A stretch of 64,000 nt of DNA from Gammaproteobacteria bacterium (GTDB lineage Bacteria; Pseudomonadota; Gammaproteobacteria; CAIRSR01), in NCBI GenBank assembly GCA_963575655.1, contig CAUYTY010000195.1, positions 1 to 64,000 of the forward strand. The letters are read 5' to 3'. The notes beneath the pieces were generated by a model, which did not search any database, had not been told where the DNA came from, and saw only the letters and a list, made by a program, of their open reading frames with translations. Of this stretch, positions 1-64,000 are shown piece after piece. Within the stretch, counting starts at the first letter, position 1. Every line of letters begins with the position of its first letter. The position numbers were made by a program, and so were the translations under genes.

Positions 1-84
1 GGAGTTAAGCATAACAACGGAATAATTCTCCCCCTCTCCTGTTAAGGAGAGGGGGGCGGGGGGTGAGGTTTCCGATAATGTCTA
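1..84. repeat. Hairpin repeat, copy A (cut by window edge)
   Basis: The 84 bases match 1713-1796 almost base for base, including a C/T-rich palindrome (CCCCTCTCCTGTTAAGGAGA region) and the terminal GGTTTCCGATAATGTCTA. The terminal 18 bases resemble the ends of the 101-bp MITEs at 1533 and 6462. The repeat ends exactly where GIY-YIG coding sequence begins, so it probably truncated that gene. Confidence 0.8.
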
Positions 85-492
85 CTGTCTAAGTCTGTTG
101 ATTTTGGTGGGCAACGCGGTATCTATATTTTATATGACCACCATACAGCAATTTATGTTGGTCGATCCGTAGATCGTCCTCTGGGACGCCGTATTTTTGA
201 ACATACGATAGATCGTCTCGCTAGTCGTTGGAATAGATTTTCATGGTTTGGATTATTGGATGTAACCAACGAAGGTAATTCGGTAGAAGTTTCCCTAAAA
301 GTTTCAATGCGATCTCTCACTGCAATGCTTGAAGCCTTACTTATTGAGACCCTTGAGCCCCCCCAAAATCGGAAACGGGGAGATGACTTTTCGGTTATAG
401 AGTACATTCAAGACATAGATCCAGAGCTGAAGGAGAGAGAGCTACAGAATACCCTTCGAGGAGTAGAACAGAAGTTGAGAGGGCAAGGTTGA
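85..492 (+). pseudogene. GIY-YIG nuclease family protein, 5'-truncated
   Basis: The frame is open from codon 79 after a stop at 76-78, but the first ATG is at 256, inside the protein. Translated upstream of that ATG it reads GGQRGIYILYD, then AIYVGRS, then RPLGRRIFEH, which are the GIY, YIG and conserved Arg motifs of the GIY-YIG fold. A C-terminal helical part (LIETLEPPQNRKRGDDF, then EYIQDIDPELKERELQ) follows and ends at TGA 490-492. The family is a small stand-alone nuclease-fold protein of unknown role. No start codon or ribosome site is visible, because repeat copy A abuts codon 85. I infer a 5' truncation by the repeat and probable loss of function, unless the repeat supplies a start. 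Confidence 0.8.
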
Positions 493-1114
493 TCCCGTAT
501 AAACTGAAGATTTTGTTAAGGAATGTTGGACTTACCACCACAAATCGTGGCGTTATCAAACCCAAAGAATACGACTTATGCAAGATGTAGCGTAATTAAA
601 TTAGGTATAACCTAAGTTGCCACCTAGCGCGCTTTTCTCCCCTCTCTCGGAGGGATAGGGGCTTTTTCGGTTCTCACCGCATAGGTGGCAACTTGGGTTA
701 AGTATAGATTTTGACCGAAAACAAGCCGTGGCGCATATTGCGGATTCAAACTCGAAGTGCAACTCTTGAATTAACAGTTAGTTGAGTGAGCGAGGTACTC
801 TAATTTCTGTATCAGACGAATCCTCGCAGCGTCAAGGGACCGTGGAATAAATGCGGTTGTGTCCTTGGTACGGCCTTATCGTGCCAAGGACACAATCGCG
901 TTTATGCCGCGAAAGCCCTTGATGCAACCATAAAAAATAAGCTTGTGGCAGGGGTGCCGGGAATTTTTTCCCCCGGCACCCTTGCCACCCGGCGAGGGTG
1001 GGTTTGACTTTTCTTATCAATGGTTCAAGACTTTTTCCTTGCCCGTGAGAAAATGGATCATTTGATCTAGCGGGCTACCACTTTTCTAACAATGCATTCC
1101 ATCGGAGGAACAAA
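493..1114. other. Non-coding stretch with two strong hairpins
   Basis: No gene is supported here. Besides R1 there is a long imperfect palindrome, arms 847-872 and 880-905 (26 bases, 3 mismatches), and a second one with arms 945-961 and 972-988 around GGTGCCGGG/CCCGGCACC. Neither is followed by a convincing U-tract on the plus strand. They look like remains of mobile DNA ends or folded RNA elements, not simple terminators. Confidence 0.5.
609..700. repeat. AACCCAAGTTG family inverted-repeat element R1
   Basis: Ends are inverted copies of AACCTAAGTTGCCACCTA; the interior holds a C/T-rich palindrome and the GCGCGCTTTTCTCCCC module. Same family as 12296-12389, 17288-17453, 35646-35739 and 58946-59036. 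No coding capacity. Confidence 0.8.
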
Positions 1115-1355
1115 ATGAATTACACGCATCTCACTCGTGATGAAAGATGCCAAATTTCGATTCTCAAAAAAGCCGGTAACACCCTTGGGGGCATCGCCGA
1201 CTTACTAGGCCGAAACAAGTCGACCATTAGCCGCGAACTGGCACGCAATGGTACTGACCTCGGCTATCAACCCGTTACAGCACAAGCACTTGCGGTGGAG
1301 CGTGGGGCTGCTTGTGCCAATGGACCTCGGATTTCCACGGATACCTGGACATTCG
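1115..1355 (+). pseudogene. IS30-family transposase, N-terminal fragment
   Basis: The start ATG at 1115 has a good ribosome site (GGAGG, 1104 region). The protein begins with the IS30 helix-turn-helix: YTHLTRDERCQISILKKAG, then IADLLGRNKSTISRELARN, then GYQPVTAQ. Full IS30 transposases are about 320-380 residues with a C-terminal DDE domain. Here the IS30-like sequence stops after about 80 codons (TDTWTF), precisely where the GGTGGTGCC end of another insertion element begins at 1356; the frame then runs to a stop at 1376-1378. The rest of the gene is not found on the far side of that element, so a deletion or rearrangement followed the insertion. Confidence 0.8.
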
Positions 1356-1487
1356 GGTGGTGCCTTACGTTGACCTAACCTACGCTACGACAAGAACATT
1401 CTATAATTCTGTCAGTTACAAAAAGTAATGCTGTTGTTTTACGAGCGTAGTGCGTATTTTTATTCTCAATTACTTGAGGTTAAAGTG

Positions 1488-1532
1488 ATGGCTGCACACC
1501 CAATTGAGGTATTTTGTTGTCGCAACGTAGAT
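1488..1532 (+). pseudogene. IS1/IS1595-type transposase, first 15 codons
   Basis: Reads MAAHPIEVFCCRNVD and then is cut by the MITE at 1533. HPIEVFCC is the usual beginning of a transposase group with an N-terminal zinc-binding motif (next Cys would follow within a few residues). It belongs with the C-terminal part at 2935-3553. Identification rests on my memory of the family and on the matching element ends. Confidence 0.55.
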
Positions 1533-1633
1533 TAGACCTTATCGGAAACCTCCTCATCACCCACCACAGTCAATATAAATCATGAGGTTGCGTTGTCCGG
1601 CAGAGCTAGGTAGGGGGTTTCCGATAAGGTCTA
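1533..1633. repeat. 101-bp MITE, copy 1
   Basis: It is identical as far as I can read to 6462-6562. Terminal inverted repeats are TAGACCTTATCGGAAACC at each end (18 bases perfect). It has no coding capacity. It lies directly after codon 15 of a transposase and directly before the hairpin repeat 1634-1796, whose own ends are variants of the same terminal sequence. Confidence 0.9.
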
Positions 1634-1796
1634 TTATCGGAAACCCAAAACCTCACCCCCCGCCCCCCTCTCCTTAACAGGAGAGGGGGAGATTTTTTGC
1701 CTGTTCCGTCCAGGAGTTAAGCATAACAACGGAATAATTCTCCCCCTCTCCTGTTAAGGAGAGGGGGCTGGGGGGTGAGGTTTCCGATAATGTCTA
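1634..1796. repeat. Large hairpin repeat (inverted pair, includes copy B)
   Basis: The segment 1634-1695 is roughly the inverted copy of 1713-1796, so the whole unit can fold into one long hairpin with ends TTATCGGAAACC and GGTTTCCGATAATGTCTA. The right half repeats bases 1-84 of the window. It is probably a second, related MITE family that uses the same type of ends as the 101-bp element. Confidence 0.75.
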
Positions 1797-1841
1797 TTGT
1801 TGTATATGACCGCATGGAACGGAATCACCACAATTAGGATG

Positions 1842-1969
1842 TGCCGTGTTTCGAGACACGCGACGCAGGAGCGTCGCGGGATGCATTCCCACGCGGAGCG
1901 TGGGAATGATGTAAAAACCGTCCCCTTTCCTCCCCGCCCTCAAGGGCGGGGTTTCTCGGGGACACTGAT
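1842..1969. repeat. Tandem small hairpins, last one shared with 12048-12088
   Basis: Three palindromes follow each other: GCGACGCAGGAGCGTCGC, then ATTCCCACGCGGAGCGTGGGAAT (about 1883-1905), then CCCCGCCCTCAAGGGCGGGG (1932-1951). On the minus strand the last one reads CATCAGTGTCCCCGAGAAAC followed by the GC hairpin. The same 40 bases, slightly diverged, occur on the plus strand at 12048-12088. Its look recalls the right-end hairpins of IS200/IS605-type elements, but no TnpB is present. Confidence 0.5.
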
Positions 1970-2563
1970 GAACGATCCAGACACCATCTAATACCCGTTG
2001 GATGCCTGCTTTATTTTTCGCATACATATTCGTCCTACGTCGATAAGCGGAACAACGACTCCTTATGGATGCATTAAACGCATCAGCGTGGTTGGCGTGG
2101 ATTTCCTTATTGGTAATGTTTTGGAGGGTTTGAGGATGTTCCGCGTGGGGTGTTTCGTATTTAGAACGTTTCCGGCCTCGCTTACGATTTTGTCTTCCCT
2201 TATTTTTAATTCTTATTTTAATTCCTTCGCGAAGTACTTTGGGTGGTCGTCCACGACGTCCGGAACGAAATACCTCGTGACAGATTTCGAATAATAAACT
2301 TCCATAACGGCGTTCACCGTCCGTAATTAATGTAACGTTGCCTGTCTGCTCGATCACGTTTCTAACCATCTGTACAGCATAGAAAAATAATGTACGATCT
2401 TTTTTCCGTACCCCAGTACCCAAATAAAACGACTGGCACGTTCCATCAACATAATCGTCCATCCTTCGCACTCTTCCACTGGTACATTCTTATTTGCTTT
2501 TGTGTATAGCTCATCTCCCTCAATCACTTGAGAAATAAACGTGTGTACCAATACATAGATCAT
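1965..2563 (-). pseudogene. IS1-like transposase with -1 frameshift site, partial
   Basis: Two overlapping minus-strand frames together give one DDE-type transposase: GDELYTKANKNVP, then GWTIMLMERASRFIW, frameshift, then VTLITDGERRYGSLLFEIC, then NKEIHANHADAFNASIR, then SAYRRRTNMYAKNKAG. The frames change at about 2394-2405, where the coding strand reads GGA AAA AAG, i.e. the canonical slippery heptamer A AAA AAG in the correct phase for a -1 shift, which is how IS1-family transposases are made. The N-terminal DNA-binding part that should precede GDELYTK is missing or unrecognisable (only MIYVLVHTFISQVIE), and the C-terminus runs into the hairpin repeat 1842-1969. I therefore call it a remnant, despite the intact shift signal. 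Confidence 0.7.
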
Positions 2564-2934
2564 TAAGGTTTCCTTTAGATCTGAGAATTTTATTTCCTAT
2601 TTCAATAACGTGTTTCTTGCTATTTCAAAAACTCGACACGCCGCATTAAAGCCAATTCACTCGCTTCGTGCCTGGAGTACTTTTGCGATCAAACTTATGG
2701 GGTTTCTATATTTTCCATAAATGTCCCTTTTGTCTCTGAAAAGATATTATGGCAGTTTTTACGTTCATAAAGACTCCTTCTTCCATTGTTGGCTGTATTA
2801 TAAGTTCTAGAGACGATACAGTCTTCCGAATTGCAACGAGGGTAATGAATTTTAGATGAAATTATTATTCTCTTTTAAACTAGTGCAAATGGAATGATTT
2901 ATATATTGAGGATATAATATAACATTTTCAGCAG
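2564..2934. other. AT-rich stretch without recognisable gene
   Basis: No open frame of interest and no repeat shared with the rest of the window. Base composition is clearly lower in GC than the surrounding chromosome, in keeping with inserted or decaying mobile DNA. Confidence 0.5.
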
Positions 2935-3553
2935 GTTATAGCAAGAATCAAAATAGACCAGTGCCAAATGGAGTTTTGTGTTCAAAAAGATAAGAATCAT
3001 ACTTTAGAAGAGGAGGAGTATGGAGATAATTGAGATCATGTCGCTGTTGATTCTGAAACTCGATTGGTATTGTCTGTAGTGCCAGGGAAGCGTACGGCGG
3101 GAAACTGTCTCCAAGTGGTTGAAGACAGTTAGGAAACGTACTAATGGAAGGACTGATTTGTTACTTACGTCCGATGAGCATACTCCTTACCAAACAGCGA
3201 TTGAGAAAGTTTACACAACCGAAGTAGTACAGCCTAAACGACCAGGACCAGGTCGTCCTTCAAATCCAAAGCGAGTCATGCCAAGTGACTTGTGCGTCGC
3301 CGTTCGTAAAATTCGTGAGAAGGGGCGAGTTGTGGATGTGAAACGAACTGTGGTCTTCGGTACTCTGGGTTATTGATCTTGTGGTTGGTACGCTCAACAG
3401 TCCGCTCCTTTATCAATGCTTCATTCATCTTTTCAGGATGATCGTGGAAAATGGAAAGATCGAGCACCAGCCGTGGCCGCTGGTTTTGCCAATCATATCA
3501 GGACAGTTCATGAGTGAATTTCCTTTCCGGCTCTGCCAGTTAGGTCAACGTAA
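2935..3553 (+). pseudogene. IS1/IS1595-type transposase, decayed C-terminal part
   Basis: Across several frames the DNA still reads WSFVFKK, then DHVAVDSETRLVLSVVPGKR, then KRTNGRTDLLLTSDEHTPYQ, then PKRPGPGRP, then IREKGRVVDV, then (after a deletion of the catalytic middle) DDRGKWKDRAPAVAAGFANH and ISFPALPVRST with stop TAA at 3551-3553. Lesions seen: a Trp codon changed to TGA near 3030, an early stop near 3130, a frameshift near 2965, a stop before ISFPALP, and loss of the segment with the usual ERNNGTDR motif. The ending is shared with 54124-54250, which shows it is the true C-terminus of this element. Confidence 0.7.
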
Positions 3554-3564
3554 GGCACCACCAG

Positions 3565-5415
3565 ATGATGACACCAATCAAAATTGCAAATTGTTCTATT
3601 GGTCCAGGATATCCGGTCTACTTGGTTGCCGAATTGTCCGCTAACCACAATGGTTGCCTCGAACGTGCCTTGGAGCTGATTCGCGCCGCACGGGCCGCAG
3701 GAGCGGATGCGGTGAAGCTGCAAACCTATACCGCCGATACTCTCACTCTGGATAGCAGCGGAGACCTATTTACCATTCGCGGTGGGACCCCGTGGGATGG
3801 TCGTACCCTACATGCCCTCTATCGGGAGGCTGCGACCCCTTGGGAATGGTACCCACACTTAGCAGCCGAGGCTGCCGCACAGGGACTGTCGTTGTTTTCC
3901 TCGCCATTTGACGCCACTGCGGTGGATTTCCTGGAGACTCAAGGCGCCCCTGCCTATAAGGTGGCGTCCTTTGAATTGGTGGATTTGCCGCTGATCCGGC
4001 GCATTGCTGCTACCGGTAAACCGATGATTCTCTCTACCGGTATGGCCACCTTTGAAGAGATCGAAGAAGCGGTAATTACTGCGCGCACTGCTGGGGCGCG
4101 CGACCTCATTTTGCTGAAATGCACCAGTGCCTATCCCGCTCCACCCGCAGAGATGCACCTGCGTACCCTCCCCCACCTTGCCGCCACTTTTGGCGTACCG
4201 GTGGGACTCTCCGACCATACCCTGGGTATCACCATACCCATCGCCGCCGTGGCCCTGGGGGCCTGCCTGATCGAAAAACATCTCACGCTGTCTCGTGCTG
4301 AGGGTGGAGTAGACGCAGCTTTCTCCCTCGAACCCGGAGAATTTCGAGCCATGGCGGAGGCAGTACGCACTGCGGAGCAGGCCTTAGGTGAGGTGCAATA
4401 TACCCTGACCGCTGCCGAGGAACGCAACCGAGTTTTTCGTAGATCGTTGTTTGTGGTGCGTGAATTACGTTGCGGTGAACCTTTTACCCTGGACAATGTG
4501 CGTTCCATTCGTCCTGGTTACGGTCTACATACCCGCTACCTGAACAAGATCCTGAACTGCCCAGCCACCCGGGACATCCCGCGTGGCACCCCGTTGGACT
4601 GGTCTTTGGTCGGTAATCGCGATTTGTTTAGACCTATTGCCCGCGTCGTAGGGGTAATCCAGGCCCGCTTGGGGTCTACCCGCCTGCCGCGCAAGGTCCT
4701 TGCTGACCTTCAGGGACAACCCATGATCGGACGTATCCTAGAACGGGTTGCCTTGGCCAAGCGCGTACATGCCACGGTCATTGCTACGACCACCGACCCC
4801 TCCGACGATGCGCTGGTCGAGTATGCCCAACACGCCGGGGTAGGTTGTCACCGTGGCCCCGTCGATGACCTCGCTACGCGCCTTTACGGCGCCGCCCAGG
4901 CCTTTGAAGCTGATGTGATCGTGCGGGTGTGGGGCGATTGTCCCTGTGTCGATCCCGCAATTATCGATGAGGCCCTAGAACACCTTTTAACCGAGGATTT
5001 GGATTACATCAGCAATTCCATTGCCGCAGGTCGCACTTATCCCTATGGTCTGGACTTTGAGATCTATCGAACCACGCTACTGGAACGTCTATGTGCAACC
5101 ACGATCGATCCTTTCTACCGAGAGTTTCCTTTCGAGTGGGTAATGGCACACCGTGCCAAATTACGCATGGGGATCTTGCGTCTGGCAGAGGATTGGTCCC
5201 ATATTCACCTTACCGTGGACTATCACGAGGATCTTGCGCTGGTGCGCGAGGTCTATCAGGCCCTATACCAATCTGGTAGTGCCTTTGGATGGCGTCAGGC
5301 CGTAGATTGGTTGGTACAACAACCGGAATTGACCCGTGACGTAGCCAACCTGACGCGCAATCCCGAGTACCATCAAAAATCTGCCGAACACCAGCATCGG
5401 CAAGATGCAACATAA
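3565..5415 (+). CDS. SpsE-SpsF fusion: N-acylneuraminate synthase-like plus cytidylyltransferase-like
   Basis: A 616-residue fusion. Residues about 1-285 form a NeuB/SpsE-type synthase, which condenses phosphoenolpyruvate with an amino sugar to make a nonulosonic acid: SANHNG, KLQTYTADTLTL, STGMATFEEI, KCTSAYPAP, GLSDHTLG and EKHLTL are all present. Residues about 290-350 form the SAF domain (RRSLFVV to DIPRGTPL). Residues about 358-600 are an SpsF-type nucleotidyltransferase (GVIQARLGSTRLPRKVL, RVWGDCPCVDP). In Bacillus spsE and spsF are separate neighbours in the spore-coat polysaccharide cluster; here they are one protein, suggesting coupled synthesis and activation of an acidic sugar. No other genes of such a pathway are nearby. 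ATG 3565 lies 3 bases after the end of the insertion element at 3562, and no Shine-Dalgarno is visible. Confidence 0.85.
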   Translation: MMTPIKIANCSIGPGYPVYLVAELSANHNGCLERALELIRAARAAGADAVKLQTYTADTLTLDSSGDLFTIRGGTPWDGRTLHALYREAATPWEWYPHLAAEAAAQGLSLFSSPFDATAVDFLETQGAPAYKVASFELVDLPLIRRIAATGKPMILSTGMATFEEIEEAVITARTAGARDLILLKCTSAYPAPPAEMHLRTLPHLAATFGVPVGLSDHTLGITIPIAAVALGACLIEKHLTLSRAEGGVDAAFSLEPGEFRAMAEAVRTAEQALGEVQYTLTAAEERNRVFRRSLFVVRELRCGEPFTLDNVRSIRPGYGLHTRYLNKILNCPATRDIPRGTPLDWSLVGNRDLFRPIARVVGVIQARLGSTRLPRKVLADLQGQPMIGRILERVALAKRVHATVIATTTDPSDDALVEYAQHAGVGCHRGPVDDLATRLYGAAQAFEADVIVRVWGDCPCVDPAIIDEALEHLLTEDLDYISNSIAAGRTYPYGLDFEIYRTTLLERLCATTIDPFYREFPFEWVMAHRAKLRMGILRLAEDWSHIHLTVDYHEDLALVREVYQALYQSGSAFGWRQAVDWLVQQPELTRDVANLTRNPEYHQKSAEHQHRQDAT

Positions 5416-5450
5416 TCATTAGCGATTATTGAAAACCCCTGGCGTTAATT

Positions 5451-5470
5451 AACCCAAGTTGCTACCTACA
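5451..5470. repeat. Solo end of the AACCCAAGTTG repeat family (R2)
   Basis: AACCCAAGTTGCTACCTA stands alone just after the fusion gene; no matching inverted end is seen before the IS66 remnant. Confidence 0.55.
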
Positions 5471-5604
5471 AGGGCGGTTTAACCATCCTACGGATAATTG
5501 AGTCATCCATGGTGAAACAAGTCTATCTTATTAGGATAATGCCATGAGTGACTGCTCAGGAGGCCGCAGGTCGCAGTGTGGGTCTGCGAGCCGGATGGAT
5601 TATC

Positions 5605-5904
5605 TCAATCAAGGCGAGGTTGAGGGACGTTACCCTGAAAAGTCTGGACGAGGGCAAGAAAAGGATTAGCGCCCTGCTTGCGCAGGGTATCGAGATAAGA
5701 ACGGATGGTGCAGAAGGACTGAGCACCCGCAAAAGTGCGAAAGCAGCCTGAAACCTTCTGCTTCACCTTGGGCATGCGCACGGCCTGCTCGGCGAGGTTG
5801 TTGGTAAACTTCGCCGTCAACTCCACAACGCGCGCATACAACGACCGGAGCAGATCGTCTTTCTCCGCAGCATTGAGTTGGTCAAGATCGGGCATTGGTT
5901 CCAT
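5605..5904 (-). pseudogene. IS66 TnpC transposase with large internal deletion
   Basis: The 99-residue frame joins the TnpC start (PDLDQLNAAEKDDLLRSLYA, leucine-zipper region, residues 4-31) directly to the TnpC end (FTNNLAEQAVRMPKVKQKVS, then CFRTFAGAQSF, then IRSYLDTLRKQG). Full TnpC is about 450-520 residues, so roughly 400 residues including most of the DDE core are gone, in frame. It cannot be a working transposase. It could only act as a DNA-binding or dimerising fragment, for which there is no evidence. Confidence 0.85.
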
Positions 5905-5948
5905 GTCCGCCTTTATCTCATCATTCAGCCGTTGTTAACACCCGGAAA

Positions 5949-6460
5949 AACACGAGATGTTTCAAAGCGCAGGAGAGAAGGGCGAGCCTCATTCAGATCC
6001 AGAGGATCATCCGCGTGTCCGTGCTAATAAGAAACCCGGCATAGGAACGCTGGCAACGGATCGTCCACCAATTCAGGGGGTTGTTGGTAGGGGGAGCGGA
6101 CAAATCCGGTTAACTGTTTGCGAAAACACTCAGCAAAAAACGATTCAACCAGAAGTGGGTATAAAAACAAAAACCAGAACAACTTTTTATACCGATGAAT
6201 CGTCAGCGTACAATAAAGTTAGGAAATCAGGAAGAAAACATGGAGCAGAATGTGCCATTCTCGTCATGAATATGTCTGTGATGATGATGGTGATGGCATA
6301 AGGGAAGTGCATTGCAATACCATGGAGGGGTATCTGGACTGGATTACGTAATCTTTTGCGCCCGTTCCGTGGTATCCATAAATATTATCTTCCTTGCTAC
6401 GTTGCTATGTTTGAATGGGCACATAATCTCAAGCATATAACTGGTGAATTCCTGAGAATA
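5949..6460 (+). pseudogene. ISXO2/IS1595-like transposase remnant
   Basis: Reading through two frameshifts (near 6252 and 6330) gives EMFQSAGEKGEPHSDPED, then NKKPGIGTLATDRPPIQGVV, then FYTDESSAYN, then DDDGDGIREVHCNTMEG, then WTGLRNLLRPFRGIHKYYL, then YVAMFEWAHNLK. These are the order and motifs of the ISXO2-like DDE domain, with the D of TDESSAYN and the late VHCNTMEG/LRPFRG region. The N-terminal zinc and DNA-binding part is missing, cut at the junction with the IS66 remnant. The 3' end is cut by the 101-bp MITE at 6462; a short open continuation ending at TGA 6596-6598 follows it. Confidence 0.8.
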
Positions 6461-6461
6461 T

Positions 6462-6562
6462 TAGACCTTATCGGAAACCTCCTCATCACCCACCACAGTC
6501 AATATAAATCATGAGGTTGCGTTGTCCGGCAGAGCTAGGTAGGGGGTTTCCGATAAGGTCTA
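6462..6562. repeat. 101-bp MITE, copy 2
   Basis: Same sequence as 1533-1633, with perfect 18-base terminal inverted repeats (TAGACCTTATCGGAAACC). Flanked by TA on each side when the outer T is counted as element. It interrupts the 3' end of the ISXO2-like transposase. Confidence 0.9.
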
Positions 6563-6966
6563 TTGATGATACCTGCTTTCATCTCGTTGCAAACATGAGC
6601 GTCAGCTTTTGGTTTCCGAGTTTTCGGAAGGGAATCCAGGATATTCACGTATATTGCGTACTTAATTAGCCGCCTTCGTGGCGAAGTCGGCAGGCAGGAA
6701 CTCCCCTTGTAGCTCGTTCTCGTGGCATACTCCCCGGTCGAGGGGGCGTTGTCCTAGTGAAATACGGATTGTCGCCGCCTATCTCTTTGAAAAAGAGTAG
6801 AAATTGACGTAACTCTGGGCCGCATCAAGTCGCTCAGTTGGGATGTGTAACGTCACCAACTTTTCGTTGGTCCCATGGGTGCGCCGGTTAGCTTATCGTT
6901 ATGTATTGAGGAACGATATTTGCCTCAGAATGTCGTTCTAGCCCCCGTCCTGTTAGGAAGCTCTTC
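6563..6966. other. Non-coding region upstream of pssA
   Basis: No gene. In many gammaproteobacteria ilvC or other ilv genes precede pssA-leuA; nothing of ilvC is readable here. A small palindrome GCCGCCTTCGTGGCG sits at about 6670. GTCGCCGCCTA at about 6770 repeats 11 bases that also precede the omega-RNA scaffold at 21000-21011. Confidence 0.4.
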
Positions 6967-7776
6967 ATGCAAGACCCTCTAGCATCTCCCCCCCCGGCCT
7001 CGCCTCCCGAAACACCGCGCCGTCCCCGTGGAATTTATTTGATCCCTAATCTTTTCACGACGGCTGCCTTATTTTTTGGTTTCTTCGCTATCGTTAGCGC
7101 GATGCGCGGACGTTTTGAGTCGGCAGCGATAGGTATTTTCGTGGCCATGGTTTGTGACAGTTTGGACGGGCGGGTAGCGCGTTTGACTCACACTCAGACC
7201 GCCTTTGGCGCCGAATACGACAGCCTCTCGGATATGGTTTCCTTTGGCCTGGCACCTGCCCTAGTCATCTACGAATGGTCGTTGCAAGGTATGGGTAAAC
7301 TCGGCTGGCTTGCCTCATTTATCTACGCTGCGGCAACAGCCCTACGTTTGGCAAGGTTCAATACCCAGTTGGGTGTCGCGGACAAGCGTTATTTCCAAGG
7401 TCTACCCAGTCCTTCGGCGGCGGCGATCGTCGCCGGGTTAGTGTGGGTAGGGGTGGACTACGGAATGCTAGGAGCCGAATTACAGGTGCCAGCGGCCATT
7501 TTGACGGTAATTGCCGGCCTGCTGATGGTGAGCAATGTCCGTTACAACAGTTTCAAAGAACCGAATTTCCGTGGTAAGGTTCCTTTTGTGGCGCTACTGT
7601 TGGTGGTGCTCACCTTTGTTGCTATCGCTATTCATCCGCCGCAGATGCTCTTCGCGGGATTCCTGCTCTACGCGATCTCCGGTCCGGTATTGACCCTGAT
7701 CTATTTACGTCGCCGTCGAATTACCCGTCGCCAGGGTCAGCCATTAGCTGATTCCAATAACGACCCCTCCTTGTAG
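6967..7776 (+). CDS. pssA: CDP-diacylglycerol--serine O-phosphatidyltransferase
   Basis: A 269-residue integral membrane enzyme that makes phosphatidylserine from CDP-diacylglycerol and serine, the first step to phosphatidylethanolamine. The CDP-alcohol phosphotransferase motif DG-x2-AR-x8-G-x3-D-x3-D is complete at residues about 61-84 (DGRVAR, then G, AEYD, SLSD). About six to eight hydrophobic segments follow (YLIPNLFTTAALFFGFFAIV first). A proline-rich cytosolic start (residues 1-20) precedes the first segment. ATG 6967 has AGGAAG 5-10 bases upstream. It is followed by leuA on the same strand after 98 bases, the usual gammaproteobacterial order. Confidence 0.93.
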   Translation: MQDPLASPPPASPPETPRRPRGIYLIPNLFTTAALFFGFFAIVSAMRGRFESAAIGIFVAMVCDSLDGRVARLTHTQTAFGAEYDSLSDMVSFGLAPALVIYEWSLQGMGKLGWLASFIYAAATALRLARFNTQLGVADKRYFQGLPSPSAAAIVAGLVWVGVDYGMLGAELQVPAAILTVIAGLLMVSNVRYNSFKEPNFRGKVPFVALLLVVLTFVAIAIHPPQMLFAGFLLYAISGPVLTLIYLRRRRITRRQGQPLADSNNDPSL

Positions 7777-7874
7777 GCGTTGAATTGGCTTTCGATGAAA
7801 GATAATATACAAAAGATGTTTCATAGTGGTATGTTAGTACTGTTTTCTTTCTGTTATCACGGGATAACTTAACC

Positions 7875-9419
7875 ATGACTGACCGGCTCATTATCTTCGA
7901 TACTACGTTGCGTGATGGCGAACAGAGCCCGGGGGCCTCTATGACTCGGGAGGAGAAAGTACGAATTGCCAAAGCCCTGGAGCGGCTGCGCGTGGATATA
8001 ATTGAGGCGGGGTTTCCTGCGGCGAGCCCTGGTGATTTTGCTGCGGTTAAATCAGTGGCCCAGTCCGTTTCCGATTGTACCGTGTGTGGTCTTGCTCGGG
8101 CCTTAGAGAGTGATATTGACCGTGCCGGAGAGGCTTTACGTGGCGCCAAAGCTCCGCGAATTCACACATTCATCGCTACTTCGCCCATCCACATGGAGCG
8201 TAAATTGCGCATGAGCCCGGCCCAAGTGATAGAGCAGGCCGTTAAAGCAGTTCGCCATGCACGGAATTATACCAATGATGTGGAATTCTCACCGGAGGAT
8301 GCTGGCCGATCTGAATTCGATTTTCTCTGCCGAGTGTTGGAGGCAGTAATCGCCGCGGGGGCACGCACGGTCAACATCCCAGACACTGTGGGTTACAATC
8401 TTCCGAATCAATTTGGCGATCTAATTCTCCGTTTACGGGAGCGAGTACCCAATGCAGATCAGGCGGTGTTTTCCGTCCATTGTCATAACGACCTTGGACT
8501 TGCCGTGGCCAATAGCCTGGCAGCCGTCCAAAATGGTGCGCGCCAAGTGGAATGTACCATCAATGGTTTGGGTGAACGTGCGGGTAATGCTGCCCTCGAA
8601 GAGGTAGCGATGGCCGTGCGCACTCGACGCGACCTCTTTAGTTGCGATATCTCTTTGGATACGACCCAGATCGTTTCATGCTCAAGATTGGTTTCCAGCA
8701 TCACCGGTTTTCCTGTACAGCCCAATAAGGCTATTGTTGGCGCCAATGCCTTTGCCCATGAGTCGGGTATCCACCAGGATGGTGTGCTCAAGAACCGGGA
8801 GACTTATGAAATCATGCGTGCTGAGGATGTGGGCTGGAAAGCGAATCGAATGGTAATTGGCAAGCATTCTGGCCGTAATGCCTTCCGCACCCGCATGGAA
8901 GAGTTAGGGATTACCTTCGGGTCGGAGGAGGAAATCAGTCGGGTCTTTGGATTATTTAAAGACCTGGCTGATAAGAAACACGAGATCTACGATGAGGATC
9001 TCCAGTCGTTGGTCACCGTAGAGGGATTGAAAAGGGAGAACGAGCAAGTACACCTTGTTACGCTCAAAGTCTGCTCCGAAACCGGAGAAATACCTGACGC
9101 AACCGTAACGCTCACCATAAATGGCATTGAGCAACGTGGGCAGGCGACGGGTAGTGGCCCAGTAGATGCCAGTTTTAAAGCTATCGATGGGATCATCGAA
9201 ATGAGCGCCGAGTTACTGCTCTACTCCGTGAACGCGATTACCAGCGGTACCGATGCTCAAGGGGAAGTGACCGTACGCCTCGAGAAAGGTGGACGTGTTG
9301 TCAATGGTCAAGGTGCCGATACCGATATCGTCATTGCTTCCGCAAAGGCTTATATCAACGCCATCAATAAACTGTTGATACCTGTTCAACGCGAGCATCC
9401 TCAGGTAGGTAACGTCTAA
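7875..9419 (+). CDS. leuA: 2-isopropylmalate synthase
   Basis: A 514-residue cytosolic enzyme of leucine synthesis that condenses acetyl-CoA with 2-ketoisovalerate. The N-terminal TIM barrel carries [16 protein letters not shown] (divalent-metal and catalytic Asp/Arg), the [14 protein letters not shown] metal-binding histidines and [14 protein letters not shown]. The linker has [15 protein letters not shown]. The C-terminal LeuA dimer/regulatory domain (about 390-505) is present, so leucine feedback is likely. Length is normal for the bacterial form. No transcription attenuator with Leu codons was recognised in the 98 bases before the start. Confidence 0.95.
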
Positions 9420-9424
9420 GATAA

Positions 9425-9574
9425 CTAACTTAAGTTATTACCTACGGCTCAACTCTATCGTCATTCCGGCATTCCCTGTCGGAATGACGATGTAATAAGT
9501 GTATCTTCGATACCATACCTATCAAAATGATGATGATCAAAGCTAATCTATCGATAGGTAATAACTTGGGTTGG
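9425..9574. repeat. AACTTAAGTTATTACCTA-type inverted-repeat element R3
   Basis: Ends AACTTAAGTTATTACCTA and TAGGTAATAACTTGGGTT are inverted copies related to the R family, but the interior is different: a palindrome CGTCATTCCGGCATTCCC paired with GGAATGACG (about 9458-9489). Lies between leuA and the glycosylase gene. Confidence 0.65.
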
Positions 9575-9712
9575 CCAGTACAACGAATAGAAATTAACAA
9601 GCTCAAAGGCTAGATGATTTCTCTTCCGACGTTAAAAGGGATGATCCTTTAGCCTTTGGTTGGTTAACTTCGCTGGTTTACTATTATTCCTCCTGAATTC
9701 TGGTCTATTCCC

Positions 9713-10615
9713 GTGAGTATTAGTAACTCATCTTTTCCTCCTACTTCTGGCGTTGTCCGGCGTCGAAATTATTTGGCGGTGATGGGTATCGCGGTATGGG
9801 AGCAGCGCAGGGGTTGGGCGGTATTGCCACAGGAATTTCCCCCCTCAATCTCCTGTCCCGTGGTCGAGGCAGAGAATCGTCTTTCCGTTATGGAGAATAA
9901 TGAGGGCGAAGGCGAGGAAATTAAAAAAACGGTTGAGGCCGATCCGTTTGTGTATGGGGTAGCGTCTGCTGGTGAAATAGGAGACTCTCGGCTTTCAATT
10001 TCTACTGTACCCGTCGTTTCTTCTGTTGAGATCCCGACCACGGATTGGGATAGATTGGAACGAACAGTAAAAGAGTGTACAGCCTGTCCGTTACACCGCA
10101 CGCGAACTCAAAGTGTTTTTGGCGTAGGCAATCGTGCAGCCAAATGGTTTATCGTCGGCGAGGCCCCTGGCGAGGATGAAGATCGTCAGGGCGAGCCCTT
10201 TGTCGGTCGTGCCGGGCAACTCTTAGACCTAATGCTCAAGGGGATTGGCCTACAGCGTGAAGAGGTTTATATCGCTAACGTTCTTAAATCACGACCACCG
10301 GGCAATCGTACCCCTCTCCCCGAGGAGATTGCCACTTGCGGGGCGTATCTGGAACGTCAAATTGAGTTGGTTAGACCCCAAATTATTTTGGCAACCGGTG
10401 CTGTCGCGGCACAAAAATTATTGGCATCGACCACCGCGATTGGATTATTGCGTGGCCGAATTTATCGCTATGGAACTCATCGCATCCCGTTAGTAGTAAC
10501 CTATCATCCTTCCTATCTGCTCCGTAGCCCCCATGAAAAACGCAAGGCTTGGGACGATTTGCGTCTTGCTTGGCGGGTCTTTCACCGTGCCCCCCCCGAT
10601 GGTCAAGACCTTTGA
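9713..10615 (+). CDS. Family 4 uracil-DNA glycosylase, third Fe-S Cys replaced
   Basis: 300 residues from a GTG start at 9713. The first 110 residues are a low-complexity extension; the glycosylase fold starts at WDRLERTVKECTACPLHRTR. Family 4 enzymes remove uracil from DNA and hold a [4Fe-4S] cluster by four Cys. Here CxxC (ECTACPL) and the last Cys (EEIATCGAYL) are present. The third ligand, usually in a motif like NVLKCRPPGNR, is Ser (NVLKSRPPGNR; codon TCA at about 10288). Catalytic and uracil-binding motifs GEAPGEDEDRQGEPFVGRAG and VTYHPSYLLR look intact. The next gene, rimI, overlaps its end; this pair is common in gammaproteobacteria. Confidence 0.85.
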   Translation: MSISNSSFPPTSGVVRRRNYLAVMGIAVWEQRRGWAVLPQEFPPSISCPVVEAENRLSVMENNEGEGEEIKKTVEADPFVYGVASAGEIGDSRLSISTVPVVSSVEIPTTDWDRLERTVKECTACPLHRTRTQSVFGVGNRAAKWFIVGEAPGEDEDRQGEPFVGRAGQLLDLMLKGIGLQREEVYIANVLKSRPPGNRTPLPEEIATCGAYLERQIELVRPQIILATGAVAAQKLLASTTAIGLLRGRIYRYGTHRIPLVVTYHPSYLLRSPHEKRKAWDDLRLAWRVFHRAPPDGQDL

Positions 10616-11123
10616 GACTTTTGAAGAAGCTATGGCGTGGCGAGAACCGGCACCGATTCCGTCGCGCCGGGCATGCCTAACCCCCTCCCGATTGCGGCCC
10701 ATGCGTAGTGCAGACCTTGAAGCAATCATGAAGATTGAAAAGCAAGCCTATGAGTTTCCCTGGACCTTGGGTATGTTCGAGGATTGTTTGCGGGTAGGCT
10801 ATTGCTGCTGGGTCTGTGAAGGACATCAAATGCTATATGGCTACGGCATTATGTCAGTGGGGGCGGGAGAGTGTCACCTATTTAATCTGTGCGTTGCCCC
10901 AGACTTCCAAGGACAGGGGCTAGGACGGCACATTATGACCCATCTTTTGCATCTTGCTCGACGCCACCATGCCGACACCGCCTTTCTGGAGGTACGCTCC
11001 TCAAATCAGGCGGCGCTTGGTCTTTACCTAAGCATGGGTTTCAATGAGATCGGCCTACGCCGCGCCTATTATCCCGCTCAACGGGGACGAGAGGATGCCC
11101 TGATGTTGGCACGGAGTTTGTAG
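10599..11123 (+). CDS. rimI: Ribosomal-protein-alanine N-acetyltransferase RimI-like
   Basis: A GNAT-fold acetyltransferase; RimI acetylates the N-terminal alanine of ribosomal protein S18. Seen: LRPMRSADLEAIMKIEKQAY (start of fold), YEFPW, HLFNLCVAPDFQGQGLGRHI (acetyl-CoA loop Q/RxxGxG/A), FLEVRSSNQAALGLYLSMGF and the C-terminal YYPAQ...REDALMLAR. ATG 10599 gives 174 residues and overlaps the glycosylase stop, suggesting translational coupling. An internal ATG at 10701 would give a shorter form that lacks the conserved RPM start and is less likely. Confidence 0.88.
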   Translation: MVKTFETFEEAMAWREPAPIPSRRACLTPSRLRPMRSADLEAIMKIEKQAYEFPWTLGMFEDCLRVGYCCWVCEGHQMLYGYGIMSVGAGECHLFNLCVAPDFQGQGLGRHIMTHLLHLARRHHADTAFLEVRSSNQAALGLYLSMGFNEIGLRRAYYPAQRGREDALMLARSL

Positions 11124-11158
11124 TCATCACCAGTGCTAACGAAGAAAGGTGTACGTTA

Positions 11159-11638
11159 TTATAAGTAATCGACCACTTTTCCATCCATGAGCCGTAACCG
11201 CTGGCTCAGAACCCTTCCTAATTTGAAGAGCAGTTTGACGCCGATGAGAGGTTTTTCGTGAAGCATTCGATCGAGGCTTCCCTTGGTAAGCGTGAGGAGG
11301 AGGGCGTCGCTTGCTGCGATAACAGCCGCCGATCGTGGTTCTCCATCAAAAATAGACATCTCTCCGAAAGACTTTCCCTCATTGAGCGTGGCGATAACCT
11401 TGGGATTGTTCTTGGTGTTTTCCTTCACAACCTGAACCTTTCCTTCAACGATAATGCACATGAAGGATTCACTCCCGCCTTCCTTAAGAATGACCTCCCC
11501 CTTGAGAGCCTGGAGCACTTTCATGTAGCTGGAAAGGGTTTGAACCTCTGAGTGAGACATACCATTTGCCCAGGGCGTTTGAGTCAGAAAATCAATCCTT
11601 TTATCTATAGATACCACGGAAGATATTATGGTCATCAT
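11159..11638 (-). CDS. Single-domain cyclic-nucleotide-binding protein
   Basis: 159 residues made almost entirely of a Crp-type cNMP-binding beta-roll: GEVILKEGGSESFMCIIVEG, FGEMSIFDGEPRSAAVIA (the phosphate-binding cassette, usually GE-x6-x2-RSA) and a C-helix with LFKLGRVLSQRL. There is no DNA-binding helix-turn-helix, so it is not a Crp-type regulator on its own; it may act through a partner protein. Convergent with rimI. Whether it binds cAMP, cGMP or c-di-GMP cannot be told. Confidence 0.8.
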   Translation of the reverse strand: MMTIISSVVSIDKRIDFLTQTPWANGMSHSEVQTLSSYMKVLQALKGEVILKEGGSESFMCIIVEGKVQVVKENTKNNPKVIATLNEGKSFGEMSIFDGEPRSAAVIAASDALLLTLTKGSLDRMLHEKPLIGVKLLFKLGRVLSQRLRLMDGKVVDYL

Positions 11639-11747
11639 TCTATATTTCTTTACAGAAGACTCATCTGAGCGGTTGCTAGAAAACCAGAACCCCCTCTCTT
11701 GCTTGAAGAGAAGGGGCGAGAGGTTTTAGCATTCCCGATAATGCATA

Positions 11748-12050
11748 TCAATAACGGCGCGGGTTATCTGGATAGCGGTCCTCGCTATTTGGAACGCCAT
11801 CACCATCACGATCCCAATCTCTACGGTCAGCTACTCCATCACGATCGCGGTCACGGCCATAAGCACGGACATTTCGATCAGGAGTATTTGGATGCCGGTC
11901 ATAACGATTCGCAATACCATCACCATCACGGTCACTATCGACGCGATCGGGTATACCGTCATGGTCACGATCACGGTCGCGAGCCGCGTGGGTAACGCAG
12001 CCGGACAAAAGACCACAGGCAACGAACAACAAGACAGCAAGCTTTTTCAT
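11748..12050 (-). CDS. Small lipoprotein with thrombospondin type 3-like Asp repeats
   Basis: About 100 residues. The signal peptide MKKLAVLLFVACGLLSGC ends in a lipobox (LSGC), so it should be lipid-anchored in the envelope. The mature part is four or so repeats of DRDxDGxxD with DSDRDGDGIANRYDRHPNTP and DWDRDGDGVPNSEDRYPDNP, the calcium-binding pattern of thrombospondin type 3 repeats. I prefer ATG at 12050, which has GGAGA five bases upstream; the TTG one codon earlier is less likely. The upstream 40 bases, including that ribosome site, belong to a repeat also found at 1931-1969. Confidence 0.75.
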   Translation of the reverse strand: MKKLAVLLFVACGLLSGCVTHAARDRDRDHDGIPDRVDSDRDGDGIANRYDRHPNTPDRNVRAYGRDRDRDGVADRRDWDRDGDGVPNSEDRYPDNPRRY

Positions 12051-12088
12051 CAATGTCTCCGGGAAACTTCGCCCTTTAGGGCGGGGTA
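12048..12088 (+). repeat. GC hairpin repeat, second copy
   Basis: CATCAATGTCTCCGGGAAAC followed by the palindrome CGCCCTTTAGGGCG. It matches the minus strand of 1931-1969. It overlaps the translation start of the lipoprotein gene. Confidence 0.6.
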
Positions 12089-12146
12089 GTTGACATCAGT
12101 ACCTTAGTGAAGGCGACTCAATACCCGAGGTAATGAGTCGAGGTGG

Positions 12147-12389
12147 GTTAATTTAAATGGCTACCATACAAACTGCCAAACTGTCATTCTGATAGAGAGT
12201 TCCGGCGGATGTAACCCGTCTGCTCTATCTTCCGTGGCCCATGAATTCTGGTATTCCTTGTCAAAATGACGGATAGTTAGAGCTAGCCATTTAGGTTAAT
12301 TCAAGTTGCTACCTATGCGGTGAGAAACTAAAAATCCCCTCTCCCTCCGGGAGAGGGGAGAAAAGCGCGCTAGGTGGCAACTTGGGTTA
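12147..12389. repeat. Two adjacent inverted-repeat elements including R4
   Basis: 12147-12302 is bounded by GTTAATTTAAATGGCTA and its inverted copy TAGCCATTTAGGTTAAT. Directly after it, 12296-12389 is a typical R element (TTCAAGTTGCTACCTATGCG to GCGCGCTAGGTGGCAACTTG) with the CCTCTCCCTCCGGGAGAGG core. Neither codes. Confidence 0.7.
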
Positions 12390-12418
12390 GGTTAAGTTAA
12401 TTTCTGTTGCCAGAAGAA

Positions 12419-12685
12419 TCAGTCATCTTCCTCGATCTTAAGGATCTTACCCGTAGGATCAAGTTTGATCTCAAATTTCTTACCATTTTGATACGCATCA
12501 ACCTCATATACGCCATCATCGAATTCAATCTCCTTGATCTTATAGCCCTGAGACGTCAAGAGGTTGGCAATCTCTTCCTTTGATTTCGGCGAGCCATCTT
12601 CTGATGATGAACCGAAAAACCACCATATCAGACCACCCAGTGCAATCGCTCCAGCTGCAGCACCAATAATAACGTTATTGTCCAT
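12419..12685 (-). CDS. Membrane-anchored PepSY-like small protein
   Basis: 88 residues: one N-terminal membrane segment (VIIGAAAGAIALGGLIWWFF, residues 4-23), a short charged linker, and a domain of about 55 residues reading IANLLTSQGYKIKEIEFDDG, then YEVDAYQNGKKFEIKLDPTG, then KILKIEEDD. This is the PepSY-type alpha-beta-beta-beta pattern, often found as an inhibitor or calcium-linked periplasmic module. Orientation with the domain outside the cytoplasm is inferred. Stand-alone gene with its own promoter presumably in 12686-12850. Confidence 0.7.
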   Translation of the reverse strand: MDNNVIIGAAAGAIALGGLIWWFFGSSSEDGSPKSKEEIANLLTSQGYKIKEIEFDDGVYEVDAYQNGKKFEIKLDPTGKILKIEEDD

Positions 12686-13192
12686 AAATATCTCCGCAAA
12701 TGTTCTTCAGAATCGGATGGTATATTTCAAGTTCTCGAACGAGAACGGGCAGCATACTACGCGGAATCTGCTTTCTTCAATAGGTGTGGCACGGTTAGGT
12801 GATGATCGGTGGCTTTGTCGCTGGTATTTTGTGATAGATCTTACGGAAAAGTAAAGTGTGTGTTGTTATTGAAAAATACGTTACGACCAATTATTTAGAA
12901 GCGTGCAACGATGGAATGGCATGGTGGAGGGGGCCGGGTCACCTCCATTAGGCCAAAGTACTCGAAGCACGTCGAGTGCTGGTCTGCAAGACGTGCCTCT
13001 TGCACTGATTCTCAAGGGGTTGTGTCCTGTACCAGGCTGTTTTTGACTTAATCTGATGGCAGTGAGGTATCCGAATGCCTATGAGTTGTCCTGTGGTCAA
13101 GGACTAATCCTTTTGTTCTACGTGGTTTACCACCGTCTCGTCAAATTCTACAATCGAGCGATTTTCCCAACCATCTAATAGCTTACCTTTCT
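12686..13192. other. Non-coding region between the PepSY gene and guaB
   Basis: About 500 bases with no supported gene. A possible promoter (TTGACT at about 13047 with a weak -10) would serve guaB. No member of the repeat families is seen. Confidence 0.4.
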
Positions 13193-14662
13193 ATGCGCAT
13201 TGTCCAGGAAGCCTTAACGTTCGATGATGTCCTGTTGCTCCCAGCACACTCCACAGTCCTGCCGCGGGATGTAAGCCTTTCCACTCAGTTAAGTCGGGGG
13301 ATTCGACTCAACCTCCCCCTGGTCTCCGCCGCCATGGATACGGTTACCGATGCACGCTTGGCCATTGCCATTGCTCAAGAGGGAGGTATCGGTATCCTCC
13401 ATAAAAACATGACGATGGAGGAACACGCGGCCCAGGTGCGTAAGGTCAAGAAATTCGAGAGCGGGATTATCACCAATCCCATCACGGTTTCCCCCGACAT
13501 TAGCATTCGCGATGTGCGGCGCTTGACGCGCACTCACGGTATTTCTGGGGTTCCAGTTGTGAGGGGTGAAGACCTGCTGGGGATTGTTACCAGTCGCGAT
13601 CTGCGCTTCGAGACCCGCTACGACAGCCCTGTTTCTAGCATCATGACCCCAAAGGATCGACTGGTGACTGTCCGTGAGGGAGCAGAACGCGAGGAGATCT
13701 TGCGCCTGCTGCACCGTCACCGCATCGAAAAAGTGATGGTTGTGAATGAACAATTCCAACTGCGGGGCATGATCACGGTCAAGGATATCCAGAAGGCCCG
13801 AGAGAATCCCCAGGCCTGCAAGGATGCCCAGGGTCACCTGCGGGTAGGTGCAGCTATCGGAGTTGGCCCTGCCAGCCAAGAGCGGGCTGATGCCCTGGTT
13901 GCCGCCGGTGTGGATGTGTTGGTGGTAGACACGGCGCACGGTCACTCGCAGGGGGTGCTGGATATGGTGCGCTGGATTAAACACCGCTACCCCGATATGC
14001 AGGTGATTGGCGGCAACATTGCCACCGCCGCTGCTGCACAAGCCCTTGCTGATGCCGGGGTTGATGGGGTGAAAGTAGGGATTGGACCAGGCTCAATCTG
14101 TACCACGCGAATTGTGGCCGGTGTCGGGGTACCCCAGATTACGGCGATCTCCAATGTGGCCGAGGCATTACAGGGAACCGGTATCCCGGTTATTGCCGAT
14201 GGCGGTATTCGCTACTCCGGTGATCTATCCAAGGCAATTGCTGCTGGTGCCTGGTCAGTAATGATGGGGGGAATGTTTGCTGGCACCGAGGAGGCACCCG
14301 GCGAGGTGGAACTCTATCAAGGGCGTTCTTATAAATCCTATCGCGGCATGGGGTCACTCGGCGCCATGGCCCAACAACAAGGTTCCAGCGACCGCTATTT
14401 CCAGGAAGGTACGGTCGAGGTAGAGAAATTGGTACCCGAGGGTATCGAGGGGCGGGTCCCTTATAAAGGTGCTTTGTCGCCTCTTATCCATCAACTCATG
14501 GGTGGGCTACGTTCCAGTATGGGTTACACCGGGTGTCACAACTTGGAAGAAATGCGTACCCGCTGTGAATTCGTTCGTGTCACTAATGCGGGGATGCGCG
14601 AGAGTCATGTCCATGACGTGACAATTACCAAGGAAGCCCCGAATTACCGGGTAGAATCCTGA
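13193..14662 (+). CDS. guaB: Inosine-5'-monophosphate dehydrogenase
   Basis: 489 residues, the full length of bacterial IMPDH, which oxidises IMP to XMP with NAD+ in guanine nucleotide synthesis. N-terminal [11 protein letters not shown], two CBS domains at about residues 95-205 ([40 protein letters not shown]), catalytic loop [13 protein letters not shown] with the active-site Cys, then [11 protein letters not shown] and the flap YRGMGS. guaA, which usually follows, is not there; a Uma2 gene starts 12 bases downstream instead. Confidence 0.97.
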
Positions 14663-14674
14663 GGAAGCAGTCCC

Positions 14675-15340
14675 ATGCAATTTAATCTACACCAATTGGA
14701 GATCCTTCCTGGTCAGCGATTGATCGTGCATGACCTAGACTGGGACGCATTTAGGCAGGTCTTCGGGGAGCTGAGTGAAAGGCGTGGTCTGCGGGTCCAT
14801 TATCATAATGGGACCTTGGAAATTATGAGTTCGCTACCTCAGCATGACTATGATAGGAATATCATCAGCGATCTCATTCAAACCCTGTTAGAAGAATTAG
14901 GACGTGAGTTTTGTAACGCTGGTTCTGCTACCTTCTTCAACCGCAATTCCGGGAGTGGGTTAGAGCCGGACCTTTGCTTTTATATTGAACACGAACCGGT
15001 TATTCGCGGTAAGAGCAGAATCGAATTGGACGGTGGCGACCCTCCGCCCGATCTGGTCTTGGAGATTGATGTTACCATCGCAGAGACCAACTACGCGCTC
15101 TATGCTGCCTTTGGGGTGCCTGAATTGTGGCGCTTCGATGGAAAGGATCTATCCATTGAACTGTTACAACCCGATGGTCACTACGCACCGAGTGAGGAAA
15201 GTCGCCAATTTCCTTCTTTTCCCCTACGTCAAGCCATTCCGCACTACCTCAGGCAGACCAAAATCGATGGCCGCAATGCTACCCTACGTACCTTTCGGGA
15301 ATGGGTGAGAACAGTATCTCCAGGCCAAGACGTGAATTAA
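14675..15340 (+). CDS. Uma2/DUF820 family restriction endonuclease-like protein
   Basis: 221 residues with the PD-(D/E)xK-like fold of the Uma2 (DUF820) family: YHNGTLEIMSSLPQHDY near the start, GLEPDLCFYIE, PPPDLVLEIDVT and FGVPELWRFDG, in the usual order. Function of the family is unsettled; copies are numerous in cyanobacteria and some sulfur bacteria and often spread horizontally. It begins 12 bases after guaB with AGGAAG in front, so it is probably co-transcribed with guaB and sits where guaA is often found. Confidence 0.8.
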   Translation: MQFNLHQLEILPGQRLIVHDLDWDAFRQVFGELSERRGLRVHYHNGTLEIMSSLPQHDYDRNIISDLIQTLLEELGREFCNAGSATFFNRNSGSGLEPDLCFYIEHEPVIRGKSRIELDGGDPPPDLVLEIDVTIAETNYALYAAFGVPELWRFDGKDLSIELLQPDGHYAPSEESRQFPSFPLRQAIPHYLRQTKIDGRNATLRTFREWVRTVSPGQDVN

Positions 15341-15504
15341 CGTAACCGTTTCCCCTCCTCGCAACGATGGGGGGGAACGAATAACTACGAACTCACTCAG
15401 GTTACTACCGGACAAAGTACGGGACAATCGTTCCGGCAGAGGTTACCAGGCTCTAGAGTGTCGGGATGTTATCTGTCAATGATGTAGTAATGCGTGGAGA
15501 ACTA

Positions 15505-17193
15505 ATGTCGACCCAATGGACGCAACGAATCTCAATTCCCACCAAACGTTCGACACGCCGATTGATTGCCCTGCTGATCAGTCTACCGGTTGCTATTCTG
15601 ATCCTCGGTAGTCTTTATAAGTTCGGCATGGGTTATCTGGAGCTAAAAACGAGGGGATTCTGGCAGAGCATGGAATGGGCCACGGAAACGCTTACTACTA
15701 CCGGCTACGGAGGTGATTCGCGGTGGAATCATCCTGTGATGAATCTATTCGTGATTCTGACCCAAGTGTTGGGATTATTTCTGGTATTGCTGATTTTCCC
15801 CATCTATGTACTTCCTTACTTTGAGGAGCGCTTCGAATCGAGGCTGCCACGCGTGCTTCCGGCAATGGGTGGACAGGTGCTGTTCTACCGTTATGGTCCG
15901 GCGGTTGATTCCATGGTTGAGGAACTTAAAAGAGTGGCGATGCCTTTCGTCATCTTGGAAGAAGACGATGCCATGGCCCGCAATCTGCGTGATCGTGGCT
16001 ACAACGTGGTATTCGGAATTCTGGAAGAGCAGAGCGATCTACTGACTGGAATCCAGCCCGCGCGAGCATTGGTCACCAACGCCGATGATCACTCCGACGC
16101 AACCTTTATCATGATGGCTCGCGAGCAGGGATTTACGGGTCCCATCCTTGCCTTAGCCGAGGATCCATTACACCGAGGACCGATGATCAAGATCGGGGCC
16201 ACCGCAGTATTTACGCCCACCCATGTATTGGGGGCTGCTCTTGCAGCTCGAGCTAGTAATCGGATTAGTCCCCGAGTGGAAGGTATGCAGATTCTCGGGG
16301 AGCATGTGGGTATTGCCGAATTTCGTGTCCAACCGAAAAGTCCATTGGCTGGTAAACGGCTTGGTGATTTGCAGATGCGCGAACGTCATGGGGTGACGGT
16401 GATTGGTCAATGGAACGATGGGCGTTTTATATTGGTGGCTGGACCCGATACTCGTATTATCCCCGGTGCCATCCTCGTGGCGGTAGGGGCACATGCCAAT
16501 CTAATCAAGGTCGAACACCTAGCTACCCCTATTCGTCGACATGGAGCCATCGTAGTAGCCGGCTATGGAACCGTCGGCGGGAAAGTAGCGGAGATGCTAC
16601 GCGACGCAGGGGAAACTGCCATCATCATTGATATTCGCGCTGCCCCTGGGGTCGATGTCGTTGGCAATGTACTGGAACACGCTACCCTGGACCAGGCAAA
16701 AGTATTGGAGGCCAGCGCCGTAGTATTGGCCCTTAGTAATGACAGTGCGGGGGTATTTGCTACTGCGGTGGTGCGTGACTATGCCCCAGACGTGCCACTC
16801 ATTGCGCGAGTAAATCGTGCCCCGAATGTGGCTCGCCTCTATCAAGCGGGGGCTGATTTTGCGCTTTCGGTTGGTCAGGTGGCTGGCCAGATCCTCGCTC
16901 ACCATCTATTGGGGGAGGATGCGGTAACTGTGGAGCAACGTCTCAAATTTGCACGATTGGCCGCTGGCAGTCTGGTCGGAGCCCATCCCTGGCAGATTGG
17001 TATAGATAATCGCACCGGTGCGGCCATCGTTGCGGTGGAACGGGGGAAAGAGGTGTTCGTGGAATTTTCTCCAGAGTTTCGGGTTGGCAAGGACGATCTC
17101 ATCTTCGTCTGCGGTACTCGGGGGGGGTTGGATAAATACATGCGTGAATTCGGTACCGCCCCCGCTGAACGCGCTACTGGTCTCACTGGATGA
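15505..17193 (+). CDS. Two-RCK potassium channel/TrkA-domain protein
   Basis: About 562 residues. Hydrophobic segment (LIALLISLPVAILILGSLY), pore helix and filter WATETLTTTGYGG (filter TTGYG in place of the usual TVGYG), second hydrophobic segment (MNLFVILTQVLGLFLVLLIF), then two TrkA_N NAD-binding domains (first starts near GGQVLFYRYG; second has GAIVVAGYGTVGGKVAEMLR), each followed by a TrkA_C domain. This is the two-transmembrane, tandem-RCK layout of ligand-gated K+ channels. I chose ATG 15505, with GGAGA just upstream, over ATG 15466. Confidence 0.85.
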   Translation: MSTQWTQRISIPTKRSTRRLIALLISLPVAILILGSLYKFGMGYLELKTRGFWQSMEWATETLTTTGYGGDSRWNHPVMNLFVILTQVLGLFLVLLIFPIYVLPYFEERFESRLPRVLPAMGGQVLFYRYGPAVDSMVEELKRVAMPFVILEEDDAMARNLRDRGYNVVFGILEEQSDLLTGIQPARALVTNADDHSDATFIMMAREQGFTGPILALAEDPLHRGPMIKIGATAVFTPTHVLGAALAARASNRISPRVEGMQILGEHVGIAEFRVQPKSPLAGKRLGDLQMRERHGVTVIGQWNDGRFILVAGPDTRIIPGAILVAVGAHANLIKVEHLATPIRRHGAIVVAGYGTVGGKVAEMLRDAGETAIIIDIRAAPGVDVVGNVLEHATLDQAKVLEASAVVLALSNDSAGVFATAVVRDYAPDVPLIARVNRAPNVARLYQAGADFALSVGQVAGQILAHHLLGEDAVTVEQRLKFARLAAGSLVGAHPWQIGIDNRTGAAIVAVERGKEVFVEFSPEFRVGKDDLIFVCGTRGGLDKYMREFGTAPAERATGLTG

Positions 17194-17287
17194 ATTCGCC
17201 ATCACTCGTTCTAATCTTTTGGGAAATGAGAATAGGTCGCAATAATGTGCGTATTCAGAGAATACTGATCCACTCAGGATACGTTTT

Positions 17288-17453
17288 AACCCAAGTTGCT
17301 ACTTATGCGGTGAGAAACGAAAAAGCCCCTCTCCCTCCGGGAGAGGGGTTGAGGTGAGGGTGCGAATTTGTTAATTCGTCGGCATCACGCCCTCACCCCT
17401 GGTCCCTCTCCCGGAGGGAGAGGGGAGAAAAGCGCGCTAGGTGCAACTTGGGT
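17288..17453. repeat. Long R-family element R5
   Basis: Ends AACCCAAGTTGCTACTTATG and GCGCGCTAGGTGCAACTTGG. The interior holds two inverted copies of the CCCTCTCCCTCCGGGAGAG module separated by about 60 bases, so it folds both as one large and two small hairpins. It lies between the K+ channel and fabG. Confidence 0.75.
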
Positions 17454-17485
17454 GTTTTAATTCGGTGATACGCAAAAACAAAACC

Positions 17486-17514
17486 TTGACAAAAGGTTAC
17501 GCATGGTTTTAAAG
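17486..17514 (+). promoter_or_regulatory. Possible sigma70 promoter for fabG
   Basis: TTGACA at 17486-17491, then 17 bases, then TTAAAG. The -35 box is perfect, the -10 box weak. About 205 bases before the chosen fabG start. 17194-17719 holds no gene. Confidence 0.3.
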
Positions 17515-17719
17515 CTAGTGACGACCTAAACTGTAGTGAATTAGGCGGTTTTTACAAGAAATCAGTTAGGTTGAATTAGATAACTTTTTAGTCGTTCTCC
17601 TCCTGTCCCCTCCCGTTAGAGGAAGAAGTGGATGGTTACCTTGATTATTGTACCGTCAGGCGGGATACTGCCGTTGTGGCAGTTCGCAGCCCTCGGCCCA
17701 ACCTTATAGGAGAGTGCCA

Positions 17720-18484
17720 ATGTCGGGTTTCGGAATAAATGAGGATCTGAAAGGCAAGGTTGCTATTGTTACTGGCTCGGCGCGCGGTATTGGTCGGGCC
17801 ATTGCCTTGGCCCTTGCCGGCCGTGGTGCTGATGTCGTGATTAGTGATGTTCTTGAAGATGCCGCACGTGCAACTGCAGACGAAATTATTGCACTGGGGC
17901 GGCGTTCATTGGTGATTCGCTGCAACGTTACTAATCGTGGTGAGGTAGATAATCTCATACAGCAGACGGTAAATGAATTGGGGCGACTTGACATTCTCGT
18001 AAACAACGCAGGTATTACGCAGGATACATTGCTGGTGCGAATGTCGGAGGAGCAATGGGATCGGGTGTTGGATATTAATCTGAAAGGCACTTTCTTCGCT
18101 TGTCAGTCTGCGGCCAAGGTGATGATGAAGGCACGTAGCGGCAAGATCGTTAATATCGCCTCGGTGGTCGGTCTTACGGGAAATGTCGGACAGGCCAACT
18201 ATGCAGCATCAAAGGCCGGTGTCATTGCGCTCACCAAAACAGTCTCTAAAGAATTGGCATCGCGCAACGTTAATGTCAACTCGGTTGCCCCCGGTTTCAT
18301 CGAGACCGATATGACGAAGCAACTCTCTGAGGCTGCCCGTAAATCATTCCTCGACCATATCCCGATGAATCGGGCCGGTAGCGCCGAAGACGTAGCAAAT
18401 GCGGTCGTATTTCTGTGCTCGCCTGCTGCGGATTATATTACCGGTCATTGCCTTACTATTGACGGAGGGATGACGAGTTATTGA
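17720..18484 (+). CDS. fabG: 3-oxoacyl-ACP reductase, FabG-type SDR
   Basis: 254 residues. Short-chain dehydrogenase with TGSARGIGRAIA (NADP-binding glycine loop), NNAGIT, catalytic Ser (NIASVVG), Y-x3-K (YAASKAG) and the C-terminal ITGHCLTIDGGM typical for FabG. It would reduce 3-ketoacyl-ACP in fatty-acid elongation, or acetoacetyl-CoA if it belongs to a storage-polymer pathway. ATG 17720 has AGGAGAG before it; an upstream ATG at 17648 lacks such a site. The gene is not in a fab cluster here, so the exact substrate is uncertain. Confidence 0.85.
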   Translation: MSGFGINEDLKGKVAIVTGSARGIGRAIALALAGRGADVVISDVLEDAARATADEIIALGRRSLVIRCNVTNRGEVDNLIQQTVNELGRLDILVNNAGITQDTLLVRMSEEQWDRVLDINLKGTFFACQSAAKVMMKARSGKIVNIASVVGLTGNVGQANYAASKAGVIALTKTVSKELASRNVNVNSVAPGFIETDMTKQLSEAARKSFLDHIPMNRAGSAEDVANAVVFLCSPAADYITGHCLTIDGGMTSY

Positions 18485-18617
18485 TTTGGGCGGGTTGTAA
18501 CGAGTTAGTTGACGCGTTAAGTAGCAGACATGCACAAAGTTGGGTGTTGTTCTATTGTGCCATGCTACAACCCATATCTTATTCCCAACTAAAACTTTTA
18601 GGGTCAGCTTGTAATCC

Positions 18618-19925
18618 ATGAAGACAAAAAAGTTAGCGTTCTTTCCGTACCTAGATTCCAAAGCCATGCTTATCGGATGCATCGAAGCAGTGTTGTTCGG
18701 TGTATTGTGGATGGCTCCTCCCGCTTACGCCTTACCAAGCTACGCACGCCAAACTGGCGATGCTTGCGGGGCTTGTCATGTGGGTTCCTTTGGTCCTCAA
18801 CTTACCCCCCACGGTATTCGTTTTAAGCTGGAAGGATATACCGATAGCGATGGCAAGCCTGGTAAGGTACCAGTGTCTGGTATGGTAGTCGGCACCTTTA
18901 CTCATACCAACAAGGGTCAGAGTCCAGCACCAACAACATATTCTAGATCCAACGACAATGCCTCCTTCCAAGAGGCATCTATATTTCTAGCGGGTGGACT
19001 TACTGAACACCTAGGTACTTTTGTTCAGGCCACCTACTCTGATGTCGACCGCCGCCTTGTTTTCGACCATATGGATATTCGTTATGCCCACAGCCTCCAA
19101 TTTATGGGGGCAGATAGCATATTGGGCATCTCGGTGAATAACCTCCCCACGGTCCAGGATCCTTTCAATACTTTACCAGCATGGAGTTTTCCCTTTACGT
19201 CTTCTGCCCTTGCCCCTGGCCCTGGAGCAGCTCCCCTCATTAGCGGTGGATTTGATCATCAAGCCTTGGGGACGACAGTCTACGGTCTATGGGACAACCG
19301 TTTTTATGCTGAACTAGGGGGTTATCGTACCCTTCCCAATCGCATTCAGTCCGATTTGTCAGTGGGCGGGATGGGATCGGATCGTATTCATGATATTGCC
19401 CCTTACGGGCGCTTGGCCTATTTCAAAGATCTGCGTAAGCAAGCGTACTCTGTGGGATTGTTTGGTTTCTCTGCAGACGTAGAACCAGGTGGAGTGGGAG
19501 GGATCACAGATAAGTACCAAGATTTTGGCCTGGATGCCTCTTATCAATTCTTGGGGGATCGTCGCCATATCGTGAGTCTCTACGGAAGCCTCATCCATGA
19601 AAATCAGACCCTTGATGCGAATAATCCTAGTGATGCCAAAGGACACCTTAACCAAATTGACCTTAGTGCGTCTTATTATTACAACCAAACCTACGGGGTC
19701 ACTTTGAAGGAATTCAATATCAATAGTAGCCGCGCTGGTGAAGATTCTCGTGGCACTATTCTTCAGGCAGATTGGAGCCCGTTTGGGAAAGAGGATTCTT
19801 GGGGCGCCCCCTGGGCAAATTTCCGCCTTGGTCTTCAGTACACCATGTATGACAAGTTTGACGGAGACAGCGTTAACGCTGGCGACAACGATACCCTAAT
19901 GGCCTTTATCTGGACCGCCTTCTAA
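18618..19925 (+). CDS. Outer-membrane porin-cytochrome c (Cyc2-like architecture)
   Basis: 435 residues. A signal sequence (about 1-39, MLIGCIEAVLFGVLWMAPPA then YA) is followed at once by LPSYARQTGDACGACHVGSF with a single CxxCH haem c site. The rest, about 370 residues, alternates polar/hydrophobic stretches as in a 14-16 strand barrel and ends in aromatic Phe (LMAFIWTAF), the usual outer-membrane barrel signature. A monohaem domain plugged into a barrel is the layout of Cyc2, the iron oxidase of neutrophilic and acidophilic Fe(II) oxidisers. This may be a sister family and not Cyc2 itself. It heads a run of three cytochrome genes. Confidence 0.75.
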   Translation: MKTKKLAFFPYLDSKAMLIGCIEAVLFGVLWMAPPAYALPSYARQTGDACGACHVGSFGPQLTPHGIRFKLEGYTDSDGKPGKVPVSGMVVGTFTHTNKGQSPAPTTYSRSNDNASFQEASIFLAGGLTEHLGTFVQATYSDVDRRLVFDHMDIRYAHSLQFMGADSILGISVNNLPTVQDPFNTLPAWSFPFTSSALAPGPGAAPLISGGFDHQALGTTVYGLWDNRFYAELGGYRTLPNRIQSDLSVGGMGSDRIHDIAPYGRLAYFKDLRKQAYSVGLFGFSADVEPGGVGGITDKYQDFGLDASYQFLGDRRHIVSLYGSLIHENQTLDANNPSDAKGHLNQIDLSASYYYNQTYGVTLKEFNINSSRAGEDSRGTILQADWSPFGKEDSWGAPWANFRLGLQYTMYDKFDGDSVNAGDNDTLMAFIWTAF

Positions 19926-19939
19926 GAGAGAACACATCC

Positions 19940-20335
19940 ATGTCTATTTCTACCTTTTACCGTCGTCCCATTCTGCCTTTGGCTACGGTGTTACTCACGA
20001 TTGGTTTTCACTCGCCAACGATTGCTGCCGGCAACTCAGAACACGGGGCTATTGTTTTCCAAGAGGAGTGCTCGGACTGTCACAGCGTAGCTCCGGGAAA
20101 AAATAAGAAGGGACCTTCCTTGTTTGGCGTAGTAGGCCGCGACCCGGCCATGATTGAAGGTTACAACTATTCGGATGGTATGCGCGCCAACCACACCGCT
20201 TGGACTCCAGATCGACTGGATGCCTACATCGCCGCCCCGAAGAAAACTGTACCGGGTGCCAAGATGAAATATGATGGACTTTCCAATGAGTCGGATCGTG
20301 CCGATGTTATTGCCTATCTGTCTGGGCAGCATTAA
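19940..20335 (+). CDS. Class I cytochrome c (c2/c550-like)
   Basis: 131 residues with a signal peptide (RPILPLATVLLTIGFHSPTI then AA) and one haem site, CSDCHSV, near the mature N-terminus. PSLFGVVGRDPAMIEGYNYS and the late GAKMKY Met ligand are typical for mitochondrial-type c2 cytochromes. It should be a soluble periplasmic electron carrier. It begins 14 bases after the porin-cytochrome with a ribosome site (GAGAG), so the two are very probably one transcript; a natural reading is that it takes electrons from the barrel cytochrome. Confidence 0.88.
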   Translation: MSISTFYRRPILPLATVLLTIGFHSPTIAAGNSEHGAIVFQEECSDCHSVAPGKNKKGPSLFGVVGRDPAMIEGYNYSDGMRANHTAWTPDRLDAYIAAPKKTVPGAKMKYDGLSNESDRADVIAYLSGQH

Positions 20336-20396
20336 AAACCGAGGCTGTCATCGATGAATAATCGTTGCATCCGCTACTGCATTCACACCTTTCGGA

Positions 20397-20870
20397 GTGA
20401 CTATTATGCCAAAGCGATATCGTGCTGTTAAAGTACTGCTTTCTTGCCTGCTAATCGCTGGTTTGTCTCCAGTTTGGGCCGACTCCGCTGCCGAAGAATC
20501 GATCGATAAACGTGAAGACCTGATGAAGGGGATGGGGGGTCACATGAAAGCCATCAAGAAGATTCTTGGTGGTGCTACCGATGTTGGAACTATTGTGGAA
20601 CATGCAGATGGTTTAGCAATGCTGACCAGTAATCTCGCCACCGACCTAAAAGCCTTGTTCCCCGTTGATTCAAACCAAGGAGACAGCGAGGCCAGTGCGA
20701 CGATTTGGAAAAACTGGGCCGAGTTTGAAAAGATTGCTCACTCCGCCGCCACCAAAGGAGCTACCCTGAAAACCAGCAGCAGCGGCGATTCTGCAGCCAT
20801 CTCGCTGGCCTACAAGGAGTTGGGCGAAGTTTGCAAGGCCTGTCACAAAGATTACCGTATCGAAAAATAA
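20397..20870 (+). CDS. Cytochrome c' -type class II cytochrome
   Basis: 157 residues: signal peptide (VLLSCLLIAGLSPVWA), then a four-helix-bundle protein with R-x2-LM near the start (KREDLMKGMGGHMKAIKKIL) and a single C-terminal haem site VCKACHKDYRIEK. Both features define class II cytochromes c (c' or c556). Such proteins bind NO or carry electrons in the periplasm; which applies depends on a sixth ligand, and the Met in MKGMGGHM could supply it as in c556. It follows the class I cytochrome by 61 bases. Confidence 0.85.
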   Translation: MTIMPKRYRAVKVLLSCLLIAGLSPVWADSAAEESIDKREDLMKGMGGHMKAIKKILGGATDVGTIVEHADGLAMLTSNLATDLKALFPVDSNQGDSEASATIWKNWAEFEKIAHSAATKGATLKTSSSGDSAAISLAYKELGEVCKACHKDYRIEK

Positions 20871-21010
20871 CGGTCTGTGGTTTCCTTATTTGGGAAGCAG
20901 TGATGGGAACTTATTGAGTCAGTCATTCACCCCCTCCCGTTGGGGGGGGGGGGCAGTTGCATAATTCAAGTTATGGCCTATCCATAGTTGTTATTGTTGA
21001 GTCGCCGCCT
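20871..21010. other. Spacer with 12-G tract and presumed omega-RNA guide segment
   Basis: Contains CCCCTCCCG and a run of twelve G (20942-20953), a likely slippage site, then TTCAAGTTATGGCCTATCC, similar to an R-family end. The last roughly 16 bases (20995-21010, ending GTCGCCGCCT) lie where the guide of the downstream omega-RNA should be. Confidence 0.5.
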
Positions 21011-21268
21011 AACTTTTCAACCTAGCGGAATCCATTCCGCTGGCTGAAAAGTTTGAGATTCAACCAGCCCGCCGAAAGGCAGCCGACAAGAAGTGAAGCG
21101 AAAGCGAGTCACCCAGGGATGCTTCTCCAGTCCCAGGCCCTGACGACGAAAGGAATGGCGGTCGAGAGACGGTATAAGACCCAATCCTTAGTCTGAACGA
21201 CCTTCTTGTTCTGGGCGAGGAGACCTTTACGCGAAAGCAGACTTCCGGGTAACCGGAAAGAGAAAGTA
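21011..21268 (+). ncRNA. IscB omega-RNA scaffold
   Basis: About 258 bases directly before iscB. It opens with a long hairpin, AACTTTTCA (21011-21019) pairing with TGAAAAGTT (21045-21053) around an inner stem AGCGGAAT/ATTCCGCT. Then come GCCGAAAGGC and, at 21110-21133, CACCCAGGGATG followed by CTCCAGTCCC. These elements occur in the same order in the OgeuIscB omega-RNA as I recall it (GTTGAAAGAGC hairpin, GCCGAAAGAC, CACCCTGGGAT, CCCCAGTCCC). The guide would be the 5' end, upstream of 21011. Ends of the transcript are not determined. Confidence 0.75.
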
Positions 21269-22606
21269 ATGAACCGAATCTTTGTGTTAAGCAGTACCAA
21301 GCAACCGCTGATGCCCTGTCACCCAGCACGGGCACGGGAACTGTTGCGGAAGGGTAAGGCCGCCGTCTACCGAATGCAGCCTTTTACCATCATCCTGAAG
21401 TCTCGCACCGATGGCGTAGTTCAAGACATCGCGTTCAAGACCGACCCCGGCAGCAAGACCACGGGGATTGTCTTGGTCGCGGGATTTGAGAAACACGGGT
21501 CAACGGTGATCTGGGCTGCCAATTTGTCTCATCGAGGTGCGGCCATCCATACCAACCTCGATAGCCGTCGTTCCTTGCGCCGTGGGCGTAGGGGCAGAAA
21601 GACCCGCTATCGTGAAGCACGATTCAACAACCGAACCCGTCAGGCCAATTGTGGTGGGAAATGGTTGGCACCCAGCATTAAAAGCCGTGTTGACAACGTA
21701 GCCATCTGGTACGGACGACTTAACCGGCTGGCACCGATTAGCGAAGCACATATCGAGACGGTACGCTTTGACATGCAAAAGATGGCCAACCCGGAGATTT
21801 CCGGTGTCGAGTACCAGCAAGGAACGTTGGCCGGGTACGAACTACGGGAATACTTGTTGGAGAAGTTTGAGCGGACTTGTGCCTATTGCGGGAAGAAGGA
21901 TGTGCCTCTTCAGATTGAGCACATCCAACCCAAAGCCCTTGGTGGTAGTGATCGGGCGTCTAATCTAACCGTTGCTTGCCGACCCTGCAACGAAAAGAAA
22001 GCGGCGCAGCCTGTTGAGAAGTTCCTTGTGGGTAAACCTGACCTACTGAAAAAGATTAAAGCACAAGCCAAAGCACCATTACGCGACGCGGCAGCGGTAA
22101 ATTCTGCACGTTACGCATTGGGCAACGAGATCAAAGCCTGGGGATTGCCTACCTCGTTCTGGTCAGGTGGACGAACCAAATTAAACCGCGTCACGCAGGG
22201 CTACGCAAAGGACCATTGGATTGATGCGGCTTGTGTTGGTGAAACTGGCGCGGCTGTCGTCATCCCGCCTGGACTTGTACCTCTACAAATTAAAGCCACA
22301 GGACGTGGCACGCACCAGACGGTAAAGACAGACAAGTTTGGATTTCCGCGTGGTGGTGCAGGTCGATGCAAACGGGTATTCGGGTTTCAGACTGGGGACC
22401 TGGTTCGTCTATCTCAACCGTCTGGAAAATATGCAGGAGACCATATCGGGCGGTTGGCCGGAATCCGGGCAACGGGTTACTTCGATATTCGCTCTGGCGA
22501 TGCAAAAATTACTGCACGACACCAAAACTTTACTTTGCTACAGAGAAGCGATGGCTATGAATACAGTAACGTCAGCGGAAACGTCAAAGGCCGGCGGGCA
22601 GGCTGA
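21269..22606 (+). CDS. iscB: IscB RNA-guided nuclease
   Basis: 445 residues from ATG 21269 (AGAGAAAG before it). Order of parts: PLMP domain (VLSSTKQPLMPCHPARAREL), RuvC-I with catalytic Asp (FKTDPGSKTTGI), arginine-rich bridge helix (RRSLRRGRRGRKTRYREARF), RuvC-II (HIETVRFDMQKM), HNH (CAYCGKKDVPLQIEHIQPKA, then NLTVACRPCNEKK), RuvC-III (DHWIDAACVGE), and a C-terminal domain ending FTLLQRSDGYEYS. All catalytic residues expected for a double nickase are visible. IscB is the likely ancestor of Cas9 and uses an omega-RNA made just upstream, which is recognisable here. No TnpA lies nearby, so the unit would depend on a transposase in trans or be immobile. Confidence 0.92.
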   Translation: MNRIFVLSSTKQPLMPCHPARARELLRKGKAAVYRMQPFTIILKSRTDGVVQDIAFKTDPGSKTTGIVLVAGFEKHGSTVIWAANLSHRGAAIHTNLDSRRSLRRGRRGRKTRYREARFNNRTRQANCGGKWLAPSIKSRVDNVAIWYGRLNRLAPISEAHIETVRFDMQKMANPEISGVEYQQGTLAGYELREYLLEKFERTCAYCGKKDVPLQIEHIQPKALGGSDRASNLTVACRPCNEKKAAQPVEKFLVGKPDLLKKIKAQAKAPLRDAAAVNSARYALGNEIKAWGLPTSFWSGGRTKLNRVTQGYAKDHWIDAACVGETGAAVVIPPGLVPLQIKATGRGTHQTVKTDKFGFPRGGAGRCKRVFGFQTGDLVRLSQPSGKYAGDHIGRLAGIRATGYFDIRSGDAKITARHQNFTLLQRSDGYEYSNVSGNVKGRRAG

Positions 22607-22909
22607 ACCTCAACGGCAGCGGCTTCAGAATTGCCCTCGCGTCCTCTGCTCCATTGCATTACGCAACCGGACTGGGGGGGCGTCGCACTCCCGGTGCTCC
22701 TTCTAGGAACGAGAATTTTATAACTTGTGCAATTGTAGATAGGAGCGCCGACGGCGCGATTTTATACCGGCCTGGGGCAGCGCCCCAGGAATCATTATAG
22801 GGTTGAGGACCCGTCCCATCGATTACGATACGGGCCTTCAACCCCTTTTTAGTTTCCACGCCCCAGCGGATGTAATGGGTAACAACTTGAGTTATCCATG
22901 GTCTCTGCC
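22607..22909. other. Non-coding region with terminator-like hairpins
   Basis: Holds the presumed right end of the iscB unit, a palindrome GGGGCAGCGCCCC (about 22777), and at about 22799-22852 a hairpin (GGGTTGAGGACCCGT pairing with ACGGGCCTTCAACCCC) followed by TTTTT on the plus strand, which would stop iscB transcription. An R-like end (AACAACTTGAGTTATCC) is at about 22883. Confidence 0.5.
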
Positions 22910-23434
22910 TCAACCCAACCCGCGCAAATATTCCTGAAATAAAAGTTCTAGATCCAATACTGTAACGGCCTGGTCACAATGTCGATAAATACCGCTGACG
23001 AACGTCTGTAAGTGACTAGGCAGCGTAGTAGCAGGTGGACGAATGGCACTTTGTGGCGTGTCCAATACGTCTAGCATTCGATCGATCAGTAAACCGCTAA
23101 TCATACCCCCTCCGACCCCCAAAAGGATGGAAGAATGGCGCGTGATGGGAGTTTTGTTCAAACCTAACAAACCCCCTAGGCGAATCACGGAGGTAATGTC
23201 GCCACGTACATTAATGACCCCTTCTAATGCGGCCGGACAACCCGGGACAAAATGAATGGCAGTGTAAGGTAAAATCTCACGGATATGGGTACCCGCAATA
23301 GCAAATAACTCATTCTGGATAGAAAAGATCACCAATTTGAGTGTCGACTCCTCAACCAGAACTAGAGAACGAGGGACAGTATCCTGGCGCAGACTCAGAA
23401 CATGCCGGGCACTTACCTTTCCTTCAGAGGTCAT
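22910..23434 (-). CDS. CheW-like chemosensory coupling protein
   Basis: 174 residues forming one CheW domain: LVIFSIQNELFAIAGTHIRE, VINVRGDITSVIRLGGLLGL and SGLLIDRMLDVL. It should link the MCP of this operon to CheA. Start ATG at 23434 overlaps the stop of the upstream GGDEF gene by four bases, which indicates translational coupling. Last gene of the minus-strand Wsp-like operon, downstream of the IS982 insertion. Confidence 0.88.
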   Translation of the reverse strand: MTSEGKVSARHVLSLRQDTVPRSLVLVEESTLKLVIFSIQNELFAIAGTHIREILPYTAIHFVPGCPAALEGVINVRGDITSVIRLGGLLGLNKTPITRHSSILLGVGGGMISGLLIDRMLDVLDTPQSAIRPPATTLPSHLQTFVSGIYRHCDQAVTVLDLELLFQEYLRGLG

Positions 23435-25125
23435 GGCAGATTTCCTGGGGACGTTGTCATTACTTGGTTGCGACCGGCATGTTTTGCTTTGTAAAGAGCT
23501 TTATCGGAAATCTCACACAACTCCTCGGGTGAGGTACATTCAGGATAACATGCTACCCCGCAACTAAAAGTAACGTTAAATTCCTGACTCCCAGAAAAGA
23601 AACGTACCTTAGAAAAATCCTCTCGTAACTCGTTGAGGACGTGCACTCCTTGGCTTAGATTAGCCTCTGGCATTACCACTGCGAATTCCTCACCACCGTA
23701 GCGCCCGACCAAATCAGAATTGCGCAAGCGTTTCCGTAATATTCTGGAAAGGGCCACCAAGACTTGATCTCCTACTGGATGGCCATAGCTATCATTGACA
23801 TTTTTGAAATGGTCCACATCCAACATCGCAAAACAAACGGAGAATTGATGGCGATTAGCGCTGGCAATGGTTCCGGTCAAGAACTGTTTGATCGAAGTGT
23901 GATTGTAGAGACCGGTGAGGCTATCGCGGGTCATGAGCGAGCGCAACACCCTCATTCGTTCTACCCGCACCAATACCGCAGACACCAGTTGTACGGGCTC
24001 AATCGGTTTGGTAAGAAAATCCTCAGCCCCTACCCGTAATGCGGAAAACTGCTTGTTGGAATTAGTCTCCCCGGACAGGTAGACAATTGGTAAACTTAGA
24101 TATTCCGGGATCTGACGAATAACCTTGGCCAGATCTCGACCACTGCATAATGGCATATACATATCCATCAGGATTAGATCAGCGTTAAATTCATACAGTA
24201 CCTCCAAAATTCGAGTTGGATCATGGAGGGAACTGGTAATCATGCCGGCATCTTCCAAAATTAGGGCGTGGTACCTCGCCATTTCTGGGTCGTCGTCGAC
24301 TACCAATATTCGGAAGGGGGGCGGTTTCGCTTCCGCAGTTAGATTGTCGAGCGTTTCAGCAAGATCAATAGCCTTGAGTGGTTTCGGAAAAAAAGCCATT
24401 CCCCCTGCCTGTACCGCTCGCAACCGCGTATTGAAATCGTGATGACCGGAGAGAAAAACGGCCGGCACCCTATGGTCAAGTTCTCGTAGAATTTTCGTAA
24501 GGAGTTCCGTTCCATTCGCATGTCCCTCAGGAAAAACGATATCTAGGACAATCGCGTCGGGCCGTTTTTGGGCGATGGCCTCATATAACGCCCTGGGAGA
24601 ATCAAATAGTTCACTCTGATAGCCAAAACAAGACAGTTGCATGGCCAATTGTTGTACGTGATACAGTTCGTCGTCGCAGAAATAGATGAGTTTGTGGGTA
24701 CCATTTTCTTGATTAACGAAAGGCCCGCTGATTTGATCGACCTGAAAGAGTGGCTCTTGGGGGGCTGGCTCCTTTCTCGGGATTTCGTTGGTGAGCGCAA
24801 TGGTTACCTGGGAGAGCCTTTGGATAATGTTCTGCAAGGATTGCAGGAGTTCTGGTGCGAGCGGTTCTGGTTTTTCCAGCAGTGGCGCTAGCAATTGCTG
24901 TCCTTCCTGGGCAGCGGACTGGATCTCAGTCAACTGGAACGAAGAACTAGTCCCCTTGATGGTATGAAACAGGCGATGCAATTCTACCTTTGGACGATTT
25001 TCTTCCGGTTTACTCCGCAATTGATCGAGCCAATCCGTCACCATAGCCAAACGTTCGGGAAGTTGAGCAATGAAGGTCTGACGCAGTTTGGCGATGCGCT
25101 CATGTAATGATGAGGGTTTGCTCAT
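23431..25125 (-). CDS. Hpt-REC-REC-GGDEF diguanylate cyclase (WspR-like output)
   Basis: 564 residues: Hpt domain (about 1-110) with HRLFHTIKGTSSSF; a first receiver (about 145-265) with phospho-Asp in VLDIVFPEG; a second receiver (about 270-390, ILVVDDDPEMARY, LILMDMYMP); and a GGDEF domain (about 400-555) with intact GGEEF and an inhibitory RxxD (RNSD) five residues before it. It should make c-di-GMP when phosphorylated by the CheA of the operon. Hpt plus two receivers is more elaborate than WspR (one receiver). It now starts 40 bases from the inserted IS982 element, which separates it from the rest of the operon. Confidence 0.9.
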   Translation of the reverse strand: MSKPSSLHERIAKLRQTFIAQLPERLAMVTDWLDQLRSKPEENRPKVELHRLFHTIKGTSSSFQLTEIQSAAQEGQQLLAPLLEKPEPLAPELLQSLQNIIQRLSQVTIALTNEIPRKEPAPQEPLFQVDQISGPFVNQENGTHKLIYFCDDELYHVQQLAMQLSCFGYQSELFDSPRALYEAIAQKRPDAIVLDIVFPEGHANGTELLTKILRELDHRVPAVFLSGHHDFNTRLRAVQAGGMAFFPKPLKAIDLAETLDNLTAEAKPPPFRILVVDDDPEMARYHALILEDAGMITSSLHDPTRILEVLYEFNADLILMDMYMPLCSGRDLAKVIRQIPEYLSLPIVYLSGETNSNKQFSALRVGAEDFLTKPIEPVQLVSAVLVRVERMRVLRSLMTRDSLTGLYNHTSIKQFLTGTIASANRHQFSVCFAMLDVDHFKNVNDSYGHPVGDQVLVALSRILRKRLRNSDLVGRYGGEEFAVVMPEANLSQGVHVLNELREDFSKVRFFSGSQEFNVTFSCGVACYPECTSPEELCEISDKALYKAKHAGRNQVMTTSPGNLP

Positions 25126-25209
25126 AATGATCCTTATGGTAGAGCGGAAAATGGAATATTGCTTAACCTGAGTTCGACGTAAGCAATCAGGGATTTGTTA
25201 AACATCTCA

Positions 25210-25940
25210 TCACATTCTAGATAGAAATAGGGTGTTATTTTCTTCAACTACAATCAAATCTGTACTATTCGTCTTCCAGTTTCTAAGGTTCAATGATGGC
25301 TTTTTTGGTTGCCATGAGTATGCGATAAGGGCACAAACTATATTCACCATAAAATTAGCAAGACTGCGATGACGCGTGTGTTCCAGTTGAGAAATATTTT
25401 TTAGCTGATCGTTAACGGTCTCAATTATGGATCGTTTGCGCAACATTATTTTGTCAAAATCCCCAATAAAAACCTTTTTCATATTCTTTCGAATTTTTGT
25501 AATCAATTCAATTCCCTGCTCCCATAAAGATTCTTGAAGCGCCTTTGAAATGTACCCTTTGTCTCCAAACAATTTACCATTAATAAATTTTGCCATTTCC
25601 TTCAACCCCTTACGATCGTCAATATTTCCTGGCGTAACAAGAAAAGAGACCAGCTCTCCCTGGTCATCAATAACAAGATGCAACTTAAATCCATAATACC
25701 AATCAACGGATGTTTTTCCTCTTGCGGCGAGTCCATTGAATGTTCTGTGACGAGGAATACGGCGGTTATGGCAGACACGTAATGGCGTTGAGTCAATAAA
25801 TGCAATTCCTTTTGAAGTAACGCGACGCGTGTTTAAATAGGCACACAGTGGAACTAGAACGGATTGCTCTAGCTCTACAAATCGGTTATAACTAACTCGA
25901 TTCGGAAACTCCCTACCTAAAACAAACGGTACATAACCGA
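25210..25940 (-). pseudogene. IS982 transposase, C-terminal part
   Basis: The open frame begins inside the inner element, but real IS982 sequence starts at 25940: [40 protein letters not shown] (first catalytic Asp), [30 protein letters not shown] (second Asp), [12 protein letters not shown] (Glu). Joining it to 27353-27560 restores a single frame of 313 codons. So the gene is broken by one clean insertion only and was otherwise intact. Confidence 0.9.
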
Positions 25941-27346
25941 CAATACGTTCGCCAAATTTGATGACCACAGGAAGTTAGAGGGTATACTTAGCGGCCACTA
26001 ATCCAGCTGCTCGCAGGGGAGCCGATGGACCTTTTATTTTTTCTGGCGTGTTTGGCTCCTTGCCTCAACGCTACCACTTTGCGCCGTCTAGCCCGTGTAG
26101 TGGCCGCGCTTCTGACCATGACGGGGCGGGTCACCATGCTGGGTATTTCACGCTGGACGGAAGCCGGCGGCAGTTATCGCACGGTCCAGCGTTTCTTCAA
26201 CACCCTGATACCGTGGGAAAAAGTACAGTGGCACCTCATCCGTCGCCACCTGATGCGAGTTCCCTGCGTGATATTGCTCACCGCAGACGAAGTGGTGACA
26301 CCCAAGGCGGGCCGCCATACCCATGGGATAGGCCGGTTCTTCTCCTCCATTTACGGTAAGCCGCTTCCCAGCCTATGCCATTTGTGCCTCTCGCTGACCT
26401 CGGTCAACGACCGTGTGTCCTATCCCGTGATGACGCTACCGGTAATCCCTCCGGAAAAACCTCCGACGGCTCCATCCCGGCCAACCGTCAAACGGGGACG
26501 CGGCCGCCCCAAGGGGAGCCGCAACCAAGTCCGCACTGAAGTAGAACTGACGGCATTCCAGCGATTCTTACGGGACGCGATCCAAGCCCTGCAGGTTTTG
26601 GTCGGCGCCGACCTCCCGCTGCTCTACTTCGTCTATGACGGGGCTCTCGGCCACAACGCCGGGGTCCAATTGGTCCGACACTGTGGTCTCCATCTCATTT
26701 CCAAGCTACGCCACGATTCCGCGCTTTATTTCCCCTACGAGGGTCTTCAATCCGGCCGGGGACCACGCAAAAAGTATGGCGCTCGCCTCGACTACGGCCA
26801 GCTTCCCGAGCATTTCCGTAAATTCTCCGTGGTCGAAGACAACCTCCGTACCGACATCTACCAGATGAGCTTGCGCCACAAGAAATTCACGGAACTGCTC
26901 AACGTCGTCATCATCATCAAAACGAACCTAAAAACCCTCAAGTCTGCCCATGTTCTACTCTTCAGTTCCGATCTCGCCCTCGCCTGGAATGAGCTGATGG
27001 ACTATTACTCGCTTCGCTTCCAAATCGAGTTCAACTTTCGTGACGCCAAGCAGTTCTGGGGGCTCGACGACTTCATGTCCGTCAACGAACGCCCTGCCAT
27101 CAATGCTGCCAACCTTGCCTTCTTCATGGTCAATGTTTCGCATCTCTTGAGGCGACAAACCAAGTTCGTCGGCATGAGCATCATTGACCTCAAGGCTTGG
27201 TTCCGCGCGGGAAAGTATGTCCGCGAAACTTTAAAATGGCTTCCGCAAATCCCTGAGCCAATTTCCATTGACGCCATCGTCAGGCAGGTGGCCTCTCTTG
27301 GCCGCGTTAACTTGCCAGAGCCCGTAGTTTAATGGCGAAGGTATTG
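25941..27346 (+). mobile_element. IS4-type insertion element, complete
   Basis: 1406 bases with imperfect inverted ends CAATACGTTCGCCA and (complement) CAATACCTTCGCCA, and a six-base target duplication AACCGA at 25935-25940 and 27347-27352. It is inserted in the IS982 transposase gene. An intact transposase fills it. Ends and duplication were deduced by restoring the IS982 reading frame. Confidence 0.85.
26025..27332 (+). CDS. IS4-family DDE transposase
   Basis: 435 residues, uninterrupted. First catalytic Asp in LLTADEVVTPKAG, second in YFVYDGALGHN, and the Glu in the IS4 signature Y-x2-R-x3-E-x6-K (YYSLRFQIEFNFRDAKQF), which is perfect. The Arg-rich stretch KRGRGRPKGSRN at about residue 150 may contact DNA. 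Stop TAA at 27330-27332 lies 14 bases from the element end. All required parts are present, so this element may be active. Confidence 0.9.
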   Translation: MDLLFFLACLAPCLNATTLRRLARVVAALLTMTGRVTMLGISRWTEAGGSYRTVQRFFNTLIPWEKVQWHLIRRHLMRVPCVILLTADEVVTPKAGRHTHGIGRFFSSIYGKPLPSLCHLCLSLTSVNDRVSYPVMTLPVIPPEKPPTAPSRPTVKRGRGRPKGSRNQVRTEVELTAFQRFLRDAIQALQVLVGADLPLLYFVYDGALGHNAGVQLVRHCGLHLISKLRHDSALYFPYEGLQSGRGPRKKYGARLDYGQLPEHFRKFSVVEDNLRTDIYQMSLRHKKFTELLNVVIIIKTNLKTLKSAHVLLFSSDLALAWNELMDYYSLRFQIEFNFRDAKQFWGLDDFMSVNERPAINAANLAFFMVNVSHLLRRQTKFVGMSIIDLKAWFRAGKYVRETLKWLPQIPEPISIDAIVRQVASLGRVNLPEPVV

Positions 27347-27560
27347 AACCGATATAAAAATTCTTCAGATTCCTAAAACCAGAGCAATGAAAAAGAATTA
27401 AAATTGTCATCACCTCGGCGGGAGACATGATGAATTCCCGATCGCGTTGTGGCTTTTCTTCCGGCAAAAGCGATTGGCGCCACGCTGGTATGAAAACTCC
27501 ATTAAAGTCATCAAGATCGCAAAATACCTTTGTTACATCAACGGGATTTGCGGTATTCAT
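27347..27560 (-). pseudogene. IS982 transposase, N-terminal part
   Basis: MNTANPVDVTKVFCDLDDFN, SPAEVMTILILFHCSGFRNL and KNFYI are the usual IS982 beginning. The original frame ends at the inner IS4-type element after KNFYIG. Its continuation is at 25940-25210. ATG 27558-27560 is the natural start; the open frame extends 13 codons further upstream without family similarity. Confidence 0.88.
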
Positions 27561-27631
27561 TGATGTGCTCCAGTGGTGAAGGATAATGGATACAGGCACT
27601 TATCTTGTATCTTACGTCGAACTCAGGTTGC

Positions 27632-27991
27632 TTAGCGTGCGGAGTCCATAGCAAGGAGCAGTTTGGGTAGTTTCTCTTCGAGATGTTCATCCTTCATTAA
27701 GCAGGCGGTCATATCCTTGGTTTGATTAGCCAAATCCTCGGGATCATCCCCGGTCAAGAGGATGAACGGTAGCTTGAATCCTTGGAGCCTCATCTCCTGG
27801 AAAAATTCGATCCCCGACAGCAACGGCATATTTAGATCGGCAACTACCACCTCGAGCGTGTCGTGGGCCGCTAACATTTCCAGGGCAACAATGGCATTCT
27901 CGGCCTCCATAGTTTCATGGCCATTCTCCTCAAGAATGGCCGAGGTCATGGCCGCAGCCAATTGATCATCATCAACCACCAAAATCTGCAT
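27632..27991 (-). CDS. CheY-like single-domain response regulator
   Basis: 119 residues, receiver only: ILVVDDDQLAAAM (acidic pair), VVADLNMPLLSG (phospho-Asp), LTGDDPED and the conserved Lys in CLMKDEHL. ATG 27991 has GAGGAAG nine bases upstream; the TTG five codons earlier is less likely. Lies 74 bases downstream of CheA. Its stop codon is part of the IS982 target duplication. Likely an extra phosphate sink or a motor/partner regulator of the operon. Confidence 0.9.
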   Translation of the reverse strand: MQILVVDDDQLAAAMTSAILEENGHETMEAENAIVALEMLAAHDTLEVVVADLNMPLLSGIEFFQEMRLQGFKLPFILLTGDDPEDLANQTKDMTACLMKDEHLEEKLPKLLLAMDSAR

Positions 27992-28065
27992 CGTAATCTT
28001 CCTCAAGGATTAACAAAAGTTGTAGGGCAGCCATGTAGATTGGATAACAAAACTGCTATTAGAAA

Positions 28066-30279
28066 TCAAAGCAGATTGTGCAAGGTGTCCAGTAGGCTCC
28101 CTTGTTCAAAGTCTCCTTTGACGATATAGGCATTGGCCCCAACCTGAATGCCGCGTTGCTTGTCCGATTCCTGGGCCCGAGAGGTCATGATGACGATAGG
28201 GGTATGTTGGTAGCGCTCTTCCTGGCGGAGTCTAGTAATGAGCGAGAAACCATCAAGGATCGGCATTTCCACGTCGGTAAGAATCGCGTCAAAAGTACCC
28301 GCCATGGCTTTTTTCCAACCGTCCAGACCATCCTCCGCCAAAGTAACTCGATAACCGTGAATTTCCAGCACATCTTTTTCGATCTCGCGGGTGCTCAGGG
28401 AATCATCCACTACCAAGATATGATGACCATTCGCATGATCGGCGACCATTTCCCGATCCATTTGTGCGTTGCGTAGCGTGCGAGCCTTAGCCAATAAGGA
28501 GGGCACGTGTAGAATACTGACCACTTCGTTGGCCGCGGTAATCACCAGGCCACTGATCAAGGGCAGCTTTTGCATATGTTCGGGGAGCGGTTTGATGACC
28601 ATATCCTGTTCATCGATCAACCGTTCGATCTGTAGTCCTAGTTTGTCTTGGCCGTTCCTAATGACGACAACGAGCCAACCCTTGTCGGGCGATAATTCTT
28701 CGGAACGGACCACTGGGATATCCAGAAGCTCGATCAATGGGACGATAGGAATAAACTCATTATCCAGGATGATTGTTTTTCGCCCAGATACGTAATGAAC
28801 CTCGGCGGGTGTGACGCGGATTAATTCGCGAACACCTTGCGCAATGAACCCGAAATAGTAATAACTCACCTGGCAGAGCATTACCCGCATCATTGCCAGA
28901 GACAACGGCAGGCGTAATTCAAAGGTAGTACCGCTGCCCGGTTGACTGGCTAGGGTAATCTCACCTTGTAGATCATCGACGATTGTTTTCTTGACAACAT
29001 CCATTCCCACTCCTCGGCCTGAGACATCCGTAATGAGCGAGCTGGTACTGAATCCCGGTAGAAAAATGAGATCGATGAGTTTGTCATCTGGGAGGGCTGC
29101 GGCCTGTTCCGCAGTCAAGATCCCCTTTTGGGTGGCCTTGGCGAGAATCCTTTTTCGGTCGAGGCCACGACCGTCGTCTTGAATGGAAACCACCACACTC
29201 CGCCCCTCTTGGCGGGCACTGATCTCAATACGCCCCCGTGCGGGTTTTCCAGCGGCAAGACGTTGGGCGGGAGGTTCGATACCATGGTCCAAGGCGTTGC
29301 GCAAGAGGTGTACCAAAGGGTCGCTGAGTCGGTCGATCACCTGACGGTCCAACTCGATCTCGGTCCCCTTAACCGTACATTCTGCCTCCTTACCTAGGGA
29401 GCGGGCTACCTCTCTGACCAAACGAGCCGAGGATTCAAAGAGCAATCCGGTGGGCAGCATCCGCATGAGGAGCGTTTTTTGGCTCAATTCGGTCATGAGC
29501 AATCCTTGCTTGGAGATGTCGGCACCCAGGGCCTGGACCGCGTGGTGCAATTGCTCGGCTTGGTCGCGTCGCACGGCGGGAGAAGGCGCCTCGTCGCTTC
29601 GTGCTCGGTGGGTCAGGATACGGATCTCCTGCCAATGTCGCTCCAGGCGGGCATGACTGAAGAAGACCTCCCCCATGAGTTTGACCAGTTCCTCCAGTTT
29701 ATCGACGCGAATACGCACCGATTCCGCTCGATTCAAGCGGGATTTGGCCGTTGCAGACGATGGAGGAGGCACCAGGGGGGGATCTACGTCCTTCTCGGGT
29801 TGTGGGGAGGAAGCAGGAGGCGGCGGCTGAGGGGGAGCCGACGGTGGGGCTAATGGGGTCGCTAGTGGAGCGGCTGAAGTCGTCGTTTGCGAGGCACTGC
29901 TGGCTGCCTGGCTCAGGAGGTTGCAGATCAACTCATCCTGGGGAGGGCAGCGACCCTCTGCCGCCAAGTGGTCTACCAGGGTGGAAACAGCATCCACGCC
30001 TCGATAAAGCAGGTGAAAGAGTTCGGTGCTGAAGGTAATGCTGTCGTTGCGCAGGGCATCCAAGAGATCTTCCATGCAGTGGGCAGTTTCAGTAATCCCC
30101 GCCAGTTTCAGCATCCGTGCCGATCCTTTGATGGTATGTGCAGAACGGAAAACGGCGTTGAGAGATTCGCCAGTGGTAGGATTTTTTTCCAAATCGGCCA
30201 AACCCGCGAGCATCGCCTGAATATGATCGTGAGTCTCGTCAATAAAGCGATTAATAAACTTCTTTAGGTCCAACCCCAT
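28066..30279 (-). CDS. Hybrid CheA histidine kinase with C-terminal receiver (WspE-like)
   Basis: 737 residues. Hpt with phospho-His (RSAHTIKGSARML, residue about 47); a proline-rich linker (about 135-175) in place of a normal P2 domain; dimerisation and ATPase domains (HLLRNALDHGIEPPAQ, DDGRGLD, GRGVGMDVVKK); a CheW-like regulatory domain; and a receiver at about 615-735 (HILVVDDSLSTRE, ILTDVEMPILDG). CheA-REC hybrids like WspE phosphorylate a diguanylate cyclase in place of a flagellar CheY. The operon's GGDEF protein is the evident target. Confidence 0.92.
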   Translation of the reverse strand: MGLDLKKFINRFIDETHDHIQAMLAGLADLEKNPTTGESLNAVFRSAHTIKGSARMLKLAGITETAHCMEDLLDALRNDSITFSTELFHLLYRGVDAVSTLVDHLAAEGRCPPQDELICNLLSQAASSASQTTTSAAPLATPLAPPSAPPQPPPPASSPQPEKDVDPPLVPPPSSATAKSRLNRAESVRIRVDKLEELVKLMGEVFFSHARLERHWQEIRILTHRARSDEAPSPAVRRDQAEQLHHAVQALGADISKQGLLMTELSQKTLLMRMLPTGLLFESSARLVREVARSLGKEAECTVKGTEIELDRQVIDRLSDPLVHLLRNALDHGIEPPAQRLAAGKPARGRIEISARQEGRSVVVSIQDDGRGLDRKRILAKATQKGILTAEQAAALPDDKLIDLIFLPGFSTSSLITDVSGRGVGMDVVKKTIVDDLQGEITLASQPGSGTTFELRLPLSLAMMRVMLCQVSYYYFGFIAQGVRELIRVTPAEVHYVSGRKTIILDNEFIPIVPLIELLDIPVVRSEELSPDKGWLVVVIRNGQDKLGLQIERLIDEQDMVIKPLPEHMQKLPLISGLVITAANEVVSILHVPSLLAKARTLRNAQMDREMVADHANGHHILVVDDSLSTREIEKDVLEIHGYRVTLAEDGLDGWKKAMAGTFDAILTDVEMPILDGFSLITRLRQEERYQHTPIVIMTSRAQESDKQRGIQVGANAYIVKGDFEQGSLLDTLHNLL

Positions 30280-30335
30280 CTGACTAATTCTCGGTTATGG
30301 TTTGGTAATCGTTTACGTCCCGTCCCAACAATTGT

Positions 30336-31958
30336 CTACCAAACAGGGAGGGTTGCCAGATGGTGTTTGCACAAAGCACCCACCTCGGTTAGCGGTACCG
30401 CCAGGGGAAAGAACGACGTTTCGCTATCGTTAGCATTGGTACTAGTCATTTGTTTGAGAACCAGACGATATTCCCGTGCGGCTTGTTCCGGTTGTCCAGT
30501 GAGGAGATAGATATCGGCTAAATAATAGTGCGCTTCCCAACACCCGGATTGTACATAGAGCGCTTTCTGAAACCAGTAGATGGCCTCTTTCGTACGATTG
30601 GCATAGTGGTAGATCTTACCTAACAAGAGAAACGCATCCAACGACCAGGGTTGCTCTTCCAGAACTTTTTTGACCTCTTGTTCGGCCTCTTCTAATTGGC
30701 GACGATGAAAGTGGAGGTAGGCCTTGAGGTGACGCAGGTGGTAGTCATTTGGTTGATGTGCGAGACCTTTCTGGATGGCCGCTAGGGCCTGATCGTAACG
30801 TTTTTCCCGCACCAAGATCAGCAATTTTTGGAAATCTGGGGGCGGAGCGATGGCCCCTTTGTGGGTTGGGGCTTGCGGCGCGGGATCTGGCACGGGAAGA
30901 AAGGCCGTAGCCTGGTTGATCCTCGGAAGGCCCGGCATGAGCAGGGATGGGGTGAGGAGAGTAGTAATAGCCCTCGTGGGAGTCGCCGGGTATTGCGTCG
31001 TGGGGAGCGAAGGTAGCGGAGGTACTTTGGCCTGAGACGCGCGCAGATTGTGGCCAATCGTAGAAGATCCATCTGCATTTAGGTCTGGCTGGGGGGTATT
31101 GGTGAAATAGTAGGCATTGTTTTCCCCTTGTAGGTACAATCTTCCGAAATCACTTGAGAGCGTTTCGCTGGTGCCAACAAAGAGATAACCAGGCTGATTT
31201 AGAAGGTCTGCTAGTCGAGACAAGAGGATTTTCCGGGTGTTTCGATCAAAATAGAGGGATACATTTCTGAAGAAGATAATGTCCTGATAGTGGCACTCTA
31301 TTGGATAGGGGTCGGTAAGGAGATTAAAGTAACAAAATTGTACTTGGTTCTGGATCGTTTGGATTAATTGAAGCAGTCCGTTCTCTCCTGACTTGAAATA
31401 ACGCCGATAACGCTCATCCAATGCGTTGCGAAAGGAAAAGGTAGAATAACGACCTTCACGAGCCTTGCCCAGAGCCTGTTGGTCGAGATCACCAGCGATG
31501 ATCTGGAATCGGTTAGTTCCAGTATCTCCGAATTTCTCATGCAGGGCTAAGGCGATTGAATAAGGCTCCTCACCAGTGGAGCAGCCCACACTGAAGATGC
31601 GGATTGGCTTATTGGCGGGACGGTTAGTTAATAAACGTGGCAGCAACGTATCAATCACCAAGCGGATCTGTTCTGGTTCACGAAAGAAATAAGTTTCGTT
31701 AATAGTAATTAGGCTGGTGAAATAGTGAAACTCACTCTCATCGCGTTGGAGGCGAGCTAGATAGCTAGCACCAACCTCGGGACAATCCCCGGTGATGCCG
31801 AGAATTGCCATACGTTGACTCAGGGCCTTAATGAGAAGGCCATCACCCATATGCTCGAAGGTTAAGCCACAGCGTTGATGGATGAATTCTTTGAAGGGGG
31901 CGAGATTTGAGAATACTCGATCCGCATCTAGTGCGAGGGAACCCATATTTTTATCCAT
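30336..31958 (-). CDS. CheR-type MCP methyltransferase with TPR repeats (WspC-like)
   Basis: 540 residues. CheR N-terminal helical domain, then the SAM-binding domain with ITINETYFFREPEQ and IFSVGCSTGEEPYSIALAL, IIAGDLDQQAL, and NLLTDPYP. After a Pro/Thr-rich linker (about 295-370) come three or four tetratricopeptide repeats (YDQALAAIQKGLAHQPNDYH, WSLDAFLLLGKIYHYANRTK, CWEAHYYLADIYLLTGQPEQ). CheR-TPR fusions are the WspC type. No CheB methylesterase is encoded in the operon. The 111 bases to the MCP gene contain a hairpin (ATTCCCTCGCTCCTG/GGGAAT). Confidence 0.92.
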   Translation of the reverse strand: MDKNMGSLALDADRVFSNLAPFKEFIHQRCGLTFEHMGDGLLIKALSQRMAILGITGDCPEVGASYLARLQRDESEFHYFTSLITINETYFFREPEQIRLVIDTLLPRLLTNRPANKPIRIFSVGCSTGEEPYSIALALHEKFGDTGTNRFQIIAGDLDQQALGKAREGRYSTFSFRNALDERYRRYFKSGENGLLQLIQTIQNQVQFCYFNLLTDPYPIECHYQDIIFFRNVSLYFDRNTRKILLSRLADLLNQPGYLFVGTSETLSSDFGRLYLQGENNAYYFTNTPQPDLNADGSSTIGHNLRASQAKVPPLPSLPTTQYPATPTRAITTLLTPSLLMPGLPRINQATAFLPVPDPAPQAPTHKGAIAPPPDFQKLLILVREKRYDQALAAIQKGLAHQPNDYHLRHLKAYLHFHRRQLEEAEQEVKKVLEEQPWSLDAFLLLGKIYHYANRTKEAIYWFQKALYVQSGCWEAHYYLADIYLLTGQPEQAAREYRLVLKQMTSTNANDSETSFFPLAVPLTEVGALCKHHLATLPVW

Positions 31959-32069
31959 AGGAAAGGGATTCTCGGCAAGTATTATTTTTTGAGGACATTA
32001 GATCATTCCCTCGCTCCTGCGTTGGGAATGATGTGTCGTTGATGGTTAAGCCATGAAACAGCAATAAAA

Positions 32070-33956
32070 CTAAACGTTGGCGTGGCCAGAGTCTTCTCGG
32101 GTAAGCTGGAATTGACCCACCAGACCTTTAAGCTCAGTAGAGAGACCGACCATCCCTCGAGATACCTGGGAGATGCGTTCTACCGATTGGGCAGTATTAG
32201 CGCTGGCGCTGACGATTTCCCGTAGGGCCACTACCACTTGATTACTGGCAATCTTTTGTTGTTGCGTAGAAAGGGAGATCTGTTGGGCAGCGTTGTTAGT
32301 ATGCTGTACGGCATCGAGCAATTCGGTAAATCGATTGGCGGTAACGCCAACCTCGTTTATTCCGGTTTGGATGATTAGTGCGCCCTTTTCTGAGGTAATC
32401 ACCATGCGGTGGATGGCCTCCTGAATTTCGCTTACTTTTCGGGCAATCTCGGTGGTAGACTCGGAAACGCTATCAGCCAGACGACGAATCTCTGCTGCGA
32501 CGACCCCAAAACGGCGCCCCGCTTCACCCGCGCTGGATGCCTCCAAGGCTGCATTGAAGGCAATTAGCTTGGTTTGGTCCGCCACTACGTCGATGATTTC
32601 CATGATGCGGCCAATTTCCTTGGATTTATTACTTAACTCAACAATGTCCTGGAAGCTGTGTTGATTGTCATTCTTAATGTCGTTCATTTTCTCAACGACT
32701 GTCTGCATAGACTCAGATCCCTTCTTACCCGTTTCCCAAGCCTGGTAGGCAATATCCACCACCGATTTGGAATGTTCGGCAATCTCAGTTGAAGAGGCAG
32801 ACAACTCCTCCATGGTGGAGCCAATCTCCGTAACCGAGACGGACATCTGGGTTGTGGTGGCGGCCTGACTATCCATGGTCATGGATATTTCGCTAGCGGA
32901 GGTATAGATGTTTACAGCGGTAGTCTCGACTCGCGTTACCAATTTACCCAATTGGGTGCGCATTTCATTAGTGGCATGGGCAAGTGCAGAGATCTCATCG
33001 TTGCCGATGGCGTTGATACGGGTAGATAGATTACCCTCTGCGACTTGGCGGAGATTATCGACCAGGGATTGAATCCGAGAACTAAAGCTACGATCGAAGA
33101 GAAAAGTAAGTGCAATTGGGATGAGGATACCCAATAGGGTCCATAACAGGGCATTGTTCTGCGCCTGGGTGGCCAGCAATTCACTGCGATTGATGGCCTC
33201 GTCAGAGTTTTTATGGGCCTTAGATACGGCAGTAGAAACAATTCTTTCTACCTCAAGGGCTGTTGCGCCTAGTTTTTCTCCTAATCGTTTTACCTCGGTC
33301 TCTACTTCGATCAGGATATACAACGTATCGCGGTAGATTCTGCTGGATTGTTGGATCTTGTTTTCGTTTTTCCGACCGCTCACATCTCGATCCAATCGGT
33401 CGAGAAGTACCTCAATCGATTTAGCTCGTTCTTGGGTTGGATTCCAGAGATACAGAACCTCGCCCGGTTTTAGATCAACAATCGCCTCTTCGATGGCGGT
33501 ATCGTTAGTTTCGTAGACCAGAGTCTCAAGCGCCTCACGCTGTTGTTGAAACAGATGTACCTTTTCCCGTTTTTTCTCGAAGGCATGGGTTAAGGCATCG
33601 AACAGGCGACCATATTCTGTGGCCTTATCTCTAACCGCCTGCGATTCTTGATCCTGAATATCTGTAGCCGTTCTATTCAGAAGGCTTAAGACCTGGTGTA
33701 CCTGGTCGTTAATGGCCGCATCTTGTGTATGAAGCAATGCGTAACGAAACGACTCGGCGCGGGCATTGCAGAGAGCAATAGTATGCCACAAATCCTTGTG
33801 GTGTTGAGTTGTTTGACTTATCTCGCTGCTAATGGCATGTACCTGGCCAATGGCGCGGTAATTCATACCAATAATCACCAGAAAGGTGACCAGAGAGAGC
33901 GCGGAAATCACCCGCATGGTAGTTGTAACACTCCAGCGAGACAATAGGCGAATCAT
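32070..33956 (-). CDS. Methyl-accepting chemotaxis protein (WspA-like)
   Basis: 628 residues. First membrane segment at about 15-35 (ISALSLVTFLVIIGMNY), a periplasmic helical sensor of about 240 residues, second membrane segment at about 275-295 (LLWTLLGILIPIALTFLF), HAMP, and a signalling domain with the hairpin tip EIIDVVADQTKLIAFNAALE and SAGEAGRRFGVVAAEIRRLA. It lacks a C-terminal NWETF-type pentapeptide. First gene of the Wsp-like operon; the sensed signal is not evident. Confidence 0.92.
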   Translation of the reverse strand: MIRLLSRWSVTTTMRVISALSLVTFLVIIGMNYRAIGQVHAISSEISQTTQHHKDLWHTIALCNARAESFRYALLHTQDAAINDQVHQVLSLLNRTATDIQDQESQAVRDKATEYGRLFDALTHAFEKKREKVHLFQQQREALETLVYETNDTAIEEAIVDLKPGEVLYLWNPTQERAKSIEVLLDRLDRDVSGRKNENKIQQSSRIYRDTLYILIEVETEVKRLGEKLGATALEVERIVSTAVSKAHKNSDEAINRSELLATQAQNNALLWTLLGILIPIALTFLFDRSFSSRIQSLVDNLRQVAEGNLSTRINAIGNDEISALAHATNEMRTQLGKLVTRVETTAVNIYTSASEISMTMDSQAATTTQMSVSVTEIGSTMEELSASSTEIAEHSKSVVDIAYQAWETGKKGSESMQTVVEKMNDIKNDNQHSFQDIVELSNKSKEIGRIMEIIDVVADQTKLIAFNAALEASSAGEAGRRFGVVAAEIRRLADSVSESTTEIARKVSEIQEAIHRMVITSEKGALIIQTGINEVGVTANRFTELLDAVQHTNNAAQQISLSTQQQKIASNQVVVALREIVSASANTAQSVERISQVSRGMVGLSTELKGLVGQFQLTREDSGHANV

Positions 33957-34088
33957 AGGCGTGGCACTTCAAAAGATAAAGGTATTGTTTGAAAGGTAAG
34001 CAGAACGGGAAATACCGGCTGGACGACGCGAATGGCCACTAGAGCGTTTTCATTTTGCATGTACCTCACGGGAGGCATTCCGAAATGC

Positions 34089-35582
34089 CTATTGCCTATC
34101 ATCAACGGCACGGATGCGTTTCATGATATTACTGGAGCTATGCCCCTCAGCCAAAGGAACAAGGTAGATGCAACCTCCTTGGGATTTTACTTCTGAAGCT
34201 CCCACCACTTGGTCTTCACGGTAATCCGCACCTTTAGCAAGTACGTCAGGACGTATCGCACGAATTAGCGTAAGCGGGGTATCGTCGTCAAACAAAATTA
34301 CGGCATCGACTACGGCCAAGGCCGCGAGGACTCGAGCACGGTCATCTTCATGAATCACCGGGCGGGTCTCGCCTTTAAGTGCGCGCACCGAACGATCGGT
34401 ATTGAGTCCTACTATCAAGCGATGACCCGCGTGACGTGCTCGTTCCAGATAGGTTACATGACCGGCGTGAAGCAGATCAAAACAACCGTTCGTAAACACA
34501 ATACGTTCACCACGGGTGCGCCAGTGCGCAATCTGAGCCAATAATGTTGGGAGAGTGCAGACCTTTTCGGATTGAAAGCGCGCATGGTCATTAAAAAGAG
34601 CCGCAGCCAATTCGGCGGCAGCGATCGGAGTAGTACCTACCTTGCCAATTACGACACCAGCGGCGAGATTGGCCAAGCGCAAGGCGTCCTGTATAGGAAG
34701 TCCCGCGACAAGGCCAGCAGCAGTGGTAGCGATTACGGTATCACCAGCCCCGGAAACGTCGTAGACTTCCTGGGCAACGGCAGGTATATGAATAGGGGCA
34801 GCACCATCCAATAGGGTCATCCCTTGGTCGCCCAGGGTGACCAATAGATAACGCAGTTCCAATTCAGCGCGCAGCCGTTCCCCGGCAGCCAATAGAGCAT
34901 CAAGATCTCGGGACGGTACACCGGTAGCTAAAGCCAGCTCGGCACGGTTAGGGGAAAGCAGCGTGGCGCCACGATAGCGGGTGTAGTCCCGTCCCTTGGG
35001 ATCCACCAACACTGGAATACCCACTGCCCGTCCGGCTGCAATCGTAGCCTGACACAGAATCGGGGCAAGTACCCCTTTACCATAGTCGGATAGAATTAGC
35101 GCAGCAGGTTTCTGGGCAAGCAATGATTGCAGACGCTCCGTCAGGGCTGCCGTAATCTCCGTAGCGAGGGGAGAAATATCCTCCACATCGATACGCAGCA
35201 TCTGCTGATGCTCACCGATAACCCGGGTCTTGCAGGAAGTCGGGCGTTCGGGAAAGGAAACGACACCGCTGGTATCAATGCCGTCGGCAGCGAGCAGCGC
35301 GGTCAGGCGTGTCCCCTCCGCATCAGTACCCACCAGACCTACAATCGTTACCAGCAATCCCAAGCCTCGCAGGTTAAGGGCCACATTGGCCGCACCGCCC
35401 GGATTCTCCGACTGCCGCAGCAAACGTACTACCGGTACCGGGGCCTCCGGGGAAATACGTCCAACCTCCCCCCAAAGATAACGATCGAGCATCAAGTCCC
35501 CAGCCACCAACAATTGGTAGCCGGTGAAATTGCGCTGGAGCACGGCGCTCACAGCATCGTAGTCATCAAATAAGATGTGCAT
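34089..35582 (-). CDS. hldE: Bifunctional D-glycero-beta-D-manno-heptose kinase/adenylyltransferase
   Basis: 497 residues. N-terminal PfkB-type kinase (VAGDLMLDRYLWGEVGRISP, NPGGAANVA, VDPKGRDY, DVSGAGDTVIA) that phosphorylates heptose 7-phosphate at O1. C-terminal nucleotidyltransferase (VFTNGCFDLLHAGHVTYLER, KGADYRE, HSSSNIMKRI) that adds AMP. Both halves are complete, so it should supply ADP-heptose for the LPS core. ATG 35582 (MHILFDDYDAV) fits the family; the ORF extends 22 codons further without similarity. Confidence 0.95.
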   Translation of the reverse strand: MHILFDDYDAVSAVLQRNFTGYQLLVAGDLMLDRYLWGEVGRISPEAPVPVVRLLRQSENPGGAANVALNLRGLGLLVTIVGLVGTDAEGTRLTALLAADGIDTSGVVSFPERPTSCKTRVIGEHQQMLRIDVEDISPLATEITAALTERLQSLLAQKPAALILSDYGKGVLAPILCQATIAAGRAVGIPVLVDPKGRDYTRYRGATLLSPNRAELALATGVPSRDLDALLAAGERLRAELELRYLLVTLGDQGMTLLDGAAPIHIPAVAQEVYDVSGAGDTVIATTAAGLVAGLPIQDALRLANLAAGVVIGKVGTTPIAAAELAAALFNDHARFQSEKVCTLPTLLAQIAHWRTRGERIVFTNGCFDLLHAGHVTYLERARHAGHRLIVGLNTDRSVRALKGETRPVIHEDDRARVLAALAVVDAVILFDDDTPLTLIRAIRPDVLAKGADYREDQVVGASEVKSQGGCIYLVPLAEGHSSSNIMKRIRAVDDRQ

Positions 35583-35645
35583 GGGAAACGATAAGGCAAG
35601 GGCGAGGGAGATATCTGTATCAAAAAGACCCGCAGTTAACCAACT

Positions 35646-35739
35646 CAATCCAAGTTGCTACCTCGTACGCCTTTTTCCTCCCTCACGGGAGGGCGAGGGG
35701 CTTTTTCATTTCTCACCGCATAGGCGATAACTTGGGTTA
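35646..35739. repeat. R-family element R6
   Basis: Ends CAATCCAAGTTGCTACCT and ATAGGCGATAACTTGGGTT around a CCTCCCTCACGGGAGGGCGAGG palindrome-like core. Overlaps the region upstream of hldE. A further half-end, GATGGCAACTTGAGTTATTC, follows at about 35788. Confidence 0.65.
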
Positions 35740-35835
35740 AGCCAATTGCCGGACTGTCACTTGGAGATTGCTGGAATGACGAATCGATGGCAACTTGAGT
35801 TATTCACATCAAAAGGCACAAAGTGGTGCCAATGA

Positions 35836-36603
35836 TTATGAAAGGTCGAAGGTCATGCCATCGGTCAGAGGGGTCAGATTGTAGCCCGACATGTGGATCC
35901 TGCATTCTTTCATGATTTGCTCTTCCATACCGGATTTCATGTGGGAGATGTAGATCGGGACGCGATGACGCAGGCGAGATAGGTCTTTGGCGAGCAATGA
36001 GGCGGTATAGTGCCCACTGATTTTGGCAAGCGATAACATCTCATCGGGAAACCCAACCTCAACGATGATTAGATCCAAATGCGGGTGCGCATTGAGGGCG
36101 TCCCAGAAGGTCTGATTGCTGGTAGTATCGCCGCTGAAGGCGAAGGCGCGACTGCCATCGTCCACCAAGTAGCCAACACCAGGTACAGAGTGGTTCACCG
36201 GGATCACGGTTACCTTCAGGTCATTCACCTGGACCGTCTCTCCCCGTTGAAGGGGACGACGGTAGTGCAACAACGGATAGTCGGGTGGAATCGCAGTAAA
36301 ATCGGGCCAGATGATCCCATTGAGGACGTGGATGCGGATCGCGTCTAGGGTCTCGGACAGGCCACAGAGTTCCACATGGGTCTCGTGACGAGAAAAGACC
36401 GTATCCGCCAAAAACGGCATACATGTCACATGGTCCAGGTGTGAGTGTGTAAAAAATATGTGTCGGATCATATTCATAGCATCCAACGACAGGTCACCAA
36501 CTCCAGTCCCGGCATCAATCAAAAGCTTTTCATTCACCAACAGGGAGGTGGTGCGTCGACCGTTGCCAATCCCCCCACTACATCCCAGAACTTGCAATTT
36601 CAT
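35836..36603 (-). CDS. Metallo-beta-lactamase-fold hydrolase, class II cNMP phosphodiesterase-like
   Basis: 255 residues. LQVLGCSGGIGNGRRTTSLL at the start, the metal site THSHLDH, HSVPGVGYL, FSGDTTSNQTFW and ISHMKSGME. THxHLDH with an early S/CGG motif and the late HMK is the pattern of class II cyclic-nucleotide phosphodiesterases. Its divergent neighbour has two cyclic-nucleotide-binding domains, and another such protein lies at 11159, which supports a role in cNMP turnover. An arylsulfatase- or RNase Z-like role cannot be excluded. Confidence 0.75.
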   Translation of the reverse strand: MKLQVLGCSGGIGNGRRTTSLLVNEKLLIDAGTGVGDLSLDAMNMIRHIFFTHSHLDHVTCMPFLADTVFSRHETHVELCGLSETLDAIRIHVLNGIIWPDFTAIPPDYPLLHYRRPLQRGETVQVNDLKVTVIPVNHSVPGVGYLVDDGSRAFAFSGDTTSNQTFWDALNAHPHLDLIIVEVGFPDEMLSLAKISGHYTASLLAKDLSRLRHRVPIYISHMKSGMEEQIMKECRIHMSGYNLTPLTDGMTFDLS

Positions 36604-37005
36604 GGTATAACCCTACCAATGACAAGCACACCTCGACAGCACGCCGCTGCCTTTCCAGCCTTCACTTGTAGTCCTTTCGAAAAATGTGTGAAATTTTGGC
36701 GGTTCCCCTGGTACACCATCTCACCTGTTTCCAAAACAAAACGTGGGGGCGAGTATATTATGAATGGCCGCCTAGGCCCTACCCCGGTAGGCACAAGAAG
36801 ACTGGGTACACCCCCAGCGAGATAGGGAAGGGCTTGAGTTAAACACCTGTCAGGGCAGGTCGCATCGTACCTGCTACCCCACTTTTACACACCTGTACCG
36901 AACCTGACTTGGTAATTATTCACATCCTCTCCTGCTGCACCCATGAGGGAGAGCGAACGATGACAACTCGGTTAGGTACGCTCGTTAGGGCAGAACATTA
37001 CGATC
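36604..37005. other. Divergent intergenic region
   Basis: About 400 bases between the divergent metallo-hydrolase and CNB-rhodanese genes, expected to hold both promoters. A palindrome CACCTGTCAGGGCAGGT is at about 36845. No gene is supported. Confidence 0.4.
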
Positions 37006-38100
37006 ATGATTACCGAGAAAGCTGTCCTGGAAAGACTGCGCCTCTGCATCCCCTTGAACACTTTTAGCCAGGAAAACTTCCAGCGCCTGTGTGGTGAGGT
37101 CTCGGTGGAAGAGTTCCCGGCCAGGACACAACTATTCAGTATCGGTGATGAGGATACGTTGTCCATCTATCTCCTCTCTGGTGAGTTGGAGATACTTTCC
37201 AACGATGGTAGCCGAACGACAATCCAAGGCGGCAAGGAAAACACCCGCTACGCCCTGGCAAACCTCAAACCACGTCGTTACAACGGCATCGCACATACCC
37301 TCATCCGAGTAGTGCGGATGGACAGTCGCCTGGTGGACAAACTGATGGTTTGGGAGAGTGCTAGCCGAGATACGGGAGGTGGCTTCGTGGTGGACGAACT
37401 CGACACCGATAACGGAGACAACACTTGGGTAATGAAGCTCCTCCAAAAGAAGATGTTCCTGGACCTGCCTGGTGCTCACATCCAGGAGGTGCTCAATCGT
37501 ATGGAGGAGGTAGTGGTAGGTACCGGTGAAACTATCATTCGTCAAGGAGATCCCGGGGATTACTACTACGTAATATGTGAAGGTCGTTGCCGGGTGACTC
37601 GCATGAGCGCTGATTCCGCACAACCCCTGACGTTGGCGGAGCTAACCGTGGGAGACGGTTTCGGCGAGGAGGCCCTGGTCTCACGTAATCCCCGCAATGC
37701 CACAGTGACCATGTTGACCAATGGGCGTTTGATGCGTCTGTCCAGTAACCATTTCGCGGAACTATTGGAACAACCCGTACTGCGTTGGGTATCGCCCAAA
37801 GAGGCCGCCCAGGCCGCCAAAGAAGGGGCAATGCTGTTAGATGTACGCACCGCCCAAGAATATACGAACAGCAAGATTCGGGGAAGTATCAATATTCCCC
37901 TCCAACAGCTGCGTGAGGGTACCGGTAAATTGAGGCCCAACAGTCGTTGTATCTGTTACTGTGATACCGGTGAGCGCAGTTCGGCGGCAGTATTCCTACT
38001 CCGCGAACGCGGCTACGATGCCAGCGTCATGCGCGGGGGACTTTCCCATCTTATGGATCTATTTCGCGAACGGCGCATCCGTTCGACCGAGGGCACCTAA
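37006..38100 (+). CDS. Double cyclic-nucleotide-binding protein with rhodanese domain
   Basis: 364 residues. CNB-like domain 1 (about 20-110; FPARTQLFSIGDED, LLSGELEIL), less conserved; CNB domain 2 (about 145-255; GETIIRQGDPGDYYYVICEG, FGEEALVSRNPRNATVTM); and a rhodanese domain (about 265-355; AMLLDVRTAQEYTNSKIRGS, IPLQQL, YCDTGERSSAAVFLL). The active-site Cys of the rhodanese loop is present (CDTGERS). This suggests sulfur transfer or phosphatase-like chemistry switched by a cyclic nucleotide. Divergent from the phosphodiesterase-like gene. Confidence 0.88.
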   Translation: MITEKAVLERLRLCIPLNTFSQENFQRLCGEVSVEEFPARTQLFSIGDEDTLSIYLLSGELEILSNDGSRTTIQGGKENTRYALANLKPRRYNGIAHTLIRVVRMDSRLVDKLMVWESASRDTGGGFVVDELDTDNGDNTWVMKLLQKKMFLDLPGAHIQEVLNRMEEVVVGTGETIIRQGDPGDYYYVICEGRCRVTRMSADSAQPLTLAELTVGDGFGEEALVSRNPRNATVTMLTNGRLMRLSSNHFAELLEQPVLRWVSPKEAAQAAKEGAMLLDVRTAQEYTNSKIRGSINIPLQQLREGTGKLRPNSRCICYCDTGERSSAAVFLLRERGYDASVMRGGLSHLMDLFRERRIRSTEGT

Positions 38101-38125
38101 AGACCATTCTAAATCACCGCCTATC

Positions 38126-38158
38126 TGTTATTCTGGCAGAGGATGCCGGAATAACAAG
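38126..38158 (+). terminator. Hairpin after the CNB-rhodanese gene
   Basis: GTTATTCTGGCA pairs with TGCCGGAATAAC a few bases after it, 25 bases downstream of the stop. There is no U-tract, so termination is only presumed. TTTCCAATAATTTCTAATG, similar to the MITE-type end, follows at about 38180. Confidence 0.4.
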
Positions 38159-38191
38159 ACGAGAATCAACACCAAAGGTTTCCAATAATTT

Positions 38192-38875
38192 CTAATGTGC
38201 GCCATGACTTGAGGTACCAGCGGGGTGGTCCGTTTTTGCAAGAGCCTCTTCGATGTGTACATCATGCTCATACTGGTGCTCTGCTGCCTCTTCCACCTTT
38301 TCTCCAAGAAGTAATGCGGCTTTGGTCGATGACATTACGCCAATCGCTGACCCAGCAAATGAAGCCAGCCAATTATCTTGAAACGACAAGGCAGAAATAA
38401 ACATCTCGCCAATGCCAAAAGTCTCAAGGAAAAAACCCATCATAACAACCTCGGTGGCAATACCAAGCGATTTAGCAAAGGCCTTGTGTTTTTCTCCATG
38501 GTTGTACATCTCATTGACGTGTTCGACCTTTGGCTTGAGTTCCACAATCTTTACGCCAATGCCGGCAACGCTTGCCTCCAATGCCTCGGAAAAAAAATCG
38601 AGAATAACAAAGGTCTCGGGCGGTGTCTCCTCGCCTTCTTCTCCTTCCCCGCCGCCATGGTGTGCAGGAGCGCCCGCCACGGAATGCTGGGGCGCGACCG
38701 GTATTCCATCATGGGGCGTTTCGATGTGCTGGATCTCAGCATGGTTGCCTACGGGTAGATTCCCCCCAAAAAATCCGAAGACCAACACCAACAATAAAAC
38801 CATCATCCCCCATACCCCGATGATGACGTATTGATTTTGTTGGGAGATGATAGAAATTATGCTTCTAACTAACAT
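38192..38875 (-). CDS. Unrecognised protein with membrane segments
   Basis: 227 residues from ATG 38875 (GGGGG seven bases upstream). I do not recognise a family. Seen: an N-terminal membrane segment (VIIGVWGMMVLLLVLVFGFF, about 18-37), a Gly/Glu/His-rich stretch (HHGGGEGEEGEE, about 73-84), a conserved-looking helical core (DFFSEALEASVAGIGVKIVE), a second hydrophobic region (IATEVVMMGFFLETFGIGEM, then FAGSAIGVMSS) and a His-rich tail (HPAGTSSHGAH). The His/acidic patches could bind metal. Convergent with the CNB-rhodanese gene. Confidence 0.6.
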   Translation of the reverse strand: MLVRSIISIISQQNQYVIIGVWGMMVLLLVLVFGFFGGNLPVGNHAEIQHIETPHDGIPVAPQHSVAGAPAHHGGGEGEEGEETPPETFVILDFFSEALEASVAGIGVKIVELKPKVEHVNEMYNHGEKHKAFAKSLGIATEVVMMGFFLETFGIGEMFISALSFQDNWLASFAGSAIGVMSSTKAALLLGEKVEEAAEHQYEHDVHIEEALAKTDHPAGTSSHGAH

Positions 38876-39041
38876 TCCGTACCCCCTTGGCAATAACGTA
38901 TCACAACCGATAATTTCTCGCCTTGCATTCTACCGTGAACGCTACGGCAAAGGCCGTGCGGCCACCGATGGGTTGGGTTAGGACATGGCTGCGGCATGAG
39001 ATTTTCCGGAAATAACTTTACTGAAGAATGGGATGAAATGA

Positions 39042-40145
39042 ATGCCTAAACCGAGAAAGAGGCCATCCTGGTGGATGGCTTCGACATTGTTTGGAGCGGG
39101 AGTAGCGATGGGGTTGTGGATCGGAGAAGAAACACCCCAACAAACGGTGGTACTGGAACGGGAATGCCCGTTAGTTCCAGTTGTTTCCAGCGTCACAGCC
39201 CCATTACCAACACCTGCCCCAACGACCTCTAAGGTGTTGACTCAACCAAAGTCAGCAGAAGTCGAAGGCCCAACGATTGAACAATGGCTGGAGCTTGCCC
39301 GACAGGCCCTGGTAGCGAATAACCTAGAGCAGGCCAAGGTCTGGATCAGGCATGTCCTGGATATAGACGCCTATGACCCAGAGGCTGCACTACTGCAAGG
39401 GGAGTGGCTCTATCGCACCGGTCGATGCGAAGAAGGTCTGCGCCTGCTGGTCGAGCGACGCGCCTTAGAGCGAGACGCTACACGGTTACGACTCATTGAT
39501 GCACGACTGGCGGAGTGGCTGCCGGGTTTTGTATCAGGACTGACCGCAGAAGAAGGACTCAATTTCCTCACTTTCTTGATCAGAAACCTCCCCGAGCAAG
39601 GGCGCTATTTCCTAGAACTCGCGGAATTACAATTGCGCATGGGAAAGTACCAGGAAGCTAACTATACCCTGACATCAATTCTTTATGATCCCATCTGGGG
39701 CGAAAAGGCTCGTGAGTTAGAAACACGGATCGACCACCAGATACTATGGAGCGGTGGCCAACGGTTACCAATGGAAATCCGAGGCCAACAGCATATCGTC
39801 ATCGCACAAATCAATGGTCACACCGGATTGCGCTTGTTGGTGGATACTGGAGCAAGCCTAACGGTATTGTCCAAGAGTGCCGCACAACAAGCAGCACTAA
39901 CGATACCCACTACCGCCCGACGTATTCGCTTACAAACCGCCTCCGGGGTCGCAGAGGCACAGATTGCCCAAGTGGCAATCGTGCTGGGAAATTTACCATT
40001 GGCAGAGCGCGAGGTAGCGGTGCTTAGTTCATCGATCGGCCCGGATATCGACGGATTGCTTGGCATGGATATTCTGGGTACCTACGAATTTTTGCTAGAT
40101 CAAGATAACAAGATTCTGTTATTGCAGTCTAAGAAAGTTTTCTAA
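39042..40145 (+). CDS. Retropepsin-like aspartic protease with TPR-like region
   Basis: 367 residues. An N-terminal membrane anchor (WMASTLFGAGVAMGLWIG), a Pro/Thr linker, a helical TPR-like region (about 80-235; QALVANNLEQAKVWIRHVLD), and a C-terminal single-lobe aspartic protease (about 250-365) with LLVDTGASLTVLS as active site, the second hydrophobic-Gly element DIDGLLGMDILG and a flap-region strand between them. Active only as a dimer in this family. It should face the periplasm. The next gene begins two bases after its stop, so the pair is one operon; a link to envelope protein processing is inferred. Confidence 0.82.
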   Translation: MPKPRKRPSWWMASTLFGAGVAMGLWIGEETPQQTVVLERECPLVPVVSSVTAPLPTPAPTTSKVLTQPKSAEVEGPTIEQWLELARQALVANNLEQAKVWIRHVLDIDAYDPEAALLQGEWLYRTGRCEEGLRLLVERRALERDATRLRLIDARLAEWLPGFVSGLTAEEGLNFLTFLIRNLPEQGRYFLELAELQLRMGKYQEANYTLTSILYDPIWGEKARELETRIDHQILWSGGQRLPMEIRGQQHIVIAQINGHTGLRLLVDTGASLTVLSKSAAQQAALTIPTTARRIRLQTASGVAEAQIAQVAIVLGNLPLAEREVAVLSSSIGPDIDGLLGMDILGTYEFLLDQDNKILLLQSKKVF

Positions 40146-40147
40146 TC

Positions 40148-40975
40148 ATGGACCAACGAAGAATTCAGTTAAGAATAATTATACAGATTCTCGTTAGCCT
40201 TATCGCCATGAGCGGCTGGTTTCATACAGAGAGGAAGGCAAGCGCTGCCTCGGATATGCCCGCGCTACAACTGAACCTCGGTGCCTCTTACACCTCGGCT
40301 GGGTTAGGTGTGAACTATTTACGATGGAACAATACTGGCCATATTATCCACGATGGGTATGACCAACCCGGCCTTGAGACGGCATCATCTGCCCCGTATC
40401 TCAAGCTCGAATATCGCTTGACCGAGAAAACTTGGTTTGAAATGGACTACGAACAAACCGCCATCAATAGCACAGGGAAGGTGCGTAGCCTGACTCACAT
40501 GCTGGGATTATTCTCCTTCTTTATTTCTCGAGCGGTTGAGGTCAATTACCTAGAGAGGTCGGGACACATCCTGGCAGGATACGATCTATGGAAAAGTGAG
40601 GGTCTGTCAATAAGTCCTTACCTCGGTATTTTAGTCGGATATCTTCATGGATGGGTGGGTGCAAAAGGGGTGGGGCAAATTGACAATTCAGTTTGGGGTG
40701 GAATCACGGTCGCCGGTCTTCGTTTGGATTGGAGGATATCAGATGCCTGGAAAATGCAATTTCGCACTCACTATGGAATGCTCGACATCAATGATATCCA
40801 AGGACACACCCAACGCCTCGTTCTTTCTGGAGAACATCCCCTGGATGTGAATTGGGTGGTAGGTTTGGGGTTGTCGAGACAGCAGCTATCGTTACACTCG
40901 ACACGATTACAATCATCGGCCGAGTTGGACGCAACTCGGATCGCAACAACCTTATATGTGGGATATAAATTTTGA
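40148..40975 (+). CDS. Outer-membrane beta-barrel protein, unassigned
   Basis: 275 residues. Signal peptide (IIIQILVSLIAMSGWFH to SAAS), then alternating strands (LNLGASYTSAGLGVNYLRW, YLKLEYRLTEKTWFEMDY, VWGGITVAGLRLDWRI) and a C-terminal aromatic ending TTLYVGYKF, as in 8-10 strand outer-membrane barrels. Family not recognised. Translationally coupled to the retropepsin gene, which may process it or share its pathway. Confidence 0.7.
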   Translation: MDQRRIQLRIIIQILVSLIAMSGWFHTERKASAASDMPALQLNLGASYTSAGLGVNYLRWNNTGHIIHDGYDQPGLETASSAPYLKLEYRLTEKTWFEMDYEQTAINSTGKVRSLTHMLGLFSFFISRAVEVNYLERSGHILAGYDLWKSEGLSISPYLGILVGYLHGWVGAKGVGQIDNSVWGGITVAGLRLDWRISDAWKMQFRTHYGMLDINDIQGHTQRLVLSGEHPLDVNWVVGLGLSRQQLSLHSTRLQSSAELDATRIATTLYVGYKF

Positions 40976-41027
40976 TTCGTAACTGTTTACTCCCCCTCCT
41001 GCTGGAAAGGGAGTAGGTAGCGTCAGG

Positions 41028-42632
41028 TCAGTTAATCACCAAGAAATCGCTCGCTGTCAAAATCGGATGTAGTGTTACACCAATCTGAGCGAATTGTACT
41101 TGCTGAGCGGCGGTACCAACACCATCTGCATCGTAGTACAACGCTCCAGTGGGTTTGTTGTAGATAATCCGATCGTTGGCGTCCATTGCTTGAGTTCCTA
41201 CAACAAATGCACTGACTGCCAATTGCGTGGGCGTTGTAACACTCCCCAATGCCGTAAAAATATCGTCATCAAGTTGCATCTTGTCCGCAATGCCGCCCAG
41301 ATCATAATCCTGGATGGTATCGACATTGGTGGTAGCACTCAACGCAGCATCGAAGATGAAAATATCCGCACCCCTGCCGCCAAACAGTACATCATTGCCT
41401 GCCCCACCCTTCAGAGAATCAATCCCTGCACTACCACGCAGTATATCATTACCACCCAAACCACTCAGGCCATTATTGGCCTCATTGCCGACGAGGGTGT
41501 TTGCAAAATTGTTACCTATTCCGTTGATATTCTTCACACCCGTCAAGAACAGATTCTCCAAATTGGTGCCTAGGCTCAAAGTTATACTGGATTGTATCGT
41601 ATCATTCCCCTGATTGGTCAATTCAACGACAACGTCCCCAATATTATTAACAATATAGGTATCATTACCTCTTCCTCCCGACATTTTGTCCGCACCACCA
41701 CGTCCGTCAAGAATATTGGCCGCGATATTGCCAGTCAGGATGTTGTTGAGGGCATTGCCATAGCCATTGATATCTTTGTCGCCGGTGAGCGTGAGGATCT
41801 CAAAATTATTCGGTAACTCGTAGTTTTTAGATGCTTGGATCATATCTGCGGATCCCTTAACCGCAACTTCAGACAAAAAATCGCTGAAAGAAGTTGGAGC
41901 CATCCGTTGAAGTTCATCAAAGGTGAGGGTGAGTCCGCTCAGTTCTAAAGTATTTCCATAACCATTGTCGATGCTGATCGATGATACCGTTCCAGTCAAC
42001 GTTTTGTTGATAATATCGTAGTTGAAGGAGGCGTCTAACGATATATTAAACTGCCCCTCTGTGCTCGACTGGTTAGTATCACCGGTTAGATTAATGGAGA
42101 CTGCGTCAGCAGTGATGGAGAAAGAATCAAAAGAAATTGGACCAATAATAGAGGTCCCTGCCTTGTAGGGAGCAGAGAGATTAATACTAGTCAGTTCTGC
42201 CGTCCCCAATTCTCCGTGGGAGACATCCAGGATACCGTTATAGGTAAATTCTGCATACACCACTCCATAATTCGGGTCTAAATATTCAGCGTGCACCTGG
42301 TTAATCGTATAATCCAAGTCACTTTGATTGAGCAGGTTTAAATTATGCGGATCGGCCGAAAGACCGCTACCACTCACACTGAGATTCGCTAATGGATAGG
42401 GCTTGTTACCTGATGGAAAAACGGCAGAGGCGGTGTATTGAGTTCCATCGGCATTGACAACACCTTGTATGGAAAAATTCTCTCCGAATGAATACAGAGG
42501 TTGTTCCCAGTTCATCGATAAATAATCAGCAACCGGAGACAAACTCTCCGCCAATGAACCCATATTGCGCTGCAAAGCCTCTATGGAAGAATCCAAACGA
42601 TTCGACGCAAAAGAAGTAATTAACATTATCAT
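41028..42632 (-). CDS. RTX-repeat calcium-binding secreted protein
   Basis: 534 residues without a signal peptide. The first 270 residues are beta-rich and unrecognised (IQGVVNADGTQYTASAVFPS). From about 270 come RTX nonapeptides GGxGxDxLx in two blocks (GRGGADKMSGGRGNDTYIV; GLGGNDILRGSAGIDSLKGG, GAGNDVLFGGRGADIFIFD) with intervening TLTGDKDINGYGNALNNILT-type repeats. The C-terminus ends in a hydrophobic type I secretion-type tail (LTASDFLVIN). It should leave the cell through a type I system, not encoded here. Adhesin or surface-layer role possible. Confidence 0.85.
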   Translation of the reverse strand: MIMLITSFASNRLDSSIEALQRNMGSLAESLSPVADYLSMNWEQPLYSFGENFSIQGVVNADGTQYTASAVFPSGNKPYPLANLSVSGSGLSADPHNLNLLNQSDLDYTINQVHAEYLDPNYGVVYAEFTYNGILDVSHGELGTAELTSINLSAPYKAGTSIIGPISFDSFSITADAVSINLTGDTNQSSTEGQFNISLDASFNYDIINKTLTGTVSSISIDNGYGNTLELSGLTLTFDELQRMAPTSFSDFLSEVAVKGSADMIQASKNYELPNNFEILTLTGDKDINGYGNALNNILTGNIAANILDGRGGADKMSGGRGNDTYIVNNIGDVVVELTNQGNDTIQSSITLSLGTNLENLFLTGVKNINGIGNNFANTLVGNEANNGLSGLGGNDILRGSAGIDSLKGGAGNDVLFGGRGADIFIFDAALSATTNVDTIQDYDLGGIADKMQLDDDIFTALGSVTTPTQLAVSAFVVGTQAMDANDRIIYNKPTGALYYDADGVGTAAQQVQFAQIGVTLHPILTASDFLVIN

Positions 42633-42725
42633 GGACAGATACCTTTCGCGGTGAAGTTGATTGTTACAAAATGATCCGTTTACCGATCAGGCCGGTTCGG
42701 GCACCTTACGAAGTACCCTACTGTG

Positions 42726-42941
42726 CTAGAGGTCTCCAAACAGATGCGTTGGGTCGGGTGTCCCGTACGTCTTTTCTGGGGTCACGCGCCCCGCCACAGT
42801 GTCGATCCAGTGGTGATCTAGATCCCCATCGGTCAGTGGACCTAGCTCACAGACCAGGCGAATCTCGTACAGACGTTCGCGCACGGTGGGCGCAGAAGGT
42901 GAGGCGCTCATTAGAGCGGTACGCTTTGGATGGTGAGACAA
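42726..42941 (-). CDS. Possible small ORF upstream of the RTX gene
   Basis: 71 codons on the same strand as the RTX gene, ending 94 bases before it. RERLYEIRLVCELGPLTDGD has a protein-like composition, but I recognise no family, and the opposite strand has an open frame of similar length (42671-42970). No clear ribosome site. A palindrome CATGGGATTATCCCATG lies just upstream. Otherwise 42633-43075 holds nothing. Confidence 0.25.
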   Translation of the reverse strand: MSHHPKRTALMSASPSAPTVRERLYEIRLVCELGPLTDGDLDHHWIDTVAGRVTPEKTYGTPDPTHLFGDL

Positions 42942-43075
42942 TCATGGGATTATCCCATGAAAGAGGATAGTTTTCAAGAAGGATGGCCGACCAGCTAACC
43001 GATACGGTTATGGTAATGTACGCCTCTTTGGGGTTTTAAATTTTCAATAATGTCTAACGTGTTACCGGAGGGGTT

Positions 43076-44302
43076 ATGAATCGCTTCCCCTATTACTTCC
43101 GAAGAGGCAGGATATTCGTCTTTCTGATGGTATGGCTGTGTATTTTTGTGCTTCCCAGCGCTGGAGTTATGGCGGGCGGTTCTCCGCTAGCTGGGCGGAT
43201 TGTGTTGGCTGTGATCTACGCCGTGCCCGACGAACATATGCCGGGAGAGTTTACCGAGATCATTCAGGGGATTCAGTCCCGCTCCGATGTTTTAGTGCTC
43301 AAACTTGCCATCAATGACCAGGCTACCAATCTATCCGCCTCGATTCGCGCTACTAGCGACGATAAGTTTGAGAGCGCGGAGCAGTCCGATCATAACCCTG
43401 AGGGCGACGCTAAATCCACCGTCTCCGACGGAAATAGCCAGATTGCAGTAATCTATCCAGATATCAGTGAGCCCTATCGTAATGTTTTTACCAAGATTAT
43501 CGAAGGTATCGAGGCGCAGACCAATTCCTCAGTGTTGAGCGTCGCGGTAGGTAAAGGCATGAATCTGATCGAATTGAAAGATCTGCTTAGGCACCAAGAT
43601 GTTCGCGTTGTGATTGCCCTCGGTCGCCAAGGAATGCAAATAGCCGAAATCATCAACAAGGAATTTGGCATCGTGGTCGGCGGGGTTGTGACCGCACCGG
43701 AAAAGGACATCAGCAACCTATCAGTGATTACGCTCTCACCGGACCCTGCCTTGCTATTTTCAAAACTCAAAACCCTCATGCCAGGTATTGCGCGAGTGTT
43801 TACGGTCTACGACCCACGACAGAATGAATGGCTGTTGAAATTGGCACGTACTGCCGCGAATGAGCAAAGTCTTGAATTAGTAGCCACCGAGGCCGCAGAT
43901 CTGAAAAATGCGGTGCACGCCTACCAGAGCATACTTTCCTCGCTCAATAATCGCACCGATGCCCTATGGTTGCCTCAAGACCCGACAACCGTAGAGGAAG
44001 GGGTGATATTGCCGATGGTATTACAAGAGGCGTGGAACCGAAATCTAACGGTGTTTTCCAGCAATGTTGGTCACGTGAGCCGTGGCGCACTCTTTTCGCT
44101 CTATCCAGATAATTGGGAGATGGGGCGCAATCTGGCTGGTTCGGCCCTGAGTTTCTTGTCTTCCGGCAGATATGCGGTACAAGGCGTGGTTCCACTCAGT
44201 AATCTACTGACTGCGGTGAATCTGCGTACTGCCCGACATCTCGGGCTAGGTATTACCAACCAACAGCAACGCTATTTTGACCTGGTATTTCCAGAACCGT
44301 AA
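43076..44302 (+). CDS. ABC transporter substrate-binding-type protein (COG2984-like)
   Basis: 408 residues; signal sequence (IFVFLMVWLCIFVLPSAGVM then AGG). Two-lobe periplasmic binding fold: IAVIYPDISEPYRNVFTKII, VRVVIALGRQGMQIAEIINK, GIVVGGVVTAPE, RVFTVYDPRQNEW, DALWLPQDPTTVEEGVILPM, LTVFSSNVGHVSRGALFSLY. The lobe-1 opening strand appears twice (IVLAVIYAV near residue 40 and IAVIYPD near 122) with a charged linker between. No permease or ATPase is nearby. The next gene is a periplasmic-domain sensor kinase, so a LuxP-like role in presenting a ligand to it is plausible. Confidence 0.75.
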   Translation: MNRFPYYFRRGRIFVFLMVWLCIFVLPSAGVMAGGSPLAGRIVLAVIYAVPDEHMPGEFTEIIQGIQSRSDVLVLKLAINDQATNLSASIRATSDDKFESAEQSDHNPEGDAKSTVSDGNSQIAVIYPDISEPYRNVFTKIIEGIEAQTNSSVLSVAVGKGMNLIELKDLLRHQDVRVVIALGRQGMQIAEIINKEFGIVVGGVVTAPEKDISNLSVITLSPDPALLFSKLKTLMPGIARVFTVYDPRQNEWLLKLARTAANEQSLELVATEAADLKNAVHAYQSILSSLNNRTDALWLPQDPTTVEEGVILPMVLQEAWNRNLTVFSSNVGHVSRGALFSLYPDNWEMGRNLAGSALSFLSSGRYAVQGVVPLSNLLTAVNLRTARHLGLGITNQQQRYFDLVFPEP

Positions 44303-44414
44303 TATCACGGCTAATGGAGGGCATGACCAACGGATCTGATGATGTCCTTACGGGAAGGGGCCAGATTGATACACATATAACTCTCACTCCCTCCTCTTGT
44401 TGGCGGGGAGAAAA

Positions 44415-47400
44415 GTGGTTAGCACGAATCTAACCGAATTCCCGAGACCCGTACTAGTGAGCAGATTCACGCATTACTTCCGCAATTCAACCTATCAGAA
44501 CCAACTCGACGTTTCTATTACTGTCGGGGTTTTGTGCTTGGCGTTATGTTCCTTTTTGGTCAGTTCCTGGCAAGGTACTCAGCGGGTACGCCGTAATCTG
44601 ATCGAACAGGGAGAGCATATTACCGAGAGTTTGGCTCGTCAAAGTGTGCTCGCCCTACTCACTGGCTCGTCAGACAATGCGGTCGAGGCGGTGAATACCA
44701 CCCAAACGTTTCCTGGAGTGGTGAAGCTGGGGATCTACGACAGTAATAACCGCGTACTGCTGGTGCAAGGTGTGGCAGATAACTTATTGACATATGCCAC
44801 TCCCAATATCATTGGACGAAAGGCAGGGTTGTACTCTGAAACGGATAACGAATGGACTTTTAGCGCTCCGGTATATTCGCGGCACCCCGATGATTCCCCC
44901 TTCCAGGCCCAACCGGTTAAACCCGAATGGTTGGGTTATGTAGTCGTGGTTATGAGCAAGGAGACGCTGATCCACATGACGCGGGATCTATTTTTCGCCA
45001 ATTTGGTTACCTCGTTTTCCTTCGCCTTGCTGTTTCTCTTTCTGATTCATCGTCTGACTCGACGGATGATCCGACCCCTTGAGCAACTGTCAATCGCCAT
45101 GGCCTGTGCAGAGGCGGGAGAAGAAGGAGTACGTGCCACACCTTCCGGGCCATCGGATATTGCAGCTATGGCCCACTCTTTCAATAATATGATGGATGTA
45201 TTAGAGGAGCGTAAGACCGAACTGCGCGCTACGCGCGACAAGGCACTGGCATTTGCTCGCCTCAAAGCGGAATTTGCGGCAGTAGTCAGCCACGAGGTCC
45301 GTACGCCCATGAGTGGCGTTATCGGTATGTTGAACATCTTAAAGGAAACCAAACTACCCCGGCAGCAGCGCGAATTTGTTAACGTCGCTTGGGGTTCTGC
45401 CAACGCGCTGCTTGACCTGATCAACGACATTTTGGATTTCTCCAAGTTGGAGGCGGGTAAACTGGTGTTGGAACAGGTTGAGTTCTCGCCTCGTCAATTG
45501 ACTGAGGAGGTGATCGATCTGTTTTCTATAGGGGCACACCAAAAAGGGTTGGAATTGGGCTACTTGGCCTCTCCCTTGGTACCGACACGAGTACGTGGTG
45601 ACCCACAGCGGCTGCGCCAAATTCTCTCCAATCTGATCGGAAATGCAGTGAAGTTTACCCATCAGGGCGAGGTAGCAATTACGATTGAAGCAATCGGCGA
45701 TGTCACGCGGATTGCCGGGGTTGTCGATCCCAATACAAACCAAACCTCAGATATTACTGCTAGTAGGGTGGCGGACGTATTACTACAATTTGTAGTGAGT
45801 GACACCGGTATTGGTATCGCACCCGAAGCGCAGGGACAACTATTCGAGTCGTTTGCCCAGGCGGACTCATCTACCGCCAGGAAATACGGTGGTACCGGAT
45901 TAGGTCTGGCAATCTCCCGGCAACTGGTCATTTTAATGGGGGGCGAGATTGGGATTGAGAGTAAGGTGGATTGCGGAAGTCGGTTTTGGTTTACCCTACC
46001 ATTGTGCGTGGCCGCCGAGCCATCCGAGAAGGTGGCGATGCCACCGCCATGGTCGATTCTGGTGGCAGAGGAAAGCACAATCATTCGTAACTTTCTGGCA
46101 CAGAATCTGAATTCTTGGGGGTCAACCACAACCAATGCCTATTCCACGGTCGAGGTCCTGGCTGCGCTACGCACCGCCGCAGCACAGGGTAGACCTTTCG
46201 ACTTGGTAATTACTGATGTTTCCTTCGCTTTGGCTGGAGGGGGAGAACTAATTCGCAACATTCATAGTGACTATACCCTGGCCGATACTCGTACCATTTT
46301 AATGGAACGATTTGGGAGCGAGGTGGAGGCGGGGATTACGGAAAACTGGGATGTCGATGCCTATCTGGCCAAACCTTTGCATCTCGACCGGCTACGTAAT
46401 TGTCTCCTTGGTTTAGCAAAAGAAGGGAACTGTGAATTCGTAGAGAAACCAGCAACCACTACTGAAGATGCTCCGTTGAAACCTTATCGGGTGTTGGTGG
46501 TGGAAGACAATGCCACCAATCAAATGGTGGCAGTCGGTATGCTCGAAATGATCGGTTGCCACGGCATTCCAGTTGCCAGTGGTCGGGAGGCACTGGAGAT
46601 TCTGCGGAATGAACGTTTCGATCTGATACTCATGGATTGCAACATGCCAGAAATGGATGGTTATGAAACAACCGCCCATATTCGAGTACTTGAGGAAGAA
46701 CTTACCTGGGGAGCGGGACAACGGATACCCATTATCGCAGTAACCGCTAATACTCGTTTGATGGATAGGGAGCGCTGCCTATCTGCAGGGATGGACGATT
46801 ACCTCAGCAAACCGTTTACCCTCGATGGTTTGATGGCAAAGATCCATCATTGGAGTGGCCTTGAGCTATCCTGTCGACCAATTACCTTAGATGTTTCCAC
46901 TGCTCCCACCAATCAGTACGAACCATTGGATAACAAGGTCTTGGCAACCTTGCGTGAGGCATTGGGAGATACCTTTGGTCAGGCCCTTCAACCATTTCTC
47001 GAAGATACGCCGGTTTATTTGGAACGCCTCGCCAAGACATTGGTCGTTGAGGATTGGCAGGGGGTACGTCAGGCCGCTCATGCAATCAAGGGTAGTGCCG
47101 GTAACCTGGGGGCGATGCACTTTTCCCGGTTGGCCAAGCAATTGGAAGACATTGCGATCGTGATGCTCAATAGCGATTCTTCCTCCCCCACAGAACTGGA
47201 GGGTCACCCTGGAGAGCAATCTCTGGACAAATTACGAGAGGAATACAAACAGGTCAGCCAGGTCCTCGTTGCCGAAATTCAGAAACAGGTTTCGATGCCA
47301 GTGGTAACGAAACAACAATCGGCGTTGGTTCTAGTCGTAGATGACGACCGTAGCACCCGCGCCGCATTGCGCTATGCCCTGCAACGCGATGGCTTTCGCG

Positions 47401-49022
47401 TCGATGAGGCCTGCGATGGTATGCAGGCATTGGCCATGGTCGCACGCATCCATCCAGACGTGGTGCTCATGGATGCGCTAATGCCGGTCATGGATGGATT
47501 TACCGCTTGTGCCAAATTGCAGGAAATGCCTGGTGGGGCGGAATTACCAGTAATCATCGTAACCGCGCTGGAAGATACCGGTTCGATTGAACGCGCATTT
47601 ACCGTTGGTGCCCGCGACTATATCCCTAAACCACTCCACCTCACAGTGGTAAACCAACGTGTGCGGCGCATCGTGGAAAACAGCCAATCCGAGCGGCACG
47701 TGCGGCGTTTGGCCTATAACGATACCCTGACTGGGTTGGTGAATCGCTTGATGTTCGTGGATCATCTCGAGCGACGTTTGGCCTATGCCCGAGACAATGG
47801 TCAGCAATTGGCAGTATTGTTCTTGGACCTGGACCGTTTCAAATATGTCAACGATACCATGGGACACGATATTGGTGACCGTTTACTCGTTTCGGTAGCC
47901 CGACGGATCAAGCACTGTGTCCGAGATACCGATTGTGTGGCACGTTTCGGTGGTGATGAATTTACTATTGCCCTGGAAGATCTGGCCAATCCTGCGGCAG
48001 CGACGACTACGGCACAAAAGGTACGTTGTGCCCTAACGACCCCTTTCAATATTGGTGATCAGGAACTTTTTGTCTCCACCAGCATCGGGATCTCGGTCTT
48101 CCCCCATGACGGTACCGAGGTCGGCACCCTATTAAAACATGCCGATACTGCTATGTATCGAGCGAAGAAGAATAATACCGGGTACGCCTTTTACGAACCG
48201 GAAATGGAATCTTCCCTCTCGGCCCATCTACAAATGGAAAGTGCGCTACGCCATGCCCTTGAACGCGACGAATTAGTGATGTTTTATCAACCCAAGGCCG
48301 AGGTGGCGACCTGGATACCTAGTGGAATGGAGGCCCTAATTCGCTGGCGTCATCCGCAATGGGGTTTGGTTTCGCCAGTCGAGTTTATTCCAATCGCGGA
48401 AGATACCGGATTGATCCTCCCCATTGGTGAGTGGGTACTGCGTACCGTTTGTGCCCAACTCAAGTCTTGGCAAGATACGGGGCTGCCAGTATTGCCGGTA
48501 GCGGTGAATCTCTCCGGCCTTCAGATTAAACAACCCGATCTAGTCAAAATTGTAGCCGACATCCTTACGGAGACCGCGCTCGAACCGCGCTTGCTCGAAT
48601 TAGAAATCACCGAAAGTGTCCTCATGGAACATGCCAAGGAGACACTGGCAACCTTGCATCAATTGAAAGAAATTGGAGTGACTCTGGCCATTGATGATTT
48701 CGGAACTGGCTATTCCTCACTTTCCTACCTGAAGCGTTTCCCGGTGGATACGCTCAAGATTGATCGGACTTTCGTGCACGATGTGCATACCAGCCCGGAT
48801 GATGCTTCCATTATCACCAGCATTATTGCACTGGCCCATAGTCTACGGCGCACGGTAGTGGCAGAAGGGGTGGAAACAATCCAACAGCGTGAATTTCTTG
48901 TACAGGCCGGATGTGATTACATTCAAGGCTACTTGTTGGCTAAACCACTACCCGCAGAAGAGTTTGAGAGATGGCTATCGACCAGTGTTGACAGGCAATA
49001 CCAGCTTTCCGACAAGGTCTAA
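44415..49022 (+). CDS. Giant hybrid kinase: HK-REC-REC-Hpt-REC-GGDEF-EAL
   Basis: About 1535 residues from GTG 44415 (GGGGAG before it; TTG 44397 also possible). Order: membrane segment (SITVGVLCLALCSFLVSSW), periplasmic sensor of about 140 residues, second segment (LVTSFSFALLFLFLIHRL), HAMP, HisKA (AVVSHEVRTPMSGVIGM), HATPase (LIGNAVKFTHQGEVAI, GGTGLGLAIS), a degenerate receiver (ILVAEESTII, Asp kept in VITDVSF), a normal receiver (VLVVEDNATNQM, LMDCNMPEMDG), Hpt (AAHAIKGSAGNLG), a third receiver (LVVDDDRSTRAAL, LMDALMPVMDG), GGDEF with intact GGDEF, and EAL (GMEALIRWRHP, LEITESVLM, IDDFGTGYSSLSYL, VAEGVET). All phosphorelay steps and both c-di-GMP activities are in one chain. Confidence 0.92.
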   Translation: MVSTNLTEFPRPVLVSRFTHYFRNSTYQNQLDVSITVGVLCLALCSFLVSSWQGTQRVRRNLIEQGEHITESLARQSVLALLTGSSDNAVEAVNTTQTFPGVVKLGIYDSNNRVLLVQGVADNLLTYATPNIIGRKAGLYSETDNEWTFSAPVYSRHPDDSPFQAQPVKPEWLGYVVVVMSKETLIHMTRDLFFANLVTSFSFALLFLFLIHRLTRRMIRPLEQLSIAMACAEAGEEGVRATPSGPSDIAAMAHSFNNMMDVLEERKTELRATRDKALAFARLKAEFAAVVSHEVRTPMSGVIGMLNILKETKLPRQQREFVNVAWGSANALLDLINDILDFSKLEAGKLVLEQVEFSPRQLTEEVIDLFSIGAHQKGLELGYLASPLVPTRVRGDPQRLRQILSNLIGNAVKFTHQGEVAITIEAIGDVTRIAGVVDPNTNQTSDITASRVADVLLQFVVSDTGIGIAPEAQGQLFESFAQADSSTARKYGGTGLGLAISRQLVILMGGEIGIESKVDCGSRFWFTLPLCVAAEPSEKVAMPPPWSILVAEESTIIRNFLAQNLNSWGSTTTNAYSTVEVLAALRTAAAQGRPFDLVITDVSFALAGGGELIRNIHSDYTLADTRTILMERFGSEVEAGITENWDVDAYLAKPLHLDRLRNCLLGLAKEGNCEFVEKPATTTEDAPLKPYRVLVVEDNATNQMVAVGMLEMIGCHGIPVASGREALEILRNERFDLILMDCNMPEMDGYETTAHIRVLEEELTWGAGQRIPIIAVTANTRLMDRERCLSAGMDDYLSKPFTLDGLMAKIHHWSGLELSCRPITLDVSTAPTNQYEPLDNKVLATLREALGDTFGQALQPFLEDTPVYLERLAKTLVVEDWQGVRQAAHAIKGSAGNLGAMHFSRLAKQLEDIAIVMLNSDSSSPTELEGHPGEQSLDKLREEYKQVSQVLVAEIQKQVSMPVVTKQQSALVLVVDDDRSTRAALRYALQRDGFRVDEACDGMQALAMVARIHPDVVLMDALMPVMDGFTACAKLQEMPGGAELPVIIVTALEDTGSIERAFTVGARDYIPKPLHLTVVNQRVRRIVENSQSERHVRRLAYNDTLTGLVNRLMFVDHLERRLAYARDNGQQLAVLFLDLDRFKYVNDTMGHDIGDRLLVSVARRIKHCVRDTDCVARFGGDEFTIALEDLANPAAATTTAQKVRCALTTPFNIGDQELFVSTSIGISVFPHDGTEVGTLLKHADTAMYRAKKNNTGYAFYEPEMESSLSAHLQMESALRHALERDELVMFYQPKAEVATWIPSGMEALIRWRHPQWGLVSPVEFIPIAEDTGLILPIGEWVLRTVCAQLKSWQDTGLPVLPVAVNLSGLQIKQPDLVKIVADILTETALEPRLLELEITESVLMEHAKETLATLHQLKEIGVTLAIDDFGTGYSSLSYLKRFPVDTLKIDRTFVHDVHTSPDDASIITSIIALAHSLRRTVVAEGVETIQQREFLVQAGCDYIQGYLLAKPLPAEEFERWLSTSVDRQYQLSDKV

Positions 49023-49116
49023 CGGGACATAATCATCACCCCCTCCTGCTGGAGAAGGGAGGGAAATGGTTACAACGGGTCAATATCCGAACTAACTTAC
49101 AGATTATTAAAAGGCG

Positions 49117-52100
49117 ATGGTCAACTTCAGTATTCTAATTAATCACATCACTGCGAGGGTGCTACGTATATCTGGTCCTATTCGTGCCCAATGGTTATCT
49201 TGGCTAGTATTCATCGTTTCCCTTGTTATCACCTATCATGTATGGAGTAACGCACAATATAACACCATGCAGATCCAGAAGGTCGAATTCAATTGGATTG
49301 TGAACAATGTCGATGCCGAGATTGGTAAACGTATTAACACCTATGAACAGGTTATGAGGGGGCTGGATGGGTTATTCTCACGGGATACTCTCGTTACGCG
49401 AAATGAATTCCATGACTACATCGACAAACTGAACCTGGTAGAGAGCTATCCCGGTATTATGAGTATCCGATTTATACCGATCATTCCAATGATAGAAAAA
49501 GATCTACACATTGCGGCTCTCCGCAAGGAGGGTTTCTCCGCATATACGATTTTTCCCGAGGGCCAGCGTGATATTTATGCCCCTGTGGTTTACGTAGAAC
49601 CATTTGCCAACCACAATCAAGAAGTTCTTGGTCATGATATGCTCTCCGATTTGAAGTTTCCATTCCCAGGAGAATCGCCGGGGGTACGTTTCACCTCCAT
49701 GGAACAAGCCCGTGATTCTGGTAATGTCACCGTTTCTGGTAAGGTTCGTCTGGGATCTGAAACCGGAAAAGATGGGCAATCCTATTTTATGATGTTTCTC
49801 CCCCTCTACAAATACAATTCCCCACATGCCACCTTGGACGAGCGCCGCCACAACATCAGAGGTTGGATATGCTCAGTCCTCAGCACCAACGAAGTAATGA
49901 ATGGCATTGTCAATCAGTATCCCGAAATTAATACCCATGTTGACATAGAGATCTATGATGATACTGAGATGTCAATGCAATCGATGGTGTACGACGCAGA
50001 TCATTGCGGTACTGGTATCAATTATAGGGATACTTGTCTCCAACAGATAAAAACCATCAAGATTTCTGGGCACCCTTGGACGGTGATGATCCATTCTTTG
50101 TTTAATGCTGCCGGAGAAACTAATGGAGAAAAATCATTAATCATCATTGGTTCCGGTGTCGGCCTAAGTCTCTTCTTCACTATATTTACCTGGCTGTTGA
50201 TACGCGACCGAATGCGTGCACTGCAAGCAACGCTAGCGGTGAAACAAATCAGCCGCAAAAACGAAATGCTGCTACGCACTGCCAGCGATGGAATCTATAT
50301 CTTTGACCGTGAAAGTAATCTACTTCAAGTAAACGATGCGTTCTGTAGGATGCTCGGCTATACGCAGGCGGAAATGCTTAGCATGAATGTGACACAATGG
50401 AATGCGCAATGGTCTAAGGAACAGAACATGAGAAGGATTGATGCACTTGGAAATACTAATCAGACGTTTGAAACACTCCATCGCCACTGCGACGGCCACG
50501 TTATTGATGTTGAAGTTAATGCCTCACGGATAACGATTGATGGCCAAGAATTGATCTGCAATTCCGTGCGTAATATCACCAATCGTAAACGGATGGACAG
50601 GGAATTGCGCGCCAGCGAGGAGCGTTGGAGCTTTGCCCTGGAAGGCTCTGGCGACGGAGTATGGGATTGGGATTTGCAAACCGGAGAGATTGTATTTTCC
50701 GCACGTTACAAGGAAATCTTGGGGTTTCCTAGAGAAACTAACTGGAAAAATCTTGCTGATTGGAAAAACCGCGTTGACCCACGGGATATGCAGCAGGCTA
50801 TGTCGAATTTGGAGGCGTATCTGGATGGCAAGTTTCCTACCTACGCCGTTGAATATCGCATGTTATGCCAGGATGGTAGCTGGAAGTGGATACTTTCCCG
50901 TGGCATGGTGGTGAATCACGCAGATGATGGTCGTCCCCTACGCATGATCGGGACGCATACCGATATCACGGAACGTAAACATATCATAGAGGCCATCAGA
51001 AAGAGTGAAGCCCAACTCCGTCTCCTGCTGGATTCCGCCGCCGAGGCAATCTATGGGGTTGATGTGCAAGAGAATTGTACATTTTGTAATCCCTCATGCG
51101 TCCGCCTACTCGGCTACCAATCTGCCGATAAATTGATCGGTAGAAATATGCATGAATTGATTCACTATCAACGCACGAATGGCAATCCTTTCCCGGCAGA
51201 ACAATGCCCGATTGTTCAGGTAATTCAGACCGGAAAGCGGGCACATGTCGACCATGAGGTGTTTTGGCGCGCTGACGGCACCTCTTTCTTTGCGGAATAT
51301 TGGTCGTATCCGCAAGTCTTCGATGATGTAATTGTGGGGGCAGTGGTCACTTTCTTAGACATCACCGAGCGGGTGCTGGCCAATGAAAAACTACTCAAAC
51401 TCTCTCGCGCCGTAGAAAATAGTCCAGCGAGTGTCCTAATCACTGATCCAAAAGGAACGATTGAATACGTTAATCAAAAATTTACCACTGTTACCGGATA
51501 TCTTGCGCATGAGATCATCGGCCAGAACACAAGAATTCTAAATTCTGGCAAAAACTCTCGGGAGTTTTACCAGAACATGTGGGAGACCATATCATCCGGC
51601 AACGAATGGCGCGGTGAAATCTGTAATGTAAAGAAAAATGGTGAGCTTTATTTGGAATACGCCCTTATTTCTCCCATCCGTGACGATAGCGGAGTCATTA
51701 CTCATTTCGTAGCGGTCAAGGAAGATATTACTAAGCAAAAACGGATCGAGCAGGATCTAAAAAAGGCCTTGGCTGATGCAGATTCCGCAAATCGTGCCAA
51801 GAGTGATTTTCTTGCTAATATGAGTCATGAACTGCGCACCCCGATGAACGCAATTATCGGGTTTAGCCATTTGTGCCTACAGACTGATCTTTCTCCGAAA
51901 CAGTCCAGTTACTTGCACAAGGTTAATGTCTCTGCTAAAACGCTGTTGAATATTATTAACGATATCCTGGACCTTTCTAAAATTGAAGCAGGAAAAATGG
52001 AGTTGGAACAGATTCAATTTAGATTAGAGCATGTGATGGGTAATCTGGCAACTGTTATTTCCACCCGCACCGAAGAAAAGGGGCTGGAGTTGTTGTTTAA

Positions 52101-54036
52101 CATATCTCCCCAGGTTCATCATCACCTAGTTGGTGATCCGCTGCGGCTTGGGCAGGTACTACTCAATTTAGCTGGTAACGCTGTTAAGTTCACCGACCAC
52201 GGTGAGGTAGTGGTGCTGATTGAGGTGGAAAGGGAAACCGTAGAGCATGTCACGCTCCGCTTTACGATCCAGGATACAGGTATTGGTATGACGCAGGAGC
52301 AGACCAATAAACTGTTTCAAGCCTTTACCCAGGCCGATACCACAACTACCCGTAAATTTGGCGGTACTGGTCTAGGACTATCCATCAGCAAAAAACTGGT
52401 GAGTCTAATGAATGGAGAGATATGGGTGGAAAGCACCCCTGAGGTAGGATCGAGATTTATCTTTGTGGTTGGTTTCCAAAAGGTGATAGAACCACTTAGT
52501 GCGGCACGTTATTTACCGAACCCTGACTTGCGTGGCCTGCGCGTATTGGTAGTGGATGATAACGAGAATTATCGCAGGATTTTGGAGTCCTATCTGACAT
52601 TGTTTACTTTCCAGGTTACCAATGCCCCCGATGGTTTTGAGGCGTTACAAATTATTCAACAAGCATCCCAAAATGGAAGAACTTACCACCTCATAATTCT
52701 TGACTGGAAAATGCCTGGTTTGAGTGGCATTGAGGTGGCGCGGAAGATCCGCGAAATGGTTGATTTAACCAAGGCCCCAAAGATCTTGCTACTCTCTTCT
52801 TTTAATCAAAACGAAATTACGCAAAACCTCGAACACGATATTGTTAATGGAATATTGGCCAAGCCCTTTCAGATCAATGAACTGTTTAATACGATCATGG
52901 ATATCTTTGGACGTGGTTCACTTCAGGAAGATATCGATACGGAAACTGAAGATCTTGGCAAGATAAAGGCCAAGCTTCACACCCTGCGTGGGACTCAGGT
53001 GTTGTTAGTCGAGGACAATAGCATCAACCAAGAACTGGCTTCAGAACTTCTCTCCGAGTTTCAAATTGTGGTCACCTTGGCAGAGAATGGCGAACAGGCC
53101 CTGCAATGTATTCAAAAGCAAGACTTCGATTTGGTGCTGATGGACATTCAAATGCCTGGGATGAATGGCCTGGAAACTACTCATCACATTCGTGACAATC
53201 CTCGTTTTCGAGAGCGCCCCCCCATCATTGCTATGACGGCCAATGCCCTATTGGAGGATCGAGAAAAGTCTCTATCCGCAGGTATGCAAGACCATTTGGA
53301 TAAGCCTATCGATCCCCGCGCCTTGTACGAGGTCCTAATTACCTGGATAGCCCCTCGTAGCGCCAGCAATAAATGTGAATCGCTCCCTGCACCGCCTCTT
53401 GCAAACGGAGATCTGGGTGAGATTATCCTTCCAAGCCTATTGTCTGGAGTGAACATTCGATCTGGTTTATCTCATCTGACGGGTAATCGCAGGCTTTATA
53501 TTCGCCTGCTGTCCCGCTTTCGAAATATGAATAGCGGCGTTATTGATGAGCTGAAAAGGCTTTTGGCTAACGGAGAGCTAAATACTGCTCGCCGAGTACT
53601 GCATACCCTCAAGGGGAATGCGGGCAATTTGGGCATGGATACCCTGTATCAGGTAGCTATAGAAACGGAAAAAAACTGGGAAAAGGCTGGCAGCCCGGAA
53701 CGGATGGGACAACTCCTACTCCCGCTAAAACACTCCCTGGACATAGTTTTGTCCAGTTTAGCAACCCTACCCAAAGAATTGGATAGTACCGCTGTGGCCG
53801 CAGCCACCAGCATCGATCCGCATCGGATTTTGTTCCTAACCGGGGAGATGATCACCCTCCTGGACCAGGATATTGCCCAGGTGATGGACCACATGGAGGA
53901 ACTTCGTACCCTCTTGCGGGGAACTCCACACCATTCACTGTGTAACAACGTGGCTACCAGCTTGGAAGAATTCGACACCGACCGTGCCCAAGAACTTCTG
54001 CAGGAGTTGCGTGCCACCTTTTCAATAGGTGTATGA
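49117..54036 (+). CDS. CHASE-PAS hybrid histidine kinase with two receivers and Hpt
   Basis: 1639 residues. Membrane segment (WLSWLVFIVSLVITYHVWS), extracytoplasmic CHASE domain (about 80-300; YPGIMSIRFIP, VVYVEPF, GHDMLSD), second segment (LIIIGSGVGLSLFFTIFTWL), four PAS domains (about 385-880), HisKA (LANMSHELRTPMNAIIGFSH), HATPase (LNLAGNAVKFTDHGEVVV, FGGTGLGLSIS), receiver 1 (LRVLVVDDNENYRR, ILDWKMPGLSG), receiver 2 (VLLVEDNSINQEL, LMDIQMPGMNG) and Hpt (RVLHTLKGNAGNLG). CHASE domains sense small extracellular molecules. It follows the previous kinase by 94 bases; the SpoIIE phosphatase downstream is a plausible output. Confidence 0.92.
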   Translation: MVNFSILINHITARVLRISGPIRAQWLSWLVFIVSLVITYHVWSNAQYNTMQIQKVEFNWIVNNVDAEIGKRINTYEQVMRGLDGLFSRDTLVTRNEFHDYIDKLNLVESYPGIMSIRFIPIIPMIEKDLHIAALRKEGFSAYTIFPEGQRDIYAPVVYVEPFANHNQEVLGHDMLSDLKFPFPGESPGVRFTSMEQARDSGNVTVSGKVRLGSETGKDGQSYFMMFLPLYKYNSPHATLDERRHNIRGWICSVLSTNEVMNGIVNQYPEINTHVDIEIYDDTEMSMQSMVYDADHCGTGINYRDTCLQQIKTIKISGHPWTVMIHSLFNAAGETNGEKSLIIIGSGVGLSLFFTIFTWLLIRDRMRALQATLAVKQISRKNEMLLRTASDGIYIFDRESNLLQVNDAFCRMLGYTQAEMLSMNVTQWNAQWSKEQNMRRIDALGNTNQTFETLHRHCDGHVIDVEVNASRITIDGQELICNSVRNITNRKRMDRELRASEERWSFALEGSGDGVWDWDLQTGEIVFSARYKEILGFPRETNWKNLADWKNRVDPRDMQQAMSNLEAYLDGKFPTYAVEYRMLCQDGSWKWILSRGMVVNHADDGRPLRMIGTHTDITERKHIIEAIRKSEAQLRLLLDSAAEAIYGVDVQENCTFCNPSCVRLLGYQSADKLIGRNMHELIHYQRTNGNPFPAEQCPIVQVIQTGKRAHVDHEVFWRADGTSFFAEYWSYPQVFDDVIVGAVVTFLDITERVLANEKLLKLSRAVENSPASVLITDPKGTIEYVNQKFTTVTGYLAHEIIGQNTRILNSGKNSREFYQNMWETISSGNEWRGEICNVKKNGELYLEYALISPIRDDSGVITHFVAVKEDITKQKRIEQDLKKALADADSANRAKSDFLANMSHELRTPMNAIIGFSHLCLQTDLSPKQSSYLHKVNVSAKTLLNIINDILDLSKIEAGKMELEQIQFRLEHVMGNLATVISTRTEEKGLELLFNISPQVHHHLVGDPLRLGQVLLNLAGNAVKFTDHGEVVVLIEVERETVEHVTLRFTIQDTGIGMTQEQTNKLFQAFTQADTTTTRKFGGTGLGLSISKKLVSLMNGEIWVESTPEVGSRFIFVVGFQKVIEPLSAARYLPNPDLRGLRVLVVDDNENYRRILESYLTLFTFQVTNAPDGFEALQIIQQASQNGRTYHLIILDWKMPGLSGIEVARKIREMVDLTKAPKILLLSSFNQNEITQNLEHDIVNGILAKPFQINELFNTIMDIFGRGSLQEDIDTETEDLGKIKAKLHTLRGTQVLLVEDNSINQELASELLSEFQIVVTLAENGEQALQCIQKQDFDLVLMDIQMPGMNGLETTHHIRDNPRFRERPPIIAMTANALLEDREKSLSAGMQDHLDKPIDPRALYEVLITWIAPRSASNKCESLPAPPLANGDLGEIILPSLLSGVNIRSGLSHLTGNRRLYIRLLSRFRNMNSGVIDELKRLLANGELNTARRVLHTLKGNAGNLGMDTLYQVAIETEKNWEKAGSPERMGQLLLPLKHSLDIVLSSLATLPKELDSTAVAAATSIDPHRILFLTGEMITLLDQDIAQVMDHMEELRTLLRGTPHHSLCNNVATSLEEFDTDRAQELLQELRATFSIGV

Positions 54037-54123
54037 ACGAATCCCTGGGCTTTCGCTGAGCCATTCCAGTTAGCATTGGTAATGCCAGCGTAATAGGTTA
54101 TCTTATTTCCATCTAAGTTACTG

Positions 54124-54250
54124 GGTGGTGCCTTACGTTGACCTAGCTGGCAGAGCTGGAAAGGAAATCCACTCATGAACTGAGCAAACATGATCGGTAA
54201 AATCAGCAGTCATGGCTGGTGTTCGATCTTTCCATTTTCCACGATCATCT
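54124..54250 (-). mobile_element. Right-end fragment of the IS1/IS1595-type element
   Basis: On the minus strand it reads DDRGKWKDRTPAMTADFTDH, VCSVHEWISFPALPARST and stop, then AAGGCACCACC. It matches the last 40 codons and end of the element whose right boundary is at 3562, at about 85 percent identity by eye, but without the internal stop of that copy. Only this end is present. Confidence 0.75.
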
Positions 54251-54259
54251 TTAATACGT

Positions 54260-54407
54260 AACCCAAGTTGCCACCTACGGTCTCAAGCCATAATTCTTTC
54301 CAGACAAGTAATTTTCTGGTCGCCCTCCCTCCAACCCCTTTCCGTTGGGAGGGGGTTGGAGGGAGGGCGACCAGAAAATTACTCAATGTAGGTAGCAACT
54401 TGGATTA
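54260..54407. repeat. R-ended element with a different, near-perfect hairpin (R7)
   Basis: Outer ends AACCCAAGTTGCCACCTA and GTAGGTAGCAACTTGGATT belong to the R family. The interior is a near-perfect inverted repeat of about 35 bases per arm, beginning AGTAATTTTCTGGTCGCCCT (54307) and ending in its complement at 54383, unrelated to the usual R core. It lies between the CHASE kinase and the SpoIIE gene. Confidence 0.8.
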
Positions 54408-54524
54408 TTTAAGTCCGCGAATTATATAGGGACACAATAGCCCTTATTATACATTCATGAGCCAGTCATCGAATTGAATTCCCGGAAAATAATACCATAC
54501 GAGAAATATCGAAGAGAGGAACCT

Positions 54525-55676
54525 ATGTTAGAACAGAATAAACAGAACAAACAGAATAGGCCGAAGATATTGATCGTAGACGATGTGGTCGAAAACATCC
54601 AAATTCTAGTAGAGGGATTGAGGGATGATTACAGAATAGTACCGGCATTATCTGGAGAAAAGGCCTTGGCTATAGTTGAGATATCTCCACGACCGGACCT
54701 GATTCTCCTGGATGTGATGATGCCCCACATGGATGGTTTTGAGGTGTGTCGCCGACTGAAGTGTAATCCGAACACGGCGGATATTCCGATTATTTTCATT
54801 ACCGCCATGAACGACGCACGGAGTGAGATAGAGGCTTTGACTATTGGGGGCGTGGATTTTATTACCAAACCTATCCAACCACTGGTGGTCAAGGCGCGGA
54901 TCGAAACCCATTTGGCCTTGCGCAGGGCCTACCAAGATTTGGCGGCCAGTAATAAACAGTTACGCAGGGAGCGGGAACTTATCGAGGATATCCTCCTCAC
55001 TACGCGCAAACAGCCGCTCTTGCAGGAAAGCTTCATCCGCACCCTATTGACCCCAGTGGAACGGACGGCAGGGGATGTTTTCTTCTTGAGGCGGCGCCCT
55101 GATGGTTATCTTCACGCCTTCATAGGCGATTGTACTGGTCATGGCTTACCTGCTGCGATTGTGGGTCCCATGGTGATGGATATCTTCCATGTGATGACCA
55201 GCAAGGGATTTCCGCCGGAGGCAATTCTGCTCGAGATCAATAATAAACTGCTGCACCACGTGCCCGCAAATATCTTTATGGCTGGTAGTTTTCTCGAATT
55301 GACTCCCGGCCTGGACTCCCTTTATTTATGGAATGGTGGTATGCCGGATGTGTTATTCTTGCGGGGGCACGAGTGGTTTCTGACGGGTTCATCCGACCAG
55401 CTACCCCTGGGGGTTGTCCCAACGCTATCCATGGATAATTTCCGTAACTTGATCCCTCTTCAGTCGGGGGATCGTATCTATCTTTATTCGGACGGTGTAG
55501 TGGAAACAAAATCTCCCTGTGAAGAAATGTTTGGGATAGAAAGATTGAAAGCATTTCTTATGGAGTTGTCTAGTGCTGGGGGGGATATTAATCAATTATT
55601 ATCAGAACTCAACGCTTTTCGTGGGGAGGCGGTTGCGGAGGATGATATTACTGTGGTGGAGATTCTCATCCCGTAG
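54525..55676 (+). CDS. Receiver-SpoIIE (RsbU/HsbR-type) serine phosphatase
   Basis: 383 residues from ATG 54525, which has GAGAGGA upstream; the ORF extends 17 codons further. Receiver at about 12-130 (ILIVDDVVENIQIL, LILLDVMMPHMDG, phospho-Asp present), a coiled-coil linker (AYQDLAASNKQLRRERELIE), then a PP2C/SpoIIE phosphatase (AGDVFFLRRRP, FIGDCTGHGLPAAIVGPMVM, LWNGGMPDVL, YLYSDGVVE, EDDITVVEI) with its metal-binding Asp residues. Such proteins dephosphorylate anti-sigma-factor antagonists. No antagonist or anti-sigma gene is in view. Confidence 0.9.
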   Translation: MLEQNKQNKQNRPKILIVDDVVENIQILVEGLRDDYRIVPALSGEKALAIVEISPRPDLILLDVMMPHMDGFEVCRRLKCNPNTADIPIIFITAMNDARSEIEALTIGGVDFITKPIQPLVVKARIETHLALRRAYQDLAASNKQLRRERELIEDILLTTRKQPLLQESFIRTLLTPVERTAGDVFFLRRRPDGYLHAFIGDCTGHGLPAAIVGPMVMDIFHVMTSKGFPPEAILLEINNKLLHHVPANIFMAGSFLELTPGLDSLYLWNGGMPDVLFLRGHEWFLTGSSDQLPLGVVPTLSMDNFRNLIPLQSGDRIYLYSDGVVETKSPCEEMFGIERLKAFLMELSSAGGDINQLLSELNAFRGEAVAEDDITVVEILIP

Positions 55677-55748
55677 CTAACTAAAAGGTTTTGACCTGGC
55701 AAACCGGCCACCGGTGTAAAGTTGCACAGGGATGCTGAGCTGCCCCCT

Positions 55749-55910
55749 CGTAACCGTTCACTCCCTCCCTCCACCCCTCTCTCCTTAGCAGGGGCAAAGG
55801 AACAAAAAAAGTAATCTAATTCATTACGTTATCTCACCTTCTCCCATCATGGAAAGGGGGCCGGGGTGAGGTGGTCTGGTGAGTTGGGGAGGGGAAAGTG
55901 AACGGTTACG
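55749..55910. repeat. Inverted-repeat element with GTAACCGTTCACT ends
   Basis: CGTAACCGTTCACT at 55749-55762 and its exact complement AGTGAACGGTTACG at 55897-55910, with C/T-rich then G/A-rich interior arms. It is a third end type among the short elements of this window. The rest of 55677-56033 holds no gene. Confidence 0.7.
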
Positions 55911-56033
55911 CCCTCTCTTCTACGCGACTTTACGCTGGGAGCCCCTTCATGGATAATTGGTCAGCCGCCTAAATCTACCTGGTTTCTAGGTGACCGTTAG
56001 GAAACGCTGCCCCAATCGTAACAAGAGATAGAA

Positions 56034-56726
56034 ATGCGCTTTTCCATCTACCGCTATCACCCAGAGATTGACGCCGCGCCGTATATGCAGGATTACGACC
56101 TCGTTGTCGAGCCTGGGATGATGTTATTGGACGCCCTATTGCGTCTCAAGGCTCAAGACGAGACATTGACCTTTCGTCGCTCTTGCCAGGAAGGGGTTTG
56201 TGGTTCCGATGGCCTGAACGTCAATGGTCAGAATTGTTTGGCCTGTATTACTGACCTCAAAGATCTCAAGGAACCCATCGTTATCCGCCCCTTGCCCGGC
56301 CATCCGGTGATCCGTGACTTGGTGGTGGACCTGACCCAATTCTACCGACAATACGAGGCAGTCAAGCCCTATTTGATTGTGCATGACCCAGAGCCAGAGA
56401 TCGAATATCTTCAGACACCAGCAGAGCGCGACTCATTGGATGGACTCTATGAGTGCATTCTTTGTGCTTGTTGTTCTAGTGCTTGCCCATCGTTCTGGTG
56501 GAATCCCAGCCGTTTCCGTGGTCCGGCGGCGTTACTGCAGGCCTACCGTTTTCTGTCCGACAGTCGGGATCAAGCCCAGCACGAACGACTGGGGGATTTA
56601 GATGGTCCCTACGCGCTCTATCGCTGCCATACCATTATGAGCTGCGTAGAAGTCTGTCCAAAGGGGCTGAATCCTAGCCTGGCAATTACCAAGATCCGCG
56701 CGATGATGCTCAAGGATGCTATTTAA
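56034..56726 (+). CDS. sdhB: Succinate dehydrogenase iron-sulfur subunit
   Basis: 230 residues, normal SdhB length. 2Fe-2S ligands CQEGVCGSDGLNVNGQNCLAC, then the 4Fe-4S and 3Fe-4S ligands YECILCACCSSACP and HTIMSCVEVCPKGLNP. It passes electrons from the flavoprotein SdhA to the membrane quinone site. sdhC, sdhD and sdhA, which usually precede it, are absent; the upstream gene is the SpoIIE phosphatase, followed by a mobile-type inverted-repeat element. sdhE and ygfX follow on the same strand. Confidence 0.95.
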   Translation: MRFSIYRYHPEIDAAPYMQDYDLVVEPGMMLLDALLRLKAQDETLTFRRSCQEGVCGSDGLNVNGQNCLACITDLKDLKEPIVIRPLPGHPVIRDLVVDLTQFYRQYEAVKPYLIVHDPEPEIEYLQTPAERDSLDGLYECILCACCSSACPSFWWNPSRFRGPAALLQAYRFLSDSRDQAQHERLGDLDGPYALYRCHTIMSCVEVCPKGLNPSLAITKIRAMMLKDAI

Positions 56727-56770
56727 ACGGGGCATTAGAAATTATCTGGAGATGATCGAGGAGACCTTCG

Positions 56771-57067
56771 TTGGAACGAGTTGAGGTATCAGCCGAATCA
56801 ACTACCTCCCCCAGTGCACAAACACCGGAGCGATTGCGGCGGCTTACGTGGGCCTGTCGGCGGGGAATGCGAGAACTTGATCTTCTGTTGGCGGCCTTTC
56901 TCGAACGACGCTATGGTCATTTGCCCGTGACCGAGCAACGTATTTTCGAAAACTTGTTAGAATATCCCGATCCACTTCTCTACGATTATTTAATGGGGCG
57001 ACAGCCCCCAACCGACCTGATAACTGCCCATGTCATCCAGCAAATCCAGCGAGCCCTTACAGATTGA
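56771..57067 (+). CDS. sdhE: Succinate dehydrogenase assembly factor SdhE
   Basis: 98 residues from a TTG start at 56771. Carries the signature RGMRELDLLLAAFLERRYG that is needed for covalent attachment of FAD to SdhA, then FENLLEYPDPLLYDYLMGRQ. No better start exists in frame before the motif. It follows sdhB by 44 bases and overlaps ygfX by 38 bases. Confidence 0.9.
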   Translation: MERVEVSAESTTSPSAQTPERLRRLTWACRRGMRELDLLLAAFLERRYGHLPVTEQRIFENLLEYPDPLLYDYLMGRQPPTDLITAHVIQQIQRALTD

Positions 57068-57476
57068 TCTGTGCTCGTCACCGCACCTGGCGTTATTCTT
57101 ACTAGTGGCCCACGGTACAGCTCTAGCTGTAATACCGCTTCTGACTCTGCCAATCTGGGCCGTATTGGGGGTAGCGTTGGGGGTAGCCATGAATTTGGTG
57201 ACCACGCTATATACCTATGCACTACTTCGTGGTAAATCTGCTGTGGTACGTTTGGTATGGACTGGCGAAGATAGTTGGATCCTGGTTTATGCAAATGGTG
57301 TAGTACGTAAGGCTGAACTAATACCGGGTAGCTTTGTCCATCCCTTTCTAGTGGTGCTTTCCTTTCGCGTCGCAGAAGCCCATTTCCCGCTGCATCGCTG
57401 TTCCGTAATTCTCGCCTCCGACTCCGTGAACCCAACTATCTTTCGTCGTTTGCGGGTACGATTGCGCTCAGGATAG
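57030..57476 (+). CDS. ygfX: YgfX/CptA-like membrane protein
   Basis: 148 residues. Two adjacent membrane segments (LALFLLVAHGTALAVIPLLT; IWAVLGVALGVAMNLVTTLY) followed by a small soluble domain (EDSWILVYANGVVRKAELIP, SFVHPFLVVLSFRV, RRLRVRLRSG), the layout of YgfX. In E. coli ygfX is co-transcribed with sdhE and was described as a toxin acting on FtsZ/MreB, with sdhE as antitoxin; this role is disputed. The overlap with sdhE here matches that order. Confidence 0.75.
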   Translation: MSSSKSSEPLQIDLCSSPHLALFLLVAHGTALAVIPLLTLPIWAVLGVALGVAMNLVTTLYTYALLRGKSAVVRLVWTGEDSWILVYANGVVRKAELIPGSFVHPFLVVLSFRVAEAHFPLHRCSVILASDSVNPTIFRRLRVRLRSG

Positions 57477-57542
57477 TCGTCCTGTTTTTCTGGTGTCGTT
57501 CCGATTTTGTCCCCCTAAATTACCAGCGCGGAGCACCATATC

Positions 57543-58892
57543 ATGTCACCACCAATCACCTACCCTACAGGTTTTCCCAAGGACTTCCTCTGGGGGGCTT
57601 CAACTTCCGCATACCAGATCGAGGGGGCATTGTATGCCGACGGTCGTGGACCTTGCGTATGGGATACCTTTACGGCTGCCGGCAGGATCCAAGATGGCAG
57701 TACTGCAGCACAGGCTTGTGATCACTTCAGGCGTTGGCGCGAAGATATCGCATTAATGCAACAGGCCGGCTTCAATGCGTACCGGTTTTCCATCGCGTGG
57801 CCGCGAATAATTCCAACCGGTACGGGAATGGTCAATAATCGTGGACTCAGTTTCTATGACCGATTGGTGGACGAATTGCTAGAGGCAGGTATTCGGCCAA
57901 TGGCCTGCCTCTATCATTGGGATTTACCTCAACCACTGGAGGATCGAGGCGGATGGTTCGGGCGTGAGATTATTCAGCCATTTGCCGAATACGCTCAAGT
58001 CGTTGCACGTCGCCTCTCGGATCGTGTCAAAGATTGGATGATGCTCAATGAATCGAATGTGGTATCGATCTTCGGCTACGGGGTGGGTGAGCACGCCCCT
58101 GGTCATAAATTGGGCGAAGAAGGTATTCTCAAGGCACTCCACCATCAGAACTTGGCCCAAGGTATGGCATTACGCGCCATGGCCAACGAACGTTCGGAAT
58201 TAACCCTGGGTACCGTTCTTAACCTTCAGCCCTGTCGTGCCGAATCTGAACGACCGGAGGATATCGCTGCGGCCCTTCGTTGGGATGCTGTGTGGAATCG
58301 GGTGGCACTCGATGGTCTACTGCGTGGCCAAATCCCCGAGGTATTAGCGGAACGCATGATTAATATTGTCCAACCCGGTGATGAGGAGATTATTCGTTAT
58401 CCTATCGATCTACTGGGGATCAATTATTATTCACGGATGACAATGAAGCATGAAACCGGTCATCCTTTTGATGTGTGGTGGGGAGATCCGCACTGTGACC
58501 GTTGGACGTTTATGAATTGGCCGGTGCAACCCGATGGTCTTTACGACTTGTTGGTCGAGTTGAAACAGAAATACGGCAATCTGCCGGTATACATTGCCGA
58601 GAATGGAGCCGCCTATGACGATCAGGTCGATGATTATGGTGCGATCCACGATGTGGAGCGCGTTCGTTTTATCAAGGATCACTTGGAAGAGGTGAGCCGT
58701 GCCCTCCGTGATGGCTGCAATGTGAAGGGCTATCTGTGTTGGAGTTTGCTCGATAATTTCGAATGGGCCTTCGGTCTGTCCAAGCGTTTTGGCATTGTGC
58801 GTGTCGATTATGACACGATGGCACGCACCCCCAAAGATAGCTACCGATTTTTCCGCGCGGTGGTCAAGGCGTCGCGGGGATTATCCGAATAG
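57543..58892 (+). CDS. GH1 beta-glucosidase
   Basis: 449 residues, typical for glycoside hydrolase family 1. FPKDFLWGASTSAYQIEGAL at the start; FNAYRFSIAWPRIIPTG; acid/base Glu in MMLNESNVV; nucleophile Glu in YIAENGAAYDD; and the aglycone-site LCWSLLDNFEWAFGLSKRFG. After the acid/base Glu most members have Pro (NEP); here it is Ser (NES), a small oddity next to the catalytic residue. Cytosolic, no signal peptide. Likely cleaves beta-glucosides; exact sugar preference is not visible. No transporter is next to it. Confidence 0.92.
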   Translation: MSPPITYPTGFPKDFLWGASTSAYQIEGALYADGRGPCVWDTFTAAGRIQDGSTAAQACDHFRRWREDIALMQQAGFNAYRFSIAWPRIIPTGTGMVNNRGLSFYDRLVDELLEAGIRPMACLYHWDLPQPLEDRGGWFGREIIQPFAEYAQVVARRLSDRVKDWMMLNESNVVSIFGYGVGEHAPGHKLGEEGILKALHHQNLAQGMALRAMANERSELTLGTVLNLQPCRAESERPEDIAAALRWDAVWNRVALDGLLRGQIPEVLAERMINIVQPGDEEIIRYPIDLLGINYYSRMTMKHETGHPFDVWWGDPHCDRWTFMNWPVQPDGLYDLLVELKQKYGNLPVYIAENGAAYDDQVDDYGAIHDVERVRFIKDHLEEVSRALRDGCNVKGYLCWSLLDNFEWAFGLSKRFGIVRVDYDTMARTPKDSYRFFRAVVKASRGLSE

Positions 58893-58901
58893 CTAACGGA
58901 C

Positions 58902-58944
58902 GTAACCACTCAGGTAACGCCGTTGGCGTTACCTGAGTGGTTAC
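58902..58944. terminator. Perfect 20-bp-arm hairpin between convergent genes
   Basis: GTAACCACTCAGGTAACGCC (58902-58921), loop GTT, and the exact complement (58925-58944). It starts ten bases after the glycosidase stop. There is no U-tract on either strand. Position suggests a terminator; the perfection of the arms suggests a recent insertion-like origin. Confidence 0.55.
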
Positions 58945-58945
58945 T

Positions 58946-59036
58946 AACCCAAGTTGCTACCTATGCGATGAGAAACGAAAGAAAACCTCTCCCTCCGGGA
59001 GAGGGGAGAAAAGCGCGCTAGGTAGCAACTTGGGTT
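58946..59036. repeat. R-family element R8
   Basis: Ends AACCCAAGTTGCTACCTATG and GCGCGCTAGGTAGCAACTTG with the CCTCTCCCTCCGGGAGAGG core. The right end is followed by a second tandem AACTTGGGTTTACC. It abuts the perfect hairpin 58902-58944. Confidence 0.8.
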
Positions 59037-59092
59037 TACCAACTTGGGTTTACCACATCTATCTCAGGGCTTTTAACACTCAAGGATGGAGG

Positions 59093-60022
59093 CTAAAAGT
59101 GGGGCCTGTTCCAGAAAAGTTTTTCACGTAACACATCGAAGAAGCACCAAGTCTTATAGTGAATCATATTTACATAGTCTTTGCAGCTCTCAAATACAAA
59201 GGTGAGGCCGTTATAGCTATCCAACTGGCTAATCTTCTGACCGTCACCTTTGACCGATACCCAGTGCGTCGTATTTAAGGACCGTTTAGGTTTAACATTT
59301 ACGACAATCTTGTTGTGTCCACCCACAATAAGCGGTCGACTAGTAATAGACATTGGCGCGATGGGGAGAATTTGTAATACATCAAGATCTGGCGAGAGGA
59401 TCGCCCCACCGACATTTAATGCGTAGGCAGTGCTACCCGTTGGTGATGAGATAATAACACTGTTGGCACTATGAGTCCCGGCATGAGAATTGCGATCGTC
59501 GTTGTTAATGCTCAGTGAATAGGTAATCGCCCGGTCGGACTCTGCATCAGAGATCACAAAGTCGTTCATGGCATAATAGACGTTATCACCTAAACGACAT
59601 TTCAATGCAGAGCGCCGTTCTACGAAGATATCGATACCTCTAAAAATATCCAGGATGGTAGAGGCCGCGTAATGCGGATCGAATTCGGTAAGGAATCCGA
59701 GATTTCCCGTGTTGATCCCGATGAGATAATCGTTATTCTTAACCGCATAACGCGCGGCAGTTAGCACCGTACCGTCTCCACCAATGGCAATAAAAAGGAC
59801 CTTGCTGTCTTGGTGTCTTCCCCGTTGCTGCCGCTCTTCAAATTCTCGAGAAAAATTTTCCTGCTCCGCCTGGTACAGGTTAGGGTCAACATCAATGACA
59901 TCCACCGTTGGATAGTGGTCATGCAATATTGCAGTAATCGATGCGGCTACTGAGACAATAAATGGATCGTTGGGATTATTCACCTTGCGAACAATAATTA
60001 CGGTTCTGAATTTTGGGAGCAT
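59093..60022 (-). CDS. nadK: NAD kinase
   Basis: 309 residues. Phosphorylates NAD+ to NADP+. Signature IAIGGDGTVLTAARYA, then GINTGNLGFLTEF, NDFVISDAESD, SPTGSTAYALNVGGAILSPD and PMSITSRPLIV, all in order. The C-terminus FFDVLREKLFWNRPHF is the usual NadK ending. The N-terminal 70 residues differ from the E. coli enzyme, so a second paralogue in this genome is possible. Downstream it faces the GH1 gene. Confidence 0.88.
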   Translation of the reverse strand: MLPKFRTVIIVRKVNNPNDPFIVSVAASITAILHDHYPTVDVIDVDPNLYQAEQENFSREFEERQQRGRHQDSKVLFIAIGGDGTVLTAARYAVKNNDYLIGINTGNLGFLTEFDPHYAASTILDIFRGIDIFVERRSALKCRLGDNVYYAMNDFVISDAESDRAITYSLSINNDDRNSHAGTHSANSVIISSPTGSTAYALNVGGAILSPDLDVLQILPIAPMSITSRPLIVGGHNKIVVNVKPKRSLNTTHWVSVKGDGQKISQLDSYNGLTFVFESCKDYVNMIHYKTWCFFDVLREKLFWNRPHF

Positions 60023-60371
60023 GATTAATCCGTCATTAGAGGTCTTTGGTGCGACTCTACGATCATTGTTTTTGCCTTGGTCACCGTTTCATCAGATTGT
60101 CGCCATCCCCGCCAGAACATCACTACCATTAAGATCAAAACCAAAACAACCGTTCAAATCCTTGCCGAGAAGGGAGAATTAGTCGCAGTGATGCTAGGGT
60201 GATATTTGGGTGACGCTTACCAAGGTAGGCGTAGTGTATCGATCAAAACCAACGGTTTCATCTATTTTTCGGTATCAAGCCAAGCGGTGGGCAAGTCGAA
60301 GGGAGCTTGGGGTGATTTCCGAGGATGTCTCTCGGAAATCACCCCAAGCTGTCACAATGATGACAAGGTAA
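60023..60371. other. Non-coding region between two minus-strand genes
   Basis: About 350 bases without a gene. It should carry the nadK promoter and the terminator of the DUF4340 gene, for which the hairpin at 60304-60350 is the candidate. Confidence 0.4.
60304..60350 (-). terminator. Perfect 20-bp-arm hairpin after the DUF4340 gene
   Basis: AGCTTGGGGTGATTTCCGAG (60304-60323), loop of seven bases, exact complement at 60331-60350. Lies about 20 bases after the stop of the minus-strand DUF4340 gene. No U-tract. It is the same build as 58902-58944 but with a different sequence. Confidence 0.5.
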
Positions 60372-61484
60372 CTATTGCTGGTGCACCTCCGGTGCCTCCT
60401 TGGGATTAGTAGGCGGAGTAGCAACCTCTTCCAATGGGGGTTGCATGGCTGTTGGTGATGTAGTCGGGGCTGAAACCGTTGCCGTGGTCTTGGCTGGTGT
60501 AATCAGCTTGTCCCGTTTTGCCTCCAGTAATTCCTTGACCGTAAAATCCGCAACCTTAAAGTAATGGGGCGAACTTGAACTCTTCAGAATGTATTCCGTT
60601 CCTTTTTCGGGCTCCTTCCCATTCGCTGTCTTCTCTTCTTTCCCTGAGTCAGGTTTGGAGAATACATAACTGCGTTGCTCCCCCGCTTGCGTGGTAACAG
60701 ACAAGGTCAGGACGGGGGCCTCTTGTCGATACGCGAGCTGATTCTCCTTACCCAATACGGATTCTGGGGTTAGATTTGCAAGCTGACTGACCAGGGTTTC
60801 GACTTCTCCGCTGTTGAGTTCTTCCCCGGGGGCAAGTTTGGTCACCTGCCATTTTCCTTTCTTAGATTCTTTACCCCCCTGTTGATTGTCGTTCTGGCTA
60901 CGCACCAGAGCTAGGTCGGCGAGGGTAATCTGGGTAATCTCGTCCGATTTTAGATTTAGGATGGTCTTGTCAGCCCATTGATTAGGGGCAGGACTCACCT
61001 CGTAGACGGCGAGATCCAGATTATAAACCGCATCCTCGTTGTCGGCCCGACCATAGACCTGGCGGAATCCCGGCGAATCTCCCAGCCAAAGCGTCGCCAA
61101 CGTTTTGTCTCCGGCCGCCAGTGTTACCTTATGTTCGTAGGCAGCGGGACTGACCTTGAAACGTTTGAGCGCGACCGAACTGGTGGCAATCGGGATGCGT
61201 TTACGTAATTCCACCAGTCGACCGACAAACGCCTCCGTTTTGCTCGTAAGAGCAGCGAAACCGGACAGCACGGGCAACGACCAGGAATTTCCGTGATGCT
61301 CCAGGACGAGAGCCGCCTTATTGGGTTGTTCGATGGTGATGCGGTCCACTGCTTTGCTATCAAAATGCAACAGCGGTTCGCCACTGGTTACACTGGCAAT
61401 ACCACCGCCAATGGTTCCCAGAAACACTGCCAATACCAATTGCACCCCTAACGCTATACCCAAAAAACGAATGAGTCGATTCAT
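60372..61484 (-). CDS. DUF4340 domain protein
   Basis: 370 residues. One N-terminal membrane segment (LIRFLGIALGVQLVLAVFLG), then DUF4340-type repeats (VDRITIEQPNKAALVLEHHG, LGDSPGFRQVYGRADNEDAV, ITQITLADLAL) and a Thr/Pro-rich tail. DUF4340 proteins almost always follow a GldF/GldG-type ABC unit, as here: the gene begins three bases after the stop of the GldFG fusion. A role as an extracytoplasmic partner of that transporter is inferred; no enzyme activity is known. Confidence 0.85.
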   Translation of the reverse strand: MNRLIRFLGIALGVQLVLAVFLGTIGGGIASVTSGEPLLHFDSKAVDRITIEQPNKAALVLEHHGNSWSLPVLSGFAALTSKTEAFVGRLVELRKRIPIATSSVALKRFKVSPAAYEHKVTLAAGDKTLATLWLGDSPGFRQVYGRADNEDAVYNLDLAVYEVSPAPNQWADKTILNLKSDEITQITLADLALVRSQNDNQQGGKESKKGKWQVTKLAPGEELNSGEVETLVSQLANLTPESVLGKENQLAYRQEAPVLTLSVTTQAGEQRSYVFSKPDSGKEEKTANGKEPEKGTEYILKSSSSPHYFKVADFTVKELLEAKRDKLITPAKTTATVSAPTTSPTAMQPPLEEVATPPTNPKEAPEVHQQ

Positions 61485-61487
61485 GGC

Positions 61488-64000
61488 TCATGCCCCCCCG
61501 AGATTCAGCACGGTTTGATAATGATGCAAACGCTTGGTCCGACTGCGGCGCTGTAAGAAATAGACCGCCGCCAATCCACCCAAGGCTAGAGCATAATTGA
61601 GATACTCCCAAAACATCTGATCGCTACGATCCATGGGTAACAACATCCGCGAATACTGTCCACGTCCGCGGAGAGCCAACAATCCCTGATCCTCCAAAGA
61701 CCAATCGACTGCGTTTTGGACCAATTGCACGGGTTTCAGGTAGTGGGTACCGGTTGCCTGTGATGCCAATTCGAGGGCCGTATCGCTAAGGAAATTGGCA
61801 GAACTGAACAGAATCAACCGTGCCGAGGCCGAAGAATGATCGATCTTTCCAGTGACTACCGGTTTATCCTTACCCGCATCGGCCTTCTTTTCAGCGGTAG
61901 GATTGTCTTCAGATGGTTCCTCGCCTTCAGGTTTGGCATCTGCCGGTTTGGATTTATCTGCGGTTTTTAGCAGCGGCGAGGGTTTACCCTTGAAGTAGCT
62001 GTCAAAATGGCCCTCCACGACGACCCCAAGGAGGTTAGCATTGGCCGATTTACCCTCGGGAAAACCAAGGCGACCGTAGGCCGAGAAATTGGGTTGGATA
62101 TTCCCGGACGACGAAGTCCACGCCCGTGCCGAACTGTGCAACAATTCAGTGAGGGTACGATCCTTATTGCGCTCGTGGTCGATTTCAATCGGTGATGCCC
62201 AATTCATGGTAACCTGACCGAGGCCCGAGGTAATGCCGCTGGTGCGATCCATCCCACTCTCGCGGAGGTCCGGGAAATAGGGATAGGCTACAGAGCGCAA
62301 TTCCTGAACCATAAAGCCGCCGAGGTCACGCTGCACTGGAATCGGAAAGGGAGTATTTTGCGGATCGAGCACCATCGATTTACCCAAGGTAACGCCCAGT
62401 GCTCCCAACCAATTTTCCAACCCAGTATCTTGGGGCTTGGCTGAGATTTCCTTGCGACCTTGTTCGATGTGGTAGGTAGAGGCGGAAACGAGTACGGTCC
62501 CCCCCTGCATCATGAATTGGTCGATGGCGAAGACTTGTTTCTCATCTAAGGATTCCGGCGCCAATACCATCAACAGATCTGCCTCGTTGGGGACCTGGCC
62601 GGATTTTAGATCGGTCTCGCGGAGTACCGCGTCCTCACCCAGCTTACGGCGTAACTCTTCAAAACCTGGACCACTATCCATCCCGAACTGAGCCATCTGC
62701 GGATTACCTTGCGGCGCATACAGGGCAATGGTTCTGAGGAAACCAGGGCTTAGGCGTTTAAGACTTGCCTCAATGGCGTGTTTGAGTCCCGCAGCGTCCA
62801 AACCCTCCGGTAACGGGATCGGTACCGTCTGCCCATCGGAATCGAGCAGCATATAGAAATAGAAGGTCGTCTCATCCAATAGACCCAATGCTAGGGGGCG
62901 GAAACCATATTTCTTGGCGATCTCCTTGGCCAATTCTCCATTACCAGCATCAGGGTCTTGAATATCGACTGAAAACTTCCCTGCCGCCTTTTGTTTTAAT
63001 TCCTCTAGGACCCCGTCCAGGTCTCTACGTAAAGTCGGTAAAGGTTTCGGGAGGCGGTCTTCTGGGGAGATAAAGCCGCGAAAGGTTACTGGTTTGGAAA
63101 GGTTCGAAAAGAGATCACCGCCAGCTTGATAGGCATACAATACTTTTTTGATCGCACGGGTGATGTCGTATTCTGGATTGCGTAACCGGACCTCTAGATC
63201 TCGTTCACCGTGGGCCTTGAGTTCGATGAGGTCACGAAATCCTAGTTTTTGAGTCTGATCACCGTAGCTAATGAGGACATCAAAGTACGAACTAATCACG
63301 GATTCCTGATATTTTCCAGAGTTCTGGAAGGACACAGGGCGGATGTTGTACTTCTCGTTGGCCTCACGTTCGATCTCCGGCGATTCTTGGGGATCCACAA
63401 ACTCCACTCGGACCTTGCCATGACTCGCTACCTCGTATTCCTTGAGTAGGTCGCGAATCTGCGGCACGAGCGGACTCAATAACGGATGAGTTTGGGCACT
63501 GAAATAGCCGCGCAGTAGCAATGGTTCCTGGATCTGGGCCAGGTAGCGGTGGGTGGCTGCGGAGATGGAATAGACCTTGCCCTCGGTGAGATCTACCCGC
63601 GCCCACCCGATCTGGCCCAACCACAAATTACCCGTGAGGAAATTAGCAGCGGTTAGCAGAACCACCCACCCCCACCGCTGATGATATCCGAGGTCTTTGC
63701 AATCGGAGGCCCAACGTAGCCGTTCCAAGGTGTAGACATTTAGGGTGAGGAATACACCAACGAGGCTTAGATAGTAATACAAGTCACGTAAGTCAATCAC
63801 CCCACGGGTAATCGAGTCGAAACGCGAACCCGTACCCAATAATTGCAGAATCTCACCAGCGCGGTGCCCCAACAGGTGGGTCAGCGAATCGGAACCGATG
63901 AGATAAAATAGGCCGCATAGTAGCGTGGTGCCGATCAAACTGACAATAGCATTGTCGGTCCGCGCCGAGACAAATAGACCAATCGCGATGTAAGCCGCTG
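61488..64000 (-). CDS. GldF-GldG fused ABC permease/auxiliary protein (5' end off window)
   Basis: The frame is open to the window edge. Beyond the internal TTG at 63938 it continues as AAYIAIGLFVSARTDNAIVS, the ABC-2 permease ending of GldF. So the gene begins outside the window and the visible 837 codons are its C-terminal part. Visible order: permease segments (TTLLCGLFYLIG, YLSLVGVFLTLNVYTL), another segment (WVVLLTAANFLTGNLWLG), then the GldG domain (ARVDLTEGKVYSISAATHRY, YFSAQTHPLLSPLVPQIRDL, LRNPEYDITRAIKKVLYAYQ, MLLDSDGQTVPIPLPEGLDA) and a final membrane segment (YLNYALALGGLAAVYFL). Related to gliding/surface-export ABC systems; in gammaproteobacteria the substrate is unknown. Confidence 0.85.
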   Translation of the reverse strand, partial: AAYIAIGLFVSARTDNAIVSLIGTTLLCGLFYLIGSDSLTHLLGHRAGEILQLLGTGSRFDSITRGVIDLRDLYYYLSLVGVFLTLNVYTLERLRWASDCKDLGYHQRWGWVVLLTAANFLTGNLWLGQIGWARVDLTEGKVYSISAATHRYLAQIQEPLLLRGYFSAQTHPLLSPLVPQIRDLLKEYEVASHGKVRVEFVDPQESPEIEREANEKYNIRPVSFQNSGKYQESVISSYFDVLISYGDQTQKLGFRDLIELKAHGERDLEVRLRNPEYDITRAIKKVLYAYQAGGDLFSNLSKPVTFRGFISPEDRLPKPLPTLRRDLDGVLEELKQKAAGKFSVDIQDPDAGNGELAKEIAKKYGFRPLALGLLDETTFYFYMLLDSDGQTVPIPLPEGLDAAGLKHAIEASLKRLSPGFLRTIALYAPQGNPQMAQFGMDSGPGFEELRRKLGEDAVLRETDLKSGQVPNEADLLMVLAPESLDEKQVFAIDQFMMQGGTVLVSASTYHIEQGRKEISAKPQDTGLENWLGALGVTLGKSMVLDPQNTPFPIPVQRDLGGFMVQELRSVAYPYFPDLRESGMDRTSGITSGLGQVTMNWASPIEIDHERNKDRTLTELLHSSARAWTSSSGNIQPNFSAYGRLGFPEGKSANANLLGVVVEGHFDSYFKGKPSPLLKTADKSKPADAKPEGEEPSEDNPTAEKKADAGKDKPVVTGKIDHSSASARLILFSSANFLSDTALELASQATGTHYLKPVQLVQNAVDWSLEDQGLLALRGRGQYSRMLLPMDRSDQMFWEYLNYALALGGLAAVYFLQRRSRTKRLHHYQTVLNLGGA

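What the first reader, a model, noticed from the sequence alone, without database searches (positions are those of the whole stretch)
20995..22606. Intact IscB with a readable omega-RNA and a predicted guide segment
The sequence shows a complete IscB (both RuvC parts, bridge helix, HNH) and, directly upstream, a scaffold that follows the order of known IscB omega-RNAs. The guide should be the bases just before 21011 (about 20995-21010, ending GTCGCCGCCT). Eleven of these bases (GTCGCCGCCTA, counting into the scaffold) also occur at about 6770, upstream of pssA. No TnpA is nearby, so this may be a stand-alone or domesticated RNA-guided nuclease.
Basis: partly seen in the sequence, partly recalled or inferred. 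Interest (0 to 1): 0.7.

Follow-up and report, generated by a model that had tools for sequence, protein, structure and literature searches.

The report
IscB element with many stand-alone guides
This is an intact, mobile RNA-guided DNA-cutting gene (IscB, a relative of the ancestor of Cas9) with its guide RNA; the genome also holds at least 25 guide-only copies that each point at a different site and probably share the one enzyme.

Summary
In detail: an intact IscB (445 aa, 21269-22606) lies behind a HEARO-type omega-RNA (20996-21230, E 1.7e-9, below Rfam's cut-off). GTCGCCGCCT overlaps the guide-adaptor helix and is constant in nearly all copies, so the match at 6771 means nothing for targeting. 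The guide is the host flank just upstream, about 20980-20995 (ATCCATAGTTGTTATT).

The element is 20996-22703. Its right flank starts with NNGG (19 of 21 right ends in the family); the GG is host sequence at three uninterrupted or rejoined sites, so it is the TAM. A second full copy (C186) interrupts a radical-SAM-like gene and rejoins in frame: mobile, not domesticated.

The same genome holds at least 25 stand-alone ~420-bp versions: same omega-RNA and ends, a different guide each, a terminator-like hairpin in place of iscB. Their omega-RNA half varies less than the tail (2.5% vs 5.4%; p 2e-4), as expected if they work in trans. HEARO hits number 70 here, 118 in a congener, 37 in a sister genus, and at most 3 in other sampled genomes of the class. 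The congener's closest IscB lacks RuvC-II and HNH. Stand-alone omega-RNAs are a known kind; scale and anatomy make this a variant.

The parts
20980..20995 (+). Predicted guide (host left flank), ATCCATAGTTGTTATT
   Evidence: Directly upstream of the constant repeat start; left flanks differ in every copy; guide position by analogy with OgeuIscB (PMC9640706).
20996..22703 (+). Whole IscB element, 1708 bp
   Evidence: Shared left and right ends in copies at other loci.
20996..21238 (+). omega-RNA scaffold (HEARO match 20996-21230)
   Evidence: HEARO E 1.7e-9; repeat of 243 bp in about 25 other loci.
20996..21003 (+).
   Evidence: Pairs with 21057-21064 in 18 of 18 copies.
21057..21064 (+). 3' strand of helix P1
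21269..22606 (+). iscB, 445 aa: PLMP, RuvC-I (D59), bridge helix, RuvC-II (E163), HNH (H218), RuvC-III (H316, D319), C-terminal domain
22607..22703 (+). Right end of the element, shared with the stand-alone copies
22704..22709 (+). TAM TAGGAA (NNGG), host right flank
   Evidence: NNGG at 19 of 21 right ends; GG is host sequence at C186, C201 and C220 sites.

Best explanation
The locus is an IS200/IS605-type (ISC) IscB element, 20996-22703. Its omega-RNA starts in the host flank, so the last ~16 host bases (20980-20995) become the guide. IscB loaded with it would cut the empty site, that is the guide sequence followed by NNGG. After a transposase excises the element, the cut would make the cell repair from a sister copy and so restore the element. 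The genome also holds at least 25 stand-alone ~420-bp elements with the same ends, in which iscB is replaced by a short segment with a terminator-like hairpin. Each carries its own guide and most likely loads the shared IscB in trans. Shown here: ends, guide and TAM positions, intact catalytic residues, empty sites, solo copies, lower variation in their omega-RNA. Inferred: expression, cleavage, trans-loading, retention, and mobilisation by an unlinked TnpA.
For: IscB family and catalytic residues. HEARO RNA. Common ends and differing left flanks in the copies. NNGG at 19 of 21 right ends. Empty sites: C186 rejoins in frame, C220 uninterrupted in the congener, C201 uninterrupted paralogue. Solo copies: omega-RNA 2.5% vs tail 5.4% divergence, 33/3984 vs 53/2856 singletons, p 2.4e-4, no change in a 40-nt core. 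Terminator-like hairpin in solo copies only. IscB under constraint: C228 fragment vs window dN 0.025, dS 0.12.
Against: No expression or cleavage data. HEARO score is below Rfam's gathering score. No TnpA adjacent to any copy examined; six Y1-like matches elsewhere are unlinked to these ends. Lower variation in the omega-RNA half could partly reflect a tail with a hypervariable G-run, or constraint on transposition signals. The copies are related, so the singleton test is approximate. No compensatory pair changes within the burst.
Confidence: 0.72

Rival explanations
1. The stand-alone copies are plain MITE-like deletion derivatives that hitch-hike on a transposase; their omega-RNAs are inert left-overs and only the iscB-linked omega-RNAs work.
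For: Same ends as the IscB element and non-autonomous; many remnants and contig-end copies. MITE-like elements are common in the IS200/IS605 group (established knowledge).
Against: The omega-RNA half varies half as much as the tail in the same copies, with a 40-nt core unchanged in 17 copies. The solo form keeps the whole omega-RNA, which a MITE does not need, and adds a terminator-like hairpin.
Confidence: 0.22
2. The IscB and its guides have been domesticated for host gene regulation or defence.
For: TAMs resemble gene-start signals (NNGGA is like a Shine-Dalgarno; ATGA overlaps start codons), so many guides derive from gene leaders. The congener has a nuclease-dead IscB.
Against: The window's guide has no second match with a TAM at up to one mismatch in the genome; guides of the other complete copies match only their own locus, except C201, whose omega-RNA is broken. 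Site preference is about what TAM choice plus avoidance of gene interiors would give. The window's IscB is catalytically intact and the element is mobile.
Confidence: 0.06

Closest known systems
IscB / HEARO omega-RNA system (OgeuIscB, PMC9640706; HEARO nucleases, PMC9755519; RF02033; NF040563)
   Same: Domain order, catalytic residues, omega-RNA 5' of the gene, guide directly before the guide-adaptor hairpin, TAM on the 3' side.
   Different: omega-RNA scores below Rfam's gathering score; predicted TAM NNGG(A); many stand-alone omega-RNA copies.
Stand-alone omega-RNAs reported for Ktedonobacter racemifer (Altae-Tran et al. 2021, from memory; paper not held)
   Same: Many omega-RNA loci per genome, most without an adjacent iscB.
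   Different: Here up to 118 HEARO hits per genome, two subfamilies with different TAMs in G000, exact element ends, empty sites and a terminator-like segment are resolved.
IS200/IS605 non-autonomous elements (TnpB- or IscB-only elements and MITE-like derivatives)
   Same: Precise insertion without target duplication, fixed ends, mobilisation presumably in trans.
   Different: The short form keeps the whole guide RNA and loses only the protein gene.
Nuclease-dead TnpB regulators (TldR, from memory)
   Same: The congener's 323-aa IscB has lost RuvC-II, HNH and the RuvC-III aspartate but keeps an open frame and its omega-RNA.
   Different: IscB, not TnpB; no evidence of regulation; it may simply be decaying.

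Membership tests
IscB | PLMP, split RuvC, bridge helix and HNH with catalytic residues | tested here: met
   NF040563 430 bits, Pfam RRXRR and HNH, D59/E163/H218/H316/D319
IscB | HEARO-type omega-RNA directly 5' of the gene | tested here: met
   20996-21230, E 1.7e-9 over the full model, but below the gathering score of 83
IscB | 3' TAM beside a guide taken from the host flank | tested here: met
   NNGG at 19 of 21 right ends, differing left flanks, GG native at uninterrupted or rejoined sites
IscB | RNA-guided DNA cleavage | not testable with these tools
   needs purified protein or in vivo assay
IS200/IS605 (ISC) element | Precise insertion without target-site duplication | tested here: met
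   C186 reading frame rejoined; C220 and C201 sites uninterrupted elsewhere
IS200/IS605 (ISC) element | Mobilised by a Y1 TnpA | tested here: inconclusive
   six Y1-like matches in the genome, none beside these ends
Trans-acting stand-alone omega-RNA | omega-RNA without adjacent iscB, kept by selection | tested here: met
   at least 25 loci; lower variation in the omega-RNA half
Trans-acting stand-alone omega-RNA | Expressed and loaded by IscB in trans | not testable with these tools
   no transcript or binding data

The most novel reading that the evidence does not exclude
In this bacterial family omega-RNAs have left their nuclease behind and spread as an independent guide-RNA network (70-118 hits per genome). 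In one species the network is served, at least in part, by a nuclease-dead IscB that binds rather than cuts, an IscB counterpart of the nuclease-dead TnpB regulators.
Probability: 0.07. Interest if true: 0.85.

Novelty: new variant of a known kind. Interest (0 to 1): 0.55.

Why it matters
It gives a natural system in which one intact IscB coexists with dozens of guides at mapped sites with known TAMs and empty alleles. That makes it possible to test directly whether guide-only elements spread by using a nuclease in trans, and it gives a small IscB with a predicted NNGG TAM. The contrast with a sister species (118 omega-RNA hits, one nuclease-dead IscB plus one distant intact IscB) bears on how RNA-guided networks outlive or lose their nuclease.

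Tried and rejected
Second targets of the window guide: none with up to one mismatch plus NNGG (the reversed control pattern gave more chance matches). Concatenated guides against the genome: only own loci plus the C201 empty paralogue, apart from chance-level hits. Covariation within the burst: too little variation, 0 pairs with both sides changed. Rfam at gathering threshold: no hit in the window. Altae-Tran 2021 and Kapitonov 2016 are not held, so the K. racemifer precedent rests on memory. A first codon count for the C201 fragment was wrong through strand; corrected (16 synonymous, 12 non-synonymous codons). First alignments of empty sites used too harsh a scoring scheme, redone. A first right-end pattern was too loose, replaced. 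The class-wide HEARO scan scored at most 9 candidates per genome, so its counts for G000 and G001 are capped; full counts are.

Full report
Observation. The ORF at 21269-22606 encodes a 445-aa IscB. It scores 430 bits against the RNA-guided IscB family (cut-off 175), matches Pfam RRXRR and HNH and solved IscB structures. RuvC D59, E163, H316 and D319 and HNH H218 are all present. Directly upstream, 20996-21230 matches the whole HEARO model (50.5 bits, E 1.7e-9), below the gathering score of 83.

The guide. HEARO position 1 is base 20996. The bases GTTGAGTC at 20996-21003 pair with GATTCAAC at 21057-21064, and this helix is kept in 18 of 18 copies. In the OgeuIscB structure the guide ends directly before the guide-adaptor hairpin, and 16-17 nt are used (PMC9640706). 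The guide here is therefore about 20980-20995, ATCCATAGTTGTTATT. The 11-base match at 6771 is real but is scaffold sequence and is not followed by GG at the TAM position. The true guide has no second site with a TAM in the genome at up to one mismatch.

The element. The genome (G000, 4.2 Mb, 261 contigs) gave 38 DNA matches to the omega-RNA region, most beginning at or within a base or two of 20996. Left flanks differ between insertions; the exceptions are copies inside a duplicated segment (C88, C11). The right end is ..GGTGCTCCTTC (22703), and the host flank that follows is NNGG in 19 of 21 right ends, with A next in 14 of those 19. The exceptions are C10 and C244, whose ends differ from the usual one. 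The window element is 1708 bp; a second copy in C186 differs at 19 positions, 18 of them in one 219-bp tract, which looks like gene conversion.

Empty sites. Removing the C186 copy rejoins a radical-SAM-like reading frame with no duplication, and the GG belongs to the gene. The C220 site is uninterrupted in a congener, with native AAGGAG. The C201 site has an uninterrupted paralogue about 3.9 kb away on the same contig, with native GTGG and one mismatch to the guide; the C201 omega-RNA and iscB are themselves broken by inserted DNA that carries a transposase-like ORF. The GG is therefore host sequence, the TAM.

Stand-alone copies. 19 complete or nearly complete loci, at least six further left ends at contig breaks and some remnants carry the omega-RNA without iscB. 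The complete ones are 412-422 bp. In them iscB is replaced by a ~58-bp segment with a hairpin and T-run, GCCGGGAAAGACCGGC-ATTTTT. Among 17 aligned copies the omega-RNA part differs from the consensus by 2.5% and the tail by 5.4%; singletons are 33 of 3984 letters against 53 of 2856 (p 2.4e-4), and a 40-nt core has none. This suggests that stand-alone omega-RNAs are, or recently were, under selection, which the plain-MITE reading does not predict.

Wider view. HEARO searches gave 70 hits in G000, 118 in congener G001, 37 in G002 (same family, another genus) and 0 in G003. In 229 genomes of the class only nine had any hit; outside this family none had more than three (which scored at most nine candidates per genome). 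IscB genes are few: in G000 two intact window-type, two fragments and one other type (54%; its open frame stops about 35 residues short, with a transposase-like ORF close behind). A second subfamily in G000 has 28 of 28 right flanks RTGA; in 14 of them the ATG starts an open frame of at least 60 codons. A simple explanation is TAM choice plus avoidance of gene interiors. In G001 the IscB closest to the window's is a 323-aa open frame without RuvC-II and HNH and with HWID changed to YWIN; a distant intact IscB also exists there.

Mechanism. Best supported is an IS200/IS605-type IscB element whose omega-RNA takes its guide from the left flank and directs IscB to the empty site marked by NNGG, favouring retention, with stand-alone omega-RNA elements using IscB in trans. 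Anatomy, boundaries and TAM are shown by comparison; expression, cleavage, trans-loading and the transposase are inferred. Six Y1-like matches exist in the genome, none beside these ends.

Novelty. IscB, HEARO RNA and stand-alone omega-RNAs are known (PMC9755519; Altae-Tran 2021 from memory). New here are the resolved non-autonomous omega-RNA element, its terminator-like segment, the NNGG TAM, the numbers per genome, and the nuclease-dead IscB in the congener.

Noticed in passing
L118:1755-2726 (G001:C62): 323-aa IscB in a congener with in-frame loss of RuvC-II and HNH and HWID changed to YWIN, behind the best-scoring HEARO RNA (166 bits): nuclease-dead, open frame, in a genome with 118 HEARO hits.
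   Followed up: partly
L119, L122, L125, L128, L131, L134 and others (G000 subfamily B): A second stand-alone omega-RNA subfamily in the same genome: 28 of 28 right flanks are RTGA, and in 14 the ATG is the start of an open frame of at least 60 codons, so the element sits as the gene's leader.
   Followed up: partly
L117:640-674 and 2563-4532 (G000:C201): The only guide among the complete copies with a second strong genomic match (one mismatch, TAM present) belongs to an omega-RNA broken by an insertion; its target is an empty paralogue of its own site.
   Followed up: partly
L050:914-2212: The closest IscB outside the genome (73%, Candidatus Methylumidiphilus MAG) has D59 changed to S and RuvC-III H to K, with HNH intact: a possible natural nickase or decaying copy.
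   Followed up: no
C195 vs C186 elements, element positions 1141-1359: 18 of 19 differences between the two intact IscB elements lie in one tract, suggesting gene conversion between copies; six amino acids change in the RuvC-III to C-terminal region.
   Followed up: no
L105:1707-1954 (G001:C44): The congener has an independent HEARO element of another type just upstream of the same glmU-like gene where G000 carries its C111b copy.
   Followed up: no
window 25210-27599: Transposase-like ORFs and fragments downstream of the IscB element; none was matched by the Y1 TnpA family.
   Followed up: no
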